Shown piece after piece: positions 1-64,000 of a DNA stretch of 64,000 nucleotides (position 1 is its first letter; the number at the start of each line of letters is the position of its first letter). Made by a program: the position numbers and the translations under genes. The DNA is from Spirochaetales bacterium Spiro_05. GTDB lineage: Bacteria > Spirochaetota > Spirochaetia > Sphaerochaetales > Sphaerochaetaceae. Where the stretch lies: positions 17,722 to 81,721 of the forward strand of contig LVBG01000011.1 in assembly GCA_001603115.1 (NCBI GenBank), written 5' to 3'. Under the pieces are notes generated by a model. That model made no database searches, was not told the origin of the DNA, and saw nothing but the letters and a program-made list of their open reading frames with translations.

Positions 1-27
1 TGAGCCTTCTCACAAGCGTTGCCTGGT

Positions 28-1161
28 TCACAGTCCCATGCGCTTCGCAAAGCGCATCAGGTTGTCAACCGTCTTTTCCATATCCATGGGAGCTCGGGGT
101 TTTGCCTGTTTGAAGTCAATGGCCAAGCGGTTGATCGAGAAGATTCCGCTCACACCCTCATCATAAGCACCCTCGACATCATCGGCGATGTCACCGACAA
201 TGGCCAGAACGGGAACATTGGCTTTCTTGGCACGCCTTGCAACTCCGATGACCACCTTGCCGCGCAGTGACTGTCCGTCGATCTTTCCCTCGCCGGTAAG
301 TACCAAGTCGGCCTTGGTGAGCAACTTGTCGAAATTGACCGTCTCCAGCACCGTTTCAATACCCATCTGCAGGCGTGATCCGAAGAAGGCTGCCATGCCA
401 CCACCCATACCACCAGCTGCACCACTGCCGGGAATGGACTGTACGTCCATCTTGCAGTCGCGCTCGATGACCTTGGCGATGCTCTGCATGTTTGCATCAA
501 GGATCTTCACCATATCAGGAGTGGCTCCCTTCTGGGGCCCGAAGATGTGGGCAGCACCGGTAGGTCCGTAGTACGGATTGTCGATGTCACACATGGTGGT
601 GATCGTCACATGCTTGAGAGCGGGATCGAGTCCGGAAGTATCGATCTTTGCCACTTTGCCCAATGTGCCCCCGGTAGGGATGAAGGAGTTCCCATCCTTG
701 TCGTAGAAATTGACACCGCAGGCAGCTGCAGCTCCGCAGCCTCCGTCGTTGGTGGCACTGCCACCCAGTCCGACAATGATCGTCTTGCAACCGCTTTTTG
801 CTGCATCGAGAATGAGCTCGCCCACACCATAGGTGGTGGTCAGGTCGGGATGCAACTCATCTCCAACCAGAGGGAGGCCGGCACAGGCCGCCATCTCGAT
901 GACTGCGGTAGTCTTCTTCACTACTCCGTAAAAACCTTCCATGGGGAAGGCATAGGGTCCTTGGACGGTGAGTGTTCTTTTCTCGCCTCCGAGTGCCTGA
1001 AGGAAGGCATCTACGCTGCCTTCTCCTCCATCAGCTACGGGAATGCTGGTGACCACTGCGTCGCTGTAGTGTTTCTTGATTGCTCTGTCCATGATTGCAC
1101 AGATCTGTTCGGAACTCATGGTTCCTTTGAAGGAATCGGGGATTAACAGGATGTTCTTCAT
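28..1161 (-). CDS. Glycerate kinase (GarK/GlxK family)
   Basis: 377 aa ORF; MKNILLIPDSFKGTMSS start, GLGGSATNDGGCGAAAACG and VLTGEGKIDGQSLRGK motifs typical of glycerate kinase type 1. Confidence 0.93.
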   Translation of the reverse strand: MKNILLIPDSFKGTMSSEQICAIMDRAIKKHYSDAVVTSIPVADGGEGSVDAFLQALGGEKRTLTVQGPYAFPMEGFYGVVKKTTAVIEMAACAGLPLVGDELHPDLTTTYGVGELILDAAKSGCKTIIVGLGGSATNDGGCGAAAACGVNFYDKDGNSFIPTGGTLGKVAKIDTSGLDPALKHVTITTMCDIDNPYYGPTGAAHIFGPQKGATPDMVKILDANMQSIAKVIERDCKMDVQSIPGSGAAGGMGGGMAAFFGSRLQMGIETVLETVNFDKLLTKADLVLTGEGKIDGQSLRGKVVIGVARRAKKANVPVLAIVGDIADDVEGAYDEGVSGIFSINRLAIDFKQAKPRAPMDMEKTVDNLMRFAKRMGL

Positions 1162-1180
1162 CGTGGGCTCCTCAATGGTA

Positions 1181-1200
1181 CCGGGGGCCTGAACCCCCGG
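1181..1200. other. Intercistronic GC-rich hairpin between gntP-like gene and glycerate kinase
   Basis: CCGGGGG-cctgaa-CCCCCGG perfect 7-bp stem; T-run follows only on + strand. Confidence 0.6.
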
Positions 1201-1212
1201 CTTTTGTACATG

Positions 1213-2589
1213 TTACAATAAAATGAGGGAAAAAAGCCAGATGAAAATCATACATGCAATACCTTGCAGCAAGGTAACCATGGTTTGGGTGCGATACCCC
1301 TCTTCGGGCTTGAGCTTTCCGAAGTTGGTGACAACCCAGAAATAACTGTCATTTGCATGGCTGACAGTCATTGCTCCGGCGCCGATGGCCATGACCGTAA
1401 GCACTGCAGCCATGGGACTTGCGAGTCCAAGGGCACTCATCATCGATGAGCTCTCGGCAATGCTTCCCATAATGCCGGCGGTGGTTGTGATAGCCACTGT
1501 GGACGATCCTTGGGCAGTCTTGAGGATGGCACTGATGAGGAAGGGGAAGAAAATCCCGACGGTAGCGAGCACCTGTGCATTCTGCTTCATGAAGTCGACG
1601 AAACCGGCGCTGGCAATGACTCTGCCCAGCACTCCGCCGGCAGCGGTGATGAAGAGAATGGGGCCGACTACCTTCAGTGTCTCAGTGGTCATGCTGTTGA
1701 AATGTTTCAGTGCGTCCTGGAGGACTAAAAGAAGAATGCCGAAGAGCAAGCCGATGGTGAGAGCGATGATCGGGGTACCGATAAAAGCGCTCAGGCTGGC
1801 AAGGTTGCCTTGCCACTTCATGGCTGCGGAAAGGGACCCGAGGGCCATGCACAGGATAGGCACGAGAATCGGGGCGAGGGAGAGGAAGCCATTGGGAAGG
1901 TTCCCAAAGCTCTTGAGAAGGGTGTCATAATCGACTTCATCCGCATCCTCTACCAGCTCCTCACCACTCTTGATCTTCTTGCCGATATAGTTGGCATAGA
2001 AGTAAGCGATGACCAGGGAAGGAATGGAGATGAGTGTGCCGATGACGATGACCATGAACAGGTTGTCACCGATTCCCAGCGTCCCCGCTGCAGCAATCGG
2101 TCCCGGGGTGGGAGGAATCAGGACATGGCTGGTATACAGACCTGCCGAAAGCGCAACCGTCATGGCAACCGAACTGAACTGGGTTTTCTTGCGAAGAGCC
2201 TTTCTGATGGGGTCAAGGATGACGAATCCGCTGTCACAGAAGACGGGAATGGAAACAACCCATCCCATGATTTCCATGGCGAGTTGGGGATGTTTCTTCC
2301 CAACCAGGCGGACGACCATTTCAGCAAGCTTGAGGGCGGCTCCGGTCTTCTCCAAAATGGTACCGATAAGCGCACCGAGGATGATGACAATACCGATGCT
2401 GCTGAATATCCCACTGAAACCCGAGCCGATGATGCCAGGGATGTCTTTCAGGGGAAGACCCACAACAAGGGCAAGCAGAAGAGAAATACCCATCAAGGCA
2501 AGGAACGGATGAACATTCCATTTTGAGATGGCGACGATCATGATCGCAATGGCGATCACGAACGTGATGATCAAAGCTACTCCAGACAT
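1213..2589 (-). CDS. GntP family permease (gluconate/glycerate-type H+ symporter)
   Basis: 458 aa hydrophobic protein; GIFSSIGIVIILGALIGTILEKTGAA and VSHANDSYFWVVTNFG motifs of GntP. Confidence 0.92.
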   Translation of the reverse strand: MSGVALIITFVIAIAIMIVAISKWNVHPFLALMGISLLLALVVGLPLKDIPGIIGSGFSGIFSSIGIVIILGALIGTILEKTGAALKLAEMVVRLVGKKHPQLAMEIMGWVVSIPVFCDSGFVILDPIRKALRKKTQFSSVAMTVALSAGLYTSHVLIPPTPGPIAAAGTLGIGDNLFMVIVIGTLISIPSLVIAYFYANYIGKKIKSGEELVEDADEVDYDTLLKSFGNLPNGFLSLAPILVPILCMALGSLSAAMKWQGNLASLSAFIGTPIIALTIGLLFGILLLVLQDALKHFNSMTTETLKVVGPILFITAAGGVLGRVIASAGFVDFMKQNAQVLATVGIFFPFLISAILKTAQGSSTVAITTTAGIMGSIAESSSMMSALGLASPMAAVLTVMAIGAGAMTVSHANDSYFWVVTNFGKLKPEEGYRTQTMVTLLQGIACMIFIWLFSLILL

Positions 2590-2598
2590 GTCAAACCT

Positions 2599-2629
2599 CC
2601 TGTGATATTTTACAGTAGTATATCACAGG
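2599..2629. promoter_or_regulatory. 10-bp perfect inverted repeat just upstream of the GntP permease gene
   Basis: CCTGTGATAT-N11-ATATCACAGG, overlapping part of the AGGAGG Shine-Dalgarno and a TATACT element on the minus strand. Confidence 0.65.
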
Positions 2630-2660
2630 TATTGGACAATCGAATGAAAATGTGTAAGAA

Positions 2661-4133
2661 TCATCGCCGCCAGAAGTGTTTGGAGAAGAGCACGTAGACG
2701 GTGAACAACTCGAGTCGTCCTACCAGCATCAAGAAGGAGCAGACCCATTTCAGGTACGAAGGTAGGAAGGCAAAATTGCCGGTAGGCCCCACATTGGCGA
2801 ACCCGATTCCGATGTTTCCCAAACAGAGGAAAGAGGCTGCAAAGCTGGTCATGACATCAGCACCACTTAAGGAGATGAGCACCGTTCCCACAACACCGGT
2901 GAGTATATATACCCCAAAGAAGGTGGAGATGGAGAGCAGGAGGTCGTCACGCATTGAAACGTTGCCGACCCGAACCTGAAACACTCCCCGGGGGTGGATG
3001 CGATGCTTTATTTGTGCACGGCCCATCTTGAAAAGGGCGACGATTCGGATGACCTTCACTCCACCACCTGCAGAGCCAGCAGAGCCACCTACGAAGAAGA
3101 GCAGAAAGAGCAACACCTGGGTGAACGCCGGCCACAGGACATAGTCTGCGGTGGCAAAACCGGTGGTGGTGAGAATGGAGGCAGTTTGGAACGCACTGTA
3201 GCGAAGCGATTGGGCAAAATTTCCATAGGTGTTGGAGACGGTGAGGTACAATGCGGATACGAACGCCACGAACGCCCAGATGCCGAGATAGACGCGCAGC
3301 TCTCCATCCTTGAGCACCGAGGAGAGTTTTCCGCTGAGTGCTTTGAAGTAGAGGGCGAAGTTGGCTCCGCTGATCAGCATGAAGATGGTGACAACCACAT
3401 CAACATAGGCGCTGGAAAAGGTTCCGATCGAGGAGTTCTTCACACAAAAGCCTGCAGCTGCCATGGTGGAAAAGGTCACCGTCACCGCATCATAAAGAGA
3501 AAGGCCCCCCAATAAGAGGAGCATGGTTTCCAATACGGAAAAACCAATGTATATCGACCAGAGAATGAGTGCTGTGTTCTTGATTTTGGGGGTAAGCTTG
3601 TCTTTGGTCGGTCCCACGGACTCAGCTCCCACCAATAGCGTCCCGCTCACCCCAAGAGCAGGAAGGAGGGCGACAAAGAGCACGACAATTCCCATCCCTC
3701 CGAGCCAGTTGGTCTGAGAGCGCCAGAAGAGGATGGATTTGGGCAGGCTCTCAATTTCAGGGAGCACCGTGGCTCCTGTAGTGGTAAAGCCGCTCATAAT
3801 TTCAAAATAGGCGCTGCTATAGTTCACATAGGCGTTGCTCACCACCAGCGGGATGGCTGAAAACGCTGTGGCGATCACCCAAGTCAGCGTAACTACCAGG
3901 TAGCCGTCGCGGGCGAGGAGGACTTTGGATTCAGGCTTTCTTACAAGGATAAGGGCACTGCTGCAAAAGATTGCAATGGCAAGATAGGCAACCAAAAAGC
4001 CCCTGATTGCATCCACTTCCTGATAGTGGAAGGCGAGGGCTGTGGGGATGCCCATCAGCACAGAGAGAAAGAGAACGATGAATGCAAGCAGACGGAGGTC
4101 GAGTTTCCAGTTGAGCATGGCTGTCCTACCCAA
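2661..4133 (-). CDS. trkH: Trk-type K+ transport membrane subunit TrkH
   Basis: 490 aa; FTTTGATVLPEIESLPKSILFWRSQTNWLGGMGIVVL and GGSAGSAGGGVKVIR K+ selectivity-loop type motifs. Confidence 0.93.
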   Translation of the reverse strand: MGRTAMLNWKLDLRLLAFIVLFLSVLMGIPTALAFHYQEVDAIRGFLVAYLAIAIFCSSALILVRKPESKVLLARDGYLVVTLTWVIATAFSAIPLVVSNAYVNYSSAYFEIMSGFTTTGATVLPEIESLPKSILFWRSQTNWLGGMGIVVLFVALLPALGVSGTLLVGAESVGPTKDKLTPKIKNTALILWSIYIGFSVLETMLLLLGGLSLYDAVTVTFSTMAAAGFCVKNSSIGTFSSAYVDVVVTIFMLISGANFALYFKALSGKLSSVLKDGELRVYLGIWAFVAFVSALYLTVSNTYGNFAQSLRYSAFQTASILTTTGFATADYVLWPAFTQVLLFLLFFVGGSAGSAGGGVKVIRIVALFKMGRAQIKHRIHPRGVFQVRVGNVSMRDDLLLSISTFFGVYILTGVVGTVLISLSGADVMTSFAASFLCLGNIGIGFANVGPTGNFAFLPSYLKWVCSFLMLVGRLELFTVYVLFSKHFWRR

Positions 4134-5595
4134 ATAGTTTTTGGATCATTTCCGAAGAATCCCGCAATACTGCCACCAGGACCGTATTGCCTTCACGCAG
4201 GGTCGAGAGTCCAGTAGGAATGGTGCATTCCCCGGAACTGCCGATGATACCAGCAATGATGGCCTTCTTGCGCATATTGATATCCTTCAGCTGCTTGTTG
4301 CACACCTCACACTCTGTATTGATGATGAACTCATAAATTTCCAGTTGGCCGTTGAAGAGCGAGTGGATGCTGGATACGTTTGAACCTCTGAGATACCGCA
4401 GGAGCGATTCCACGGTGGTATCGGTTGTGGAAATGACCACATCGATGTCAAGGTAGGAAGCCATGCGCGAATAGTTGTTGTTGTTCTTGATCAGTGCAAT
4501 CGATCGCTGCACCCCGATTCTCTTGGCGTAACTTGCGGTGATGATGTTCAACTCATCATTGTCGGTAAGGGCGACAAGAAGATCATAGGTGCCAAGCTGC
4601 TCCTCCTGCATAACCTCTTCGTCAGTGATATCCGCCTTGATCACCAAAATCTCTCGGAACCGTTCGGAGAAGGCTTTGCAGACCTCCTCATCCTGATCGA
4701 CGACCGTTACCTTGGAACGCATTGCCGGACTCATCCGGTTCAGCAGAGCGCGGGTGATTTTGCTTGCTCCCACCAAAACCATATTGTTCGGTCGTTTCTG
4801 CAGCTGGCCAACCGTTTTCAGGATGTCGGTGACCTCCTCCGAATCTGCAACGATGGAGAGGGTATCCTTTGCTTGGATGGTGGTGTTTCCCGAAGGTACG
4901 ATCACCAAGCCGCGCCGGTTGATGGATGCGATGACAAACTCTGCATCAAGCTTGGAGCGCATCTCCATGACAGTAGACCCTACATACGGGCTGAACGGCT
5001 CGATGTAGAAGTTGTAGAGGAGCAGCTTGGTGTTGGAGAAACCGAGCACATTGCCGTTAACCCCCTGCTCGATGATATTGTAGATGGATTTGGCTGTCTC
5101 AGCATTTGGGTTGACGATGTAGTCGATTCCCAACAGGCCTTCCTTCAGGCCATCAACCCCGGTGTAAATCAAGGAGCGGATGGCGGCAACCGTTTTTGTC
5201 TGGGGGTAGGTGGAACTTACCAGACCGCAGGAGACAAGATTGATCTCATCGCTGTTGGTGACGGCGATGAACGCTTCAGCGTCCTCAATGCCGGCTTCCA
5301 TCAGCTTGGCGATGTCAGTGCCGTTGCCCAGTACTCCCAGGCAGTCAAGTTTGGAAACAGCACTCTCTACCCGCTCATGGGCGTTGTCTATGATAACTAC
5401 ATCCTTACCGTCAACAATCAGCTGTTTTGCCAAGCCCAGACCACGTCTGCCAGCTCCCAGGATGATGATTTTCTTGCTGATACCAAGCTCCTTTATCCCT
5501 CTGCCCAACCTCAGGGTGTGGAAATGCTGTATGCTACCCGTGATGATAGCAGAACCCTCGGAAAATCTGAAGACCCCGTAAACGACAGCTCCCAA
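4126..5595 (-). CDS. trkA: Trk K+ uptake NAD-binding subunit TrkA (true start may be downstream of the ORF start)
   Basis: Two Rossmann RCK modules (KIIILGAGRRGLGLAKQL; NMVLVGASKITRALLNRM); overlaps trkH by 8 bp. Confidence 0.9.
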   Translation of the reverse strand: MGAVVYGVFRFSEGSAIITGSIQHFHTLRLGRGIKELGISKKIIILGAGRRGLGLAKQLIVDGKDVVIIDNAHERVESAVSKLDCLGVLGNGTDIAKLMEAGIEDAEAFIAVTNSDEINLVSCGLVSSTYPQTKTVAAIRSLIYTGVDGLKEGLLGIDYIVNPNAETAKSIYNIIEQGVNGNVLGFSNTKLLLYNFYIEPFSPYVGSTVMEMRSKLDAEFVIASINRRGLVIVPSGNTTIQAKDTLSIVADSEEVTDILKTVGQLQKRPNNMVLVGASKITRALLNRMSPAMRSKVTVVDQDEEVCKAFSERFREILVIKADITDEEVMQEEQLGTYDLLVALTDNDELNIITASYAKRIGVQRSIALIKNNNNYSRMASYLDIDVVISTTDTTVESLLRYLRGSNVSSIHSLFNGQLEIYEFIINTECEVCNKQLKDINMRKKAIIAGIIGSSGECTIPTGLSTLREGNTVLVAVLRDSSEMIQKLFG

Positions 5596-5701
5596 ACCAA
5601 GATATCTAGCATTATGACAACAAAATATGCATAGTCAATGTTTTTCTCGGATGTTGGTTGACAAGGTTTTCCATTTCTCCTATAGTTGGTAAGAAATTCG
5701 A

Positions 5702-5774
<73 letters not shown>

Positions 5775-5963
5775 AACAGTTGGTCTGATGAATGGACTGT
5801 CGATTGCACAAAGGTGCACGGCAGGACGGTGATTCCTGATTCTACCAAGCTTTGGGCAACTTGTTGAGACGGCAATGGTCGTACGGCGGGTTGCCTTCCT
5901 TTTGCCCGAATTGTTAGGCTAGCATCTAGTAATGTTCTTGATAAATCACTATATTATCAGAAT

Positions 5964-6332
5964 ATGGATGCTGACGAACCCCTGCTGCAAATACTCTACT
6001 CCAATCAAGTGTTTCTCCGAGCGTATGCCTATCCCTTTCAGGATGAGGTGCGCTTCACCATCAGTCTGGAGAATGATGAATATGTGCTGGCAAGCGAGCA
6101 ACTGAAGCCCGTCTTCTGCCCGTTCACCGGGAGAAGGAACAGCCGCGAGGCAGGGGATATGCAGCGATTGCAAGCGGGCATCAGCCTGAAACTCTCCAAA
6201 GGCAAGGAGCTTTCTTCCTGCTGCACGCTCAAAGGTTCCGTTCTCAGTTTGCATCTGGGTTCTTCCAGTGCAAGCTTGACATTTGCCTTCGATCCATTGA
6301 CCGGCCTTGCTGACACTTCGTCCCGTTTGTAG
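5964..6332 (+). CDS. Hypothetical protein
   Basis: 122 aa ORF upstream of the sensor kinase; no recognised domain. Confidence 0.4.
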   Translation: MDADEPLLQILYSNQVFLRAYAYPFQDEVRFTISLENDEYVLASEQLKPVFCPFTGRRNSREAGDMQRLQAGISLKLSKGKELSSCCTLKGSVLSLHLGSSSASLTFAFDPLTGLADTSSRL

Positions 6333-6415
6333 GCTTTGTTCGAATTTTCTCCCTATCCTTGCAATATGAAATACATCGGCTATGATGAGAGAAAACAGGG
6401 AGAAGGGGCGTTTTC

Positions 6416-8716
6416 ATGGAAGGACTTCAGCGATGCATCGGAATTTTTACCGCCAGTTTGGATGACGAATACCAGTCGACTCTCTGGCACGCCATCGAAC
6501 AGGAGGCGAAGAAGCGAAATCTGGGCACCATCTCCTTCATCGGCTCACGCCTGGGTTCCCCGATTGCCAGCGAAGCCTCCTCAAATCTTGCCTACCATCT
6601 GGCCGGGAGAGAGAATGTCGATGGGCTGATCATCATCGCCTCCTCCCTGGCTTCCTATTTCACTACAGTCGACCTGAACAAGTTCTTTGCCCCCTGGTCC
6701 TCGCTGCCGAGGGTTTCCATCGGCATGCGAATGCAGGGCATGAGCGATATCACCGTTGAGGGGGAAGAGGATATTGCCGCAGTGGTGGAACATCTGATAA
6801 CGGTGCACCACCGAAGCAAGTTTGCCATCATCACCGGGCCAGAGACCCATGAGGAGTCGATCAGGAGGCTTTCTTCTTGCAGCCAAGTGTTGGAAGAGCG
6901 CGGGATCGAGCTCGACAAGAGAATGGTCTTCAGCGGAACGTTCACCGATGTCTCGGGAAGGGAGACCGTAGCGGCCCTGGTTGAGCAGGGAATGTCGTTC
7001 GATGCGTTGATATGCCTGAATGACTGGATGGCGCTCGGAGCCCTTGAAGAACTCTCCAAGCGGGGGATCAAGGTACCGGATGAGGTTTCTGTTGTCGGGT
7101 ACGACGGACTTGATCCGTCCCGGTACGCGCTTCCTCCCCTTACCACCGTGGTGCAGCCTTTGCATGAGATGGGTGTCATTGCCGTCGACATCCTGGACAG
7201 GATCATGGCAGGCGGGGAAGAGGAGCACATCACCCTTCCCTGTACTACCGTCATCCGTGAATCCTGCGGCTGCAATCCTCATATCAGTTACACCCCGGGT
7301 CTGCATGAGATGCCAAGCTACACCAGCCCGAGTGAGCGTTTTGCAGTGCAAGACCTCCTGCTTCTGGTTCGCCGGGGAAACTACCATCAGATGATAAGCC
7401 GGCTCAATCGGGCCCTCGATACTACAGCAGGGGAGAGTGGTTCGATGCATCGCTGGAACGAGTACATCTCGGTTGTAGAGTACAAATCGAGTGTGGAAAG
7501 CGACTTGAGTCCCAAGACATTGGGGATGCTCATGGCTGCCGCACGAGCCTTGATCGGAGATAAGATCGGGCGCTTCCAAGCGGCCAAACGCATAGCCACC
7601 GAGAACTCCTTCGATTCGCTGCGCAAAGTAAGCGCCATGCTCTCCGGTACCTTTGAACTGGATGAGTTTTTTGAGAATCTTCGCCTAAGCTTGAAACTCT
7701 TTGGTCTTGACCACGGCTATCTTGTGCGGTTTACCCACACAAAAGGCAAGGTTCGGCTTCTGATGGCGATGGACCAAATGTCGCTATCTGAGCAAACCTT
7801 TGATGCGATGGACATCCTTCCCCCCTCGTTGGGCACTGCATGGAAAGCCCAGCGCTGGGTGCTGTTGCCTCTGGTGTATCTGAAAGAGCCGCTTGGGTAT
7901 TTGCTGGTTCCCTTCCGGAGGGTGATGCCGGCTCTCTACGATGTACTGCAGGAGCAGGTCTCCAGTACCCTCAAGGGGTCGCTTCTACTCGCTCAGATTC
8001 GTGAGCATGAGAAGAACCTCGAAACCCAGGTTGCCCATCGTACGCGCGATCTTTCCAATGAGATCAGGCGCAGGACCGAGCTGGAGAAGGAGGTCATGGA
8101 GATCTCCACCAAGACCATGGAGCGTATCGGCCAGGAGTTGCATGACGACCTGTGCCAGTACCTGCTTGGGGTCAGCCTGCTTGCTTCCTCTGCAAAACAA
8201 CACCTTGAGAATCATCAGGGAGTAAAACCGGAAGAGCTTGAGATGATCAGCATGCACCTGAACAAGGCCATAACGAAAGTGAAGTCGATCAGTCGTGGTT
8301 TGATGCCGCTGGAACTGGAGAAGCACAGCTTTTTGGAGCAGCTGGAGGCTTTGGTAGGGGACAGCCTCCGTCTGGCGAAGGTTGAGATTGACATCAATGT
8401 CGATCCCGAGCTCTGCATCTGCGACCCCATCGTTGAGCTGAACATCTTCCGCATCATCCAAGAGGCTCTCACCAACGCCATCAAGCACTCCAAGGCACAG
8501 CATATTGAGATATCCTCTTGCCGCAGTGTGGATGAGCATGCTCAACACGTTTTGATTCTCTCGGTCAGTGATGATGGTACGGGTCTGCCACCCAAATTGC
8601 AGAAACAGGGCTTGGGGCTGAAAATCATGCATAATCGTGCAACCATGGCAAACGCCCTTCTGAAGATTGAGAGCAGTGATGAAGGCACTACGGTGCGCGT
8701 CATCCTCAAGGAGTAG
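6416..8716 (+). CDS. Hybrid sensor: LacI/GalR-type periplasmic-binding-fold domain + linker/GAF-like region + HisKA_3 histidine kinase
   Basis: N-term IGIFTASLDDEYQSTLWHAIEQEA...VVGYDGLDPSRYALPPLTTVVQPLHEMG...CTTVIRESCGC is LacI effector-domain like; C-term ERIGQELHDDLCQYLLG H-box, IIQEALTNAIKHSKA N-box, DDGTGLP G-box; no TM segment or HTH seen. Confidence 0.9.
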   Translation: MEGLQRCIGIFTASLDDEYQSTLWHAIEQEAKKRNLGTISFIGSRLGSPIASEASSNLAYHLAGRENVDGLIIIASSLASYFTTVDLNKFFAPWSSLPRVSIGMRMQGMSDITVEGEEDIAAVVEHLITVHHRSKFAIITGPETHEESIRRLSSCSQVLEERGIELDKRMVFSGTFTDVSGRETVAALVEQGMSFDALICLNDWMALGALEELSKRGIKVPDEVSVVGYDGLDPSRYALPPLTTVVQPLHEMGVIAVDILDRIMAGGEEEHITLPCTTVIRESCGCNPHISYTPGLHEMPSYTSPSERFAVQDLLLLVRRGNYHQMISRLNRALDTTAGESGSMHRWNEYISVVEYKSSVESDLSPKTLGMLMAAARALIGDKIGRFQAAKRIATENSFDSLRKVSAMLSGTFELDEFFENLRLSLKLFGLDHGYLVRFTHTKGKVRLLMAMDQMSLSEQTFDAMDILPPSLGTAWKAQRWVLLPLVYLKEPLGYLLVPFRRVMPALYDVLQEQVSSTLKGSLLLAQIREHEKNLETQVAHRTRDLSNEIRRRTELEKEVMEISTKTMERIGQELHDDLCQYLLGVSLLASSAKQHLENHQGVKPEELEMISMHLNKAITKVKSISRGLMPLELEKHSFLEQLEALVGDSLRLAKVEIDINVDPELCICDPIVELNIFRIIQEALTNAIKHSKAQHIEISSCRSVDEHAQHVLILSVSDDGTGLPPKLQKQGLGLKIMHNRATMANALLKIESSDEGTTVRVILKE

Positions 8717-8719
8717 TGC

Positions 8720-9376
8720 ATGAATCACACGGTTCGGTTTCTGATAGTGGATGACCATCCGCTCTTCCGCCAGGGTCTGGTCAGCGTTATCGAGAATGTG
8801 CGTTCCTATAAGGTAGCAGCCCAGGCAACCACCATAGCAGAAGCGCTGACCCTGCTTGAGCAGGTGCAGGTCCAGATGGCTCTCATCGATATCTCCCTGC
8901 AGCAGGAGAACGGGCTTGAACTGGTCAAGACACTCAAGGCTACCAGGCCGGAGATCCAGTGCATTGTGGTCTCAATGTATGACGAGATCATCTATGCATC
9001 AAGCGCCCTGAAGGCAGGGGCCCGCGGCTATATCATGAAACAAGAGGCTGCATCAAGCCTGCTCGATGCCATCGCCTTGGTGCTCAAGGGAAAAGTGTAC
9101 CTCTCCCCACCCATGCGCGAGCGCATGCTCGATACCCTGTTGCAGCCTGAGGCCAACGATGAGATTGAGGCAGTGAAGCTGCTCAGTCTCCGTGAGATGG
9201 AGGTCCTCCGTCTTTTGGGGCAGGGCTTTGGGGTCTCTGAGATTGGGCAGACACTCAACCTTTCGGTAAAAACCATCAATGTCTACCGGGACAACATTCG
9301 CCACAAACTCTCCATAAGCGATGCCGGAGCCCTGCGCAAGTTTGCAATCAAGTGGGTGAAAAGCAACGAACGTTGA
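8720..9376 (+). CDS. NarL/FixJ-type response regulator (REC + LuxR HTH)
   Basis: FLIVDDHPLFRQGL, ALIDISL phospho-Asp, LSLREMEVLRLLGQGFGVSEIGQTLNLSVKTINVYRDNIRHKL HTH; directly follows the kinase. Confidence 0.95.
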   Translation: MNHTVRFLIVDDHPLFRQGLVSVIENVRSYKVAAQATTIAEALTLLEQVQVQMALIDISLQQENGLELVKTLKATRPEIQCIVVSMYDEIIYASSALKAGARGYIMKQEAASSLLDAIALVLKGKVYLSPPMRERMLDTLLQPEANDEIEAVKLLSLREMEVLRLLGQGFGVSEIGQTLNLSVKTINVYRDNIRHKLSISDAGALRKFAIKWVKSNER

Positions 9377-9382
9377 CAAAGC

Positions 9383-9401
9383 CTAGGACAAACGTCCTAG
9401 A
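9383..9401. promoter_or_regulatory. Dyad symmetry element (CTAGGAC-aaac-GTCCTAG)
   Basis: 7-bp perfect inverted repeat in the intergenic region after the response regulator. Confidence 0.5.
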
Positions 9402-9475
9402 GGATTTCCAGACAAACAACCGGTGGCGTGGGCATCGGCGCCCTTCTAGTATACAGATAAGGGAGCCTGCTTTCA

Positions 9476-9490
9476 GTACAAGCGTTGTAC
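9476..9490. promoter_or_regulatory. Palindromic site GTACAA-GCG-TTGTAC upstream of sugar ABC operon
   Basis: Perfect 6-bp arms. Confidence 0.55.
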
Positions 9491-9521
9491 GAAGTCAGGA
9501 TTTTCCCCAAAAGTTTGGCAC

Positions 9522-9538
9522 ATATGTCTTGGACATAT
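9522..9538. promoter_or_regulatory. Palindromic site ATATGTC-TTG-GACATAT upstream of sugar ABC operon
   Basis: Perfect 7-bp arms, about 20 bp before the start codon region. Confidence 0.55.
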
Positions 9539-9559
9539 ACAACGTAAGGAGGAATCTGT

Positions 9560-10912
9560 ATGAAACGGAACATGCGAATTGTCGTAAGTTTTCTGCTGAT
9601 CGCCTGTATGAGTTTCTCTCTGTTCGCCGCCGGACAGACCGAAGCTGCAAAGGCACCTGCACGCAAGGTCATCAACCTGTGGAGCTTCACCGATGAAGTC
9701 CCCAAGATGATCGACAAGTACAAGGAACTGAACCCCAATTGGGATTATGATGTGAACGTCACCATCATTGCCACCACCGACGGTGCCTATCAGCCCGCAC
9801 TTGATGCGGCATTGGCAGCAGGTGGGGCAAATGCACCTGACATCTACACTGCAGAATCCGCTTTTGTGTTGAAGTACACCCAAGGTGATGCTTCCCATTT
9901 TGCGGCTCCCTACAAGTCCTTGGGCATCGATGTTGCCAAGAAGCTGAAGGAAGCTGACATCGCTCCCTACACCGTTGAGATCGGCACCAACACCAAGGGT
10001 GATCTGGTCGGCTTGGGCTACCAGGCAACCGGCGGTGCATTCATCTATCGCCGCTCCATCGCAAAAGACGTCTGGGGCACCGATGATCCAGCAGTCATCA
10101 AAACCAAGGTCGGACCGGGTTGGGACAAATTCTTCCAGGCTGCAGAAGACCTGAGAAAGAAAAACTACGCCATCATCAGCGGTGATGGAGACATCTGGCA
10201 CGCCATCGAAGGCGCTTCTGCGAAGGGCTGGATTGTGGATGACAAGCTCTTCATCGATCCTGATCGCGAGATGTTCATCGACGTTGCAAAGACCATGCTT
10301 GAGAAGGGCTATCACAACGATACCCGTGACTGGACTGATGCATGGTTTGCCGACATGAAAGATGCTGGTGCCAAGAAAGTCTTCGGTTTCTTTGGTCCTG
10401 CATGGTTGATCAACTACGTCATGGCCGGCAACAGCGGCGGCACCAAGCCCGGTGAAGGCACCTATGGTGACTGGGCAGTTTGCGAACCTCCTGTGGGCTT
10501 CTTCTGGGGCGGCACGTGGTTGATCACCAACGACAAGAGCCCTGTCAAGGACGCAGTCGGCGACTTCATCGAATGGGTCACCCTCGACAGCTCCGAGACT
10601 GGTCTGCAGTACTACTGGGCCAACGGCACCCTCAATGGGCCCGGCGGAACCAAGGACACTGTTGCCTCCGGTACGGTCATGAAGAAGAGCGACGGCACCC
10701 TGCCGTTCCTCGGTGGACAGGATATGTTTGACGTATTCGTACCCGCCGGCGCCTTCGCCTCTGGAAGAAACAAGACCCAGTACGATGAGACCATCAACAC
10801 TTACTGGCGTGACCAGGTCCGCTCTTACAGTGCAGGCAACAAGAGCCGCGCTGCAGCCATTGCTGAATTCAAGCAGCAGGTAGCTGACAACCTCGCCATC
10901 GCAGTCAAATAA
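9560..10912 (+). CDS. ABC transporter extracellular solute (sugar)-binding protein
   Basis: Signal peptide MKRNMRIVVSFLLIACMSFSLFAAG; family 1 SBP-like fold; followed by two permeases; TAAGGAGG SD. Confidence 0.92.
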   Translation: MKRNMRIVVSFLLIACMSFSLFAAGQTEAAKAPARKVINLWSFTDEVPKMIDKYKELNPNWDYDVNVTIIATTDGAYQPALDAALAAGGANAPDIYTAESAFVLKYTQGDASHFAAPYKSLGIDVAKKLKEADIAPYTVEIGTNTKGDLVGLGYQATGGAFIYRRSIAKDVWGTDDPAVIKTKVGPGWDKFFQAAEDLRKKNYAIISGDGDIWHAIEGASAKGWIVDDKLFIDPDREMFIDVAKTMLEKGYHNDTRDWTDAWFADMKDAGAKKVFGFFGPAWLINYVMAGNSGGTKPGEGTYGDWAVCEPPVGFFWGGTWLITNDKSPVKDAVGDFIEWVTLDSSETGLQYYWANGTLNGPGGTKDTVASGTVMKKSDGTLPFLGGQDMFDVFVPAGAFASGRNKTQYDETINTYWRDQVRSYSAGNKSRAAAIAEFKQQVADNLAIAVK

Positions 10913-10928
10913 CCTCTGATTGGTTTTG

Positions 10929-10959
10929 GGTGCAGGGGGAGCGCAACTCCTCCTGCACC
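10929..10959 (+). other. Intercistronic stem-loop between SBP and permease genes
   Basis: GGTGCAGGGGGAG-cgcaa-CTCCTCCTGCACC, 13-bp stem with one G-U; no U-tract. Confidence 0.7.
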
Positions 10960-11050
10960 TGCTGTCCTGCTCGCTTCTGGCATCATGAGGATGGAAGTCC
11001 TGACTTTGGCTCTGTTCGATGCACGGTAACACTTACTGGAGGATCTGCTC

Positions 11051-12016
11051 ATGCGCAATAAAGGCGTTAACTATGCGAAGTACGGATATATATTTTCCAT
11101 TCCTTTCGTGCTTACATTTCTGATTTTCTCCCTCTATCCGACCATCTTTACTGCTGTCATTGGGTTTACTGACCTGCGGGGTATGGGAAGAACCGAATTC
11201 AATTTCCTCAAGCAGCCCTTTGACAACTTCGTCCTGATTCTGAACAATCCGACCTTCAGGAAGTCTTTGGGGACCACAGCTATCATCTGGTTGATGAACT
11301 TCATTCCCCAGATTCTGCTCTCCTTGTTACTGACCGCCTGGTTCACCACCCGTCGCTTCAAGATCAGGGGGCAGGGAGCCTTCAAGGTCTTGCTCTATAT
11401 GCCAAACATCATCACTGCGGCAACCATCGCCATCCTGTTCAATTCACTCTTCGGTTATCCGAAGGGTCCGGTCAACGACCTGTTCATGCGCTTCGGCTGG
11501 CTGGATGCACCGGCGAATTTCCACATGCAGAAGTGGACGGCTCGGGGTGTCGTCGCTTTCATCCAGTTCTGGATGTGGTATGGCAACTCCATGATCGTTC
11601 TCATTGCCGGGGTGCTTGGCATCGATCCGACCCTCTTCGAGGCTGCCGAAATCGATGGGGCCACCTCCACGCAGATCTTCTTCAAGATCACCTTGCCCAG
11701 GCTCAAGACCATCCTGCTCTATGTCCTGATCACCAGCATGATCGGTGGCCTGCAGATGTTCGATATCCCTCGTCTCTTCTTGTGGGGAGGACCTGATAGT
11801 GCAACGCTCACCGCGAGCCTCTTCATCTACAACCAGGCCTTCAGCGGAAGCTACCTGTACAATCGAGCTGCAGCTGCAAGCATGATCATGTTTCTTATCA
11901 TCGTCGTTCTTTCTGCCGCTCTCTTCCATCTCATGCGGGACAAGGATGAGGCCAAATTCAGAAAAGCAGAGAGACTGCGCATCCGTAATGCAAAGAAGCA
12001 GGGGGAGCTCGTATGA
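11051..12016 (+). CDS. Sugar ABC transporter permease (MalF-like)
   Basis: EAAxxDGA motif: FEAAEIDGATSTQIFFKITLPRLK. Confidence 0.93.
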   Translation: MRNKGVNYAKYGYIFSIPFVLTFLIFSLYPTIFTAVIGFTDLRGMGRTEFNFLKQPFDNFVLILNNPTFRKSLGTTAIIWLMNFIPQILLSLLLTAWFTTRRFKIRGQGAFKVLLYMPNIITAATIAILFNSLFGYPKGPVNDLFMRFGWLDAPANFHMQKWTARGVVAFIQFWMWYGNSMIVLIAGVLGIDPTLFEAAEIDGATSTQIFFKITLPRLKTILLYVLITSMIGGLQMFDIPRLFLWGGPDSATLTASLFIYNQAFSGSYLYNRAAAASMIMFLIIVVLSAALFHLMRDKDEAKFRKAERLRIRNAKKQGELV

Positions 12017-12858
12017 AAAGCCTGAAAGCATCCACCAACATCACCAAGACCATCATCTACGTTGTCTGCATCTTTCTTGCAATCCTCAGCGTCTTCCCCT
12101 TCTTGGTTATGTTCATCAACGCTACCCGCAGCACCTTCCAGATTCAGCAGGATTCAGTCTCACTGCTCCCTTCCAAATACTTGGCGAGCAACTGGGCTGT
12201 TTTCAAAGGAAAGAGTTTCAATCCGGTCGTTGGTTTTGTGAACTCAATGCTGAGTAGCGGCGGGGCAACGCTGTGCGCCGTCTACTTCTCCTCGTTGACA
12301 GCCTATGCGCTGGTCGCGTATAGCTGGAAACTGCGTCAGCCGTTCTTCACCTTCATCCTGGCAGTGCTGATGATACCGGCACAAGTGACAGGCATCGGCT
12401 TCTATCAGTTCATGTACCGAATTGGTTGGACAAACAGCCTCTTGCCGCTGATTTTCCCGGCGATAGCCTCTCCGTCCATGGTTTTCTTCATGCGTCAGTA
12501 CCTGATGGCGACCCTCTCGCTCGATATCGTCAATTCAGCCCGTATCGATGGGGCGGGGGAGTTCTATACCTTCAACCGTATCATTCTTCCGATCATGAAG
12601 CCGGCGATGGCCACCCAGGCGATCTTTACCTTTGTGTTCAGCTGGAACAGCTTGTTCATCCCGTTGATCCTCTTGACCAACAGCAAGAAGTACACCATGC
12701 CGATCATGGTGAGCTTGCTGCGCGGTGACATCTACAAGACTGAATATGGTGCGGTCTATCTTGGCTTGTCCCTGACAGTCCTTCCCTTGTTTGTGATTTA
12801 TTTCCTCCTTTCCAAGTACATCATTGCAGGTGTAGCCTTGGGAGCTCTGAAGGAGTAA
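12013..12858 (+). CDS. Sugar ABC transporter permease (MalG-like)
   Basis: NSARIDGAGEFYTFNRIILPIMKPAMATQAIFTFVFSWN; 4-bp overlap with upstream gene. Confidence 0.93.
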   Translation: MKSLKASTNITKTIIYVVCIFLAILSVFPFLVMFINATRSTFQIQQDSVSLLPSKYLASNWAVFKGKSFNPVVGFVNSMLSSGGATLCAVYFSSLTAYALVAYSWKLRQPFFTFILAVLMIPAQVTGIGFYQFMYRIGWTNSLLPLIFPAIASPSMVFFMRQYLMATLSLDIVNSARIDGAGEFYTFNRIILPIMKPAMATQAIFTFVFSWNSLFIPLILLTNSKKYTMPIMVSLLRGDIYKTEYGAVYLGLSLTVLPLFVIYFLLSKYIIAGVALGALKE

Positions 12859-12903
12859 GTGTGTACTCCCCGTGTGGGGGAATTTGGTAAGGAGTTTGAA
12901 TAC

Positions 12904-15261
12904 ATGCAGCAGAATCGAGAGCGGGCCGTTGAGCTCCTGAAGAAGATGACTATCGAAGAAAAAGTCGCCCAATTGGTATCTGCGTGGCTGGAAATAGACT
13001 TGGATGGAACCTTTGCTGTACGTGAGTATGGGGCAAAGGAGAGCCTGAAGGGCGATTTGCACAAGCAGGTGCTCGGCAAGGGCATCGGGCAGCTGACCAG
13101 ACCCTACGGGACGATGGCCAACGATGCGCATCTCCAAGCCAAGGCCATCAACAAGATTCAGCGCTACTTGGTAAAGGAGACTCGGCTCGGTATCCCTGCC
13201 ATGCTCCACGAAGAGTGTCTTACCGGAGCGATGGTCAAGGGGGCGACGGTTTTCCCGTCCGCCCTGAACTATGGCTCTACATGGGATCCCCAGCTTGTGG
13301 GGCAGGTCTCCAAGGCCATTGGTGAGGAGCTGCGCAGCCTGGGTATCCACCAAGGGCTCGCTCCTGTTCTTGATGTCGCTCGTGATGCTCGTTGGGGCAG
13401 ACTGGAAGAGACTTTCAGTGAAGACCCCTATCTGTGCGGCATGATGGGCATCTCATATGTCAAGGGATTGCAAGGAACCAAGCGGACCCCGTTGGCGACG
13501 CTCAAGCACTTTGTCGGCCACTCCTATGGGGAGGGGGCTAGAAACCACGCTCCGGTACACATCGGTCCAAGGGAGCTGCTCAACACCTTTGCACTTCCCT
13601 TTGAGATGGTGGTCAAGCACGCTCATCCAGGCTCGGTCATGCCGGCATATCACGATATTGATGGAATCCCGTGCACCAGCAACAAGGCCTTGGTGACGGA
13701 CTTGCTGAAGAAACAGTGGGGCTTCGATGGGTTGGTGGTCGGCGACTATGAGGCGGTGGTGCAGCTTTTGTATGACCACAGGGTTGCTTCTGATATGGCA
13801 GAGGCTGCCGCCCTTGCATTCAATGCCGGAATGGATATCGAACTTCCGGGCTTCACCGTCTTCAAGGAAGGTTTGATCGAGGCTCTCTATCGGGGCTTGG
13901 TCTCTGACAAAGCACTCGACGATGCAGTGCTGAGGGTATTGGAAGAGAAGTATCGCCAAGGGCTGTTCGAGCAGCCGTACATCCAGGAAGATGCAATCGA
14001 CCTGAATTCTGAGAAGAACCACAAGCTTGCGGTTAAGGTGGCAGAAGCTTCAATGGTTCTGCTGAAGAATGAGGGCCTGCTTCCCTTGAAGAGCGGCAAG
14101 CGTATCGCCCTTGTAGGCCCGCTCGCTGACCATCCGTATGCCATGTTCGGTGGCTACAGCCCACCGGTGCATCTGCAAGGCTCCCATGGGCCTGAGGAGA
14201 CGCTGCCTTCCTCGACGATGACGATCAAGGAAGCGCTTGAGCTGTACGCCAAGGAGTGCCAGCTGACCTTTGAACCGGGGTGCATGCTCTACGAGAATCA
14301 GGTCGAACGGGCCATATTCTTCCCAGGAGATGTTCAGGAGCAGGATACTCCCTCCTCACATGAGCTGAGCAAGGATACACGCAGGATCAGCAGGGCGGTG
14401 GAAGCGGTGCAACATGCCGATCTTGCTGTTTTGGTGGTAGGGGATCTTGCCGGTCTTTTCCAAAACGGAACAGTAGGCGAGGGCTCTGATACCGCAAGCC
14501 TGAAACTGCCTGGAATTCAGGAAGAGCTGCTCAACAGCGTGCTCGCCACGGGAAAACCTGTTGTGGTGGTTCTTGTAAGCGGAAGGCCCTATGCGATTGA
14601 GGAAGCCGTACAGAAAGCTGGTGCAATCCTGGCAACCTGGCTGCCCGGAGAAGGCGGAGGGGAAGCGGTGGCTCGTACTCTAGTGGGTTTGAACAACCCT
14701 GGGGGGAAGAGTCCGCTCTCCTTCCCCAAGACAGCAGGTGCTATGCCCTACACCTACAACTTTGCCAAGAAGGCAGGGGGGCTTCCCCGTCAGAAACAGT
14801 TTGGGGCCAACTTCCCCTTCGGTCATGGGCTGAGTTACACCAGCTTTGCTTGGGATGATTTTGTCTTGGAGAACCCGATGGTGGGCACTGATGGGGAGTT
14901 CGTCTTCTCGCTTACCGTGAGGAACATCGGCGATGTTGCGGGAGATGAGGTGGTACAGGTCTATATCCATGACCAGATGGCTTCCATCGTCCGTCCGGTG
15001 AAAGAGCTCAAGGCATTTGCACGTCTCCATCTTGAAGCTGGGGAGAAGAAAAAAGTGACCTTTACCCTTCCGGTGGACCTGTTCTCCTTTGTTGGGGAGC
15101 AGATGCAGCGGGTCCTTGAATGCGGGAGCTTCGACCTGATGGTTGGAAGAAGCAGTGAGGATCTGGTATTTGTTCGTGAGCTATCGATCCTCGGGGAGTC
15201 TGCTGTGCTGGCCAAACAGTGGCATTGCCTCTCCTCGGTGGTCGTTTCGAGTACTGACTGA
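12904..15261 (+). CDS. Glycoside hydrolase family 3 (beta-glucosidase-like)
   Basis: GLAPVLDVARDARWGRLEETFSEDPYLCG, KHFVGHSYGEGARNHAPV, VVGDYEAV nucleophile region, C-terminal FN3-like domain; AAGGAG SD before ATG 12904. Confidence 0.93.
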   Translation: MQQNRERAVELLKKMTIEEKVAQLVSAWLEIDLDGTFAVREYGAKESLKGDLHKQVLGKGIGQLTRPYGTMANDAHLQAKAINKIQRYLVKETRLGIPAMLHEECLTGAMVKGATVFPSALNYGSTWDPQLVGQVSKAIGEELRSLGIHQGLAPVLDVARDARWGRLEETFSEDPYLCGMMGISYVKGLQGTKRTPLATLKHFVGHSYGEGARNHAPVHIGPRELLNTFALPFEMVVKHAHPGSVMPAYHDIDGIPCTSNKALVTDLLKKQWGFDGLVVGDYEAVVQLLYDHRVASDMAEAAALAFNAGMDIELPGFTVFKEGLIEALYRGLVSDKALDDAVLRVLEEKYRQGLFEQPYIQEDAIDLNSEKNHKLAVKVAEASMVLLKNEGLLPLKSGKRIALVGPLADHPYAMFGGYSPPVHLQGSHGPEETLPSSTMTIKEALELYAKECQLTFEPGCMLYENQVERAIFFPGDVQEQDTPSSHELSKDTRRISRAVEAVQHADLAVLVVGDLAGLFQNGTVGEGSDTASLKLPGIQEELLNSVLATGKPVVVVLVSGRPYAIEEAVQKAGAILATWLPGEGGGEAVARTLVGLNNPGGKSPLSFPKTAGAMPYTYNFAKKAGGLPRQKQFGANFPFGHGLSYTSFAWDDFVLENPMVGTDGEFVFSLTVRNIGDVAGDEVVQVYIHDQMASIVRPVKELKAFARLHLEAGEKKKVTFTLPVDLFSFVGEQMQRVLECGSFDLMVGRSSEDLVFVRELSILGESAVLAKQWHCLSSVVVSSTD

Positions 15262-15297
15262 CCGTTTGTTTGATGCTTTTTTTACCTCCACCTCCGG

Positions 15298-15332
15298 CAC
15301 CTTGTCTGGTATTCACGCAACCAGGCAGGGTG
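15298..15332. other. Stem-loop downstream of GH3 gene
   Basis: CACCTTGTCTGGT-N9-ACCAGGCAGGGTG, 13-bp stem with two G-U; no clear T-tract. Confidence 0.45.
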
Positions 15333-15421
15333 TCACTTTATTGGCGAAGGTCTCCAACTTCTTGCATTTCAGGTAAACTGGTCTATCATGGAAACCAGAC
15401 AGAGTAAGGAGATGCCATCGT

Positions 15422-16270
15422 ATGATACGACAAGCCCTGTACGCCGGTTCCTGGTATCCAGCAGAAGCGAAGGATCTGCAAGCATTGGTCGCCCAATCCC
15501 TCGAAGAGGCACGAAAGAGAGCCACCTATCAGCGGGGGCCTTATCGGTTTGCTGTCTTGCCCCACGCAGGGCTCTTCTACTCGAAGGCGGGAATTGCTCC
15601 ATTTTTCAACGCTTCGTACCCTGACCTGGAGCGTATCCTCATCGTTGGTCCCAGCCACTATGCAAACCTCAAGAGCGACCTCCTTGCATCTGCACCCCTT
15701 TCTGGATGCCAGACGCCTCTGGGTCTTCTGGAAAGCTTCAACCTGGGTTCAGCCCAGGACAAGTATTTTTCAGCCATCCAAAGCGAGCATGCCCTGGAGA
15801 TGGTTCTTCCTTATATTGCCAGCATGAGCAATCCTCCCAAGGTGGGTCTTGCCCTGATCTCCCACTTCTCCGAGCCTTCACACATTCACACCATTGCCGA
15901 TCAGTTGCTCAGTGAATTGGGGGAGGAGCATCTTCGTTCAGGCAACACAGCGGTGATCGCGAGCAGTGATTTCACCCATTACGGACCGCGATTCGGCTAT
16001 ACCCCCTACCAAAATGGAGCTCCCAAGAAGGTACGGGAAGATGATCTTGCACTCTCGCACCTACTGTGTGAGGGAAGGGTGGAGGATGCGTTTTCCTTCT
16101 GTGCCGCGCATCGAAGCACCGTCTGTGGGTATGCACCTGCCTTGGTGGTGTCTGAGCTTGCCCACCGCCTGAAGTGCACCGGTTGGGTTGCCGACTACTA
16201 CACCTCCCAGGACATCAGCTTTTCCGAAGATGCCAACTTTGTTGCATATTCCACCATTCTCTGGAGGTGA
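15422..16270 (+). CDS. AmmeMemoRadiSam system protein B (MEMO1 family)
   Basis: AGSWYPAEAKDLQALV, LPHAGLFYSKA, IVGPSHYANL, VIASSDFTHYG MEMO motifs. Confidence 0.93.
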   Translation: MIRQALYAGSWYPAEAKDLQALVAQSLEEARKRATYQRGPYRFAVLPHAGLFYSKAGIAPFFNASYPDLERILIVGPSHYANLKSDLLASAPLSGCQTPLGLLESFNLGSAQDKYFSAIQSEHALEMVLPYIASMSNPPKVGLALISHFSEPSHIHTIADQLLSELGEEHLRSGNTAVIASSDFTHYGPRFGYTPYQNGAPKKVREDDLALSHLLCEGRVEDAFSFCAAHRSTVCGYAPALVVSELAHRLKCTGWVADYYTSQDISFSEDANFVAYSTILWR

Positions 16271-16275
16271 TGGGG

Positions 16276-16836
16276 ATGACCAAGCAGGTACAGAAAACGT
16301 TGCTGCTGCTGGCTCGCGAGGCGATTGCTGGTACGCTTGCCCATGCTGCACAGCCAGTGTATGAGCAGCTGAAGCGAGAGAAGAAGAGCCCCTACACCCA
16401 AGAGTTGGGTGCATTTGTCACGCTCCACACCCAAGAAGGGGAGCTGAGGGGGTGCATCGGCAATCTGTGGGGGGTGAGCCCGCTCTATCAGATGATACCC
16501 GATCTTGCACGCCAAGCCGCCTTCTCAGACCCCAGGTTCAGGCCGATAAGTGAGGAAGAGCTCCCCTCCTTGGTGCTTGAGATCAGCATCTTGAGCAAGA
16601 TGCAGGTGTTGCAGGATTGGCGTGACATCCGTCTTGGCAGCGACGGGGTGCTCCTCACCCACCACTATCACCGAGCGGTGTTCCTTCCCCAGGTAGCAAC
16701 CGAACAGGGCTGGGACCTGGAGACCATGCTGCGGCAGCTGTGCCGAAAGGCAGGCCTTCCAGATCTTGCCTACACCGATGAGCTCTGCCGCTTTGAGGTG
16801 TTCCAAGCTGAGGTGTTCGATGAGACTTCAGTGTGA
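16276..16836 (+). CDS. AmmeMemoRadiSam system protein A (AMMECR1 domain)
   Basis: GAFVTLHTQEGELRGCIGNLWG AMMECR1 hallmark (LRGCIG); DPRFRPISEEEL. Confidence 0.93.
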   Translation: MTKQVQKTLLLLAREAIAGTLAHAAQPVYEQLKREKKSPYTQELGAFVTLHTQEGELRGCIGNLWGVSPLYQMIPDLARQAAFSDPRFRPISEEELPSLVLEISILSKMQVLQDWRDIRLGSDGVLLTHHYHRAVFLPQVATEQGWDLETMLRQLCRKAGLPDLAYTDELCRFEVFQAEVFDETSV

Positions 16837-17782
16837 CTTCTGTTATCACCATTGCCGTCTGGATGAGGGCGAACGAGGCCTTTGCTCGGTTCGGGAACAG
16901 AAAGGCGGGGTGTTGGTCACCCGATCGTATGGGGAGCTTGTCGCCCTCGCAGTAGACCCGGTTGAGAAGAAGCCGCTCTATCACTTTCTCCCATTCACCA
17001 AAACGCTCTCGCTGGCCATGTTTGGTTGCAACCTCAGCTGTGCCTTTTGCCAGAACCACCAGATCAGCCAGGCAGGGTATGAGGATGGGCATGTGCATCG
17101 GTATGTCGATGCAAAAGCGATTCCCCTTTCGGCCAATGAGATGAGCTGCCCTTCGGTGAGCTTCACCTACAGTGAGCCGCTGGTCTGGCAGGACTACCTG
17201 ATGGAGGTGGCCACTGCATGTAAGGAAGCATCCCTTGCAACCATCATGGTTACCAACGGCACCTTCAGCGAGCAAGCCCTCATTCGCCTTCCCCCTCTCA
17301 TCGATGCCTTCAACATCGATGTCAAAGGGGATGAGCCGTTCTACAAAAGCATGTGCAACGGCAGCCTCAAGCCGGTGCTCAGGGGTCTTGAGGTATTGGC
17401 GAGAAGCTCAGCGCACGTGGAAGTGACCACCATGGTGATGGAGAGCCGACACACCTTGGAGGACATCCGGACCTTGGCCAAGCGGCTGGGCAATCTAGGC
17501 GTGCAGGTCTGGCATCTGAGCCGGTACTTTCCCCGCTATCGGTGTACCGACCCACCTACCAGCGAAGCATTCTTGCAAGAAGCGCTTTCGGTTGCTTCCC
17601 TCTCCTCCATACCCTATGTGTATGCGGGTAACTCTTCGCTTGGCCAAGGGACCTATTGCCCGTCCTGCCATACGCTTCTGATCGAAGACAGGATGGCTGG
17701 AAATGCAGGTTATGCAAAGCCGCTTGATGGTGGGGTCTGCCCACAGTGCGGGGCTGCAATCTACGGCCGCTTCAAAGCATGA
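16820..17782 (+). CDS. AmmeMemoRadiSam system radical SAM enzyme (AmrS)
   Basis: LAMFGCNLSCAFCQNHQIS CxxxCxxC cluster; SFTYSEPLVWQDYLMEVA; HLSRYFPRYRCTDPPTS; C-terminal CxxC pairs; overlaps AMMECR1 gene by 17 bp. Confidence 0.93.
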   Translation: MRLQCDFCYHHCRLDEGERGLCSVREQKGGVLVTRSYGELVALAVDPVEKKPLYHFLPFTKTLSLAMFGCNLSCAFCQNHQISQAGYEDGHVHRYVDAKAIPLSANEMSCPSVSFTYSEPLVWQDYLMEVATACKEASLATIMVTNGTFSEQALIRLPPLIDAFNIDVKGDEPFYKSMCNGSLKPVLRGLEVLARSSAHVEVTTMVMESRHTLEDIRTLAKRLGNLGVQVWHLSRYFPRYRCTDPPTSEAFLQEALSVASLSSIPYVYAGNSSLGQGTYCPSCHTLLIEDRMAGNAGYAKPLDGGVCPQCGAAIYGRFKA

Positions 17783-17827
17783 CAGAGTCAAGCTTTTCCG
17801 ATATACTCGGCCTTTCAGGAGAAAGGC

Positions 17828-19444
17828 GTGGTCAGACTCAATGGCATCAATGTCGCATATGGCGACCGATATATTCTTAGGGATGCGAACGTGCTGGTTC
17901 GTACCGGCGATCGCATCGGATTGGTAGGTCCCAATGGGGCGGGAAAAAGCACCTTGCTTCGGGTCATCTGCGGGGAAGAGAAACCAGACAGCGGGGAGGT
18001 GCTCACCGAAGGTGGCACCATCATCGGCTATTTCAGCCAGAATGTGGGTGAGATGCAAGGCCGCACTGCCTTGGAAGAGGTAATTGCAGGCTCAGGGGCT
18101 GTCTATGAGATTGGGCTCGAACTTGAGAAGCTGGAGCACCGCATGGCCGATCCTGAGGGGAATTTCAGTGATGCGGATATGGATCGGTATGGGGAGTTGC
18201 AGAGTGAATACCTCGCCCGTGACGGGTATGACCTGGTCAGCCGCAGTGAGGAGATTCTCACCGGCCTTGGCATCTCCACAGATCGTCATCACCAGATGGT
18301 GGAGACCTTCAGCGGCGGATGGAAGATGCGCATCGCCTTGGCCAAGATACTTGCCCTCATGCCCGATGTGCTCTTGATGGACGAACCGACGAATCACCTC
18401 GATTTGGAGTCGATCATCTACCTCGAGAATTGGCTCTCCTCCTTCAAGGGCGATCTGGTGATGACCAGCCATGACCGCCAGTTCATGACCCGCATCTGCA
18501 GCCGCACCATCGAGGTGTCCAATGCCGAGGTGACCAGCTACAGCGGCGACTATGACTTCTACCTGCGTGAGCGGGAGATCCGCCGTGAGCAGCTCATCGC
18601 CACCTTCAACCGCCAACAAGCGCGCTTTGCCAAGGACGAGGAGTTCATCGCCAAGTTCGCTGCCCGGGCCAGCCACGCATCCTTGGTGCAGTCGCGCATC
18701 AAGGCTCTGGAGAAGATCGATCGCATCACCCTTCCGCCTGAGACCAAGCTGATGCAGGTGCAGTTTGCACCCTGCCAAAGAAGCGGGGACCAGGTGGTGG
18801 TGATGAAAGACCTCGCCAAGGTATGGCCGCTTGCGGGGGGAGGGACTCTTCCCGTTTTCCGTGGTGTCAGTGCAACGGTGATGCGGGGCAACAAGATCGC
18901 CCTCACCGGCGTGAATGGTGCGGGAAAGAGTACCCTGCTGAAGACCATTGTGGGCATGACGGAACCGACCGAAGGCATCGTAAGTCTTGGCGCGAGTGTG
19001 AACCTCGGGTACTTCAGCCAGTACTCCAGCGACGTTCTCGATCCCGACAAGACCATCTTTGAGGAAGTGTCTGACCGTGTTCCCATGACTACCATCCCTG
19101 TGCTGAGGGCGATGTTGGGGGCCTTCCTCTTCAGTGGTGATGATGTGGACAAGAAGATCGGAATGCTCAGTGGTGGGGAGAAGAGCCGTGTCATGCTTGC
19201 CTGCATGCTCGCAAATCCGGTGAACTTTCTGGTACTCGACGAACCGACCAACCACCTGGACATCCAAAGCCGCGAGGTCCTGCTCGATGCGCTGGTGCGC
19301 TTTGAGGGAACCATCATGATTGTCAGTCACGACCGATACTTTCTCAAGCATCTGGCAAACCGGGTGTTTGAGATGGATTGGGGCAAACTCAATATCTATG
19401 AAGGTGATTATTCCTACTACCTGCACAAAAGTGGTCGGGAGTAA
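17828..19444 (+). CDS. ABC-F family ATPase (duplicated ATP-binding cassettes), GTG start
   Basis: Two Walker A motifs (GPNGAGKST, GVNGAGKST), two DEPTNHLD Walker B motifs, no TM segments. Confidence 0.93.
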   Translation: MVRLNGINVAYGDRYILRDANVLVRTGDRIGLVGPNGAGKSTLLRVICGEEKPDSGEVLTEGGTIIGYFSQNVGEMQGRTALEEVIAGSGAVYEIGLELEKLEHRMADPEGNFSDADMDRYGELQSEYLARDGYDLVSRSEEILTGLGISTDRHHQMVETFSGGWKMRIALAKILALMPDVLLMDEPTNHLDLESIIYLENWLSSFKGDLVMTSHDRQFMTRICSRTIEVSNAEVTSYSGDYDFYLREREIRREQLIATFNRQQARFAKDEEFIAKFAARASHASLVQSRIKALEKIDRITLPPETKLMQVQFAPCQRSGDQVVVMKDLAKVWPLAGGGTLPVFRGVSATVMRGNKIALTGVNGAGKSTLLKTIVGMTEPTEGIVSLGASVNLGYFSQYSSDVLDPDKTIFEEVSDRVPMTTIPVLRAMLGAFLFSGDDVDKKIGMLSGGEKSRVMLACMLANPVNFLVLDEPTNHLDIQSREVLLDALVRFEGTIMIVSHDRYFLKHLANRVFEMDWGKLNIYEGDYSYYLHKSGRE

Positions 19445-19464
19445 CAAAGGAGAAACGTATGGAC

Positions 19465-19869
19465 ATGCAGTATGTGGAAAAAGCACGCCAGCTGCGCAGC
19501 AAAGGCTACAACTGTGCCCAGGCAGTAGCCTGCAGTTTCAGTGACGTCGTGGGGCTGGACGAAGCAACCATCTTTTCGATGATGGAAGGGTTCGGCGGAG
19601 GGATGGGCGGTCATCAGGCAACCTGCGGTGCCCTCAGCGGGGCTGTTGCCATAGCAGGACTAGTCACCAGCAAGGGGAGTGTGGAAGGTCAGACAAAAAC
19701 GCTTACCTACGCCAAGTCAAAAGCCCTGGTCCAAGCGTTTGAAGCACGTTGCAAGAGTCTGGTCTGCAAGGATTTGTTGGGTGAAGAGACAGGCGTTGAG
19801 TTGCATAGTTGTGAGCATTGTGTAGAGGATGCTGTGATTTTGGTGCAGGAAATGTTGCAAAACCGGTAA
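19465..19869 (+). CDS. C_GCAxxG_C_C family redox-type protein
   Basis: GYNCAQAVACSF...GFGGGMGGHQATCGALSGAVAIAG pattern and C-terminal Cys pair. Confidence 0.85.
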   Translation: MQYVEKARQLRSKGYNCAQAVACSFSDVVGLDEATIFSMMEGFGGGMGGHQATCGALSGAVAIAGLVTSKGSVEGQTKTLTYAKSKALVQAFEARCKSLVCKDLLGEETGVELHSCEHCVEDAVILVQEMLQNR

Positions 19870-19963
19870 ACATATCTGACACTTGTCGTATGTCACAACA
19901 AAAAAATGAGTATTTGTTGCAAAACGACTTGCATAAGCGATTTATTTTCGCTACCGTACGCCT

Positions 19964-20467
19964 ATGCAGACAACACAGAAGAGTATTGTGGCCGTTTTGT
20001 TGGGGAGCGAGAGCGACTTGGACCGGGTACAGGGAGCTTTCCAGGTTCTTTCAGAGCTGGGGATTCCCTTCGAGAAAAGGATTCTCTCCGCCCATCGTAC
20101 CAGCGATGATACGATAGCCTTTGCAGAAACTGCTGCCCAACGTGGCCTGAAAGTGCTGATTGCAGCGGCAGGGAAGGCAGCCCACCTTGGCGGGGTGCTG
20201 GCCAGCAGGACCCTCTTGCCGGTGATCGGCATCCCTTTGTCCACCTCTCTTTCTGGCCTCGATGCACTCTTTTCGACCGTGCAGATGCCAACCGGCTATC
20301 CGGTGGCGAGCGTGGCCATAGATGGGGCAGCCAACGCAGCTCTGCTTGCCGCCCAGATCCTGGCTCTCCAGGATCCCCAACTCTCAGAAAAGCTGGCCAA
20401 AAGGCGCCTTGCCATGGCTGAGCAGGTAATAAGTGCAGACGCGCGAATCAACAAGAGCTTTCCCTGA
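19964..20467 (+). CDS. purE: PurE, AIR carboxylase / N5-CAIR mutase
   Basis: GSESDLDRV, SAHRTSDD, AAAGKAAHLGGVLASRTLLPVIGIP, VQMPTGYPVASVAIDGAANAALLAAQIL. Confidence 0.93.
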   Translation: MQTTQKSIVAVLLGSESDLDRVQGAFQVLSELGIPFEKRILSAHRTSDDTIAFAETAAQRGLKVLIAAAGKAAHLGGVLASRTLLPVIGIPLSTSLSGLDALFSTVQMPTGYPVASVAIDGAANAALLAAQILALQDPQLSEKLAKRRLAMAEQVISADARINKSFP

Positions 20468-20489
20468 TAAACAGGTGAAGCTCTTTTTT
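20453..20489 (+). terminator. Rho-independent terminator-like hairpin between purE and purC
   Basis: AAGAGCTTtcCCTG-ataaa-CAGGtgAAGCTCTT followed by T4; spans the purE stop codon. Confidence 0.8.
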
Positions 20490-20509
20490 AATTGCAAGAG
20501 GGAGATGTC

Positions 20510-21223
20510 ATGCAAAAAACACAGCAGCTGTATGAGGGAAAGGCGAAGAAAGTCTATGCAACCGATGAGGCAGGCGTTTACATCGTCTCCTACAAGGATG
20601 ATGCGACAGCCTTCAACGGGTTGAAGAAGGGCACGATCGAACACAAGGGCAGCATCAACAACAGGGTGAGCAACCATCTGATGCAGCTGTTGGAGAAGCA
20701 AGGGATTCCCACCCATCTTTTGCAAGAGCTTTCAGAGTGCGAGACTGCGGTCAGAAAGGTGCGCATCATTCCCTTGGAAGTCATCGTCCGCAACATTGCT
20801 GCCGGCTCGCTTTCGACTCGTCTCGGCCTTGAAGAAGGGACGAAGCTAGGTTGTACCGTGCTTGAGTTCTGTTACAAACGGGATGATTTGGGTGACCCGC
20901 TGGTAAATGAGTACCACATCAGGGCCCTCGGTCTTGCACGTGATGAAGAGCTTGCCCAGCTCAGCTCCTACAGCCTCAAGATCAATGACATCCTTGGGTC
21001 CTACCTGAGGGACCTCGGTATTGAGCTGGTGGATTTCAAGCTTGAGTTCGGCATCACCGACGAAGGCAAGCTGATTCTTGCTGATGAGATCTCACCCGAT
21101 ACCTGCAGGTTCTGGGACACCAAGACCGGCAAGAAGCTGGACAAGGATCGGTTCCGCCGCGACCTCGGCTCGGTAGAGGAAGCGTATCAGGAAGTGCTCT
21201 TCCGCTTGCTGGGCATCAACTGA
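20510..21223 (+). CDS. purC: SAICAR synthetase PurC
   Basis: LYEGKAKKVYATD, SYKDDATAFNGLKKGTIEHKG, LADEISPDTCRFWD. Confidence 0.96.
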   Translation: MQKTQQLYEGKAKKVYATDEAGVYIVSYKDDATAFNGLKKGTIEHKGSINNRVSNHLMQLLEKQGIPTHLLQELSECETAVRKVRIIPLEVIVRNIAAGSLSTRLGLEEGTKLGCTVLEFCYKRDDLGDPLVNEYHIRALGLARDEELAQLSSYSLKINDILGSYLRDLGIELVDFKLEFGITDEGKLILADEISPDTCRFWDTKTGKKLDKDRFRRDLGSVEEAYQEVLFRLLGIN

Positions 21224-22635
21224 TGGCCACTCTTAAGGAAGCGTGCGGGCTGTTTGGCATCTTCTCCGAAGCCGCCGTAGATACCGCCCAGTTCTGCCAC
21301 CTTGGCCTCTACTCGTTGCAGCATCGCGGGCAGGAAGGGTGTGGCATTGCCTGGAATGACAAAGGCTCGCTGACTGTGCAGAAGGACCTTGGGCTGGTTG
21401 CCGAGGTATTTCCTGAACCCGTGCAGGTCACATCCACCACCCGGATGGCAATCGCCCATACGCGGTATGGGACCAGCGGGGAACGATCACGTGAGAATGT
21501 GCAGCCCTTGCTCATCCGTCACCAGATGGGAAGCATGGCCTTGGCCCACAACGGGAACCTCACCAACGATGTGCAGCTTCGCTCATCCTTGGAGCAGCAG
21601 GGCTCACTCTTCCACACTACCAGTGATACCGAGGTGATAGCCTACATCATCACCAAGCATCGGCTTTGCAGTGAGAGTGTGGAGGAAGCGATTGAGAAGG
21701 CAATGGATGAGCTGAAAGGCTCGTACTCGCTTCTGGTCATGACCGCAGGCAAGCTCATTGCAGTCCGCGATCGGTGGGGTTTCAAGCCCCTGTGCATGGG
21801 AAAGCTTGAGGATGGCTATGTATTTGCCAGCGAGAGCTGTGCCCTCGATGCGGTGGGAGCCAAGTTTTTACGGGATGTAGAGCCCGGGGAAATTTGCATC
21901 GTCGATGCCAAGACAGGTCAGCTGGAGAGCAAGAAGCGTCATGTAGGGGAGACCAAGGGCAGTCTCTGTGTGTTTGAGCTGATCTACTTTGCCCGCCCTG
22001 ATAGCGTCATCGATACGATCAGCGTACACCAGGCCAGGCTGCGCAGCGGTGCCTTCCTCGCACTGGAACACCCAGCCCAGGCGGATGTGGTCATCGGAGT
22101 GCCCGACAGCGGCATCGATGCAGCCATCGGCTATGCCTGGCAGTCGGGCATTCCCTACAGCATCGGCTTCATCAAGAACAAGTACATCGGTCGCACCTTC
22201 ATCCAGCCCAAGCAGGGAGAACGGGAGAGCGGGGTGCGCATCAAGCTCAATCCCATCGCCTCCACGGTGGCTGGCAAGCGGGTGGTGCTCATCGATGATT
22301 CGATTGTCCGGGGAACCACCAGCAAGCGGATCGTCCGCCTCTTGCGCGAAGCTGGGGCGAAGGAAGTGCACCTTCGCTCTTCCGCTCCTCCCTTCCTCCA
22401 CCCCTGTTACTACGGAACAGACATCGATTCGCGCAAGGATCTGTTCGCCCACAAGTATTCCCATCAGGAGATGCAGAAGATCCTGGATGTCGACTCGTTG
22501 GGATTCCTGCTTCCCGAGCAGGTGCTCAAACTCAGCGACCATCCATCCATCGGCTTTTGCAGCGCCTGCTTTACCGGCTCCTATCCGTGCGAGCCACCAC
22601 AAGGAGTTGTTGATGCATCCTCAGAGTCACAGTGA
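21223..22635 (+). CDS. purF: Amidophosphoribosyltransferase PurF
   Basis: ACGLFGIFSEA after start Met, LYSLQHRGQEGCGIAW, VVLIDDSIVRGTTSKRIV PRPP motif. Confidence 0.97.
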   Translation: MATLKEACGLFGIFSEAAVDTAQFCHLGLYSLQHRGQEGCGIAWNDKGSLTVQKDLGLVAEVFPEPVQVTSTTRMAIAHTRYGTSGERSRENVQPLLIRHQMGSMALAHNGNLTNDVQLRSSLEQQGSLFHTTSDTEVIAYIITKHRLCSESVEEAIEKAMDELKGSYSLLVMTAGKLIAVRDRWGFKPLCMGKLEDGYVFASESCALDAVGAKFLRDVEPGEICIVDAKTGQLESKKRHVGETKGSLCVFELIYFARPDSVIDTISVHQARLRSGAFLALEHPAQADVVIGVPDSGIDAAIGYAWQSGIPYSIGFIKNKYIGRTFIQPKQGERESGVRIKLNPIASTVAGKRVVLIDDSIVRGTTSKRIVRLLREAGAKEVHLRSSAPPFLHPCYYGTDIDSRKDLFAHKYSHQEMQKILDVDSLGFLLPEQVLKLSDHPSIGFCSACFTGSYPCEPPQGVVDASSESQ

Positions 22636-23647
22636 ACGGTATGCCGAAAGCGGGGTGGATATCCGCCGAGGGTATGAGGCGGTTGAGTTGATCAAGGCCC
22701 ATGTGGCAAGAACTGCCATCAAGGGGGTTCGCTCGGATATCGGCGGCTTTGGCGGCATGTTCGAGCTCGACCTCTCCGAGTGCCCGAATCCGGTTCTGGT
22801 CAGCGGGACCGACGGGGTGGGCACCAAGCTCAAGCTCGCCTTTGCCCTGGACAAGCATGATACCATCGGCATCGATTGCGTGGCCATGTGCGTCAACGAT
22901 GTCATCTGCTGCGGGGCACGGCCGAAGATCTTCCTCGACTACATCGCATTGGGAAAGCTCGAACCGAAAAAGGTGGAGCAGATAGTGAAAGGCGTTGCCC
23001 AGGGCTGTCTTCTGGCAGGTTGTGCCCTGATAGGGGGAGAGACGGCCGAGATGCCGGGTTTCTATGGCTCAGGGGAGTATGACATCGCGGGCTTCTGCAC
23101 CGCAGTGGTGGACAAGACCAAGATTTTCGATACCGCATCCATCACAGAAGGGGATGTCTTGGTTGGCTTGCCTTCCTCGGGCGTCCACTCCAACGGCTTT
23201 TCCTTGGTCCGTTCAATCTTCGACTTGGACAAGCATCCCGAAAACCTTGGGGCATACTATCCAGAGCTTGGATCCACGTTGGGTGCAGCCTTGCTCGAGC
23301 CTACCCGCATCTATGTCCAAGAGGTGCTCTCCCTCTCAGAGCAGGTACCGATCAAGGGGGCGAGCCATATCACCGGGGGCGGGTTCTTCGAGAACATTCC
23401 CCGCTCCCTCCCACAGGGTCTGGGAGCAAGGATCGAGAAGCAGAAGGTGAGGATCCATCCCATCTTCACCTTGATGCAGAAGCTCTCCTCCATCGATGAC
23501 CGGCAGATGTTCAACACCTTCAACATGGGGGTGGGCATGGTCCTCATCCTGGATAAGGACGATGCCGCACAAGCGTTGTCGCTCCTGCCTGACGCCTATG
23601 TGCTGGGCTCGGTGGAGGCAAGTGACGAGCCTCTGGTGCTGCTATGA
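22613..23647 (+). CDS. purM: AIR synthetase PurM
   Basis: 344 aa from ATG 22613 (SD AAGGAG at 22601); VSGTDGVGTKLKLAF, GGETAEMPGFY, SHITGGGFFENIPR. Confidence 0.96.
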   Translation: MHPQSHSERYAESGVDIRRGYEAVELIKAHVARTAIKGVRSDIGGFGGMFELDLSECPNPVLVSGTDGVGTKLKLAFALDKHDTIGIDCVAMCVNDVICCGARPKIFLDYIALGKLEPKKVEQIVKGVAQGCLLAGCALIGGETAEMPGFYGSGEYDIAGFCTAVVDKTKIFDTASITEGDVLVGLPSSGVHSNGFSLVRSIFDLDKHPENLGAYYPELGSTLGAALLEPTRIYVQEVLSLSEQVPIKGASHITGGGFFENIPRSLPQGLGARIEKQKVRIHPIFTLMQKLSSIDDRQMFNTFNMGVGMVLILDKDDAAQALSLLPDAYVLGSVEASDEPLVLL

Positions 23648-24924
23648 TACGTATTGCGGTACTGGCAAGCGGAAGCGGTACCAACCTCCAGGCGCTTTTG
23701 GACGCTGATCTGCTTCCCGGTGAGGTGGTGCTGGTTGCCAGCGACAAGCCCGATGCGCAGGCCCTTGGGCGCAGCAGGATGAAGGGAATCCCTTCCATCG
23801 GCCTCGATCGCAAGACGTTGGGGAGAAAAGCCTTTGAGCAAACGCTCGAAGACCTGTTGGGCGAGCATGCGGTTGACTTGATCGTGCTCGCAGGCTTTCT
23901 GACCATCCTCTCTGCACCGTTTGTGAATGCGCATAGGAATCGCATCATCAACATACATCCCTCCCTGCTCCCCTCTTTCGGAGGAAAAGGGTATTATGGG
24001 GAGCGTGTCCATGAAGCGGTTCTCAAGCGAGGGGTGAAGATCAGCGGGGCGACGGTCCATCTGGTGACCGAAGAGGCGGACGAAGGCCCGATCCTTGCGC
24101 AGCAGGCTCTCAGTGTCGCCGATGATGATACTCCCACATCTTTGGGGCAACGAATCCTCAAGACCATTGAGTGGACCTTGCTGCCCAAGACGGTGCAACA
24201 GTATTGCCGGAAATTGGAGGAAGAGATGCAACTCGAAACATATCTGAAAGGTCTGCGCTACCCGGGCAGGGGCATCCTCTGCGGCCTGAGTGAGGAAGGC
24301 AAAGCCTTGCTCATCTACTTCATCACTGCCCGCAGTAAGCACAGCAGGAATCGGATGCTTGTCGCCCAAAACGAAATGGTGCGTACCCAAGCAATCGATG
24401 AGAGCCTTCTTGTGGACCCTTCTCTGATCATCTACCGGGCGATCGACCGCATCGGCAACGCGTTTGTGGTGGCGAACGGGGACCAGAGTGATGCCATCCT
24501 TGCCTCCTTGGCCTGCGGACACTCCTTTGAGGAGGGCTTGGCTGCTGCTACCTACGAGCCGGATGCGCCCAACTACACCCCGCGTATCAGCGCCCTTTTC
24601 CAAACCGGGGGGCCCATTTCCTACACCCTCTCCATCCTTCGCAGGAGAGAGGACGGTTCGTGTGAGCATGCCTTTTTCCCCTCTGCAAAGCTGCAGGCAG
24701 GAGAGGGCCATCTGATCCATACCTATGAGAAGGAAGAAGAGCCTCTTTCCTCCTTTGCAGGGGAGCCCAGAAAGATGCTTCTCAAAGGGAGCGGGGAAAC
24801 GTTGGCCCAGGGGGTTTGGCAGAGCCTGGATGAGCGGGTCCGGGTAGGCTTGTGTGTGAAAGAAATCGATCTGGATACCCATGAGGTCCAGACCATCATC
24901 ATCAATGCAGAAGAGAGGAGATAG
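23644..24924 (+). CDS. Fusion protein: GAR transformylase (PurN) + PurO-type IMP cyclohydrolase
   Basis: N-term ~194 aa: ASGSGTNLQALLDA, NIHPSLLPSFGGKGYYGERVHEAV, GATVHLVTEEADEGPI (PurN); C-term from Met195: YPGRGILCG...YFITARSKHSRNR...VANGDQSDAI...PNYTPRISALF (archaeal PurO-like). No stop between. Confidence 0.9.
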   Translation: MIRIAVLASGSGTNLQALLDADLLPGEVVLVASDKPDAQALGRSRMKGIPSIGLDRKTLGRKAFEQTLEDLLGEHAVDLIVLAGFLTILSAPFVNAHRNRIINIHPSLLPSFGGKGYYGERVHEAVLKRGVKISGATVHLVTEEADEGPILAQQALSVADDDTPTSLGQRILKTIEWTLLPKTVQQYCRKLEEEMQLETYLKGLRYPGRGILCGLSEEGKALLIYFITARSKHSRNRMLVAQNEMVRTQAIDESLLVDPSLIIYRAIDRIGNAFVVANGDQSDAILASLACGHSFEEGLAAATYEPDAPNYTPRISALFQTGGPISYTLSILRRREDGSCEHAFFPSAKLQAGEGHLIHTYEKEEEPLSSFAGEPRKMLLKGSGETLAQGVWQSLDERVRVGLCVKEIDLDTHEVQTIIINAEERR

Positions 24925-24927
24925 CGC

Positions 24928-26085
24928 GTGGACCGTCTTGAATTGAAGTATGGGTGCAATCCAAACCAGAAACAGGCTGCCATCAGTGTGGAATCAGGGA
25001 GTCTTCCCCTCCAGGTGCTCAACGGAAAGGCAGGGTATATAAACCTGCTCGATGCTCTCAATGGTTGGCAGCTTGTCAGCTCGTTGAAGAGGGCAACCGG
25101 CCTTGCCTCTGCAGCATCCTTCAAGCATGTGAGCCCTGCAGGTGCTGCCGTAGGACTGGCCCTTGATGAGGTGGAGCGAAGTATGTACTTCATTTCGGAA
25201 AGCCAGGAGCTTTCGAGCCTGGCTGCAGCCTATGTACGTGCCCGCGGTGCCGACCGCATGTCCTCCTTCGGCGATTTCATCAGCCTCAGCGATGAATGCG
25301 ACCTCAGTACTGCAAAAGTCATCAAGGCGGAGGTCAGTGACGGGGTGATCGCCCCCTCCTATACAGCTGAGGCGTTGGAGATCCTTAAGCAAAAGAAAGA
25401 CGGTTCCTTCACCGTCCTCGCCATCGATCCCGGTTGGCAAGCCCCGCTTCTGGAGACGCGCTCGGTGTTCGGCATCACCTTCACCCAGGAGCGCAATACA
25501 GTGGTATTGGACAGGGGTATCCTCACAGGCGTGGTGACACGCAAGAAAGAGATTCCCGAGGATGCGGTGATCGACCTTCTGGTTGCCCTCAATACCCTCA
25601 AGTACACCCAGTCCAACTCCGTCTGCTATGCGAAACGCGGGCAGACCATCGGGGTGGGGGCCGGCCAGCAGTCACGCATCCATTGCACCCGTCTTGCCGG
25701 GGATAAGGCAGATCTGTGGCACTTGCGCCAGTGCAAGGCTGTGCTCGATCTTCCCTTCTTGCCCAAGCTCAGCCGCAATGACAAGGACAACGCGGTGGAA
25801 CACTACCTGCAGGGAGAGCTGGAAGGGTGGCGGCAGTATTTCAGTGAGGAGGTCGTCCCTCTTTCGGCAGAGCAAAAAAAGGAAATCCTTTCGCAGGTAA
25901 GCGGGGTCAGCCTGGCCAGTGATGCCTTCTTCCCCTTCCGCGACAATATCGACAGGGCTGCTCGCAGCGGGGTCTCCTATGTCGTACAGAGCGGAGGGTC
26001 CCTTCGTGACGAGCTGGTCATCGAGGCGTGTGACGCGTACAAGATGGTGATGGTGTGCAACGCCATCCGTCTCTTCCACCACTAG
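24928..26085 (+). CDS. Stand-alone AICAR formyltransferase (AICARFT domain of PurH), GTG start
   Basis: KYGCNPNQK, FKHVSPAGAAVG, GDFISLSDECD, TQSNSVCYAKRGQTIGVGAGQQSRIHCTRLAGDKAD; lacks the N-terminal MGS-like IMP cyclohydrolase domain. Confidence 0.92.
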   Translation: MDRLELKYGCNPNQKQAAISVESGSLPLQVLNGKAGYINLLDALNGWQLVSSLKRATGLASAASFKHVSPAGAAVGLALDEVERSMYFISESQELSSLAAAYVRARGADRMSSFGDFISLSDECDLSTAKVIKAEVSDGVIAPSYTAEALEILKQKKDGSFTVLAIDPGWQAPLLETRSVFGITFTQERNTVVLDRGILTGVVTRKKEIPEDAVIDLLVALNTLKYTQSNSVCYAKRGQTIGVGAGQQSRIHCTRLAGDKADLWHLRQCKAVLDLPFLPKLSRNDKDNAVEHYLQGELEGWRQYFSEEVVPLSAEQKKEILSQVSGVSLASDAFFPFRDNIDRAARSGVSYVVQSGGSLRDELVIEACDAYKMVMVCNAIRLFHH

Positions 26086-26086
26086 G

Positions 26087-27388
26087 ATGCGCGTCCTCAT
26101 CGTCGGTTCGGGCGGCCGCGAACACGCCTTGGCAAAAGCGATTGCAAAGAGTGCTTTGCATCCCGTTCTCTTCGGAATCGGGGTGAATGCCGGCATGTCG
26201 GGTCTGGCTGAGATGCAGGACATCAAGCTCTCCGATCATCAGGCCATTCTCTCCTATGCTTGGGACAAGGAGATTGACTTTGCAGTCATCGGGCCAGACC
26301 AGCCTTTGGTGGATGGCTTGGTCGATCTGTTGGAGACAGGGGGAATCCGTTGTTTCGGACCCAATAAGCGCGCAAGCAGGGTTGAGGGCAGCAAGGCTTG
26401 GGCAAAGGCTTTCATGCAGCGCCATCACATCCCCACACCCGCCTATCGTGTGTTCAGCGATGTCAATGAAGCGATGGAGTATGGTGCAATCTGTCCGCTT
26501 CCCATCGTCATCAAAGCCGATGGGCTTGCTCTGGGAAAGGGGGTGGTCATCGCTGAGGACCGAAGCACACTCTTCTCGACGCTTACCGGCATGATGGTCG
26601 ACCATATTCACGGCAAGAGCGGGGAGACGATTGTCATGGAGCAGTTCGTTACCGGTCCTGAAGTCAGCCTTTTGGTGCTTTGTGACGGCGAACATGCACT
26701 CCCCTTATTGAGCGCCATGGACCACAAGCGGGCTTGGGATGGGGACCAGGGACCCAATACCGGGGGGATGGGCGTGGTTGCACCAAACCCGTACTATACC
26801 CAAGAGGTGGCCGATTTCTGCATGCAAAACATCGTGCTTCCGACCATCAGGGGACTCAAGGAGGAAGGCAGCTCATTTGTAGGCTGCCTTTTCTTCGGCC
26901 TCATGATCACCCCCGACGCACCTACGGTCATTGAGTACAACTGTCGTTTCGGCGATCCTGAAGCCGAGGCTGTGCTTGCTCTGCTCGATGATGATTTGCT
27001 GGATCTCCTTCTCAGTGCCCGCGAAGGTACGCTGGATACCAGGCATGTACGTTTCCATCCAGGCTATGCCGTTTCGGTTACTGTCGCCAGCAGGGGATAT
27101 CCCGTCTGTTCTGAGATTGGCAAGCAGATCACCATCGGCAAGATGGCTGACAACGTTGAGGTCCTATATGCAGCGGTAGCTCAAACTGTGAACGGAGAGC
27201 TGATTTCCACCGGGGGGCGGGTGCTCCACGTAGTGGGGAGGGGCTCGGGCATACAAGAGGCGAGAGAGGCTGCGTACGAAGCAGTGAAGCAGACGCATTT
27301 TACAGGGATGCACTATCGCACTGACATCGGTTTTCGTGCGTTGAAGAGGGAGGAGTCTGATGGTTCATCAGGTGCTGTTGTGTCGTAA
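26087..27388 (+). CDS. purD: GAR synthetase PurD
   Basis: MRVLIVGSGGREHALAKAI; RFGDPEAEAVL; ATP-grasp. Confidence 0.97.
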   Translation: MRVLIVGSGGREHALAKAIAKSALHPVLFGIGVNAGMSGLAEMQDIKLSDHQAILSYAWDKEIDFAVIGPDQPLVDGLVDLLETGGIRCFGPNKRASRVEGSKAWAKAFMQRHHIPTPAYRVFSDVNEAMEYGAICPLPIVIKADGLALGKGVVIAEDRSTLFSTLTGMMVDHIHGKSGETIVMEQFVTGPEVSLLVLCDGEHALPLLSAMDHKRAWDGDQGPNTGGMGVVAPNPYYTQEVADFCMQNIVLPTIRGLKEEGSSFVGCLFFGLMITPDAPTVIEYNCRFGDPEAEAVLALLDDDLLDLLLSAREGTLDTRHVRFHPGYAVSVTVASRGYPVCSEIGKQITIGKMADNVEVLYAAVAQTVNGELISTGGRVLHVVGRGSGIQEAREAAYEAVKQTHFTGMHYRTDIGFRALKREESDGSSGAVVS

Positions 27389-30300
27389 GGATGCGTTTAG
27401 GAACCAGGATGCCGAGTTGGCCGCTCAGCTTCGAAGCTTGCTGGGCTTGCAAGACCTCCAGGGCTTGCTGATCTGTCTTCGCTATGCGATCGAGGGTCTC
27501 GATGCAGGGCAAGCCTCCCTTCTGAGTGACCAGCTGCTGGTTGACAGCACGCGTGACAGGAAACTGGATTGCCTTCCTCAGGATACCTGGAATCTTGGGG
27601 TGGAGATGCACAGCGGGCAGTTCGACCAGCGTTCCTATGCTGTCCAGCTCTGCTGCAAGTTGCTGCTTCCCGAAGCGGATATCCAGGTCAGGACAGCCAC
27701 CTTTTACTGCTTTGAAGGTACCTTCAGTGAACAGGAGAAAGAGCGCGTGCGCTCTTACCTCATCAACGAGGTGGAAGCTCGAGAAGCCTCAGAACTGTTG
27801 GCCGACCATCTCTTTGAGCACCAAGAGGCTCCTGCCTTTCCTCCAAGTCTCGAGGGTTTTTGTGAGCAGCAGAACCTGAGGGCCCTGCTCGATGAGCACC
27901 AGCTTGCCATGGATGAGGATGACCTTGCCCTCATCCAGCGCTGGTTCACCTCCCAAGGTCGCAATCCCACGCTTACCGAGCTGAAGGTCTTGGATACCTA
28001 CTGGTCCGATCACTGCAGACATACGACCTTTCTCACCGAACTGGATGAGGTGGTGATTGATGACCCACAGATCGATGCCATCTATCGGATGTTTCTCAGC
28101 GACCGAATGAGACTCGGCGTGAACAAGAGCCTTACCCTCATGGAGCTTGCCACCTTTGCAGCCAAAGTCATACGGGCAGAAGGGGGCTTGACAGAGCTCG
28201 ACCAAAGCGATGAGATCAATGCCTGCTCAGTGCATATCGATGTGGATGTCGAAGGTGAGAAGGTTCCCTACCTGCTCCAGTTCAAGAACGAGACACACAA
28301 CCATCCGACCGAGATTGAGCCCTTCGGAGGGGCCGCCACCTGTATCGGCGGAGCCATCCGCGATCCTCTTTCGGGACGCAGTTACGTCTACCAGGGGATG
28401 AGGCTCTCAGGATCTGGCGACCCTACCACAGCCTTGGACCAGACACGTGAAGGAAAGCTTGCCCAACGCACCATTGCCCTACGATCCGCCCACGGCTTCA
28501 GCTCCTACGGCAACCAGATTGGCCTGGCTACCTCCTTGGTGGAGGAGTTCTATCACCCGGGGTTTGTTGCCAAGCACATGGAGCTGGGCTTTGTCATTGG
28601 CGCAGTGCCTCTGGCTCAGGTCAGACGGGAGAAGCCCGAACCTTCTGATGTGGTCATCCTCGTTGGGGGCAGGACTGGCCGGGACGGCTGCGGTGGTGCT
28701 ACCGGCTCTTCGAAGAGCCATGGCCTGACCAGTCTGGAGACGTGTGCCAGTGAGGTCCAGCGGGGCAATGCACCCCAGGAGCGCAAGTTGCAGCGTCTGA
28801 TGCGAAGAGCTGAGGTGACCCGCCTGATCAAGCGGTGCAATGATTTTGGTGCTGGGGGTGTGAGCGTAGCCATCGGAGAGCTGGCCGACGGGGTGATGAT
28901 CGACCTTGATGCACTTCCCACCAAGTACGAGGGGCTGGATGGGACAGAGCGGGCGATTAGCGAAAGCCAGGAGCGGATGGCCATGGTGGTTGCCGAGCAG
29001 GATGCAGCAGCCTTTCTTCGCTATGCCGAGGAGGAGAACCTCGAGGCGACGGTGGTTGCCCGGATTACCGAAGAACCTAAGCTGGTGATGCACTACCAAG
29101 GAAAGACCTTGGTGAACCTCAGCCGTGAGTTGCTCTCCAGCAATGGAGCGAAAAAGAGGGCGGGCGTCCATGTTCCCCGCTATGCGGACCCGACTGCGAA
29201 GCGAGCGCACTTTGGAGAAGCAGAGCTGGATGCATTACTTTGTGACCTCAACTCAGCAAGCAAGCAAGCGTTGTCACAGCGTTTTGACAATACCATCGGT
29301 GGAGGCAGTGTGCTGCAGAGCTATGGCGGAGTCACACAGTCAAGTCCGGCGCAGGTGATGGCAGCACTCATTCCGACAGCTGAGGGAAAGACCACAACCA
29401 CCAGCCTTGCTTCCTACGGCTATGACCCCTATGAATCTGAGGCAAATCCCTTCAGAGGAGCCTTTCTTGCAGTAACACACTCGCTTGCAAAAGTTGCGGC
29501 TGCAGGGGGTGATCTTGATCAGACCTATCTGACGTTCCAGGAGTACTTCGGAAAGCTTGGAAGCGACCCTATTCGTTGGGGCCTGCCGTTCGCCTCCCTC
29601 TTGGGCGCTTACAAGGCACAGCGGCTCTTCAGGACGGCCGCCATCGGGGGAAAGGACTCGATGAGCGGCACCTACGGCTCGCTTTCGGTTCCTCCCACGC
29701 TGGTAAGCTTTGCCGTAAGCGTGGCAGAGAAGCAGATGCTCGGCAGCAACCACTTTGCACAGGCAGGTTCATCGCTCTACCTCCTTGAAGCAGGGCGGGA
29801 AGAAGAGCTTCCCTCCCTTTTCAGCTACGTAAGCACCTTAGTTCGGCAAAAGCGAGTACGTGCAGCGTACGCCTTGGGCTGGGGTGGGTTGGCTCTTGCG
29901 GGAATTCACATGAGCATGGGCAATGAAATAGGGTGCATCTTTGCGTGCGAGCTTGATCTTGCCCAGAAGCGGTATGGATCTTTCCTGGTCGAGGTGGAAG
30001 GAGCTTTGGAGGTTGGTTTGAAGGTCGGCCGGACTACTGCAGAACCTGAGGTGGTATTCCCGACTTGCAGCAAGGATATCAAAGCACTGCGATCGAGTCT
30101 GGAAGCACCGCTTGCAGGAGTATATGGAGCGATGCATACAAAAGGTGAGCGAGTCCCCACCTTGGGCTTTGTTGCACAATCACATGCGAAATGCCGCTAC
30201 CCCAAGGCAAAACCACGGGTGCTCATCCCGGTCTTCGAGGGAACCAACTGTGAGCTCGACAGCCAGAGGGCATGGAAGGCAGTGGGAGCTGAGGTTGAAT

Positions 30301-31007
30301 TGCTTGTGGTAAATACCCTTTCTCCTCGGCAGGTTGAGATGAGTGTCACCCGGATGATCTCCTCCCTCGAACAGAGCCAGATCCTATTCTTGAGTGGAGG
30401 CTTCTCTGCAGCAGACGAACCTGATGGCTCGGGCAAGTTCATTGCATCCTTTTTGGCCAATCCCCTGATCAAGGCCAGGATCGAGGCCTTGCTTGCCCAG
30501 CATGACGGACTGGTGGGAGGCATATGCAATGGGTTCCAGGCTCTTGTACGGCTCGGGCTGCTTCCTCATGGGAAGATACAAAAACCCAAAGCAGGGGAGC
30601 CTATGTTGCTGGACAACCAGGTGGGGCATCATATCTCCCGTCTGGTCAACTGCCGCGTCAGTTCAACCCTTTCGCCTTGGTTCAGTGCCTTCAAGGTGGG
30701 AGATGTCCAGCTTCTTCCCGTCTCCCATGGGGAGGGGCGGTTCTTTGCAGAGGAATCGGTGCTTGCAGACCTGATCAAGGGCGGCCAGATAGCCAGCCAG
30801 TATGTGGACAGCCAGGGGTATGCAACCACCACGTTTCCAGACAATCCCAATGGTTCCCTGTACGCAGTGGAAGCCTTGAGCAGTGTGGATGGGAAGGTGT
30901 TCGGCAGGATGGCACACAGCGAACGCATGGTGGATCAGCTGTATCTGAACACCGAGGCAAAAGCTGATGCTGCGCTGTTTTGGGGCGCTGTCCGCTATTT
31001 TGGTTGA
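27360..31007 (+). CDS. purL: FGAM synthase PurL (large single-chain with C-terminal glutaminase)
   Basis: 1215 aa; YWSDHCRHTTF, FKNETHNHPTEIEPFGGAATCIGG, C-term GGICNGFQALVRLGLLP glutaminase; overlaps purD by 29 bp. Confidence 0.96.
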   Translation: MVHQVLLCRKDAFRNQDAELAAQLRSLLGLQDLQGLLICLRYAIEGLDAGQASLLSDQLLVDSTRDRKLDCLPQDTWNLGVEMHSGQFDQRSYAVQLCCKLLLPEADIQVRTATFYCFEGTFSEQEKERVRSYLINEVEAREASELLADHLFEHQEAPAFPPSLEGFCEQQNLRALLDEHQLAMDEDDLALIQRWFTSQGRNPTLTELKVLDTYWSDHCRHTTFLTELDEVVIDDPQIDAIYRMFLSDRMRLGVNKSLTLMELATFAAKVIRAEGGLTELDQSDEINACSVHIDVDVEGEKVPYLLQFKNETHNHPTEIEPFGGAATCIGGAIRDPLSGRSYVYQGMRLSGSGDPTTALDQTREGKLAQRTIALRSAHGFSSYGNQIGLATSLVEEFYHPGFVAKHMELGFVIGAVPLAQVRREKPEPSDVVILVGGRTGRDGCGGATGSSKSHGLTSLETCASEVQRGNAPQERKLQRLMRRAEVTRLIKRCNDFGAGGVSVAIGELADGVMIDLDALPTKYEGLDGTERAISESQERMAMVVAEQDAAAFLRYAEEENLEATVVARITEEPKLVMHYQGKTLVNLSRELLSSNGAKKRAGVHVPRYADPTAKRAHFGEAELDALLCDLNSASKQALSQRFDNTIGGGSVLQSYGGVTQSSPAQVMAALIPTAEGKTTTTSLASYGYDPYESEANPFRGAFLAVTHSLAKVAAAGGDLDQTYLTFQEYFGKLGSDPIRWGLPFASLLGAYKAQRLFRTAAIGGKDSMSGTYGSLSVPPTLVSFAVSVAEKQMLGSNHFAQAGSSLYLLEAGREEELPSLFSYVSTLVRQKRVRAAYALGWGGLALAGIHMSMGNEIGCIFACELDLAQKRYGSFLVEVEGALEVGLKVGRTTAEPEVVFPTCSKDIKALRSSLEAPLAGVYGAMHTKGERVPTLGFVAQSHAKCRYPKAKPRVLIPVFEGTNCELDSQRAWKAVGAEVELLVVNTLSPRQVEMSVTRMISSLEQSQILFLSGGFSAADEPDGSGKFIASFLANPLIKARIEALLAQHDGLVGGICNGFQALVRLGLLPHGKIQKPKAGEPMLLDNQVGHHISRLVNCRVSSTLSPWFSAFKVGDVQLLPVSHGEGRFFAEESVLADLIKGGQIASQYVDSQGYATTTFPDNPNGSLYAVEALSSVDGKVFGRMAHSERMVDQLYLNTEAKADAALFWGAVRYFG

Positions 31008-31017
31008 CCGTTGTGTC

Positions 31018-31044
31018 AGAGAGCGCCCATTCTGGGCTCTCTTT
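31018..31044 (+). terminator. Probable terminator after the pur cluster
   Basis: AGAGAGC-g-CCC-attct-GGGCTCTCT hairpin followed by short T-run. Confidence 0.65.
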
Positions 31045-31069
31045 GACCCATATGTGTCGATTTGACCCA
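31045..31069. promoter_or_regulatory. Candidate activator (enhancer-binding protein) site for the Hsp20 promoter
   Basis: Alternating half-sites GACCCA-TATG?-TGTGTC-GATTT-GACCCA (GACcCATATGtGTC and TGtGTC-N5-GACCCA dyads); TTTGACCCA repeated at 31042 and 31061. Confidence 0.35.
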
Positions 31070-31221
31070 ATTGATACAATCCGTGGGGCTCATTGCGGGT
31101 ACTTTGCATCCGGCTTATTTGGTGCGTGCTGGATTGCTTTGGTGTTTGGAATTTATATAAAATAATATGAAATAAAGAATTAAAAACTTTTTTAGAAATT
31201 TCCTTCTTTTTATTTAAAAAG

Positions 31222-31238
31222 TTGGCACGCCTCTTGCA
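31222..31238 (+). promoter_or_regulatory. Sigma-54 type -24/-12 promoter
   Basis: TTGGCACGcctcTTGCA with GG-N10-GC spacing, matches the sigma-54 consensus. Confidence 0.8.
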
Positions 31239-31287
31239 TATATGTTTGCATCATCAACGAACGATATGAACACATGGAGGTGTCACA

Positions 31288-31710
31288 ATGAAATATTACG
31301 TATCCTACAACCACAGCAACCCGGTGTCAAACTTCGAATCCCTGTTCAACGACCTTTGGTCCGATTGGGGCGCAAGTTCGAGCAAGATTCCACCGGTAGA
31401 CATTTATGAGACCGAGAAGGCCTATGTCATTGAGGCAGAGCTAGCCGGCTACAAGCAGGATGAGGTACAGGTCAATGTCGACAAGCATGTGCTGAGGATC
31501 AGCAGCGACAAGCAGAGCCTCAAGGATGTCGATGGAAAGAAGAGCTTGGTGCGCGAGCGCTACTTCAAGAAGTTCGAACGCTCCTTCAGCCTTCCTGAGG
31601 ATATCGATGAGTCCGCCATCGAGGGCGAGTTCAGCGATGGTGTACTGACCATCACGCTTCCCAAGAAGGAAGAGGTACTGCCCAAGACCATTGAAGTGAA
31701 AATCAAATGA
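31288..31710 (+). CDS. Hsp20/alpha-crystallin small heat shock protein
   Basis: PPVDIYETEKAYVIEAELAGYKQDEVQVNVDKHVLRISS; FERSFSLPEDIDESAIEGEFSDGVLTITLPKKE. Confidence 0.96.
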   Translation: MKYYVSYNHSNPVSNFESLFNDLWSDWGASSSKIPPVDIYETEKAYVIEAELAGYKQDEVQVNVDKHVLRISSDKQSLKDVDGKKSLVRERYFKKFERSFSLPEDIDESAIEGEFSDGVLTITLPKKEEVLPKTIEVKIK

Positions 31711-31746
31711 GGTAGCCGAGAGTCGGTTCCCACCCCTTGCACTAAG

Positions 31747-31777
31747 CAGCCTGCAGTTGAATTTGCAGGCTGTTTTT
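31747..31777 (+). terminator. Rho-independent terminator after hsp20
   Basis: CAGCCTGCA-gttgaatt-TGCAGGCTG TTTTT. Confidence 0.9.
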
Positions 31778-32249
31778 CAGCATCAGAGTCAAGACAACCG
31801 AGACAGCAGAAAGGAAGGGCGTTTCCAAAATCTCAACGAGGGTTTCGCAACCGATCATTGCAAGCAGGAGTACGAGAAGTATCTGAATGCGTTGTTTTTT
31901 CTGAGTGTACAACCTCCAAAGTGTCTTGATACCGAAATGGTAAACCCACTATTGGATGTGATGAATGGTTGAAACTGTATGAAGAGAATACTTTTAGGGG
32001 AAATTTGGACAAACACTAACCGTATGCTTCATAGGTTTTTAAAAAATAGGACATTCTCTTGGGTGGTGATGGAGGTGAACCCCAATTGAGGGTAAAAGAA
32101 AGGTAAATCGCTGAATCTGGTTGGTAACCCATACTGATAGTGTCCTTGGTAAGGTCTGCTCATCAAGATGAACCGAACCATGTCCCTCAAGTCGCTCTCA
32201 TTATGCGCTATTAAGCTTATCATCGAGTTGAATTCTTCCTCAATGCGTC

Positions 32250-32560
32250 TGTTATGGCATTGCGTTAGCCGTGGTAGTGTGCTGATTGTCCAAAAGTGTC
32301 TTGAAAATGGCTTACCGTCTCCATTTTGGAAATCCGATCTAAAGCTAGGAGTTACGGTAACCTTTCCTGCCCCGGAAGTTGTTAAGCTGTTGAGGCACCT
32401 CATAGGTGAGATGAGTAGGGAAGAATTACAAATAGCAATGAGACTTAAGGATGCGGAGCATTTCCGTAAGTCCTATATAAATCCAGCACTTGAGTTGCAA
32501 GTCATTGAAAGGACGATACCTGATAAACGTACCAGCAGTAAGCAAATGTACCGAATATAG
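32250..32560 (+). pseudogene. C-terminal remnant of an AlbA_2/COG2865-type putative ATP-binding transcriptional regulator
   Basis: RGSVLIVQKCLENGLPSPFWKSD...EVVKLLRHLIGEMSREELQIAMRLKDAEHFRKSYINPALELQVIERTIPDKRTSSKQMYRI resembles the family C-terminus; no intact upstream reading frame. Confidence 0.55.
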
Positions 32561-32904
32561 CCAATTGGCGAACAGATACTGGCAAACTTGATCGATGAAG
32601 GCGATGCATAGGCAAAGCTGGATACAAGGGGAAGTTTTAACCAAGAGGTAGAATGTATTTACTATTTGCCCGCATTCGGGGCAGACAACAGCTCCTTAGT
32701 TCCGCTGAGGTGAAACCTCTCGGTTTTAATAGTCTTTCATGATGGGATAACTTTTTGTTATAGACCATAGCAGTATTGCCAAACTCTCAGAGAATACCAC
32801 TTACAGATACCTTGCTAAGCAACCTGCCCACTCAAATCAGCAAATTGACAGAAACAATGAGGCCGAAGCTCCTTGTAGGGATGCAACGGCCTCTTTCACC
32901 TGTT

Positions 32905-33249
32905 TCAGTCGAGAATGATCAGGGCGAGGAAGGTCAACGGCTCGTCCTCCTCGTTGCGGATGGCATGGCTTGCACCACCGCCGGTGATGACCAAGTCGCC
33001 TTTCTCCACAACCTTTTCCCCATCGGCTTCGGTTACGATGCCGCGGCCACCGGTAATCCAGTAGTATTCGGTTTCGTTTACATGGTCGTGAGTTCCGATG
33101 GAACATCCCTTATCAATGCGAAGTTCGGAAAAGAGCCTGCAATGCGCTACAGTCCCCTCATCGCTGAGAGCCTTAAAGGCCACCTGTCCGGTTCCTCCAC
33201 GCAATTTTTCCTTGATGCTGACGTTCATTTCATTTGCTTTCTTGATCAT
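32905..33249 (-). CDS. Cupin-domain protein
   Basis: 114 aa; GCSIGTHDHVNETEYYWITGGRGIVTEADGEKVVEKGDLVITGGGASHAIRN cupin motifs; AGGAGG SD. Confidence 0.9.
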   Translation of the reverse strand: MIKKANEMNVSIKEKLRGGTGQVAFKALSDEGTVAHCRLFSELRIDKGCSIGTHDHVNETEYYWITGGRGIVTEADGEKVVEKGDLVITGGGASHAIRNEEDEPLTFLALIILD

Positions 33250-33303
33250 GATTGACCCTCCTGCCTTAGTGTGCCAGCTCTGTCCTTCTTGGGCAATACA
33301 TAC

Positions 33304-33331
33304 TTGACACTCGCCCGAGAGAATTTAATAC
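33304..33331 (+). promoter_or_regulatory. Sigma-70-like promoter upstream of nfn genes
   Basis: TTGACA-N16-TAATAC. Confidence 0.6.
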
Positions 33332-33434
33332 TGAGACAACCGTGCTTACACAATGCCGATTTTTGTCTGGATTCCCACCTTGGTGGAAATTCAGGCTGAT
33401 TCGTGATGTGATGCACGTAGGTTGAGGAGTAGCA

Positions 33435-34283
33435 ATGAACAAGATTCTATCGAAGCAGAGACTGTCGCAGGAAGTGTTCAGGATGGAGATCGAGGCGAGG
33501 GAAATCGCCGAAGCGCGCAAGCCCGGTCAGTTCATCATCCTGCAGATGGGTGGAGATTTTGGAGAGCGCATTCCTCTCACAATCGCAGATGCCGACCCTG
33601 AGAAGGGGTCTATCACCCTGATCTTCCAGGCTGTTGGGGAAACCACACACCGTTTGGCCCTGCTGAACGAAGGGGATAGCATCGAGAACCTGCTCGGCCC
33701 CTTGGGCAAACCCACCGATATCAAGAACTACGGCAAGGTCGTTTGTGTAGGCGGCGGAATCGGCGTTGCCCCCCTGTTCCCCATCGTACAGGGCATGAAA
33801 AATGCCGGCAACGAGGTGAAGGTCATCATGGGCGCCAGAAACAAGGACCTTCTGATCATGGAAGAGGATATGAAAGCCACCGCCGATGAGGTGATTGTGG
33901 TAACTGATGACGGCAGCTATGGACGCAAGGCCTTGGTCACCGAGCCGCTGAAAGAGCTGTGCGAAACCTACAAGCCTGATTGCGTGGTGATCATCGGTCC
34001 CCCAATCATGATGAAATTTGCTGCCCTAACCACCAAGCCCTTCGGTATCCATACCATTGTGTCGCTGAACACCATCATGATCGATGGAACCGGCATGTGC
34101 GGTGGATGCAGGGTCACCATCGGTGGAAAGACGAAGTTTGTATGTGTCGATGGCCCCGAGTTCGATGGTCATCAGGTCGATTGGGACAATATGTTGCTGC
34201 GCCTTGGAACTTACCGGGGCAAGGAGCAGGAAGCCCATCACCGCTGTCACGTCGGATTGCAGATCAAAGAAGGGGAGGCCTAA
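33435..34283 (+). CDS. nfnA: NfnA-like small subunit (ferredoxin:NADP+ oxidoreductase, FAD/NAD-binding, 2Fe-2S)
   Basis: VGGGIGVAPLFPIVQGMK; C-terminal GTGMCGGCRVTIGGKTKFVCVDGPEFDGHQVDW cluster motif; adjacent to NfnB-like gene. Confidence 0.88.
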   Translation: MNKILSKQRLSQEVFRMEIEAREIAEARKPGQFIILQMGGDFGERIPLTIADADPEKGSITLIFQAVGETTHRLALLNEGDSIENLLGPLGKPTDIKNYGKVVCVGGGIGVAPLFPIVQGMKNAGNEVKVIMGARNKDLLIMEEDMKATADEVIVVTDDGSYGRKALVTEPLKELCETYKPDCVVIIGPPIMMKFAALTTKPFGIHTIVSLNTIMIDGTGMCGGCRVTIGGKTKFVCVDGPEFDGHQVDWDNMLLRLGTYRGKEQEAHHRCHVGLQIKEGEA

Positions 34284-34286
34284 GCG

Positions 34287-35774
34287 ATGCACGCTACACA
34301 AGAAGAGTTGGACAAGCAGGCACAACAGTTGCTCAGCGAGCTTGCTGGAAAGACCCTGAATGCACGGGAACGCGCACAGATTCCCCTCCAGGAGATGCCT
34401 ACCCAAGAGAGCGCGGTTCGGGTGAAGAATATGCAGGAGGTCGCCCTCGGATACTCCGACAGCCAAGTCAGGGTAGAGGCAATGCGCTGTCTGCAGTGCA
34501 AGACCAAGCCCTGCATCGCCGGTTGTCCGGTGGCCATCGACATTCCTGCCTTCATCGCAGAGGCTGCCGAAGGCAACTATGCCAAATCGGTGGAGATCAT
34601 CAAGGAGAGCAGCCTGCTGCCCTCGATCTGTGGACGCGTCTGTCCTCAGGAGAGCCAGTGTCAGCTCTATTGCACGGTGGGCAAGATGTTCAAGGATGTG
34701 GACAAGTCGGTTTCCATCGGCCGTATCGAGCGTTTTGTCGCTGACTATGCCCGTGAGCATAATTTGGAAAAAGTCCCTGCCATCAAGGCAGAGACTGGCA
34801 AGAAAGTGGCGGTGGTGGGTACTGGTCCCGCAAGCATCTCCGCTGCAGCTGACCTGCGCAGGGAAGGGCATCAGGTAGTGATGTTCGAAGCCTTGCACAA
34901 AGCAGGTGGCGTATTGGTCTACGGAATTCCGGAATTCCGTCTTCCCAAGAAGATTGTGGAGCATGAGCTGAACAACTTGGTGGAGATGGGCGTTGAGATC
35001 AAGCGAAACTATCTGGTGGGCAAGACCCGTAAGATCAGCGATCTGATGGATCGTGACGGCTTTGATGCAGTATTCGTAGGTTCGGGTGCCGGCCTTCCCA
35101 AGTTCATGGGGATTGAGGGGGAGAACTACATAGGTGTTTTCTCTGCCAACGAGTACCTGACCCGCAGCAACCTGATGAAGGCGTATGCGGTGGGAGAAGC
35201 GCTTACCCCGCTCTTCGATTCGCATAAGGTTGCGGTCTTCGGAGGTGGCAACGTTGCCATGGATGCTGCAAGGACGGCAAAAAGATTGGGTGCGGAGCAG
35301 GTGACCATCGTCTACCGCCGAACCGAGGTGGAGATGCCTGCCCGAAAGGAAGAGGTTGAGCACGCCAAGGAAGAGGGAGTTGAATTTTTGTTCCTCCATG
35401 CTCCGCTCAAGATTACCGCCAACGAGAAGGGCAGGGTGAATGGTGTTGAGCTGATCACCTGCAAGCTAGGTGAAGCTGATGCATCAGGCCGCAGAAGCCC
35501 GGTGGAGATTCCCGGTAGCGAACAGATGTACGAGTATGACACGGTCATCGTCGCCATCGGCAACGACAGCAACCCGCTCATCAAGGCAACTACCGATGGC
35601 ATCGAGGTGAACCGGAGAGGCAACTTCCTCGTCAACGAAGAGACTTGTGAGACTACCCTCAAGGGTGTGTGGGCAGGGGGAGACATCGTGCTTGGAGCTG
35701 CGACAGTCATTCTGGCCATGGGCCAGGGACGCAAAGCGGCAAAGGCGATGAACAGCTACTTATCAGAACGCTAA
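34287..35774 (+). CDS. nfnB: NfnB-like large subunit (glutamate synthase small-chain-like, GltA)
   Basis: RCLQCKTKPCIAGCPVAIDIPAFI, SICGRVCPQESQCQLYC, FGGGNVAMDAARTAKRLGAEQVTIVYRRTEVEMPA. Confidence 0.9.
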   Translation: MHATQEELDKQAQQLLSELAGKTLNARERAQIPLQEMPTQESAVRVKNMQEVALGYSDSQVRVEAMRCLQCKTKPCIAGCPVAIDIPAFIAEAAEGNYAKSVEIIKESSLLPSICGRVCPQESQCQLYCTVGKMFKDVDKSVSIGRIERFVADYAREHNLEKVPAIKAETGKKVAVVGTGPASISAAADLRREGHQVVMFEALHKAGGVLVYGIPEFRLPKKIVEHELNNLVEMGVEIKRNYLVGKTRKISDLMDRDGFDAVFVGSGAGLPKFMGIEGENYIGVFSANEYLTRSNLMKAYAVGEALTPLFDSHKVAVFGGGNVAMDAARTAKRLGAEQVTIVYRRTEVEMPARKEEVEHAKEEGVEFLFLHAPLKITANEKGRVNGVELITCKLGEADASGRRSPVEIPGSEQMYEYDTVIVAIGNDSNPLIKATTDGIEVNRRGNFLVNEETCETTLKGVWAGGDIVLGAATVILAMGQGRKAAKAMNSYLSER

Positions 35775-35837
35775 GTACAAGAGAGGGGGTGGGCCGCCTG
35801 AGACAGCCCACCCCGCCTTGAACCAGATTCCTCGTTT

Positions 35838-36344
35838 GTGTATAGTACAGAAGTGGATATTCAACATGATTGCCAATCGGTGATCTGTCAGCTTCAGTCA
35901 AAAGAAAAGACCCAGGCCATCCTGGAAGTGATAGATTCCTGTTCAGTATTTTCCTCTCTCCCCGACCTCGAGCGGTTCAAGCGCGGGGTGCTTCGTCGTG
36001 AGCGATTGCAGTCCACCGGGATCGGACACGGGGTTGCGATAGCACACGGAAAGATACTCGGGCTGAATGAGGTGCATATTGCCCTGGGTATCAGTCGTGA
36101 GGGCCTCGAATATGGCAGCAGCGACGGAATGCCGGTGCATCTGCTCTTTGTCATCGCCTCTTCCCCCTCCATCCAGATGGAGTACTTGGGAGCACTGAGC
36201 TCCATTCTCCGAAGCGTCCGTACCGAAGAGATGCGCACCCACCTTTTGGATATACATCTGAGCAAGAGCGATGAGGCTTGCCGACGGTTCTTTGCCATGA
36301 TGGCAGAACAACGCTTTGTCTGGTTCTGCAAGGATCTTCAGTAG
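35838..36344 (+). CDS. PTS IIA (fructose/nitrogen type) domain protein; start uncertain
   Basis: STGIGHGVAIAHGK phospho-His region, HLLFVIASSP. Confidence 0.8.
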   Translation: MYSTEVDIQHDCQSVICQLQSKEKTQAILEVIDSCSVFSSLPDLERFKRGVLRRERLQSTGIGHGVAIAHGKILGLNEVHIALGISREGLEYGSSDGMPVHLLFVIASSPSIQMEYLGALSSILRSVRTEEMRTHLLDIHLSKSDEACRRFFAMMAEQRFVWFCKDLQ

Positions 36345-36907
36345 AACACTCCCGCACACAATACGGCATCGACTCGCTTGTCATGTGCCTCCACAGGGAG
36401 GGACCGCACAAGTTGATGGCTCCTGCATATGCCCAAGGTAGGGCAACTGGAGTGCTTTGCCAGATACCGGTCATAGTAGCCTTTCCCTCTTCCCAATCGC
36501 TGTCCCTGTACGGTATAGGCTACTGCCGGAACGAGCAGGAGATCTTCCTTGGTGGGGAAGAGTTCCTCTGTGGCTTGGGGTTCTGAAATGCCATAGCGGC
36601 CAACGTGCAACAGTTCAAGGGAACGTGCCTGATAAAAGTGAAGGCTTCCCTCTCTATCGCTGACGGGAAGTGCCAGCACCTTGTGTGCCAGTGCATCTTT
36701 GAGCACCATGGAGAGATCGACCTCATCGCCAAGTGGAGAGAAGGCGAAGATACATCTGGCCTTTGCATATGCTGAGCTGGAAAGCAAACTGATGCAACTT
36801 TTGGCATCCTCATCGCGGAAGTCTCTGTATGCCTGTGCTCTGATGGCAGTGCGCAGCGCCTGTTTTGTTTCCATTGGCTGATTATAGCACGAGTGAGCCG
36901 GCGGCAA
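36338..36907 (-). CDS. 5-formyltetrahydrofolate cyclo-ligase family protein
   Basis: KQALRTAIRAQ, FSPLGDEVDLS, LLVPAVAYTVQGQRLGRGKGYYDRYLA. Confidence 0.93.
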   Translation of the reverse strand: MPPAHSCYNQPMETKQALRTAIRAQAYRDFRDEDAKSCISLLSSSAYAKARCIFAFSPLGDEVDLSMVLKDALAHKVLALPVSDREGSLHFYQARSLELLHVGRYGISEPQATEELFPTKEDLLLVPAVAYTVQGQRLGRGKGYYDRYLAKHSSCPTLGICRSHQLVRSLPVEAHDKRVDAVLCAGVFY

Positions 36908-37589
36908 TGAGAGTCGTGAATGTCAGGAGCATAAAATCTGATGCGCTGTAGGGCAACCCAGGACGCTTTCTGCTTGGGTCGAAGTTGCGTGCCTCCAAGG
37001 CGAGGGAGAGTTCCTGCGCCTTGTCCAGAAGCAAGCTGAATATGGAGGAGGAGAGGGAGGTGATGGCCCTGTACGGGTTCTTCCTTCGCTCAAGACGGGC
37101 CTTTCTGGCTGTCACCACTTCCAACGAGGCATCGAAGATAAGGGGCAAAATGCTCAAAGTCAGCTCAATGGTGCTGGCAACTACCGCCCCATGTACGAAG
37201 GGGATACGGTCGAGCAGGTTTCCCAGGGCACGGGCCAGATCATCCGGGGCTGTTGCATCGGCGATGAGCATGCCGCACAGGATGATGCAGAAAAACCGCA
37301 GGGCTGCTGTTGCCGATAGCAGGAGGTCCTGATGGGCAAGATACTCGGTGAGGAGGATCATGGCCATCAAAAGGGTAAAGAAGCGAAGTTCCCGCTTGTA
37401 GTGCGTGATGGGAAGTTTTTGCACTCCTGCACCGATGACCAGGGAGAGCATAATCAAGAGAACACCACCTAGCGAGGCGCGGATGAGTGCAAGGCAAAGG
37501 ATGAGTACGGCCAGAAATTTGATTACCGGATTTGCGCGGCAGAGCAGGGTGCGTTGCTCGCGGTAGTGGAAGATCAGCGCTTCAGCCAT
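36882..37589 (-). CDS. Energy-coupling factor transporter transmembrane protein (EcfT/CbiQ)
   Basis: ARKARLERRKNPYRA coupling motif; multiple TM segments; next to cognate ATPase. Confidence 0.9.
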   Translation of the reverse strand: MAEALIFHYREQRTLLCRANPVIKFLAVLILCLALIRASLGGVLLIMLSLVIGAGVQKLPITHYKRELRFFTLLMAMILLTEYLAHQDLLLSATAALRFFCIILCGMLIADATAPDDLARALGNLLDRIPFVHGAVVASTIELTLSILPLIFDASLEVVTARKARLERRKNPYRAITSLSSSIFSLLLDKAQELSLALEARNFDPSRKRPGLPYSASDFMLLTFTTLIAAGSLVL

Positions 37590-38335
37590 GTCAGGTCCTC
37601 TACTGCTGCTCCCTCGGGTAGGTAGATGCCATGCAAAGACAGGGTGGGCAGCACTTCCCTTGGTGACCCTGATGACACGATGCGTCCAGCCTCAAGCACC
37701 AGCACCTGGTCTGCATGGCTGAGGGTCTTGTCCACCTCGTGACTCACCAAAATGATGGTGTGGCCTTCTTTCTGGAGCTTGAGCAAGGTGGAGAGCACAC
37801 TCACCACCGAGCGATAATCCAGATTGGCAAAGGGTTCGTCCAGAACCAGGAGCTTGGGATCCATCACCAGCACCCCTGCTATGGCAAGGCGACGTTTCTC
37901 TCCTCCGCTGAGGGTGCGTGGCCGTTGGCTTCGTTGCGATGCAAGATCAAGCAACTGGAGCACCTGCTCCAATCTCAGGTTCTGCTCTTCCAGATCAAGT
38001 CCAAGGTTCTCCATGCCAAAGCGAATATCTTTCTCCACCGTCTGGCCCACCATCTGGGTGTCTGCGTCCTGAAAGACCAGACCGATGGTTTGCATTCGTT
38101 TTTTCCTGTCCTTGCTCACATCCTTGCCATCCAGCACAATGGTGCCTTCCTGCATCTGCTCAAGGCCTTTGAGGCATCTGAGCAGTACACTTTTTCCCGA
38201 CCCATTGGGGCCGCACAGCAAGGTGAAGGAGCCTTGGGGTACAGAAAAACTGACATCCTTGAGGATGTGTTTTTCCTTGGATAGGGAGAAGTTGAGTGCT
38301 GTGACACTGAGGAGCTCAGGCTGATTTGGAGTCAT
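37574..38335 (-). CDS. Energy-coupling factor transporter ATPase (EcfA/CbiO)
   Basis: GPNGSGKSVLLRCLKG Walker A, TLSGGEKRRLAIAGVLVMDPKLLVLDEPFANLD; start placed at MTPNQPELL. Confidence 0.92.
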   Translation of the reverse strand: MTPNQPELLSVTALNFSLSKEKHILKDVSFSVPQGSFTLLCGPNGSGKSVLLRCLKGLEQMQEGTIVLDGKDVSKDRKKRMQTIGLVFQDADTQMVGQTVEKDIRFGMENLGLDLEEQNLRLEQVLQLLDLASQRSQRPRTLSGGEKRRLAIAGVLVMDPKLLVLDEPFANLDYRSVVSVLSTLLKLQKEGHTIILVSHEVDKTLSHADQVLVLEAGRIVSSGSPREVLPTLSLHGIYLPEGAAVEDLTWLKR

Positions 38336-38440
38336 ATCGGTTTGACTGTACCAGATGGTAGGTCTTTGGGCAAGATTCCTGATTTTCACAATAGGTGTTG
38401 ACAAGAATTCACCATTTAGGGTATACAAGAGGACGTTGAC

Positions 38441-38513
38441 GCCGCTTTAGCTCAGTTGGTAGAGCAAAGGACTGAAAATCCTTGTGTCCTCAGTTCAATT
38501 CTGAGAGGCGGCA
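38441..38513 (+). tRNA. tRNA-Phe (GAA)
   Basis: Cloverleaf GCCGCTTTAGCTCAGTTGGTAGAGC...CTGAAAA anticodon loop...GGTTC-type arm (CAGTTCAATTCTG), acceptor pairs complete. Confidence 0.95.
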
Positions 38514-38687
38514 AAACAGAGAGCTCCCCTTCCTTCTGGATGGGGAGTTTTGCTTTGTATGGGGTCCTTGCCATAGTCCATGAAGACAGGTATACCGCTT
38601 TGTCGAGGAACTGGTATCCTTTCAGTTTTAAATCTTTTCTTGACGTGTCTCTCTTCATCAGCGATATCTACGGTAAGGGGGACCCTC

Positions 38688-39425
38688 ATGCAAGACCTCT
38701 ATCCATACATCTTCAAGCGCAAATCCTTCCATCGGTTCGAGCCTTTTGAGCCCTTAAGCCAGCAAGAGAAGGAATCTCTGGTTGGGCTCTTTGCCTCTGT
38801 TGCTCCCTTGGATGCTTCAATCGAAACCAAGTTCTTGCTCGTTCCAATCGAGGAAACCACCTGTAAGCGCGGCGAGTACTGCATCATGCTCTACAGCGAG
38901 CAACGGGGAACATATTTGGAGAACGCAGGCTACATGGGAGCCCAGCTCGACCTTCTTCTGGCAAAACAGAATATCGGATGCTGTTGGTATGGTGTGGGAA
39001 AGCCTATGCAGGATGTGTGCGACGGACTTCGGTTTGTCATCATGCTTGCCATCGCCAAACAGGAGCCTTCCTCGTTCCGCAAGGACTACACCAAATCCAA
39101 ACGAAAGCTGGTTGGTGAAATCTGGAAAGGGGAGGCCATGCCTTCCGTAGCTGAGGTGGTGCGCTATACCCCCAGTGCCTGCAACACCCAGCCCTGGCTG
39201 GTACGGAAGGAAGGTCAGCACCTGTTGGTATTCAGGGTATCTGGAAAGCGTGGCATCATGAGCAAGGCTTTGGTCGGGTACTACAACCGAATCGATGTGG
39301 GCATCTTTCTATGTTTTCTTGAATTGTGTCTTGACCATGAGCGTGTATCCTACACACGCTCCCTGGTATATCATGACCCAACAGGTACAGGACCGTTCGT
39401 GTGCGCTGAATACACTATCGGCTAG
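38688..39425 (+). CDS. Nitroreductase family protein
   Basis: FKRKSFHRFEPFEPLS; PSACNTQPWLV; FMN nitroreductase-like two-half architecture. Confidence 0.82.
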   Translation: MQDLYPYIFKRKSFHRFEPFEPLSQQEKESLVGLFASVAPLDASIETKFLLVPIEETTCKRGEYCIMLYSEQRGTYLENAGYMGAQLDLLLAKQNIGCCWYGVGKPMQDVCDGLRFVIMLAIAKQEPSSFRKDYTKSKRKLVGEIWKGEAMPSVAEVVRYTPSACNTQPWLVRKEGQHLLVFRVSGKRGIMSKALVGYYNRIDVGIFLCFLELCLDHERVSYTRSLVYHDPTGTGPFVCAEYTIG

Positions 39426-39532
39426 ACATTGGACAAGTTTTGTTGCAATTTCTGTGAGTTTTCATATAGTATGATACCGAAATACTGTGCATTATCACCT
39501 CAGGTGGAACGATCGCTGCAGGAAGGAGCAGG

Positions 39533-42247
39533 ATGCGTAGCGCGCGAAAACTCGTTTCGATCAAGAGTAGGCTGATCATCCTCTTTACTGCCATTCTCGT
39601 GGTTTTTTTGGCAGGAATCGGAACGCTTACGTATCTTCGGTGGGCCTCCTCTGCACGGATTACGATGCAGAACATCAGCGATACCCTCAGCAACTCCTTG
39701 CAGGACCAAATCCAAGCTTTTTTCCAAACTCCCTTGGAAGTGAATCAGGTAAGCCACACCTTGATTGAGAAAAAGACCGTTGATCTTTCTGACCCGCAGA
39801 TCCGGGATACCTATTTTGCCAGTCTTCTCTCTTCCATTGAAGGACCCATCTACAGTCTCAGCATCGGAACCAAAGAGGGGTACTACTATGGGGCCCGAAA
39901 GAATGTGGAGGCTGTGGTGGAGCTCATGCACAATGATATCCAAACCGGGGGAAAATCTTGGTACTATGCGTTGAACGACGATTTTTCTGCAGGCCAGCGT
40001 GTCGTGGAAGCAGGGCTATTCGACCCAAGGACCCGACCTTGGTATCAGGCAGCAGCAGAAAGGAAAGCCCCGGTTTTCTCTCCGGTTTACAAGCACTTCA
40101 TCATGAATGATCTTACGATAAGTGCAGCGACTCCCCTCTACGACAAGGATGGGGAGTTGCAAGGAGTCCTGGGCACCCATCTCTTGCTTATCGACCTTGG
40201 TTCCGCTCTTGCAGATGCCGTTGCTCTTTTTGACGGGCAGGCAATCATCGTGGAAAAGGAAACTGGCTTGCTCATAGCCAACTCTCTTGGGCTGGACAGC
40301 CATGTTGTCTCAAGTGATGGTCAACTGCACCGAAGCCACATTTCCGAATTGCCTACAGCAGCCTTTGCTCTTGCATTCGAAGAGGCTGTCTCCCAGCCTG
40401 CGACAAATCTAATGCAACGAAGGGAGTATGAACGCTACCAAATCACCACCCAAAGCCTATCCTATCCGGGTATCGACTGGCTGGTGATTACTGCCATTCC
40501 AAACTCCTTGCTCTTTTCTCACGTGCAAGAGACTCTTGTGGTCACCATCCTGCTTACGCTGCTCGCCGGTTCCCTTGCGGCAATGACCTATCAGGTGTTT
40601 ATCGGACATCTGCTCAGGCAGGTTGATGCGCTTCTCAAGGTCTCAGAAGCATTGGCTGCAGGAGACCTTACCAAACGAGTGAACGTCACCAAGGATGATG
40701 AAATCGGGTCTATTTCCCACAGTCTCAATCACGTTGCCGATGCGATGCAGCTGTTGATCAACAACCTTGAACAACAGGTGGAGGAGCGCACCAAGGCACT
40801 ACATCAGGCAAACCGAAGCTTGGAAGAGAACACCCTGCAGCTTGAGTTGTTGCTCAACTCCACAGCTGAAGCCATCTATGGGATCGATTTGCAAGGGAAG
40901 TGTACATTCTGCAATCGCAGCACGCTTCAGATTCTCGGTTTTCACTCCATAGACGAAGTACTGGGCAGAAACATGCACCAGCTCATTCATCACAGCAAAG
41001 CTGACGGCACACCCCTGTCGATAGAGGAGTGCAAGATTTTCCATTCCATGCACCAAGGAGCGGGCATCGAATCTGAGAATGAGGTGTTCTGGAAGGCAGA
41101 TGGGACCAGCTTCAACGTCTCCTATCACTCCTTCCCACAGATCCGTGAGGGAATCGTAGTTGGTGGGGTGGTCTCCTTCATGGATATCACCGAACGCAGG
41201 CGAAAAGAGGACCAAATTGCCTATCTGGGCAATCATGATGCTCTGACCGGCTTATACAACCGCAGCTACTTTGAGAAGGAGTATCCTCTCTATGACACTT
41301 CTGAGCATTGGCCCCTTTCCCTCATCTTTGCCGATATCAACGGCCTGAAGATGACCAATGATATTTTTGGTCATCAAGCAGGGGATAAGCTGATCAAGAA
41401 AGCTGCAGAGATTCTCAAGAAGAGCTGTTCAGACCATGATGTGGTTGCACGCACCGGTGGGGATGAGTTCATCCTGCTGCTCACCAAAACCACGCATGAA
41501 CAGGCTGAAAAAGTCATTGCGGACATTCGTTCTGGCTTCGCCAATGCCCGTATTGAGGCAATCAAGTGCAGTATCTCCTTGGGCAGTGAAACGAAGCATG
41601 CTGAGGGAATGAGCCTAGAGGAAGTCATGGCCAATGCCGAGAACGCCATGTACCGCGACAAGAACGGCAATCGTGTCGCAGTACAGAATGATCTTATCAA
41701 TACACTGCAAGAGACGTTGCATACGCGAAGCAGACGTGAAGAAGAACACTCTGCTGCAGTGCAAGACCTCAGTTGCAGACTTGCCCTTGCATTGGGGGTA
41801 TCAGAAGCTGAGCTCAATACCATAAGCCGGGCAGCTTACCTGCACGATATCGGCAAAATTGCGCTCAGCGAGGAGCTGTTGCACAAAGAACAGTTCACCT
41901 CAGATGAGTACGAGCGCATGAAGCAGCATCCGGTGGTCGGCTTTCGCATCCTCACCCTCTTTGATGATACCCTCGACTTGGCAGAGGCTGTCTACAGTCA
42001 CCATGAGAAGTGGGATGGTAGTGGCTATCCCCGTGGCCTGAAGGGAGAGCAGATCCCCTACCTTTCCAGGATCATGGCGGTGGTGGAAACCTATGATAGG
42101 ATACTCAATCGAACGAATCTTCCGACTCATCTGCGCAATGCCCATGCCCTTCAGGAAATTCGGGAAGCATCTGGCTCGCAGTTCGATCCTGCCATCGCCC
42201 AGGCCTTTCTTGAGATGATGCAACCAAACCAGGTCAAGGAGCGTTGA
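39533..42247 (+). CDS. Membrane sensor with Cache-type domain, HAMP, PAS, GGDEF and HD-GYP domains
   Basis: DALTGLYNR...RTGGDEFILLL; AAYLHDIGKIALSEELL...HHEKWDGSGYPRGLKGEQIP; PAS-like ELLLNSTAEAIYGIDLQGKCTFCNRS. Confidence 0.93.
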   Translation: MRSARKLVSIKSRLIILFTAILVVFLAGIGTLTYLRWASSARITMQNISDTLSNSLQDQIQAFFQTPLEVNQVSHTLIEKKTVDLSDPQIRDTYFASLLSSIEGPIYSLSIGTKEGYYYGARKNVEAVVELMHNDIQTGGKSWYYALNDDFSAGQRVVEAGLFDPRTRPWYQAAAERKAPVFSPVYKHFIMNDLTISAATPLYDKDGELQGVLGTHLLLIDLGSALADAVALFDGQAIIVEKETGLLIANSLGLDSHVVSSDGQLHRSHISELPTAAFALAFEEAVSQPATNLMQRREYERYQITTQSLSYPGIDWLVITAIPNSLLFSHVQETLVVTILLTLLAGSLAAMTYQVFIGHLLRQVDALLKVSEALAAGDLTKRVNVTKDDEIGSISHSLNHVADAMQLLINNLEQQVEERTKALHQANRSLEENTLQLELLLNSTAEAIYGIDLQGKCTFCNRSTLQILGFHSIDEVLGRNMHQLIHHSKADGTPLSIEECKIFHSMHQGAGIESENEVFWKADGTSFNVSYHSFPQIREGIVVGGVVSFMDITERRRKEDQIAYLGNHDALTGLYNRSYFEKEYPLYDTSEHWPLSLIFADINGLKMTNDIFGHQAGDKLIKKAAEILKKSCSDHDVVARTGGDEFILLLTKTTHEQAEKVIADIRSGFANARIEAIKCSISLGSETKHAEGMSLEEVMANAENAMYRDKNGNRVAVQNDLINTLQETLHTRSRREEEHSAAVQDLSCRLALALGVSEAELNTISRAAYLHDIGKIALSEELLHKEQFTSDEYERMKQHPVVGFRILTLFDDTLDLAEAVYSHHEKWDGSGYPRGLKGEQIPYLSRIMAVVETYDRILNRTNLPTHLRNAHALQEIREASGSQFDPAIAQAFLEMMQPNQVKER

Positions 42248-42669
42248 TGATGTCCAGGACGGTGCTTCTTCTTGTTTTGCTTTTGGGTACGCTTGCCAGC
42301 TTGGGTGCTGAGATAGCACCTGAGGAGTACCAGAAGATGCAACTCAGCTCTGAGGAGCATCTGGAAATCCTGGTCCGCTCGGTTTCAAAAAAGTCATGGC
42401 TCTTCAGTCGGGAGACCAATGTAACCGTGAACGCTGAGGTTATGGTTGTTCACCGCAGCAGGACCGGCCTCAGGGAAGGTGACCAGATTACCATAGCTTA
42501 TACTCATTCCAAGCTTCGCAAGGGGTGGGCGGGTCCGCGGCCGATTCCCATCCTCAAGCGCAAGAGCGAAACTTCGGCCTTCCTTTCCTTCGATGAGCGA
42601 AAAAAGGTCTATGTGCCCTCAGCACGGGGCTATTCGTTCGAATCGCTGATCATACCCCCTCTCTTCTGA
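42244..42669 (+). CDS. Hypothetical secreted protein
   Basis: 141 aa with signal peptide; overlaps the sensor stop codon. Confidence 0.65.
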   Translation: MMMSRTVLLLVLLLGTLASLGAEIAPEEYQKMQLSSEEHLEILVRSVSKKSWLFSRETNVTVNAEVMVVHRSRTGLREGDQITIAYTHSKLRKGWAGPRPIPILKRKSETSAFLSFDERKKVYVPSARGYSFESLIIPPLF

Positions 42670-42735
42670 GGACCTTTTGGGGATATGTTTTGCCTTTTGC
42701 CCGTTCCTTCAGTATCATGAAGGGAGGAGGAAGCC

Positions 42736-43089
42736 ATGTTTGAAGAACTGAAAGCACGATATGAAAGTTTGGGTACAGACGCAAGCGAAGAGCAGATCAG
42801 GCTCACCAAGGAGGCTTTGGGTCGCCGGCAGTACATGCCAGTGCTCCTTCTCCCTATCCGTGATTTTTTCTCGTTTACCAAGGCCGATATGCTTGCCGAG
42901 TTCGAACGGGTCGTGGCATTGCCGCAAGAGAGCGAGGAGTTGAAGGCTGTAGTAGGCCTGAAAAGTGGGAATGAGGTGAAAGAGAAACATCTGCTCACAC
43001 TGCTCAACCAGTATGAGATTCTGCGCGGCCTTCGCACCGGTGATGGTGATGCATGGGCTCTGGTGAACGAACTCTACGAAGACGATTGA
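42736..43089 (+). CDS. Hypothetical protein
   Basis: 117 aa, SD GGAGGAAG before ATG. Confidence 0.65.
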   Translation: MFEELKARYESLGTDASEEQIRLTKEALGRRQYMPVLLLPIRDFFSFTKADMLAEFERVVALPQESEELKAVVGLKSGNEVKEKHLLTLLNQYEILRGLRTGDGDAWALVNELYEDD

Positions 43090-43093
43090 CGCC

Positions 43094-43780
43094 ATGATCC
43101 ACTGCACAGCTTGTGCTGATGGCACCTCTCCGTGCCTCCATCATGTACCGATATTTGCTCATTTGGAACCACAACAGATCCATCAGGTTCAGCAACTCAT
43201 CATTCAGCACCAACTTTCTGAGGGAGAGGTGCTCTTTCGTGAGGGTGATGCCTGCCAGTCTTTGTATATTATTCGCACGGGCTCGCTCAAATTGGTGCGG
43301 TATGGCAGTGACGGGAAAGAGTATCTCTTGGATACCCTCTTTCCCGGTGACTTCTATGGAAGCGACCAACTATTGGGCCTGGGCGAGGTACGCGAAAGCG
43401 GCATTGCAGAGCAAGAGGTGGGTATTTGTACCATCCGCGGAGAAGACCTGAAGAAATTGATGCTGCAGCAACCGGAGATTGGGGTGAAGATGATGCTCTA
43501 TCTGAACTCCAAGCTGGAGCAGTACCGCCTCCAGTTGGAGATGCTCTCCACCAAGGATGTGGAGAAGCGCATCTGTATGTACCTTGCTGAACGAGCAAGG
43601 AAAACCAGTTCACTCTCCCTATCGCTGACGCAGGAGGATATCGGCAATGCCATCCACCTTACCAAGGAGACGGTGAACCGAAAGCTTGCAATCCTCCAGC
43701 AAGAGGGTATTGTGGAGGTCTCGGGAAAGAAAAAGATTGCCATCCTGGACCTTGGTTTGCTCAAGAGGCGTGCTTTCTGA
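43094..43780 (+). CDS. Crp/Fnr family regulator, candidate 4Fe-4S FNR type
   Basis: N-terminal HCTACADGTSPCLHH cysteines and internal EVGICTIRGEDL Cys; LTQEDIGNAIHLTKETVNRKLAILQQEGIVEV HTH. Confidence 0.92.
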   Translation: MIHCTACADGTSPCLHHVPIFAHLEPQQIHQVQQLIIQHQLSEGEVLFREGDACQSLYIIRTGSLKLVRYGSDGKEYLLDTLFPGDFYGSDQLLGLGEVRESGIAEQEVGICTIRGEDLKKLMLQQPEIGVKMMLYLNSKLEQYRLQLEMLSTKDVEKRICMYLAERARKTSSLSLSLTQEDIGNAIHLTKETVNRKLAILQQEGIVEVSGKKKIAILDLGLLKRRAF

Positions 43781-43796
43781 AAAGATTTGGGCAAAA

Positions 43797-43810
43797 TTGA
43801 TTTGAATCAT
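43797..43810. promoter_or_regulatory. FNR-type box upstream of the flavodiiron operon
   Basis: TTGAT-TTGA-ATCAT (one mismatch to TTGAT-N4-ATCAA); TACACT -10-like element at 43833-43838 puts the box near -41.5. Confidence 0.65.
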
Positions 43811-43937
43811 ATCCTGTACTCTGTTCCTCGCCTACACTTGGCTCATACAAGATGGACGAGGAGACGACCTGTTCCATCAGATGTCGGTAGGTGAGCCCAC
43901 CGCCCACCTTGAGGCAACCCATCATCGCGGTGAGTGT

Positions 43938-44192
43938 ATGCTGTTCATTGGTATCGATGCAACGCTAGCCACCATACTTTCGGTGCTTTATACTTGCCAC
44001 AAGGATGCGTTGATTACGGCATTCCCCCTGATGAGGGAGAAAGCCACCCCCGCTTCACTGGCAAGGCTGGAGGCTTTGGGAGCAGGCCATGAGGCTGGCG
44101 ATGTCAAAAAGTGCTTGGTTGAGGATGGATTCCTGCACATCTGCAAGGAAAGAAACATCCTCTTTCCATTCTATGAAATAGGAGCAACATGA
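43938..44192 (+). CDS. Hypothetical small protein, translationally coupled to FprA (start 43881 also possible)
   Basis: 84 aa from ATG 43938; ATGA overlap with the next gene. Confidence 0.6.
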   Translation: MLFIGIDATLATILSVLYTCHKDALITAFPLMREKATPASLARLEALGAGHEAGDVKKCLVEDGFLHICKERNILFPFYEIGAT

Positions 44193-45376
44193 TGAAACGG
44201 ACGGTAAAGAACAATGTGTCGTGGATCGGAAGGATCGACTGGGAGTTGAAGACCTTCCATGGGGATGACTATTCGATCAACCATGGATCGAGCCAGAATG
44301 CGTATCTGATCGAAGAGGAGAAGACCGTCCTCATCGACACCATCTGGAAGCCCTATGAGAAGGAGTTCCGTGACAACTTGGAGAAAGAGATCGATCTCTC
44401 CAAGATTGACCTGATCGTCATGAACCATGGGGAAGTCGATCACAGTGGGGCGCTTCCCTACCTGATGGAGAAGATTCCCCAGACCCCGATCTACTGCACT
44501 GCCAATGCAGTCAAGTCCTTGGTTGGCCAGTACCACCATCCTGAGTGGAACTTCAAGGTGGTGAAAACCGGGGATTCGGTGGATATCGGCAACAACAAGA
44601 AACTCGTGTTCGTGGAGATGCGCATGCTGCACTGGCCTGACAGCATGGCCACCTATCTCACCGAGGACAATATTCTCTTCTCCAACGATGCCTTTGGGCA
44701 GCACTACGGGGTGGAGGAGCTATTCAACGACAAGGCCGACCAATGCCTGCTTGCAGAAGAGGCAATGAAGTACTATGCCAACATCCTCACCCCCTTCTCT
44801 GTCTTGGTGAAGCGAAAGATTGAGGAGATTGTGAAACTCAATCTGCCGATCGACATCATTGCTCCCAGCCATGGAGCCATTTGGCGGGACAATCCGCTGC
44901 AGATTGTGGAAAAATATGCCGCTTGGTCAGATGCCTACCAAGAGGATCAGATCACCATCATCTACGACACGATGTGGGACGGCACCAAAAAGCTTGCTCA
45001 TGCGCTTGCAACAGAAATACAAGCGCTCAGTCCTGATACGGTGGTGAAGGTGTTCAATATCAGCCAGACGGACAAGAATGACATCATGACCCAAGTCTTC
45101 AAGTCCAAGGCTATCGCTCTTGGATCTCCAACGGTTGGGAAATCCATCCTCTCATCGGTAGCTGGTTGGATTCACTTTCTCTCAGAACTGCAGTTCAAGA
45201 AGAAGAAGGCAGCAGTCTTCGGCAGTTACGGCTGGAGCGGGGAAGGCAACTCGGTATTGCGCGAAGAGCTCACCAAGGCAGGGTTCTCAGTGGTGGGGAG
45301 CGAGGTGAAGGTCAACTGGACCCCTACCGAAGAGCATCTGAGCGAAATGCAGACTATTGCACGCGAGCTCGTGTAA
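44189..45376 (+). CDS. FprA-family A-type flavoprotein (flavodiiron protein)
   Basis: INHGSSQNAYLI, MNHGEVDHSGALP (HxExDH), DNILFSNDAFGQHYG, flavodoxin domain IIYDTMWDGTKKLA. Confidence 0.95.
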   Translation: MMKRTVKNNVSWIGRIDWELKTFHGDDYSINHGSSQNAYLIEEEKTVLIDTIWKPYEKEFRDNLEKEIDLSKIDLIVMNHGEVDHSGALPYLMEKIPQTPIYCTANAVKSLVGQYHHPEWNFKVVKTGDSVDIGNNKKLVFVEMRMLHWPDSMATYLTEDNILFSNDAFGQHYGVEELFNDKADQCLLAEEAMKYYANILTPFSVLVKRKIEEIVKLNLPIDIIAPSHGAIWRDNPLQIVEKYAAWSDAYQEDQITIIYDTMWDGTKKLAHALATEIQALSPDTVVKVFNISQTDKNDIMTQVFKSKAIALGSPTVGKSILSSVAGWIHFLSELQFKKKKAAVFGSYGWSGEGNSVLREELTKAGFSVVGSEVKVNWTPTEEHLSEMQTIARELV

Positions 45377-45959
45377 GGCCCAGATCAAGGTAGCGGTACA
45401 GATACCGGCAGGCGATCGAGCAATAGGGACTCCAGAGTTTTCCTCGTTGTCTGATCGCTTCCTCTTTGTCTGTTCCATAGACCGACACGAAAGCCTGCCT
45501 CAGTGCTCCATCCTCATAGGGGAGAATGTCAGGTCGGTCGAGCACGAAAAGCAGATACATCTTGGCAGTCCAGGCCCCTATACCCTTGTGCTTCGTAAGC
45601 TCTTTCATGCATTCGCCATCGCTGAGTGAGCCAAGCTGTGACAGGGCCTCTTCGTGTGTGCTGAGGTAGGAGGCGAGCTCCTTGATCGTCTGCGCTTTTC
45701 GTCCGGACAGGCCGCATCCACGCAACGCTTGCTCGTCTGTCATGTTCAGTGCCTCCGGCTTGGGTTCTCCCCCGACCAGGTTCCGCACTCGCTTGGCGAT
45801 GGTGTCTGCGGCCTTGGTGGAGAGCATCTGTCCGATGATGGCCTCTACCAAGAACGCGAACCCATCTGTTGCAAGGTGGTGGGGAAGCGGTCCAACTGCT
45901 TCCATGACGTTTGCGAGGAGTGGGTCTGCTGTTTTCAGATATGCTGTTTCCCTTTCCAT
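45354..45959 (-). CDS. DNA-3-methyladenine glycosylase II-like (HhH-GPD)
   Basis: FLVEAIIGQMLSTKAADTIAKR, LRGCGLSGRKAQTIKELA, LTKHKGIGAWTAKMYLLFVLDRPDILPYEDGALR. Confidence 0.93.
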   Translation of the reverse strand: MERETAYLKTADPLLANVMEAVGPLPHHLATDGFAFLVEAIIGQMLSTKAADTIAKRVRNLVGGEPKPEALNMTDEQALRGCGLSGRKAQTIKELASYLSTHEEALSQLGSLSDGECMKELTKHKGIGAWTAKMYLLFVLDRPDILPYEDGALRQAFVSVYGTDKEEAIRQRGKLWSPYCSIACRYLYRYLDLGLTRARVQ

Positions 45960-46047
45960 ATGCTCCCAAGCATAGGGCCTGGAGGGCTCTCTTTCAATGG
46001 TGCCGTGCCTTTTCCCTGTCCGGAAAGTGTGGTACAGTCAGCTTGAA

Positions 46048-47007
46048 ATGCATATGGATGCCATAGCTTACCAAGCCCTCAATTTTGAAACGCTGCTCAA
46101 CTGCCTCGGTGGATCGGAGGCGAAAGCTCTGGAAGCTTTTGCCAAGGCGGAGAGGCAGCAGCTCGTGCAGGAACCCCTCTCTTTGCATATCGATGCCTAT
46201 GCACAGCTGCTCGGCCTCGATGCAGATGCTGTCAGCCGAGCCTATTGGCGTTGTCGACCCTTGTTTGAATCGATGGATGAGAAGACCATCATTCTTGGGT
46301 GGGACAGTCCGGCATGGCCGAAGATGGTGGATAGTTTCGCCTTCCGCCCCCGGTTTCTCTATGTGCAAGGCAGAGTACAGCTGCTCAGTGAGCCCTCGGT
46401 ATCGGTCATCGGCACCCGTTCTCCCTCTCTGGAAGGAAAGAAGCTTGCCCTGCAGACCTCCCAGGCTCTTTCCAAGGCTGGTTATATTGTGACCAGCGGT
46501 CTTGCCCTCGGCATTGATGGGGTTGCCCACAAGGCTGCTCTGGCATCCGGGTCTCCCACCATAGCGGTAATCGGAACCCCACTCTCTTCTGCCTATCCTC
46601 CAGAGCACGCAGAACTGCAGGCCCAGATTGCGAAGTCTGGGGTGGTCGTAAGTCGTTTTGCACCTTCCACCACTACCCAGAAGTGGCACTTTCTCTTGCG
46701 CAACCGCCTGATGAGTGCACTATCGGTTGCTTCCATTGTGGTGGAGGATCGTGATGGGGGAGGGGCGGTGAGACAAGCTTCCTTTGCATTGGAACAGAAG
46801 AAGTACCTTTTCCTCTACCAAAGCAGTGTGGACAACCACGCCGTTCTTTGGCCGAGACAGTTTTCCAACAAGAGCCGGGTGTTCACCATCAAGAAGCCTG
46901 AAGACCTTCCCCGGGTTCTCACCCAAGCAATGAAAGATCGGCTTTCCCTTGGCAAGAAGAGTGAAAAGCCGGTGCAACTGGACCTCTTCTCCGCTCCTTC
47001 TCCTTGA
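46048..47007 (+). CDS. dprA: DNA-processing protein DprA-like; start approximate
   Basis: VSVIGTRSPSLEGKKLALQTSQALSKAGYIVTSGLALGIDGVAHKAAL; RNRLMSALSVASIVVEDRDGGGAVRQASFAL. Confidence 0.88.
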   Translation: MHMDAIAYQALNFETLLNCLGGSEAKALEAFAKAERQQLVQEPLSLHIDAYAQLLGLDADAVSRAYWRCRPLFESMDEKTIILGWDSPAWPKMVDSFAFRPRFLYVQGRVQLLSEPSVSVIGTRSPSLEGKKLALQTSQALSKAGYIVTSGLALGIDGVAHKAALASGSPTIAVIGTPLSSAYPPEHAELQAQIAKSGVVVSRFAPSTTTQKWHFLLRNRLMSALSVASIVVEDRDGGGAVRQASFALEQKKYLFLYQSSVDNHAVLWPRQFSNKSRVFTIKKPEDLPRVLTQAMKDRLSLGKKSEKPVQLDLFSAPSP

Positions 47008-47041
47008 CATGAAATCGAGTAGGGGACTACTATCGGGTATT

Positions 47042-48838
47042 ATGAAAAAACAGCTCACCGCCAACGAATTACGGCAAAAATTCATTGACTTCTTTGTATC
47101 CAAGGATCACGTGCAGATCAGTGGTGCTTCCCTGATCCCGGAGAATGACCCGACTGTGCTCTTCACCACCGCTGGCATGCACCCGTTGGTGCCCTACATC
47201 CTGGGCAGTGACCACCCCTCGGGCAAACGGCTCACCGACTACCAGAAGTGCATCCGCACCGGTGACATTGAGGCCGTAGGGGATCCGCACCATCTCACCT
47301 TTTTTGAGATGCTCGGAAACTGGTCCTTGGGCGACTACTTCAAGAAAGAGGCAATCGCCTACAGCTTTGAATTCCTCACCGAGGTGCTTGGTCTGGATAT
47401 CGACCAGCTCTCGGTGACAGTATTTGCCGGTGATGATCTGGTTCCCCGGGACGAAGAAGCAGCATCAGCGTGGGAGAGCTACGGAATTCCTCGTGAGCGC
47501 ATCTATTTCCTCCCCCGTGAGGACAACTGGTGGGGACCTGCCGGTGAAACCGGTCCGTGTGGCCCGGATAGTGAGATGTTCATCGACACCGGCCGACCCT
47601 CCTGCGGTCCTGATTGCCGGCCGGGCTGCAAGTGCGGCAAGTATTTTGAGATCTGGAACGATGTGTTCATGGGCTACAAGAAGAATGCCGATGGATCCTA
47701 CTCTGAGATGGAGCGCAAGTGTGTTGATACCGGTATGGGTATTGAGCGCACCATTGCTGTCCTGCAGGGCAAGAAATCGGTCTATGAAACAGAGGTTTTC
47801 ACCTCAATCATCGCCGGCATCGAACGCCTCTCCTCAAAAGCGTACGGCAAGGATGAGGAGACCGATATTTCGGTTCGCATTCTTGCAGACCATGTGCGGA
47901 CGAGTGTTTTCATCCTCGGCGACCAGCGAGGTGTCGCTCCCTCGAATGTGGGACAGGGCTATATCCTGCGCCGCTTGATCAGGCGTGCAGTACGCCACGG
48001 TCACAAGCTCGGCATCGAAGGCTCGTTCCTCGGTGAACTTGCTCTGGTAGTGCTTGATCTGTATGGCAAGCCCTATCCAGAGCTTCTGGAGAACAAGGAG
48101 TTCATTCTCAAGGAACTTGCCCAGGAAGAGGCAAAGTTCAGTGAAACCCTTGCAAAGGGTGAGCGTGAGTTTGAGAAGATGCTCCCCAACCTCCTGAAGG
48201 GCAACAGCAGGCAGATCAGCGGCAGAACCGCGTTCAAGCTCTATGATACCTTCGGCTATCCCATCGAGCTGACTCGTGAGCTTGCCGGTGAGCATGGCTT
48301 CACCGTGGATGAGCAGGGGTTCAAGGAAGCGTTCGAGAAGCACCAGGAGATCAGCCGCAGCGGTTCAGAGCAGCAGTTCAAGGGAGGTCTTGCCGATCAC
48401 AGTGACAAGACCACCGCACTGCACACTGCAACCCATATGCTGCACAAGGCGCTTCGCACCGTGCTCGGCGAGCATGTCGGCCAGAAGGGTTCGAACATCA
48501 CCGTCGACCGGCTGCGCTTCGATTTCACCCACCCATCTCCGATGAGCTCTGAGGAGATCCAAAAGGTTGAGGACATGGTCAACGAGCAGATTGAGCGCAA
48601 TCTCGAGGTGACGTGCGAGACCATGAGTTTGGAAGAAGCCCGACAGAAGGGGGCCATCGCTTTCTTTGACAGCAAGTACGGTGAGCAGGTCAAGGTCTAC
48701 TCAGTCGGCGACTACTCCAAGGAAGTGTGTGGTGGACCTCATGTGCAAAATACCTCCGAGATGGGACACTTCAAGATTCTCAAGGAGCAATCCTCCTCCG
48801 CTGGGGTACGAAGAATCAAGGCCATTCTGGAGAAGTAA
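47042..48838 (+). CDS. alaS: Alanyl-tRNA synthetase, short form lacking the C-Ala domain
   Basis: 598 aa; TANELRQKFIDFFVSKDHVQISGASLIP, GCKCGKYFEIWNDVFMGY, HTATHMLHKALR editing motif, CGGPHVQNTSEMGHFKI; ends just after the SAD/editing domain. Confidence 0.95.
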   Translation: MKKQLTANELRQKFIDFFVSKDHVQISGASLIPENDPTVLFTTAGMHPLVPYILGSDHPSGKRLTDYQKCIRTGDIEAVGDPHHLTFFEMLGNWSLGDYFKKEAIAYSFEFLTEVLGLDIDQLSVTVFAGDDLVPRDEEAASAWESYGIPRERIYFLPREDNWWGPAGETGPCGPDSEMFIDTGRPSCGPDCRPGCKCGKYFEIWNDVFMGYKKNADGSYSEMERKCVDTGMGIERTIAVLQGKKSVYETEVFTSIIAGIERLSSKAYGKDEETDISVRILADHVRTSVFILGDQRGVAPSNVGQGYILRRLIRRAVRHGHKLGIEGSFLGELALVVLDLYGKPYPELLENKEFILKELAQEEAKFSETLAKGEREFEKMLPNLLKGNSRQISGRTAFKLYDTFGYPIELTRELAGEHGFTVDEQGFKEAFEKHQEISRSGSEQQFKGGLADHSDKTTALHTATHMLHKALRTVLGEHVGQKGSNITVDRLRFDFTHPSPMSSEEIQKVEDMVNEQIERNLEVTCETMSLEEARQKGAIAFFDSKYGEQVKVYSVGDYSKEVCGGPHVQNTSEMGHFKILKEQSSSAGVRRIKAILEK

Positions 48839-48856
48839 GTGTAAGCTTCATCAAAT

Positions 48857-48907
48857 GCTGGCTGTTTTGTAGGGGAAACCCTGGGAAGCAGCCGGTTTTT
48901 TTTGTAG
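48857..48907 (+). terminator. Terminator after alaS
   Basis: CTGGCTG...AGGGgaaACCCT...CAGCCGG followed by T8. Confidence 0.75.
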
Positions 48908-48924
48908 TCGCATGATGCATGCAG

Positions 48925-48951
48925 AAAGACACCCCCAAGGTGTGGGGGTGC
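48925..48951 (-). terminator. Terminator-like hairpin after rlmN
   Basis: CACCCCC-aaggtgt-GGGGGTG; minus-strand transcript reads into TCTTTCT. Confidence 0.55.
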
Positions 48952-49004
48952 ATTCGGCTATGGTCTGTCAAAGAAGGTATGGCTCGGGTGCTTCCAAGCT
49001 CAGC

Positions 49005-50087
49005 CTACTCCTCGTCCTCCTCATCAACCATGAGCTCGTATTCCAAGCCCTTGTTGAGCGGGACGGCAAGCTGGCCGCAGGCCCCGTTGATCTCCTGGCC
49101 GCGGGAACGGCGACGGGTGTAGTTGACGTGCAGGCGATCGAGCAAAAGGGTGAAGTGGTCGATCTCCTCTTCGGTCGGACTCTGGAAGGGAAGCTCCTCA
49201 GCGGGGTTCCAGGGGATGAGATTGACGATGACATCCATGTCCTTGACATAGGTGGAGAGCTTTTTGGCGCTGAACTCGTCGGTGTTGACACCGCCAAGCA
49301 TGCAATACTCGATGGTGAAACGTTTTCCACCAAGGCGTTGGTAGTGTATCAGGGCTCTCTTCAGGGCCATGATGTCCCACTTCTGATTCACCGGCATGAT
49401 GCGGTCACGCGTGCGGTTGTCAGCAGTCACCAAAGAGACGGCAAGCTTGACGGGAAGTTTCTGCTCAGCAAGTTTGAGGATGCCGGGCACCACACCACAG
49501 GTGGAGATGGTGATGCGCCTGAGACTGATGTTGTAGGCATCCTTTTCGTGGAAATAGCGGATGGAGCGGGTGACTGCTGCGATGTTGGCAAGCGGTTCGC
49601 CCATTCCCATATAGACGATGTGCGTGATGGGCTGGTCGCTCACCCCAAGCAGATGGACATACTGCTCAATGATCTCTTCTGCACTGAGATTGCGCAAAAG
49701 GCCCATCGTGCCAGTTCTGCAGAAGGTGCATCCCATTGCACAGCCTACCTGGCTGGAGAGGCATGCAGTGTGCCGTCCCTTCTTGTCGATGAGCAGCACG
49801 CATTCGACAATTTTTCCGTCATGCAGGCGGATGCCCATCTTGGTCGCCCCACTCTCGTCGCTTTCGCTGGACTCGATGGTGGAGGATGAGGCCGAGCTCA
49901 TCAGAGACGAAAGCCGTTCGCGTTCACTCTTGGGTAGGTTGGTCATCTCTTCGAAAGAGGAGACCCCTTTCACGAGCCATTGATATATCTGCTTCCCATA
50001 AAAGCTCTTGGGAAGCGAAAGGACTTCTGTCAGTGTAGGGGCATCGAGCCCATAGAGGGAGAGGGGTATGTTCTTTTTGTTTTCCAT
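49005..50087 (-). CDS. rlmN: 23S rRNA (adenine-2503-C2)-methyltransferase RlmN family
   Basis: SQVGCAMGCTFCRTGTMGLLRNLSAEEIIEQ; THIVYMGMGEPLANIAAV; TISTCGVVPGI. Confidence 0.95.
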   Translation of the reverse strand: MENKKNIPLSLYGLDAPTLTEVLSLPKSFYGKQIYQWLVKGVSSFEEMTNLPKSERERLSSLMSSASSSTIESSESDESGATKMGIRLHDGKIVECVLLIDKKGRHTACLSSQVGCAMGCTFCRTGTMGLLRNLSAEEIIEQYVHLLGVSDQPITHIVYMGMGEPLANIAAVTRSIRYFHEKDAYNISLRRITISTCGVVPGILKLAEQKLPVKLAVSLVTADNRTRDRIMPVNQKWDIMALKRALIHYQRLGGKRFTIEYCMLGGVNTDEFSAKKLSTYVKDMDVIVNLIPWNPAEELPFQSPTEEEIDHFTLLLDRLHVNYTRRRSRGQEINGACGQLAVPLNKGLEYELMVDEEDEE

Positions 50088-50100
50088 ACGGCAAGTATAC

Positions 50101-51696
50101 CTATTTGAGCATGGAAATGATAGCAATCGCCACACCGGTGATGCCTTCACCTCCAAGCAAGCCGCTGGCCACCAGTCCGCTTTGCTGCCCAAGCTCCTCT
50201 TTGCTCCATTTGCTCTTGAAGATGCGCTTGATCAAAACTGAGAGCAAGGCTCCCAAGCCCATGATCGAGGAGATGTAGATGGGAAGATAGACTCCAAGGC
50301 CCAAGGTTGCGCTGGGCAGTTTTGCCAAAAAGAGCACCAGACCGAGTCCCAGACCGATGAGGAAGGCCGGGATGTTCTGAAGGCCTCCGACCATGGCTGC
50401 AACGGCTGCGGCCTGGGGAGCCGGAAGCTCTGCAGTTCCGAAGCCTCCAAAGGATGCTTTCATGATAAGCAGGACGAACACCGAGAGAATGGCTCCCACC
50501 ACACCTCCGATCCCTTCCCCCAATATCTGCTGGCGAGGGTCGGTCTTGAGCAGGTGTCCGCTCTTCAGGTCATTCATGACATCACCGGTAAGACCACAGG
50601 CGACAGCGACAATGGCGGCGATGCTGAAGGAGGCGATGAGGCTGGGTTTGCTGATGAGCTGGATGACCAACAGCACGAGGATGCCGAAGATTTCCATGGG
50701 ATTGATGCCGGTTTGCCCGGTAAGCATGCCCGAGAGGTAGGTTGCCAGATAGATGCCTGCCATCAGAACCAAGGACTCAACCAAGCCGAGTTCGGTGCCC
50801 AGGGAGAGCAGGATGACAGCGAAGAAGAGGATGAGTACGATGAGCAGGCGCGAAGTAAAGGAGAGTGTTTCCGGTTTGTCTTGAAGTTTCTTGAGGGCGG
50901 TGAGTTTGGAGTAGACAGCCTTGAAAAACACACCAAGGCCGGTTCCGATCATCAGCCCGATGCCAAGGTTGGAACGGAAAATATCCGCTTCAGCCATGGA
51001 GGCGAACAAACCTTGTGTGATGCCGATGGGAGTAAGCAGATAGTAGCCGAAGATGGCTCCACCAAACCAGACCAGGGCAAAGAGAGGGCCGATGATCGCA
51101 CCGATACCCAAAGCCATCGGGGACACCCAGATGGAGAAGGCTGGAAAGAGTGCACTTCCCCCATAGATTCCCAGCAAGGCCGGAATCTTGGCAAATCCAT
51201 CGCGAAGGACGGTGAAGATGACCGATCCGCCCATGGACACAAAGAGTGTCCGGGCTCCCTTTCCACCCTGCTTGCCTGCGATGAGGGTGTTGTAGCTGGC
51301 AATTCCCATGGGGTAGGGCAACTCTTCCTCAATGATCAGTTTCTTGCGGTAGAGAGAGGAGAAGAGGGTTCCCAGGATTGCTCCTACCACAGCAAGTACG
51401 ATCAGGCTGGGGATGGAGAAGGAAGTACTTGGGTCGATCATCCACAATCCCGGCAAGGTGAACGCCAAGCCTCCGGCAACCATGGCACCACTGCTCATGA
51501 TGGTATGGGTGACGTTGATCTCCTGCAAGCTTGAGTTCTTTGCTTTTCCCAGGGCAGCCAAGCTGACCACGGTCACAAAGATGGTCGGCCAAGGGAGGGC
51601 TCCCATTCTCAGTGCAACATACATGCTGCTCGCGGTGATGACCAGAAGTCCTGCAATGCCGATGATGGTTGCGCGTAGGGTAAGGTGTCTCTGCAT
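50101..51696 (-). CDS. OPT family oligopeptide transporter
   Basis: Many TM segments; SLSLRATIIG-like N-terminus (HLTLRATIIG), PYPMGIASYNTLIAGKQGGKGARTLF, VACGLTGDVMNDLKSGHLLKTDPRQQ. Confidence 0.9.
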   Translation of the reverse strand: MQRHLTLRATIIGIAGLLVITASSMYVALRMGALPWPTIFVTVVSLAALGKAKNSSLQEINVTHTIMSSGAMVAGGLAFTLPGLWMIDPSTSFSIPSLIVLAVVGAILGTLFSSLYRKKLIIEEELPYPMGIASYNTLIAGKQGGKGARTLFVSMGGSVIFTVLRDGFAKIPALLGIYGGSALFPAFSIWVSPMALGIGAIIGPLFALVWFGGAIFGYYLLTPIGITQGLFASMAEADIFRSNLGIGLMIGTGLGVFFKAVYSKLTALKKLQDKPETLSFTSRLLIVLILFFAVILLSLGTELGLVESLVLMAGIYLATYLSGMLTGQTGINPMEIFGILVLLVIQLISKPSLIASFSIAAIVAVACGLTGDVMNDLKSGHLLKTDPRQQILGEGIGGVVGAILSVFVLLIMKASFGGFGTAELPAPQAAAVAAMVGGLQNIPAFLIGLGLGLVLFLAKLPSATLGLGVYLPIYISSIMGLGALLSVLIKRIFKSKWSKEELGQQSGLVASGLLGGEGITGVAIAIISMLK

Positions 51697-51806
51697 TTTT
51701 ACACTTCCTCTTCTCTGTGTATAGTACAAAGGAATGAGAAAAAACGCCAGAGCTTCCTGATGACGTCAAAACAGTATGGATAGCGTTTGGGGGTGAGGGC
51801 TTCCCT

Positions 51807-51840
51807 TTGCAAGAAACTGGGCTTATGGTATAGTTGTCTC
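51807..51840 (+). promoter_or_regulatory. Sigma-70-like promoter for the outer-membrane-like protein gene
   Basis: TTGCAA-N16-TATAGT upstream of the 51881 gene. Confidence 0.5.
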
Positions 51841-51880
51841 AACGAACTACAGTAGGGGAATCCTACAAAGGGAGAAATCT

Positions 51881-52354
51881 ATGAAGAAAGTACTGCTTGT
51901 TTTGCTGTTGGTCGCACTTGTACTGGTTCCTGCTACCGCCGCCGAGCGCGCTTCAAAAACGGATTTGGCTGTAGGCTTGAACCTCGGTACCAACTCCGGT
52001 GTTGGTGTTCAGTATCGCATGAATGATTTTGACTTGATCGGTAACCTCGGTTTTGGCTTTATCGGAGGCTCCAATCTTTCCTTCGATGCTGCTGCCAACT
52101 ATAAGGTAACCGAATTCAATATCGACAAGGCAGAGTTTGATGTAACCGTCGGCGGCGGCGTAGCCATGGCAATTCCTCTTGGTGAAGGTGACTTCCGCTT
52201 GGCAGCCATTGCACCCGTTGGTGTTGTGTATAGCATGAACAACCGCGACTTCCCGCTTGATTTCTATCTGCGTGTTGCTCCGGGCCTGCAGATCATTCCT
52301 GCAATCGATTTCTACTTTGCCGGCTATCTCGGGGCTCTGTGGAGATTCAATTGA
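51881..52354 (+). CDS. Small secreted beta-rich protein, possible outer-membrane beta-barrel
   Basis: Signal peptide MKKVLLVLLLVALVLVPATAA; alternating hydrophobic/aromatic strands, terminal ALWRFN. Confidence 0.65.
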   Translation: MKKVLLVLLLVALVLVPATAAERASKTDLAVGLNLGTNSGVGVQYRMNDFDLIGNLGFGFIGGSNLSFDAAANYKVTEFNIDKAEFDVTVGGGVAMAIPLGEGDFRLAAIAPVGVVYSMNNRDFPLDFYLRVAPGLQIIPAIDFYFAGYLGALWRFN

Positions 52355-52379
52355 TCGGTTGCTGACAAGTATAGAGTGA

Positions 52380-52418
52380 AAAAGGTGCCGTTCCTTCTGG
52401 GATGGCACCTTTTTCATC
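52380..52418 (+). terminator. Terminator after the 51881 gene
   Basis: AAAAAGGTGCC-N...-GGCACCTTTTT hairpin. Confidence 0.85.
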
Positions 52419-52441
52419 ACCTTTCCGTTTCTTAGGTTGCA

Positions 52442-53764
52442 TCAAGCGTGACGGTATGGATGCAAAGGTCCTTGGAAGCGGTTCTGGATTCGTGTTTTCA
52501 CCACAATGCCTTCCTCTGTGTAGTCGATGCTCTCCACCTGGCCGAAGCGGTGGATATGCGCCACCAGATCATGGCGAGAGTTGGGAAGGACATAGATGGT
52601 GGTGGGGCAGAGCTCGTGAAGCGTCTCTCCCATCTGCTTGAGCAGCTCTTCGATGCCTGCCCCGGTCTTGATGGAAGTCTCAATCACCGGGTTGTACAGG
52701 CTTCTGAGCCGGGAGACGGAGAACTCGTCTTGGACCAGGTCCATCTTGTTTGCCAGGACAATCGCCGGCTTGTCTGTGCATCCCAGTTCCTCGAGCACTT
52801 CGATGGTGGTGGCGTAATTGGCCAGCATATCAGGATGTGAAGCATCACAGACGATGATCAGAAAGTCTGCATACTTTGCCTCTTCAAGAGTGCTCTTGAA
52901 TGCGTCGACCAAGGTGTGGGGAAGATCGCTGACAAAACCGACGGTGTCGGAGAGCAATATCTCCTCACCTCCTGGAAGCTTCACCTGGCGGGTGGTGGGG
53001 TCGAGGGTAGCAAAGAGCTTGTCCTCAACGAGCACCCCTGCATTGGTGAGGGCGTTGAGCAGGCTCGATTTACCGCTGTTCGTGTACCCTACGATGGCCC
53101 CGGTGGGAATGCTTCCCTCAATGCGGGCACTGCGCTGGATGCTGCGTTGCTGGACTACCTTTTCCAGCTGGGCTTTGAGTGCAACGATACGATCCTGGAC
53201 TTGGCGCCTGTCAAGCTCAAGCTGCTTCTCTCCTTCGCCTCTGGTTCCCTTCACCCCTCCCTGTTGCCGGCCCAAGCTCGTCCAACGACGGGTAAGGCGG
53301 GGAAGGGAGTATTCAAGGCGGGCAAGCTCCACCTGGAGCACCGCTTCCTTAGTGGCAGCACGGTCTGCAAAGATTTGCAGGATGACCTCGTCGCGGTCAA
53401 TGACCGTAATCTCCCAGATTTTCTCCAGGTTGCGTTGGACCCGCGGATTGATCTGTCGGTCGAAAATGACCAGATTGACACCAAGCTCATCGATGAGGGT
53501 TTGGACTGCTTCGACCTTGCCGCTGCCGATCAAGGTGGCGCTGTTGGTCTGTCTGAGGCTGATATGTTCAACGCGCAGCGTTTCGCTTCCCATGGTGTCT
53601 GCCAGGGCTTTGAGCTCTTCGCCGCGTCGATTGCTTTCCTGCGGATTCTCTTGTGGTTCGGTGAGGACCAAGAGCAGTGCTTGCTGCTTGGTTTCTTGAA
53701 TTTCGTGAATGTGTTTGCCTTTGGAAATCGGCTGGTCAGCCCCGTTGTTGTTTTGGATACCCAT
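52442..53764 (-). CDS. hflX: GTPase HflX
   Basis: VIFDRQINPRVQRNLEKIWEITVIDRDEVILQIFADRAATKEAVLQVELARLEYSLPRL; VGYTNSGKSSLLNALT. Confidence 0.96.
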   Translation of the reverse strand: MGIQNNNGADQPISKGKHIHEIQETKQQALLLVLTEPQENPQESNRRGEELKALADTMGSETLRVEHISLRQTNSATLIGSGKVEAVQTLIDELGVNLVIFDRQINPRVQRNLEKIWEITVIDRDEVILQIFADRAATKEAVLQVELARLEYSLPRLTRRWTSLGRQQGGVKGTRGEGEKQLELDRRQVQDRIVALKAQLEKVVQQRSIQRSARIEGSIPTGAIVGYTNSGKSSLLNALTNAGVLVEDKLFATLDPTTRQVKLPGGEEILLSDTVGFVSDLPHTLVDAFKSTLEEAKYADFLIIVCDASHPDMLANYATTIEVLEELGCTDKPAIVLANKMDLVQDEFSVSRLRSLYNPVIETSIKTGAGIEELLKQMGETLHELCPTTIYVLPNSRHDLVAHIHRFGQVESIDYTEEGIVVKTRIQNRFQGPLHPYRHA

Positions 53765-53853
53765 TGGTGTTGACTATAGGCTCTGGTTATCATGCAAGTC
53801 AATATGTGCTACACTGCCGCTACGGTTCCACTGAGCCGAATATGAGGTATACC

Positions 53854-54960
53854 ATGGGTTTAAATTGCGGCATTGTAGGTCTGCCAAACGTTGGCAAATC
53901 CACAATCTTTTCCGCCTTGACGGCAGCTCCTGCCGAAGTTGCGAACTATCCGTTCTGTACAATCGACCCCAATGTGGGCATCGTTTCCGTTCCTGATTCC
54001 CGTTTGGACAAGATTGTCTCCCTGATTCCTCCCCAGAAGGTGGTTCCGGCGACCTTTGAGTTTGTGGATATCGCAGGCTTGGTAGCCGGGGCATCCAAGG
54101 GAGAGGGGCTGGGCAACCGCTTCCTCGCTTCCATCCGAGAGGTGGGCGTCATCGCCCATGTGGTGCGCTGTTTTGACAATGGGGACATCATCCATGTGAA
54201 CAACCGCATCGATCCTGCTGGGGATATCGAGACGATCAACATCGAACTCGCCCTTGCTGACTTGGATACGGTCACCAATCGCTGGGCAAAGCAAATGAAG
54301 CTCACCCGCTTGAGTAAGGAAGCGCAGAAGGAGAACGAGAAGGTCCTGCCCCTGCTCACCCGACTCAAGGAGTGTCTGGAGGACGGCAAGCCCGCCCGTA
54401 GCCTCGCCCTCGAGGAAGAGGAGCTGGCTCAGGTCCATGACCTGCACCTGATCACCCTCAAGCCGGTCATCTACGTGTGCAATGTGGATGAGGAAGGTAT
54501 TGTCGAGGAGAACGACTATGTGAAGCAGGTGCGCGCCATCGCCGAGGGAGAACACTCTGATGTGGTGGTCATCTGTGGCAAGATTGAGTCCGAGATTGCT
54601 GTCTTGGAAACAGAAGAGGAGAAGCGGGAGTTCCTCGAGGCTGTCGGGCTGAAGGAGTCTGGTCTCAACCAGCTGATCCGCAGCGCCTACCATACCTTGG
54701 GAATGCGCACCTTCTTCACCGCAGGCTCCGATGAGGACCGTGCCTGGACCTTCCATGCAGGGTACAAGGCTCCTCAGGCAGCAGGGGTCATCCACACTGA
54801 TTTTGAGAAGGGCTTCATCAAGGCCGAAGTGTACAACTGTGAGGATCTCTTCCTCTACAAGACTGAGCAGAAAGTAAAAGAAGCCGGAAAACTCAGGATG
54901 GAAGGCAAGGAGTATGTGGTGCAGGATGGAGACATCATGCACTTCAGGTTCAACGTCTAG
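53854..54960 (+). CDS. ychF: Redox-regulated ATPase YchF
   Basis: GLNCGIVGLPNVGKSTIFSALT, ANYPFCTIDPNVGIVSVPD, C-terminal TGS-like HTDFEKGFIKAEVYNCEDL. Confidence 0.96.
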   Translation: MGLNCGIVGLPNVGKSTIFSALTAAPAEVANYPFCTIDPNVGIVSVPDSRLDKIVSLIPPQKVVPATFEFVDIAGLVAGASKGEGLGNRFLASIREVGVIAHVVRCFDNGDIIHVNNRIDPAGDIETINIELALADLDTVTNRWAKQMKLTRLSKEAQKENEKVLPLLTRLKECLEDGKPARSLALEEEELAQVHDLHLITLKPVIYVCNVDEEGIVEENDYVKQVRAIAEGEHSDVVVICGKIESEIAVLETEEEKREFLEAVGLKESGLNQLIRSAYHTLGMRTFFTAGSDEDRAWTFHAGYKAPQAAGVIHTDFEKGFIKAEVYNCEDLFLYKTEQKVKEAGKLRMEGKEYVVQDGDIMHFRFNV

Positions 54961-55002
54961 CAGACAGGGTCAGGCAGCAAGCAATTGCTGCCTTTTTTCA
55001 GC

Positions 55003-55725
55003 TCATTGCCACTGTACGCTGAATGTGATGGGCTCAGCGAGCAAGAGGAAGTCGATCAGAGGGAAGCTGAACTCATAGACATTGCTGCTGATCTTCTTGC
55101 CGCCGGTGAAGGTGGTGATCGGACCAGGGGTTTCGATGCGCAAGGTAATGAAGGATTGCTCGATGGCAGGAGGTCCCTCTTCACCGAGCATGAAACTGAT
55201 CATCTCCAGATAATCCGCTTCGCTCAAGCCTTGGTTGTACACCGGACCGAAGGCTTCAAAATTCTCGTCTGCAAGGAAGGGGATGACCGGCACGAGCTGG
55301 TGGTAGTTGTCCATGGAGAGAAAAAACTTCAGGCTCCTTGCATCAACGATGAGCAAGCTCTGGTTGGCACCAGCTCCCAGATCACTGACCAACTGCATCA
55401 GGTTGGTGAAGATGAACGTTCCTTCATACGCGTTGTTGCTGAGCTTGGTGAAGGCAACGTTACGAGTCGTATAGCTGTAGTTGAGGGCACGTTCAAAGTC
55501 ATTGATTGCTTTGTCCATCAACGACTGGTCACCCTCGGGTGGGATGAACTCACTGAAGTCCTCAAGCACCGCAAGGAAAAAATCTTCAACGGTAAAGCCA
55601 AAGGCAGAGGTATGGGAACTCGTTTTGCTGAACGAGATGCGTTCTGTGACCGTGCAACTGGTTGTAAAGAGAAGGGCGACAAGCACAAGAGCGACGCCCA
55701 AACGATAAGGGTTTCTTCGATTCAC
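55003..55725 (-). CDS. Hypothetical lipoprotein
   Basis: 240 aa; lipobox-like LLFTTSCTV. Confidence 0.7.
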   Translation of the reverse strand: MNRRNPYRLGVALVLVALLFTTSCTVTERISFSKTSSHTSAFGFTVEDFFLAVLEDFSEFIPPEGDQSLMDKAINDFERALNYSYTTRNVAFTKLSNNAYEGTFIFTNLMQLVSDLGAGANQSLLIVDARSLKFFLSMDNYHQLVPVIPFLADENFEAFGPVYNQGLSEADYLEMISFMLGEEGPPAIEQSFITLRIETPGPITTFTGGKKISSNVYEFSFPLIDFLLLAEPITFSVQWQ

Positions 55726-55798
55726 CGGGTTTCCTTCCTTCCTCCCTAACTGTACGTGATTTTTTCCTGCTTCTCAACAGGAAGTGCATGAAATTGTT

Positions 55799-57430
55799 CT
55801 ACTTCAATGGAATAAAGAGCAATTGGCCATCCTCCTGAGCCTGGATGGCAAACTCCTGTTGCTCTTGTTCAGGATACGTTCTCACAAACTCCTCAAGGCT
55901 CAATCGATCCAATAGGGAGAGCTCGTCCAAACTGTACAGCAGTCGGATTACCGGACTCTCTTGGTAGGTCTGGATGAAGGCAATGCCCTGATGCAACTCC
56001 ATATAGGAGAGAAGAGCTGGTTCATAGGCCTGTTTGCCCAGTTTTTTCAGCAGGCTCCGTACAAAGGCCTCCTGTACGGAGAAGATGTCGATCTCTTCCT
56101 GTCTCTGCCCGCTTTTTTTCAAATAAAAGGAAAGATAGGAGTTGAAAAGAGTGAGAATCTGATGGCCTTTGAGCTCAAGGGCCTCACCCAGTTTTCCCAT
56201 CCACATGCCAGCTTGCCCTTGGGTGAAGAAGAGGTCAGCCGCTTCCTTCAATCTGATTGCCCTCAGGATATCCTCCTCACAGAAGGTGGGGGAGCTCTGG
56301 ATCGTATAGGGTGCATCCTTGAGATGCTTGATGCCAAACTCAGCTGCTTGGTCAGCCACCAGGGTACCGGGAAGCAAGGAGAGAGGGAATATGTCGAGGT
56401 TGCTGGGCTTAAGGGCCATGGCGTAGTCGAGACTTTTGGTGAACGCTTCAAAGCTGTCCAAAGGGAGGCCGATGATCAGGTCAAGGCCGAAGGGGATGCC
56501 CCGATCGTTGAGCAGGGCTACTTTCTTGGCAAAGCTGTCTGGGACAAAACTCCGGTTTGCCTGCTTGAGCACGGCCGGGTCGCTGCTCTGAAGTCCTATC
56601 TGCAAAGAGCAGTTGATGCGAGAAAAAGCATCGGCGAGCTGCTTGTCGAGCAACTCAGCCCTGATTTCAAAGACAAAGTGGATTGCTTGCGATTTGGCTT
56701 CTATGAGGGAGAGCAACTCAAGTGTCCGCTTCTTGTCCATATTGAAGGTAGGGTCGAGCACATAGATTTCACCTACACCATGCGCCACAAGATAGTCCAA
56801 CTCAGCTTCGAGGCGTTCAGGGGGAAAATGTCTTACCGAGCGCTGTCCACGGGATTCAAAACAGAAGCTGCAGTGAAAGGGACAGCCGCGGGTCATCTCC
56901 CACAGCACCGAGGCACCTTCGGTAAGAAAAGGATCCGCCAGACCTTGCAGGATAGGGGAGGAGAGCTCACTGAGCTGGGGTGAGGGAGCATAGGAGATGT
57001 ACTTCAGGTCAGAGACCAAGCCTTTGCCTTGTACTGCTTGGTGTTTCGCCAATTGCTGGACAGCTTGCACGACCGCCTCTTCACCCTCTCCGACCACCAG
57101 AAAAGAGAGGCTGTCCAGGTTGAAGCTCTGCGGATTGGCCGTTGCCTCGGGTCCACCAGCGAACACCACCAATCCTGGATGCTCCTCTTTGAGAGCAGAG
57201 AGAAAGCTATCCATCCAAAGCCGATTCCAAAGGTAGACGGAGAGGCCGATCACTTCGCCTTGCTCATATGCTACCTGCCCGGCGGCCTGACGTGGATCAT
57301 CGGCGAGCGTAAAGGGATGATGTACGCATGCAAAGCCTTTTGCAAGCAAAGAGCTTTGGATGCAGAGGGCTCCCAAGGGGTAACTGAGGTTTCCTTCTTC
57401 CAGGCAACAGGAGACGAGGTGTATGGTCAT
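55799..57430 (-). CDS. B12-binding-type radical SAM protein of unknown substrate
   Basis: MTIHLVSCCLEEGNLSYPLGALCIQSSLL cobalamin-binding-like N-term, MTRGCPFHCSFCFESRG CxxxCxxC; start placed at MTIHL. Confidence 0.85.
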   Translation of the reverse strand: MTIHLVSCCLEEGNLSYPLGALCIQSSLLAKGFACVHHPFTLADDPRQAAGQVAYEQGEVIGLSVYLWNRLWMDSFLSALKEEHPGLVVFAGGPEATANPQSFNLDSLSFLVVGEGEEAVVQAVQQLAKHQAVQGKGLVSDLKYISYAPSPQLSELSSPILQGLADPFLTEGASVLWEMTRGCPFHCSFCFESRGQRSVRHFPPERLEAELDYLVAHGVGEIYVLDPTFNMDKKRTLELLSLIEAKSQAIHFVFEIRAELLDKQLADAFSRINCSLQIGLQSSDPAVLKQANRSFVPDSFAKKVALLNDRGIPFGLDLIIGLPLDSFEAFTKSLDYAMALKPSNLDIFPLSLLPGTLVADQAAEFGIKHLKDAPYTIQSSPTFCEEDILRAIRLKEAADLFFTQGQAGMWMGKLGEALELKGHQILTLFNSYLSFYLKKSGQRQEEIDIFSVQEAFVRSLLKKLGKQAYEPALLSYMELHQGIAFIQTYQESPVIRLLYSLDELSLLDRLSLEEFVRTYPEQEQQEFAIQAQEDGQLLFIPLK

Positions 57431-57494
57431 ACGCAGATAGTAGCCTGCCACTCTCTCTCTTGCAAGGAGGGTCGGTGCGTGTATAGTGTAAGGT

Positions 57495-58292
57495 ATGAGA
57501 CGGATTTTGGTAGTGATTCTGCTCTTCTTGTCCTCTTTGTATGCAGCACCCCTCGCCCTCGAGGTGGTGGGTTTGCACCCCAACCAGATAGAGCTTGCCT
57601 GGGAGCCAGTTGAGGGTGCCCACTATTATGATGTGTACCTTGATGGGAATGCGGTGGCGCGGGTGACTACTGCCTTTGCAACGCTCGGTTCGAATGAGAA
57701 TAGTCTTGCCTCCCATACCGAGTATCAGGTGATTGTTGCAGCAAGGAAACAGGGCAACATTGATCTGGCTGCAGGCCTGAAAAAGGTGACCACTTCCGGT
57801 TGGGAGGGGCGATACCGATGGGAGAACACCACCGGCGAGGATAACAAGGGAGCGTGCAAAAGCCTTGATTTCACGGTTGTGTACAGCGATGGGTCCTATC
57901 AGGTGTTTGCCCACTATGATCAGGTCTACCGGATATTTCCCTTGGTTCCTGACCAGCTTCTTGGCAAAGAGGTGAGTTGGGAGGGCGAGCAGGAGTACCA
58001 GAAGGCATATCGGGCGAACGCCAAGGTGTTCAATACCACTTCCCATGTTCCGAAAAGTTGGAGTGTCACCAAGATGGAGATGGGTGTAAGCCGCTTTTCA
58101 GTAGAGGTGAAGAGCAGGGTGGGCTCTCTTCGATTCACTACCCGCTCGACCTACACCTTTCAACTTTCCCCTAAAGGGGAAGAGCTGCTTCTTTTTGAGA
58201 CAAAGGGTGATGGACTCGCCTCTTGGGGGCTCTTCTCAAGTCCGAATCCAGGGGAGAAGGGGGTCTTCCATTGTGTGTTTCTCGGACCATGA
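57495..58292 (+). CDS. Secreted protein with fibronectin type III-like domain
   Basis: Signal peptide; LEVVGLHPNQIELAWEPVEGAHYYDVYLDGNAVARVT FN3-like. Confidence 0.7.
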   Translation: MRRILVVILLFLSSLYAAPLALEVVGLHPNQIELAWEPVEGAHYYDVYLDGNAVARVTTAFATLGSNENSLASHTEYQVIVAARKQGNIDLAAGLKKVTTSGWEGRYRWENTTGEDNKGACKSLDFTVVYSDGSYQVFAHYDQVYRIFPLVPDQLLGKEVSWEGEQEYQKAYRANAKVFNTTSHVPKSWSVTKMEMGVSRFSVEVKSRVGSLRFTTRSTYTFQLSPKGEELLLFETKGDGLASWGLFSSPNPGEKGVFHCVFLGP

Positions 58293-58319
58293 ATGAGAAA
58301 AACCTTGAAACAGTATACG

Positions 58320-58348
58320 TTGACAAAAGCTGAGAGCCCCAGTATATG
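58320..58348 (+). promoter_or_regulatory. Sigma-70-like promoter for topA
   Basis: TTGACA-N17-TATATG. Confidence 0.75.
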
Positions 58349-58386
58349 TTGTAACCTAAGGCCTCGTGTCTTGAGGAGAATACTGC

Positions 58387-60933
58387 ATGGATGATGCCAA
58401 AACCCTGATCGTAGTTGAGTCGCCCACCAAAGCGAAGACCATTACGAAATTCCTGCCCAAGGAGTGCAAGGTGGTTGCCAGCAAAGGCCATATCCGTGAC
58501 CTCCCGGAGGAACGTATGGCCATTGATGTGGAAAAGGACTTCACTTGTGAGTATCAGGTGGTCAGCGGCAAGGAGAGCCTGATCAAGGAGCTGAAGAGCA
58601 GTCTCAAGGGTGCTTCCCGCTTGCTGTTGGCAACTGATGAGGACCGCGAGGGTGAAAGCATCTCGTGGCATCTGCTTGAAGTGCTCAAGCCAAAGATTCC
58701 CTACCAGCGGATGGTCTTTCATGAAATTACCAAGAGTGCCATCACCAAAGCGCTCGAGCAGGGACGGGCATTGGACGAGAACTTGGTGATGGCCCAGGAA
58801 GGTCGAAGGGTTGTTGACCGTCTCTATGGATACACGCTCTCTCCCACCTTGTGGAGAAAACTCTCCAACAAAAAGCTTTCGGCAGGTCGAGTGCAGTCGG
58901 TAGGTTTGAGGCTGACGGTGGAGCGTGAACGCCTTCGCATGCTCTTCCTGCAGACAACCTACTATGATGCAAAAGCGGATTTGCTCTCAAAAGAGCACAA
59001 GTCTTTTGAAGCGAAGCTGACTTCGTATCAGGGTCAGGGCATTGCAGGAAGCAAGGATTTCGACTCCAACAGCGGTGTCTACAAGCAGAAGGCCAACACC
59101 TTGCTGCTGCAGAAGGAGCAGATAGAGGCAATCGTCAAAGAGCTTGAGCGTGAAACGTATCGTGTCGAGGACATCCAGCGCAAACCGTTTGTCACTCGTC
59201 CCAGCATTCCTTTCACTACCAGCACCCTTCAGCAGGATGCGATCAAGAAGCTGCACATAAGTGCTTCCGATACGATGCGCATTGCCCAGAAGCTCTATGA
59301 GAATGGGTTCATCACCTATATGAGAACCGATAGTCCTTCTTTGAGCCAGGAGGGAACACGTGCTGCAAGAAGTGTGGTGGAGTCGTTGTACGGCAATGAG
59401 TATCTCTCCTCTTCCCCTCGGTATTTTGCTGCAAAGAGTGCAGGAGCCCAGGAAGCCCACGAGGCGATTCGCCCTGCAGGTGAGACCTTTCTCCACCCTT
59501 CTGAAACCCATCTGGTGGGCAAGGAGCTCTCTCTCTATGAACTGATCTGGAAGCGGACGCTGGCAAGCCAGATGGCAGAAGCGAAAAAAGCTACCACAAC
59601 GGTTCGGATCAAGGCTGGCGATGGAGAGTTTACGGCAACCGGAACGGAGATTGTTTTCCCCGGTTTCTTGCGTGCCTATGTAGAGGGCAGTGACGACCCC
59701 GAGGCCGCCCTCGATGACAAAGAGTCCTTGCTTCCTGCTCTGAAGGTCGGGGAAGTATGCGACCTCCAGGCTTTGGCAGCGAGTGAACACCAGACCAAGA
59801 GCCCTGCTCGCTTCACGGAAGCTTCCTTGGTCCAGGAGCTGGAGAAGCGTGGCATCGGCCGGCCGTCGACCTACGCCACCATCATCAAGACGTTGCTCGA
59901 TCGCCGCTATGTGGTAAAGGAAGGCTCAGCCCTTGCTCCGACGTTCATGGGGTTTGCCGTCTGCCAATTCCTGGAGACAAACTTCCCTCAGTTCGTTGAT
60001 TACGATTTCACCTCCATGATGGAGGATGGGTTGGACAAGATAGCCAGCGGTGAGCTGGACAAGGTTGCCTTCCTCTCTTCCTTCTACCTTGGAGAGACAG
60101 GGCTGGCCAAGCAGAATGAGCTGCAGCTGAGCCTTGACAACAAGGTGGCCTCAAAAACCTTGAGCCTTCCGCATATCTCTGCGGAGAATCCCATCATGAT
60201 CGGTCCCTACGGACCGTATGTGATCGATGAGCAGGCCCAGTTCATCTCGCTTCCGCAAGACTGGCTTCCCGGCAGTGTAACCGATGAGCAGGTCAAGCAG
60301 CTCAAAGCAAACGGCAAGGAGAAAGCCAAGCCGGTAGTGCTGGGCAGTGGACCTGTATCGGGTGAACCTGTCCAAGTGCTCACCGGCCGCTTCGGCCCTT
60401 ACTGGCAGGAAGGGGAGGGCAAGGAAGCCAAACGGGCAAGCATCCCCAAGTGGGTGCAGGATGCCCAAAAGGCCGAGGACCTGGAGATTGCGAGGCGCTA
60501 TCTGTCGTTGCCTAGGGTGCTGGGGACGGATGCCGAGGGCCATGAGGTCATCGCCCACAAGGGAAAGTACGGACCCTTTGTGGCCTGTAATTCCGAGATA
60601 CGAAACCTACGAAAGAACGACAACGACCAACATCTCTTCTCCATTACCTTGGAGCAAGCTCTCGAGCTGCTCAAAGAGGAGAAAACCCCTGCAGGAAAGG
60701 CGAGGGGACGAAAGACACAAGCAAGAACGTCAAAAGCCTCCGTTGTGAAGGATCTGGGCACGTTCGAAAACGAGACAGTGGCATTGGCCACCGGTCGCTA
60801 CGGCTTCTACTTGAAGGTCGGCAAGGAAAACATTGCCTTGCCCAACGAATTCAAGAAGGATGAGGCGAAAGCCAACTCCCTTACCCATGAAGAGGCCGTA
60901 GAGATCATCCGCACCAAGCGTGCAAAGGGCTAG
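58387..60933 (+). CDS. topA: DNA topoisomerase I
   Basis: TLIVVESPTKAKTITKFLP, LATDEDREGESISWHLLEVL, FITYMRTDSPSLS catalytic Tyr. Confidence 0.97.
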   Translation: MDDAKTLIVVESPTKAKTITKFLPKECKVVASKGHIRDLPEERMAIDVEKDFTCEYQVVSGKESLIKELKSSLKGASRLLLATDEDREGESISWHLLEVLKPKIPYQRMVFHEITKSAITKALEQGRALDENLVMAQEGRRVVDRLYGYTLSPTLWRKLSNKKLSAGRVQSVGLRLTVERERLRMLFLQTTYYDAKADLLSKEHKSFEAKLTSYQGQGIAGSKDFDSNSGVYKQKANTLLLQKEQIEAIVKELERETYRVEDIQRKPFVTRPSIPFTTSTLQQDAIKKLHISASDTMRIAQKLYENGFITYMRTDSPSLSQEGTRAARSVVESLYGNEYLSSSPRYFAAKSAGAQEAHEAIRPAGETFLHPSETHLVGKELSLYELIWKRTLASQMAEAKKATTTVRIKAGDGEFTATGTEIVFPGFLRAYVEGSDDPEAALDDKESLLPALKVGEVCDLQALAASEHQTKSPARFTEASLVQELEKRGIGRPSTYATIIKTLLDRRYVVKEGSALAPTFMGFAVCQFLETNFPQFVDYDFTSMMEDGLDKIASGELDKVAFLSSFYLGETGLAKQNELQLSLDNKVASKTLSLPHISAENPIMIGPYGPYVIDEQAQFISLPQDWLPGSVTDEQVKQLKANGKEKAKPVVLGSGPVSGEPVQVLTGRFGPYWQEGEGKEAKRASIPKWVQDAQKAEDLEIARRYLSLPRVLGTDAEGHEVIAHKGKYGPFVACNSEIRNLRKNDNDQHLFSITLEQALELLKEEKTPAGKARGRKTQARTSKASVVKDLGTFENETVALATGRYGFYLKVGKENIALPNEFKKDEAKANSLTHEEAVEIIRTKRAKG

Positions 60934-60945
60934 AGAAAGGAAAAC

Positions 60946-62061
60946 ATGGCAAGACTTTTGGGAAAGCGACCCCCTGCCAGGCATGTGGAGACAATTGCTA
61001 CCGAGGATACGGTAGAGCAGCTCTCCAGTGAGTTCCGCCTGAGTAAGGAGAAGGTGCAAAGCATTCTCAGGGGTGTGGGGATCAACCTGGAGGGTTCAAA
61101 CCCTGCCAGTGAGATGGGTCTGTATCGTGAGGTCATCGCCTGTAAGGTTGGTGACCGGTCCCGATTCACCCACTCCGATACGTCCTACGAGGAAGTATTG
61201 GATGAGCAACTGCGCTCCTTTGATGAGATTTACGTAGATACTGCGCCGATTATCCAGGAAGACTGGTTTCTGCACTTCGTAACTGATGCAGAGCCGATTC
61301 TCAAACGGCGCAAGAAAAAACTGATTATCCTCGAGAAGACGCTTGAGGAGCTGCACGGTTTGAAGGACAATCCGGAGAAGGACAAGGAAGTACGGGTCCG
61401 CTCCACCATCCGTCCCGACCTGATCCGCCAGCTTGCCCGCAGGGGCTTGGTGCGCATCGGGGATACCGGTAGTACGGGTATTGCAGATGATCATTTGGTA
61501 AGTCTGTTCTCCCAGATTGGAGCAACCAAGAGCTTGTTGCTTGTTACCCAGGATCGTGGGCTGAGTGAGCGGATTGTGCGTCTTGCCCATCAGCTGGAGC
61601 AGCATCCCAAGCAAGAGGTGAAGAAGCCCTGGTTCCTGCGGTTGCTCGGGCGCAAGAAATCCGATGCCGAACAGTATGCCCACCAAATGGTGGCTTGCAA
61701 GCTCATCGAGGAGGGCAAGCTCAAGCGTTGTTACATCTGTCCTGAGTGCAATGAAAGTTATTATGATGACCTGCATGCTTGTGAAGGCATGGTGCTTTGC
61801 GGCCGGTGCTACCTTGATCTCAAGGAGCAGGAGGCAAAGCAGATTGCGGCCAACCAAAAGAAGCGGGAAGCAGAGCTGAAGGCAGAGGAAGAGCGCCAGA
61901 AGAAGCTCGAGGAAGAGGAGAGGAGGCTGGAGCGAGAGAAGCTCAAGCAAACAGTGGGGCAACGAGTGGAGATGCAGAAGAAGCGCTTCATCAAGCGAGC
62001 CTTTTTGGTGCTTGTTGTGCTGCTCATCTTGGCCGTACTGCTCATTGTTTTGCTGCTGTAG
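60946..62061 (+). CDS. PIN-domain protein with N-terminal HTH-like segment, zinc ribbon, coiled coil and C-terminal TM anchor
   Basis: IYVDTAPIIQED...LEKTLEEL...GIADDHLVSLFSQIGATKSLLLVTQDRGLSERI acidic PIN residues; CYICPECNESYYDDLHACEGMVLCGRCY; KRAFLVLVVLLILAVLLIVLLL at the C-terminus. Confidence 0.82.
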   Translation: MARLLGKRPPARHVETIATEDTVEQLSSEFRLSKEKVQSILRGVGINLEGSNPASEMGLYREVIACKVGDRSRFTHSDTSYEEVLDEQLRSFDEIYVDTAPIIQEDWFLHFVTDAEPILKRRKKKLIILEKTLEELHGLKDNPEKDKEVRVRSTIRPDLIRQLARRGLVRIGDTGSTGIADDHLVSLFSQIGATKSLLLVTQDRGLSERIVRLAHQLEQHPKQEVKKPWFLRLLGRKKSDAEQYAHQMVACKLIEEGKLKRCYICPECNESYYDDLHACEGMVLCGRCYLDLKEQEAKQIAANQKKREAELKAEEERQKKLEEEERRLEREKLKQTVGQRVEMQKKRFIKRAFLVLVVLLILAVLLIVLLL

Positions 62062-62083
62062 TTGCAACCGATTCCAATTTTTT

Positions 62084-62113
62084 ACCGTCTGGACTTGTTC
62101 CGGGCGGTTTTTT
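62084..62113 (+). terminator. Rho-independent terminator after the PIN gene
   Basis: ACCGTCTGG-acttgtt-CCGGGCGGT then T6. Confidence 0.8.
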
Positions 62114-62140
62114 CTTGCAGCGATGCGCCCAATCCAGTAT

Positions 62141-62155
62141 ATTACCAGTGGTAAT
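62141..62155. promoter_or_regulatory. Palindrome ATTACC-AGT-GGTAAT in the promoter/leader of the lipoprotein-TetR operon
   Basis: Perfect 6-bp arms, 18 bp upstream of the ATG. Confidence 0.6.
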
Positions 62156-62172
62156 TTAGTGAAGGAGAGGGT

Positions 62173-63357
62173 ATGGTGATGCATCGCCGAATGTCGTTTT
62201 TGGGAGTCTTGTTGCTTGGCTTGGTTCTGCTTCAGGGGTGCATGTCCATCCCAACCTCGGCAGTAGATCCTGAACGATACTTCAAAGACCAACCGACTTC
62301 CCATGCAGAGACGCTGTATGGGACTCCCTACACAGGAACATGGGCTCCGCTTTTTTTTGCAGACTTTGATCAGATTGAGCGCCTGATGCTCATCGATATC
62401 GCTGACGACCCGATCTATCGCTCGATCGAGGTGCAGATATTCCTCATTGGGGGAAAGGAGGAGGCTGTTGTCATCACCGTCGATCGGAAGAAGAGGATTG
62501 ACTATTACTACGGAAGTGACATCTTGCTCGATGAGAAGCGGAGGGAGTCGGTCTCAACCTTGCTTGATGCTCCGAACTTCCACAAGCAAGAGGTTATGGC
62601 ATCCCTACAGGTGCTGGAAGGCGGGCTTTCCTGTACTGCCTCCTTCACAGACTATGCCGGAAGGCCAATTTTCATTTCGATTGTCGAGAGCAGGCCCAAC
62701 ACCAAGCAGACCGCGATGCTCGCTCCTGTTTCCAACCAGAGCCTGCATCCCACCTCGTTTCCCTTGGTCTTCCTGGATACCTTCAACATGGTATCGCGCA
62801 AGGGTACCCAAATCGAACTGGTATTCGATGGAGTTGTCAGGAAACCAGCCGGCTTTCCCTTGATAGTTGAGAACAGAAGGGTCTTCTACAGTCGCTATGC
62901 AGCAGACGTTGTGGTGGCGGATCTCCTGATTGAGGGAGTGCACCGCATTCCCTTGCACGAAGTGGCATCGGAAACAGCGGAGCTGAGAGATGGCAACGCA
63001 ACCTACCACCTGAACTGGGAGCGAGGGTATCCGGAGCTGGAGAAGGTGAGCTTCGTCGAAGGCGATAGCTCCGTTTCCCTCTCTTTTGCACCAGCGCTGC
63101 CGGATTTGGGACATATGGATGCACAGGCAAGAGCACAAGGCAAGTTTCTGCTTTCCGTGAATGCCCATCCAGCGGTAATTGCCGGAACCTACGACATCGC
63201 TCCCTCACCTGGCGGGCATCGGCTTCTTTTGCAGCCCAGCACCAGTTGGCAACCCCCCTTCATGGGAAAGAAGTGGGTATCGACCTTCCTGTATACCGCT
63301 TATGTGGAAAAAGATCGGCACTATGTCCTGCTCGATGCACGCTGGGATCGTATCTAG
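62173..63357 (+). CDS. Hypothetical lipoprotein
   Basis: 394 aa; LGLVLLQGCMS lipobox. Confidence 0.75.
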   Translation: MVMHRRMSFLGVLLLGLVLLQGCMSIPTSAVDPERYFKDQPTSHAETLYGTPYTGTWAPLFFADFDQIERLMLIDIADDPIYRSIEVQIFLIGGKEEAVVITVDRKKRIDYYYGSDILLDEKRRESVSTLLDAPNFHKQEVMASLQVLEGGLSCTASFTDYAGRPIFISIVESRPNTKQTAMLAPVSNQSLHPTSFPLVFLDTFNMVSRKGTQIELVFDGVVRKPAGFPLIVENRRVFYSRYAADVVVADLLIEGVHRIPLHEVASETAELRDGNATYHLNWERGYPELEKVSFVEGDSSVSLSFAPALPDLGHMDAQARAQGKFLLSVNAHPAVIAGTYDIAPSPGGHRLLLQPSTSWQPPFMGKKWVSTFLYTAYVEKDRHYVLLDARWDRI

Positions 63358-63358
63358 G

Positions 63359-63919
63359 ATGAAACCCAAAGCAAGGAGTGTGGGCCGACAGGCTTTCATC
63401 AAGTGCGTACTCGATATGCTGGATGAGGGAGCCAGCCTGGATGAGATCAATCTTCGGCATATTGCCAAACGCCTTGGGTGCGCCCACACCAATGCCTATA
63501 ACTGGTTTGCATCCCAGCAGGAACTGTACTGGTGGGCACTGGGGCTGGCCATCGAACGGCTGTTGCTTGAAACCCAAGCTGAGGATATTCCGCCTCTTTT
63601 TGCTGAAGATGGCCTATTGGTGCGCTATGCAGCTTTTGCCAGACGACATCCAGCCTGGTTTCGCTTGATCTGGTTGGAACGACTTACTCCTCCAATACCT
63701 GATGAAATTGTGCCTCTGCTTGCAAGACCCTCCTGCTTGATGGGTCGAAGCCTAAAGCAAAGTGTCCCTGCACAAGGGTCATTGCAAGAGAAAGGGGATG
63801 TTTTGTTCTCCTACCTGCATGGGAAACTCTGCTTGCTGGTCACACACCGTATGAGCAGTGAGCAGGTTGAGACACTCGAACAGGATCTGCTCTCATTCGC
63901 CAACTCACTTTTTTGCTGA
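63359..63919 (+). CDS. TetR-like transcriptional regulator
   Basis: KARSVGRQAFIKCVLDMLDEGASLDEINLRHIAKRLGCAHTNAYNWFASQQELYWWALG HTH; follows the lipoprotein stop by 1 bp. Confidence 0.8.
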   Translation: MKPKARSVGRQAFIKCVLDMLDEGASLDEINLRHIAKRLGCAHTNAYNWFASQQELYWWALGLAIERLLLETQAEDIPPLFAEDGLLVRYAAFARRHPAWFRLIWLERLTPPIPDEIVPLLARPSCLMGRSLKQSVPAQGSLQEKGDVLFSYLHGKLCLLVTHRMSSEQVETLEQDLLSFANSLFC

Positions 63920-64000
63920 GCAGATTCTCATCTTCATCCGTGTAGCCCGTAAATGATTTTTTCCTCCCCCTAGAATCTGCAATAGCCAGCTTTCTGGGCC

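Follow-up and report, generated by a model that had tools for sequence, protein, structure and literature searches.

PurO, the archaeal-type IMP cyclohydrolase, has been called exclusive to Archaea (PMC4177761), and the count cited for bacteria is 22 of 1266 (PMC6797443); the scans reported here gave far more bacterial PurO than the latter figure. The archaeal enzymes (M. thermautotrophicus 2ntk/2ntm; T. kodakarensis TK0430, PMC6797443) share with the protein studied here family PF07826, an Ntn-hydrolase-like fold and the Arg/Tyr/Glu residues, and in both cases an N-terminal nucleophile is not needed (PMC6797443). They are, however, stand-alone proteins paired with PurP or PurH1, whereas the bacterial clade pairs with a folate-dependent AICAR formyltransferase (AFT), and the PurN domain at the N-terminus of PurO is a feature of the source genus that stand-alone archaeal PurO does not have. 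In halobacteria PurN is likewise joined to a late-pathway enzyme, PurO again serves step 10, and steps 9 and 10 lie on different chains (PMC3261824). There the partner of PurN is PurH1 (AICARFT), both domains using 10-formyl-THF, and PurO is free, whereas in our case the partner is PurO and the AICARFT is free.

PurH and the eukaryotic ATIC also perform steps 9 and 10, and the AFT described below groups with the AICARFT domain of ATIC; in contrast to these enzymes, the PurH-type cyclohydrolase domain is absent and step 10 falls to an unrelated fold fused to PurN. The clostridial purE-F-M-N-O-AFT-D operons (Roseburia, Blautia, Butyrivibrio etc.) have the same gene order and the same PurO and AFT families, but purN and purO were unfused in the 80 loci read. 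A different fusion of the same two families, in the same operon as that of the source genus, is found in sister genus g11, where PurO is joined to the downstream AFT; the resulting bienzyme is PurH-like in its domain order, but its N-terminal cyclohydrolase domain has an unrelated fold.

In this study, we report the analysis of a purN-purO gene in a 64,000-nucleotide stretch of the genome of Spirochaetales bacterium Spiro_05, hereafter the window. As far as the open-licence literature was searched, PurN-PurO is a previously undescribed fusion of known enzymes: no earlier report was found there, and the architecture may well be recorded in protein databases.

Results and Discussion

The purine cluster of the window is complete and lies on the forward strand in the order purE-C-F-M-[N-O]-AFT-D-L (Table 1). 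No Rfam riboswitch was found upstream of it, two tRNAs being the only Rfam matches in the window.

Table 1. Genes, domains and candidate signals of the purine cluster (positions in the window)
Feature	Position	Strand	Basis or remark
purE	19964..20467	+	PF00731
purC	20492..21223	+	PF01259
purF	21223..22635	+	GATase + Pribosyltran
purM	22613..23647	+	AIRS/AIRS_C; 4-nt overlap with purN
purN-purO fused gene, 426 aa (predicted GAR formyltransferase + IMP cyclohydrolase)	23644..24924	+	ORF, ATG start; PF00551 + PF07826
PurN domain, residues 1-194; N103, H105, D146	23644..24225	+	TIGR00639 over cut-off
GGAGGA, Shine-Dalgarno-like, inside the ORF	24216..24221	+	GGAG in linker of 19/19 fusions
Met195 codon ATG, old purO start, candidate internal start	24226..24228	+	0 changes on tree
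PurO (IMP cyclohydrolase) domain, residues 195-426; R230, Y264, E305	24226..24921	+	PF07826; 2ntk/2ntm profile + fold
Stand-alone AICAR formyltransferase (AFT), 385 aa, GTG start, catalytic Lys66-His67	24928..26085	+	NF005492
purD	26087..27388	+	GARS_N/A/C
purL, single chain	27360..31007	+	FGAR-AT linker, AIRS_C, GATase_5

Domains of the fused gene

The original prediction described the 426-aa ORF as a full PurN followed in frame by a PurO-like domain, and this was borne out. The frame is unbroken, Pfam places Formyl_trans_N at residues 3-176 (E 6e-45), and the protein scores 168.4 bits against the PurN equivalog TIGR00639 (cut-off 150.1). The Pfam comparison proposed for the C-terminal domain returned IMP_cyclohyd (PF07826) at residues 206-409 (E 2.5e-44; 151.6 bits, gathering cut-off 28.1). 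The catalytic PurN residues N103, H105 and D146, whose E. coli counterparts are N106, H108 and D144, and the PurO residues R230, Y264 and E305 are invariant in all 19 fusions found, the latter being of the same Arg/Tyr/Glu type as in archaeal PurO (residue types from PMC6797443; the MtPurO numbering is our own count).

The AlphaFold2 model of the fusion protein has a mean pLDDT of 92. In fold comparison with the PDB, its PurN half matches GAR transformylases (3auf, E 5e-19) and its PurO half matches archaeal PurO (2ntk, E 3e-14). The PurO fold as such matches 2ntk/2ntm/1kuu with E about 1e-14, TM 0.75 by target length and rmsd 4.8-5.6; the structure-based identity to the archaeal enzyme is low, at 22%. 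In the model, the long PurN helix (164-193) continues straight into a PurO helix (197-202). The family of folds to which PurO belongs has an N-terminal nucleophile and self-processing, and since PurO does without both (PMC6797443) an N-terminal fusion can be tolerated.

The PurO domain failed the archaeal equivalog TIGR01922 (41.7 bits, cut-off 158) and likewise stayed below the cut-off of the archaeal model NF003167, which places it in a bacterial subfamily distinct from the archaeal equivalog. These low scores, together with an Asp where archaeal PurO has its substrate-contacting Asn54 (our own count of positions, from PMC3261824), would fit a PF07826 protein with a job other than IMP cyclohydrolase. 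Against such a role stand the invariant Arg/Tyr/Glu, the place of the gene in a pur operon, the strict pairing of PurO with AFT and its strict exclusion of PurH, and the fact that the pathway would be left with step 10 missing; we regard it as very improbable. We consider with good confidence that the gene encodes a bifunctional enzyme of de novo purine synthesis, of overlapping-gene origin, with PurN for step 3 and a PurO-type IMP cyclohydrolase for step 10, both activities in vivo being inferred from domains, catalytic residues and conservation. Step 3 as catalysed by PurN depends on 10-formyl-THF. Channelling between the two halves was considered and rejected, because steps 3 and 10 have no common intermediate.

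Occurrence of the fusion in the source genus

The genome of the window is a fragmented metagenome-assembled genome, a circumstance that could favour a junction of two genes by frameshift or assembly artefact, as the original prediction had itself contemplated. The same frame is nevertheless open in 18 other genomes of the source genus, with a constant linker length and no indels across the 19 fusions, at an identity of 50-60% in the deeper branches. Several of these genomes (G091, G092, G094, G100, G110, and G113) are single contigs. An error of this kind is therefore excluded, its probability being negligible, and the claim that steps 3 and 10 are joined in one polypeptide holds, with domains above their cut-offs and the fusion in 19 genomes. 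Within the source genus, each purine cluster that was read had PurN fused to PurO.

Distribution of PurO, AFT and PurH

The 139 genomes of the order all belong to one family, and PurO was found in 98 of them, together with AFT in 97 of the 98; it was absent from all 11 genomes that encode a complete PurH. An intact PurH elsewhere in the genome would have been at odds with the proposed reshuffling. No full PurH was found in the 97 relatives with PurO and AFT; in the window's own genome, which is 69% complete, the only matches to PF07826 and PF01808 were the fusion gene and the AFT. The other genera that have the cluster either carry purN and purO side by side as individual genes or show the PurO-AFT fusion, which was read at 12 loci in g11 (L093-L104) and has a length of about 604-653 aa. 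One operon has given rise to two different fusions within a single family, which provides a natural experiment on the reasons for fusing purine enzymes.

Second copies of PurO without an adjacent AFT were observed in G105, G030, G048 and G066 (L046, L085, L089, and L092). In the purine cluster of G082 (L063), purF, purM, purO and purL are broken over several frames, and decay or poor sequence is likely.

Beyond the order, PurO was present in 87 of 393 genomes of Spirochaetota; among the matches listed, all PurO frames of fusion length were in the source family. A scan with one genome per species gave at least 591 PurO-encoding stretches. The best 80 of these at least 591 loci belonged to Bacillota, mostly Clostridia, with the order purN-purO-AFT where purN was near and no PurN-PurO fusion among them. 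Bacterial PurO, as identified by these matches, is common in Clostridia and in Spirochaetota and is no archaeal oddity. With this distribution, and with a score that falls far short of the cut-off for the archaeal equivalog, the view of an archaeal-type PurO as an exotic import is not supported.

The adjoining AICAR formyltransferase

The gene downstream of the fusion was expected to encode the AICARFT half of PurH, freed as a separate step-9 enzyme. A separate AICARFT it is, with 589.7 bits against NF005492 (cut-off 415) and K66-H67 present. With the bifunctional PurH model TIGR00355 it reached only 274.7 bits (cut-off 528), the match beginning at profile position 206, and the N-terminal cyclohydrolase domain of PurH is lacking. 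It scores 428 bits against the AICARFT domain of a vertebrate (chicken) ATIC and less than 100 against bacterial PurH, and in the tree a long branch with full support divides the AFT and the chicken sequence from the PurHs of the order to which the source genus belongs. On these comparisons the AFT belongs with the AICARFT domain of eukaryotic ATIC, and its derivation as a freed half of bacterial PurH was rejected by the AFT tree.

Because the AFT is no remnant of a PurH, steps 9 and 10 lay on separate proteins before the fusion; judged from sequence, the AFT was already a stand-alone gene beside purO when purN and purO were joined. Since the AFT performs step 9, it and the PurO domain together replace PurH. 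The common view that steps 9 and 10 fall to PurH in bacteria and that PurO is archaeal thus needs correcting: many bacteria use PurO with an ATIC-like AICARFT.

Origin of the fusion

Among 18 unfused relatives, 16 have a purN that runs 4-23 nt into purO in a different reading frame. Because of this overlap, the Shine-Dalgarno sequence of purO lies inside purN, and with the frames offset in this way a small indel can be enough to fuse the two genes. The ancestral operon would have been purN-purO-AFT with purN and purO so overlapping; a small indel in the overlap, within the ancestry of the source genus, would have joined both frames, and the ribosome-binding site and ATG of purO would have been left inside the new ORF by that indel.

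In the PurO tree, in which some long branches are unreliably placed, the main fused clade (support 100) includes three unfused members without purC. In these, purO follows another gene and has other neighbours, which suggests that they lost PurN after losing the pathway. Close to this clade lies a second fused group of the genus, which is interspersed with the unfused G116 and G030, and the fusion in the genus may have had one or two origins. The possibility that g2 (G013/G014) has another functional PurN-PurO fusion was also considered and rejected: purC is absent and the PurN part has decayed, with the N-terminus missing, the Asp motif changed and, in G013, stops upstream.

Candidate internal start of a free PurO

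The Met at the junction lies exactly 11 residues before YPGR in all 21 in-frame cases, among them the 19 fusions of the source genus. On the tree this Met never changes, whereas linker residues -2, -1, +1 and +5 change 6-7 times each. GGAG is located at -10 to -7 in 18 fusions and at -9 to -6 in the remaining one. The codon usage of the linker points in the same direction: its Glu codon is GAG in 18/18 and its Leu codon TTG in 13/13, whereas elsewhere conserved Glu columns contain both GAG and GAA and have changed 3-4 times. Given the amino acids, the retention of TGGAG in five lineages has a P of about 0.0065 with the lineages treated as independent, which they are not fully, and stretches of 4 nt equally conserved in the same phase make up 4% of the gene. 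The predicted pairing with the anti-Shine-Dalgarno sequence is -9.3 kcal/mol at the junction of the window's gene vs. a mean of -3.3 kcal/mol at its other Met codons. The synonymous-codon signal for an internal start is moderate.

These features could also be explained with fused PurN-PurO as the one product, Met and GGAG being relics of the old start or being kept by the protein itself (L-E-x-x-M at a helix junction). In the model Met195 may pack between the PurN and PurO helices, the linker length is unchanged in the 19 genomes, and the synonymous test on any single gene was not significant, all of which agree with a single product. Such a constraint would have to leave adjacent linker residues almost free to change while never letting the Met change, and it does not account for a Shine-Dalgarno sequence favoured by codon choice in several lineages. 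In addition, the start Met of AFT was retained in only 1 of the 12 PurO-AFT fusions, and in G013 of g2 an intact PurO still follows the same Met and a strong AGGAGG even though the preceding PurN part is disrupted; this PurO would most simply be made from that junction Met. A single product is quite conceivable, although we incline somewhat away from it.

We slightly favour the reading that a free PurO is also made from the internal start, besides PurN-PurO; with both proteins made, the supply of PurO could exceed that of PurN. As to a selected internal ribosome-binding site, with one ORF for two enzymes and the steps-9/10 module supplied apart from PurN, the balance is about even. If true, fusing the two genes would not have cost the cell its separate PurO, which could serve for example in AICAR recycling from histidine synthesis, and the passage from overlap to fusion with a kept internal start would be a simple route by which genes fuse and the separate protein is retained. 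The internal start, the PurO-AFT type of fusion and the retention of PurO and AFT described below go beyond the original prediction.

PurO and AFT in genomes without de novo synthesis

PurO and AFT are kept in 54 genomes without purC, and HisA/HisF are present in 50 of the 54. In the purC-less genomes AFT and His genes co-occur (Fisher P 7e-7, uncorrected for kinship or genome reduction). There the pair probably returns the AICAR from histidine synthesis to IMP, as gene content indicates.

In genomes of the source genus without purC, purO, mostly with AFT, was seen behind genes for a small YNCAQ...GFGGGMGG protein and a radical-SAM-like protein, lying close to the upstream gene or overlapping it, at L037, L038, L042, L044, L053, and L057. 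In addition, the window's own genome encodes a second, orphan PurD-like protein of 418 aa with all three GARS domains (G000:C59, L231:1065-2321), whose gene adjoins dus- and tatD-like genes. A GARS_N protein was found in 133 of the 139 genomes of the order, including genomes of about 1.2 Mb without purC.
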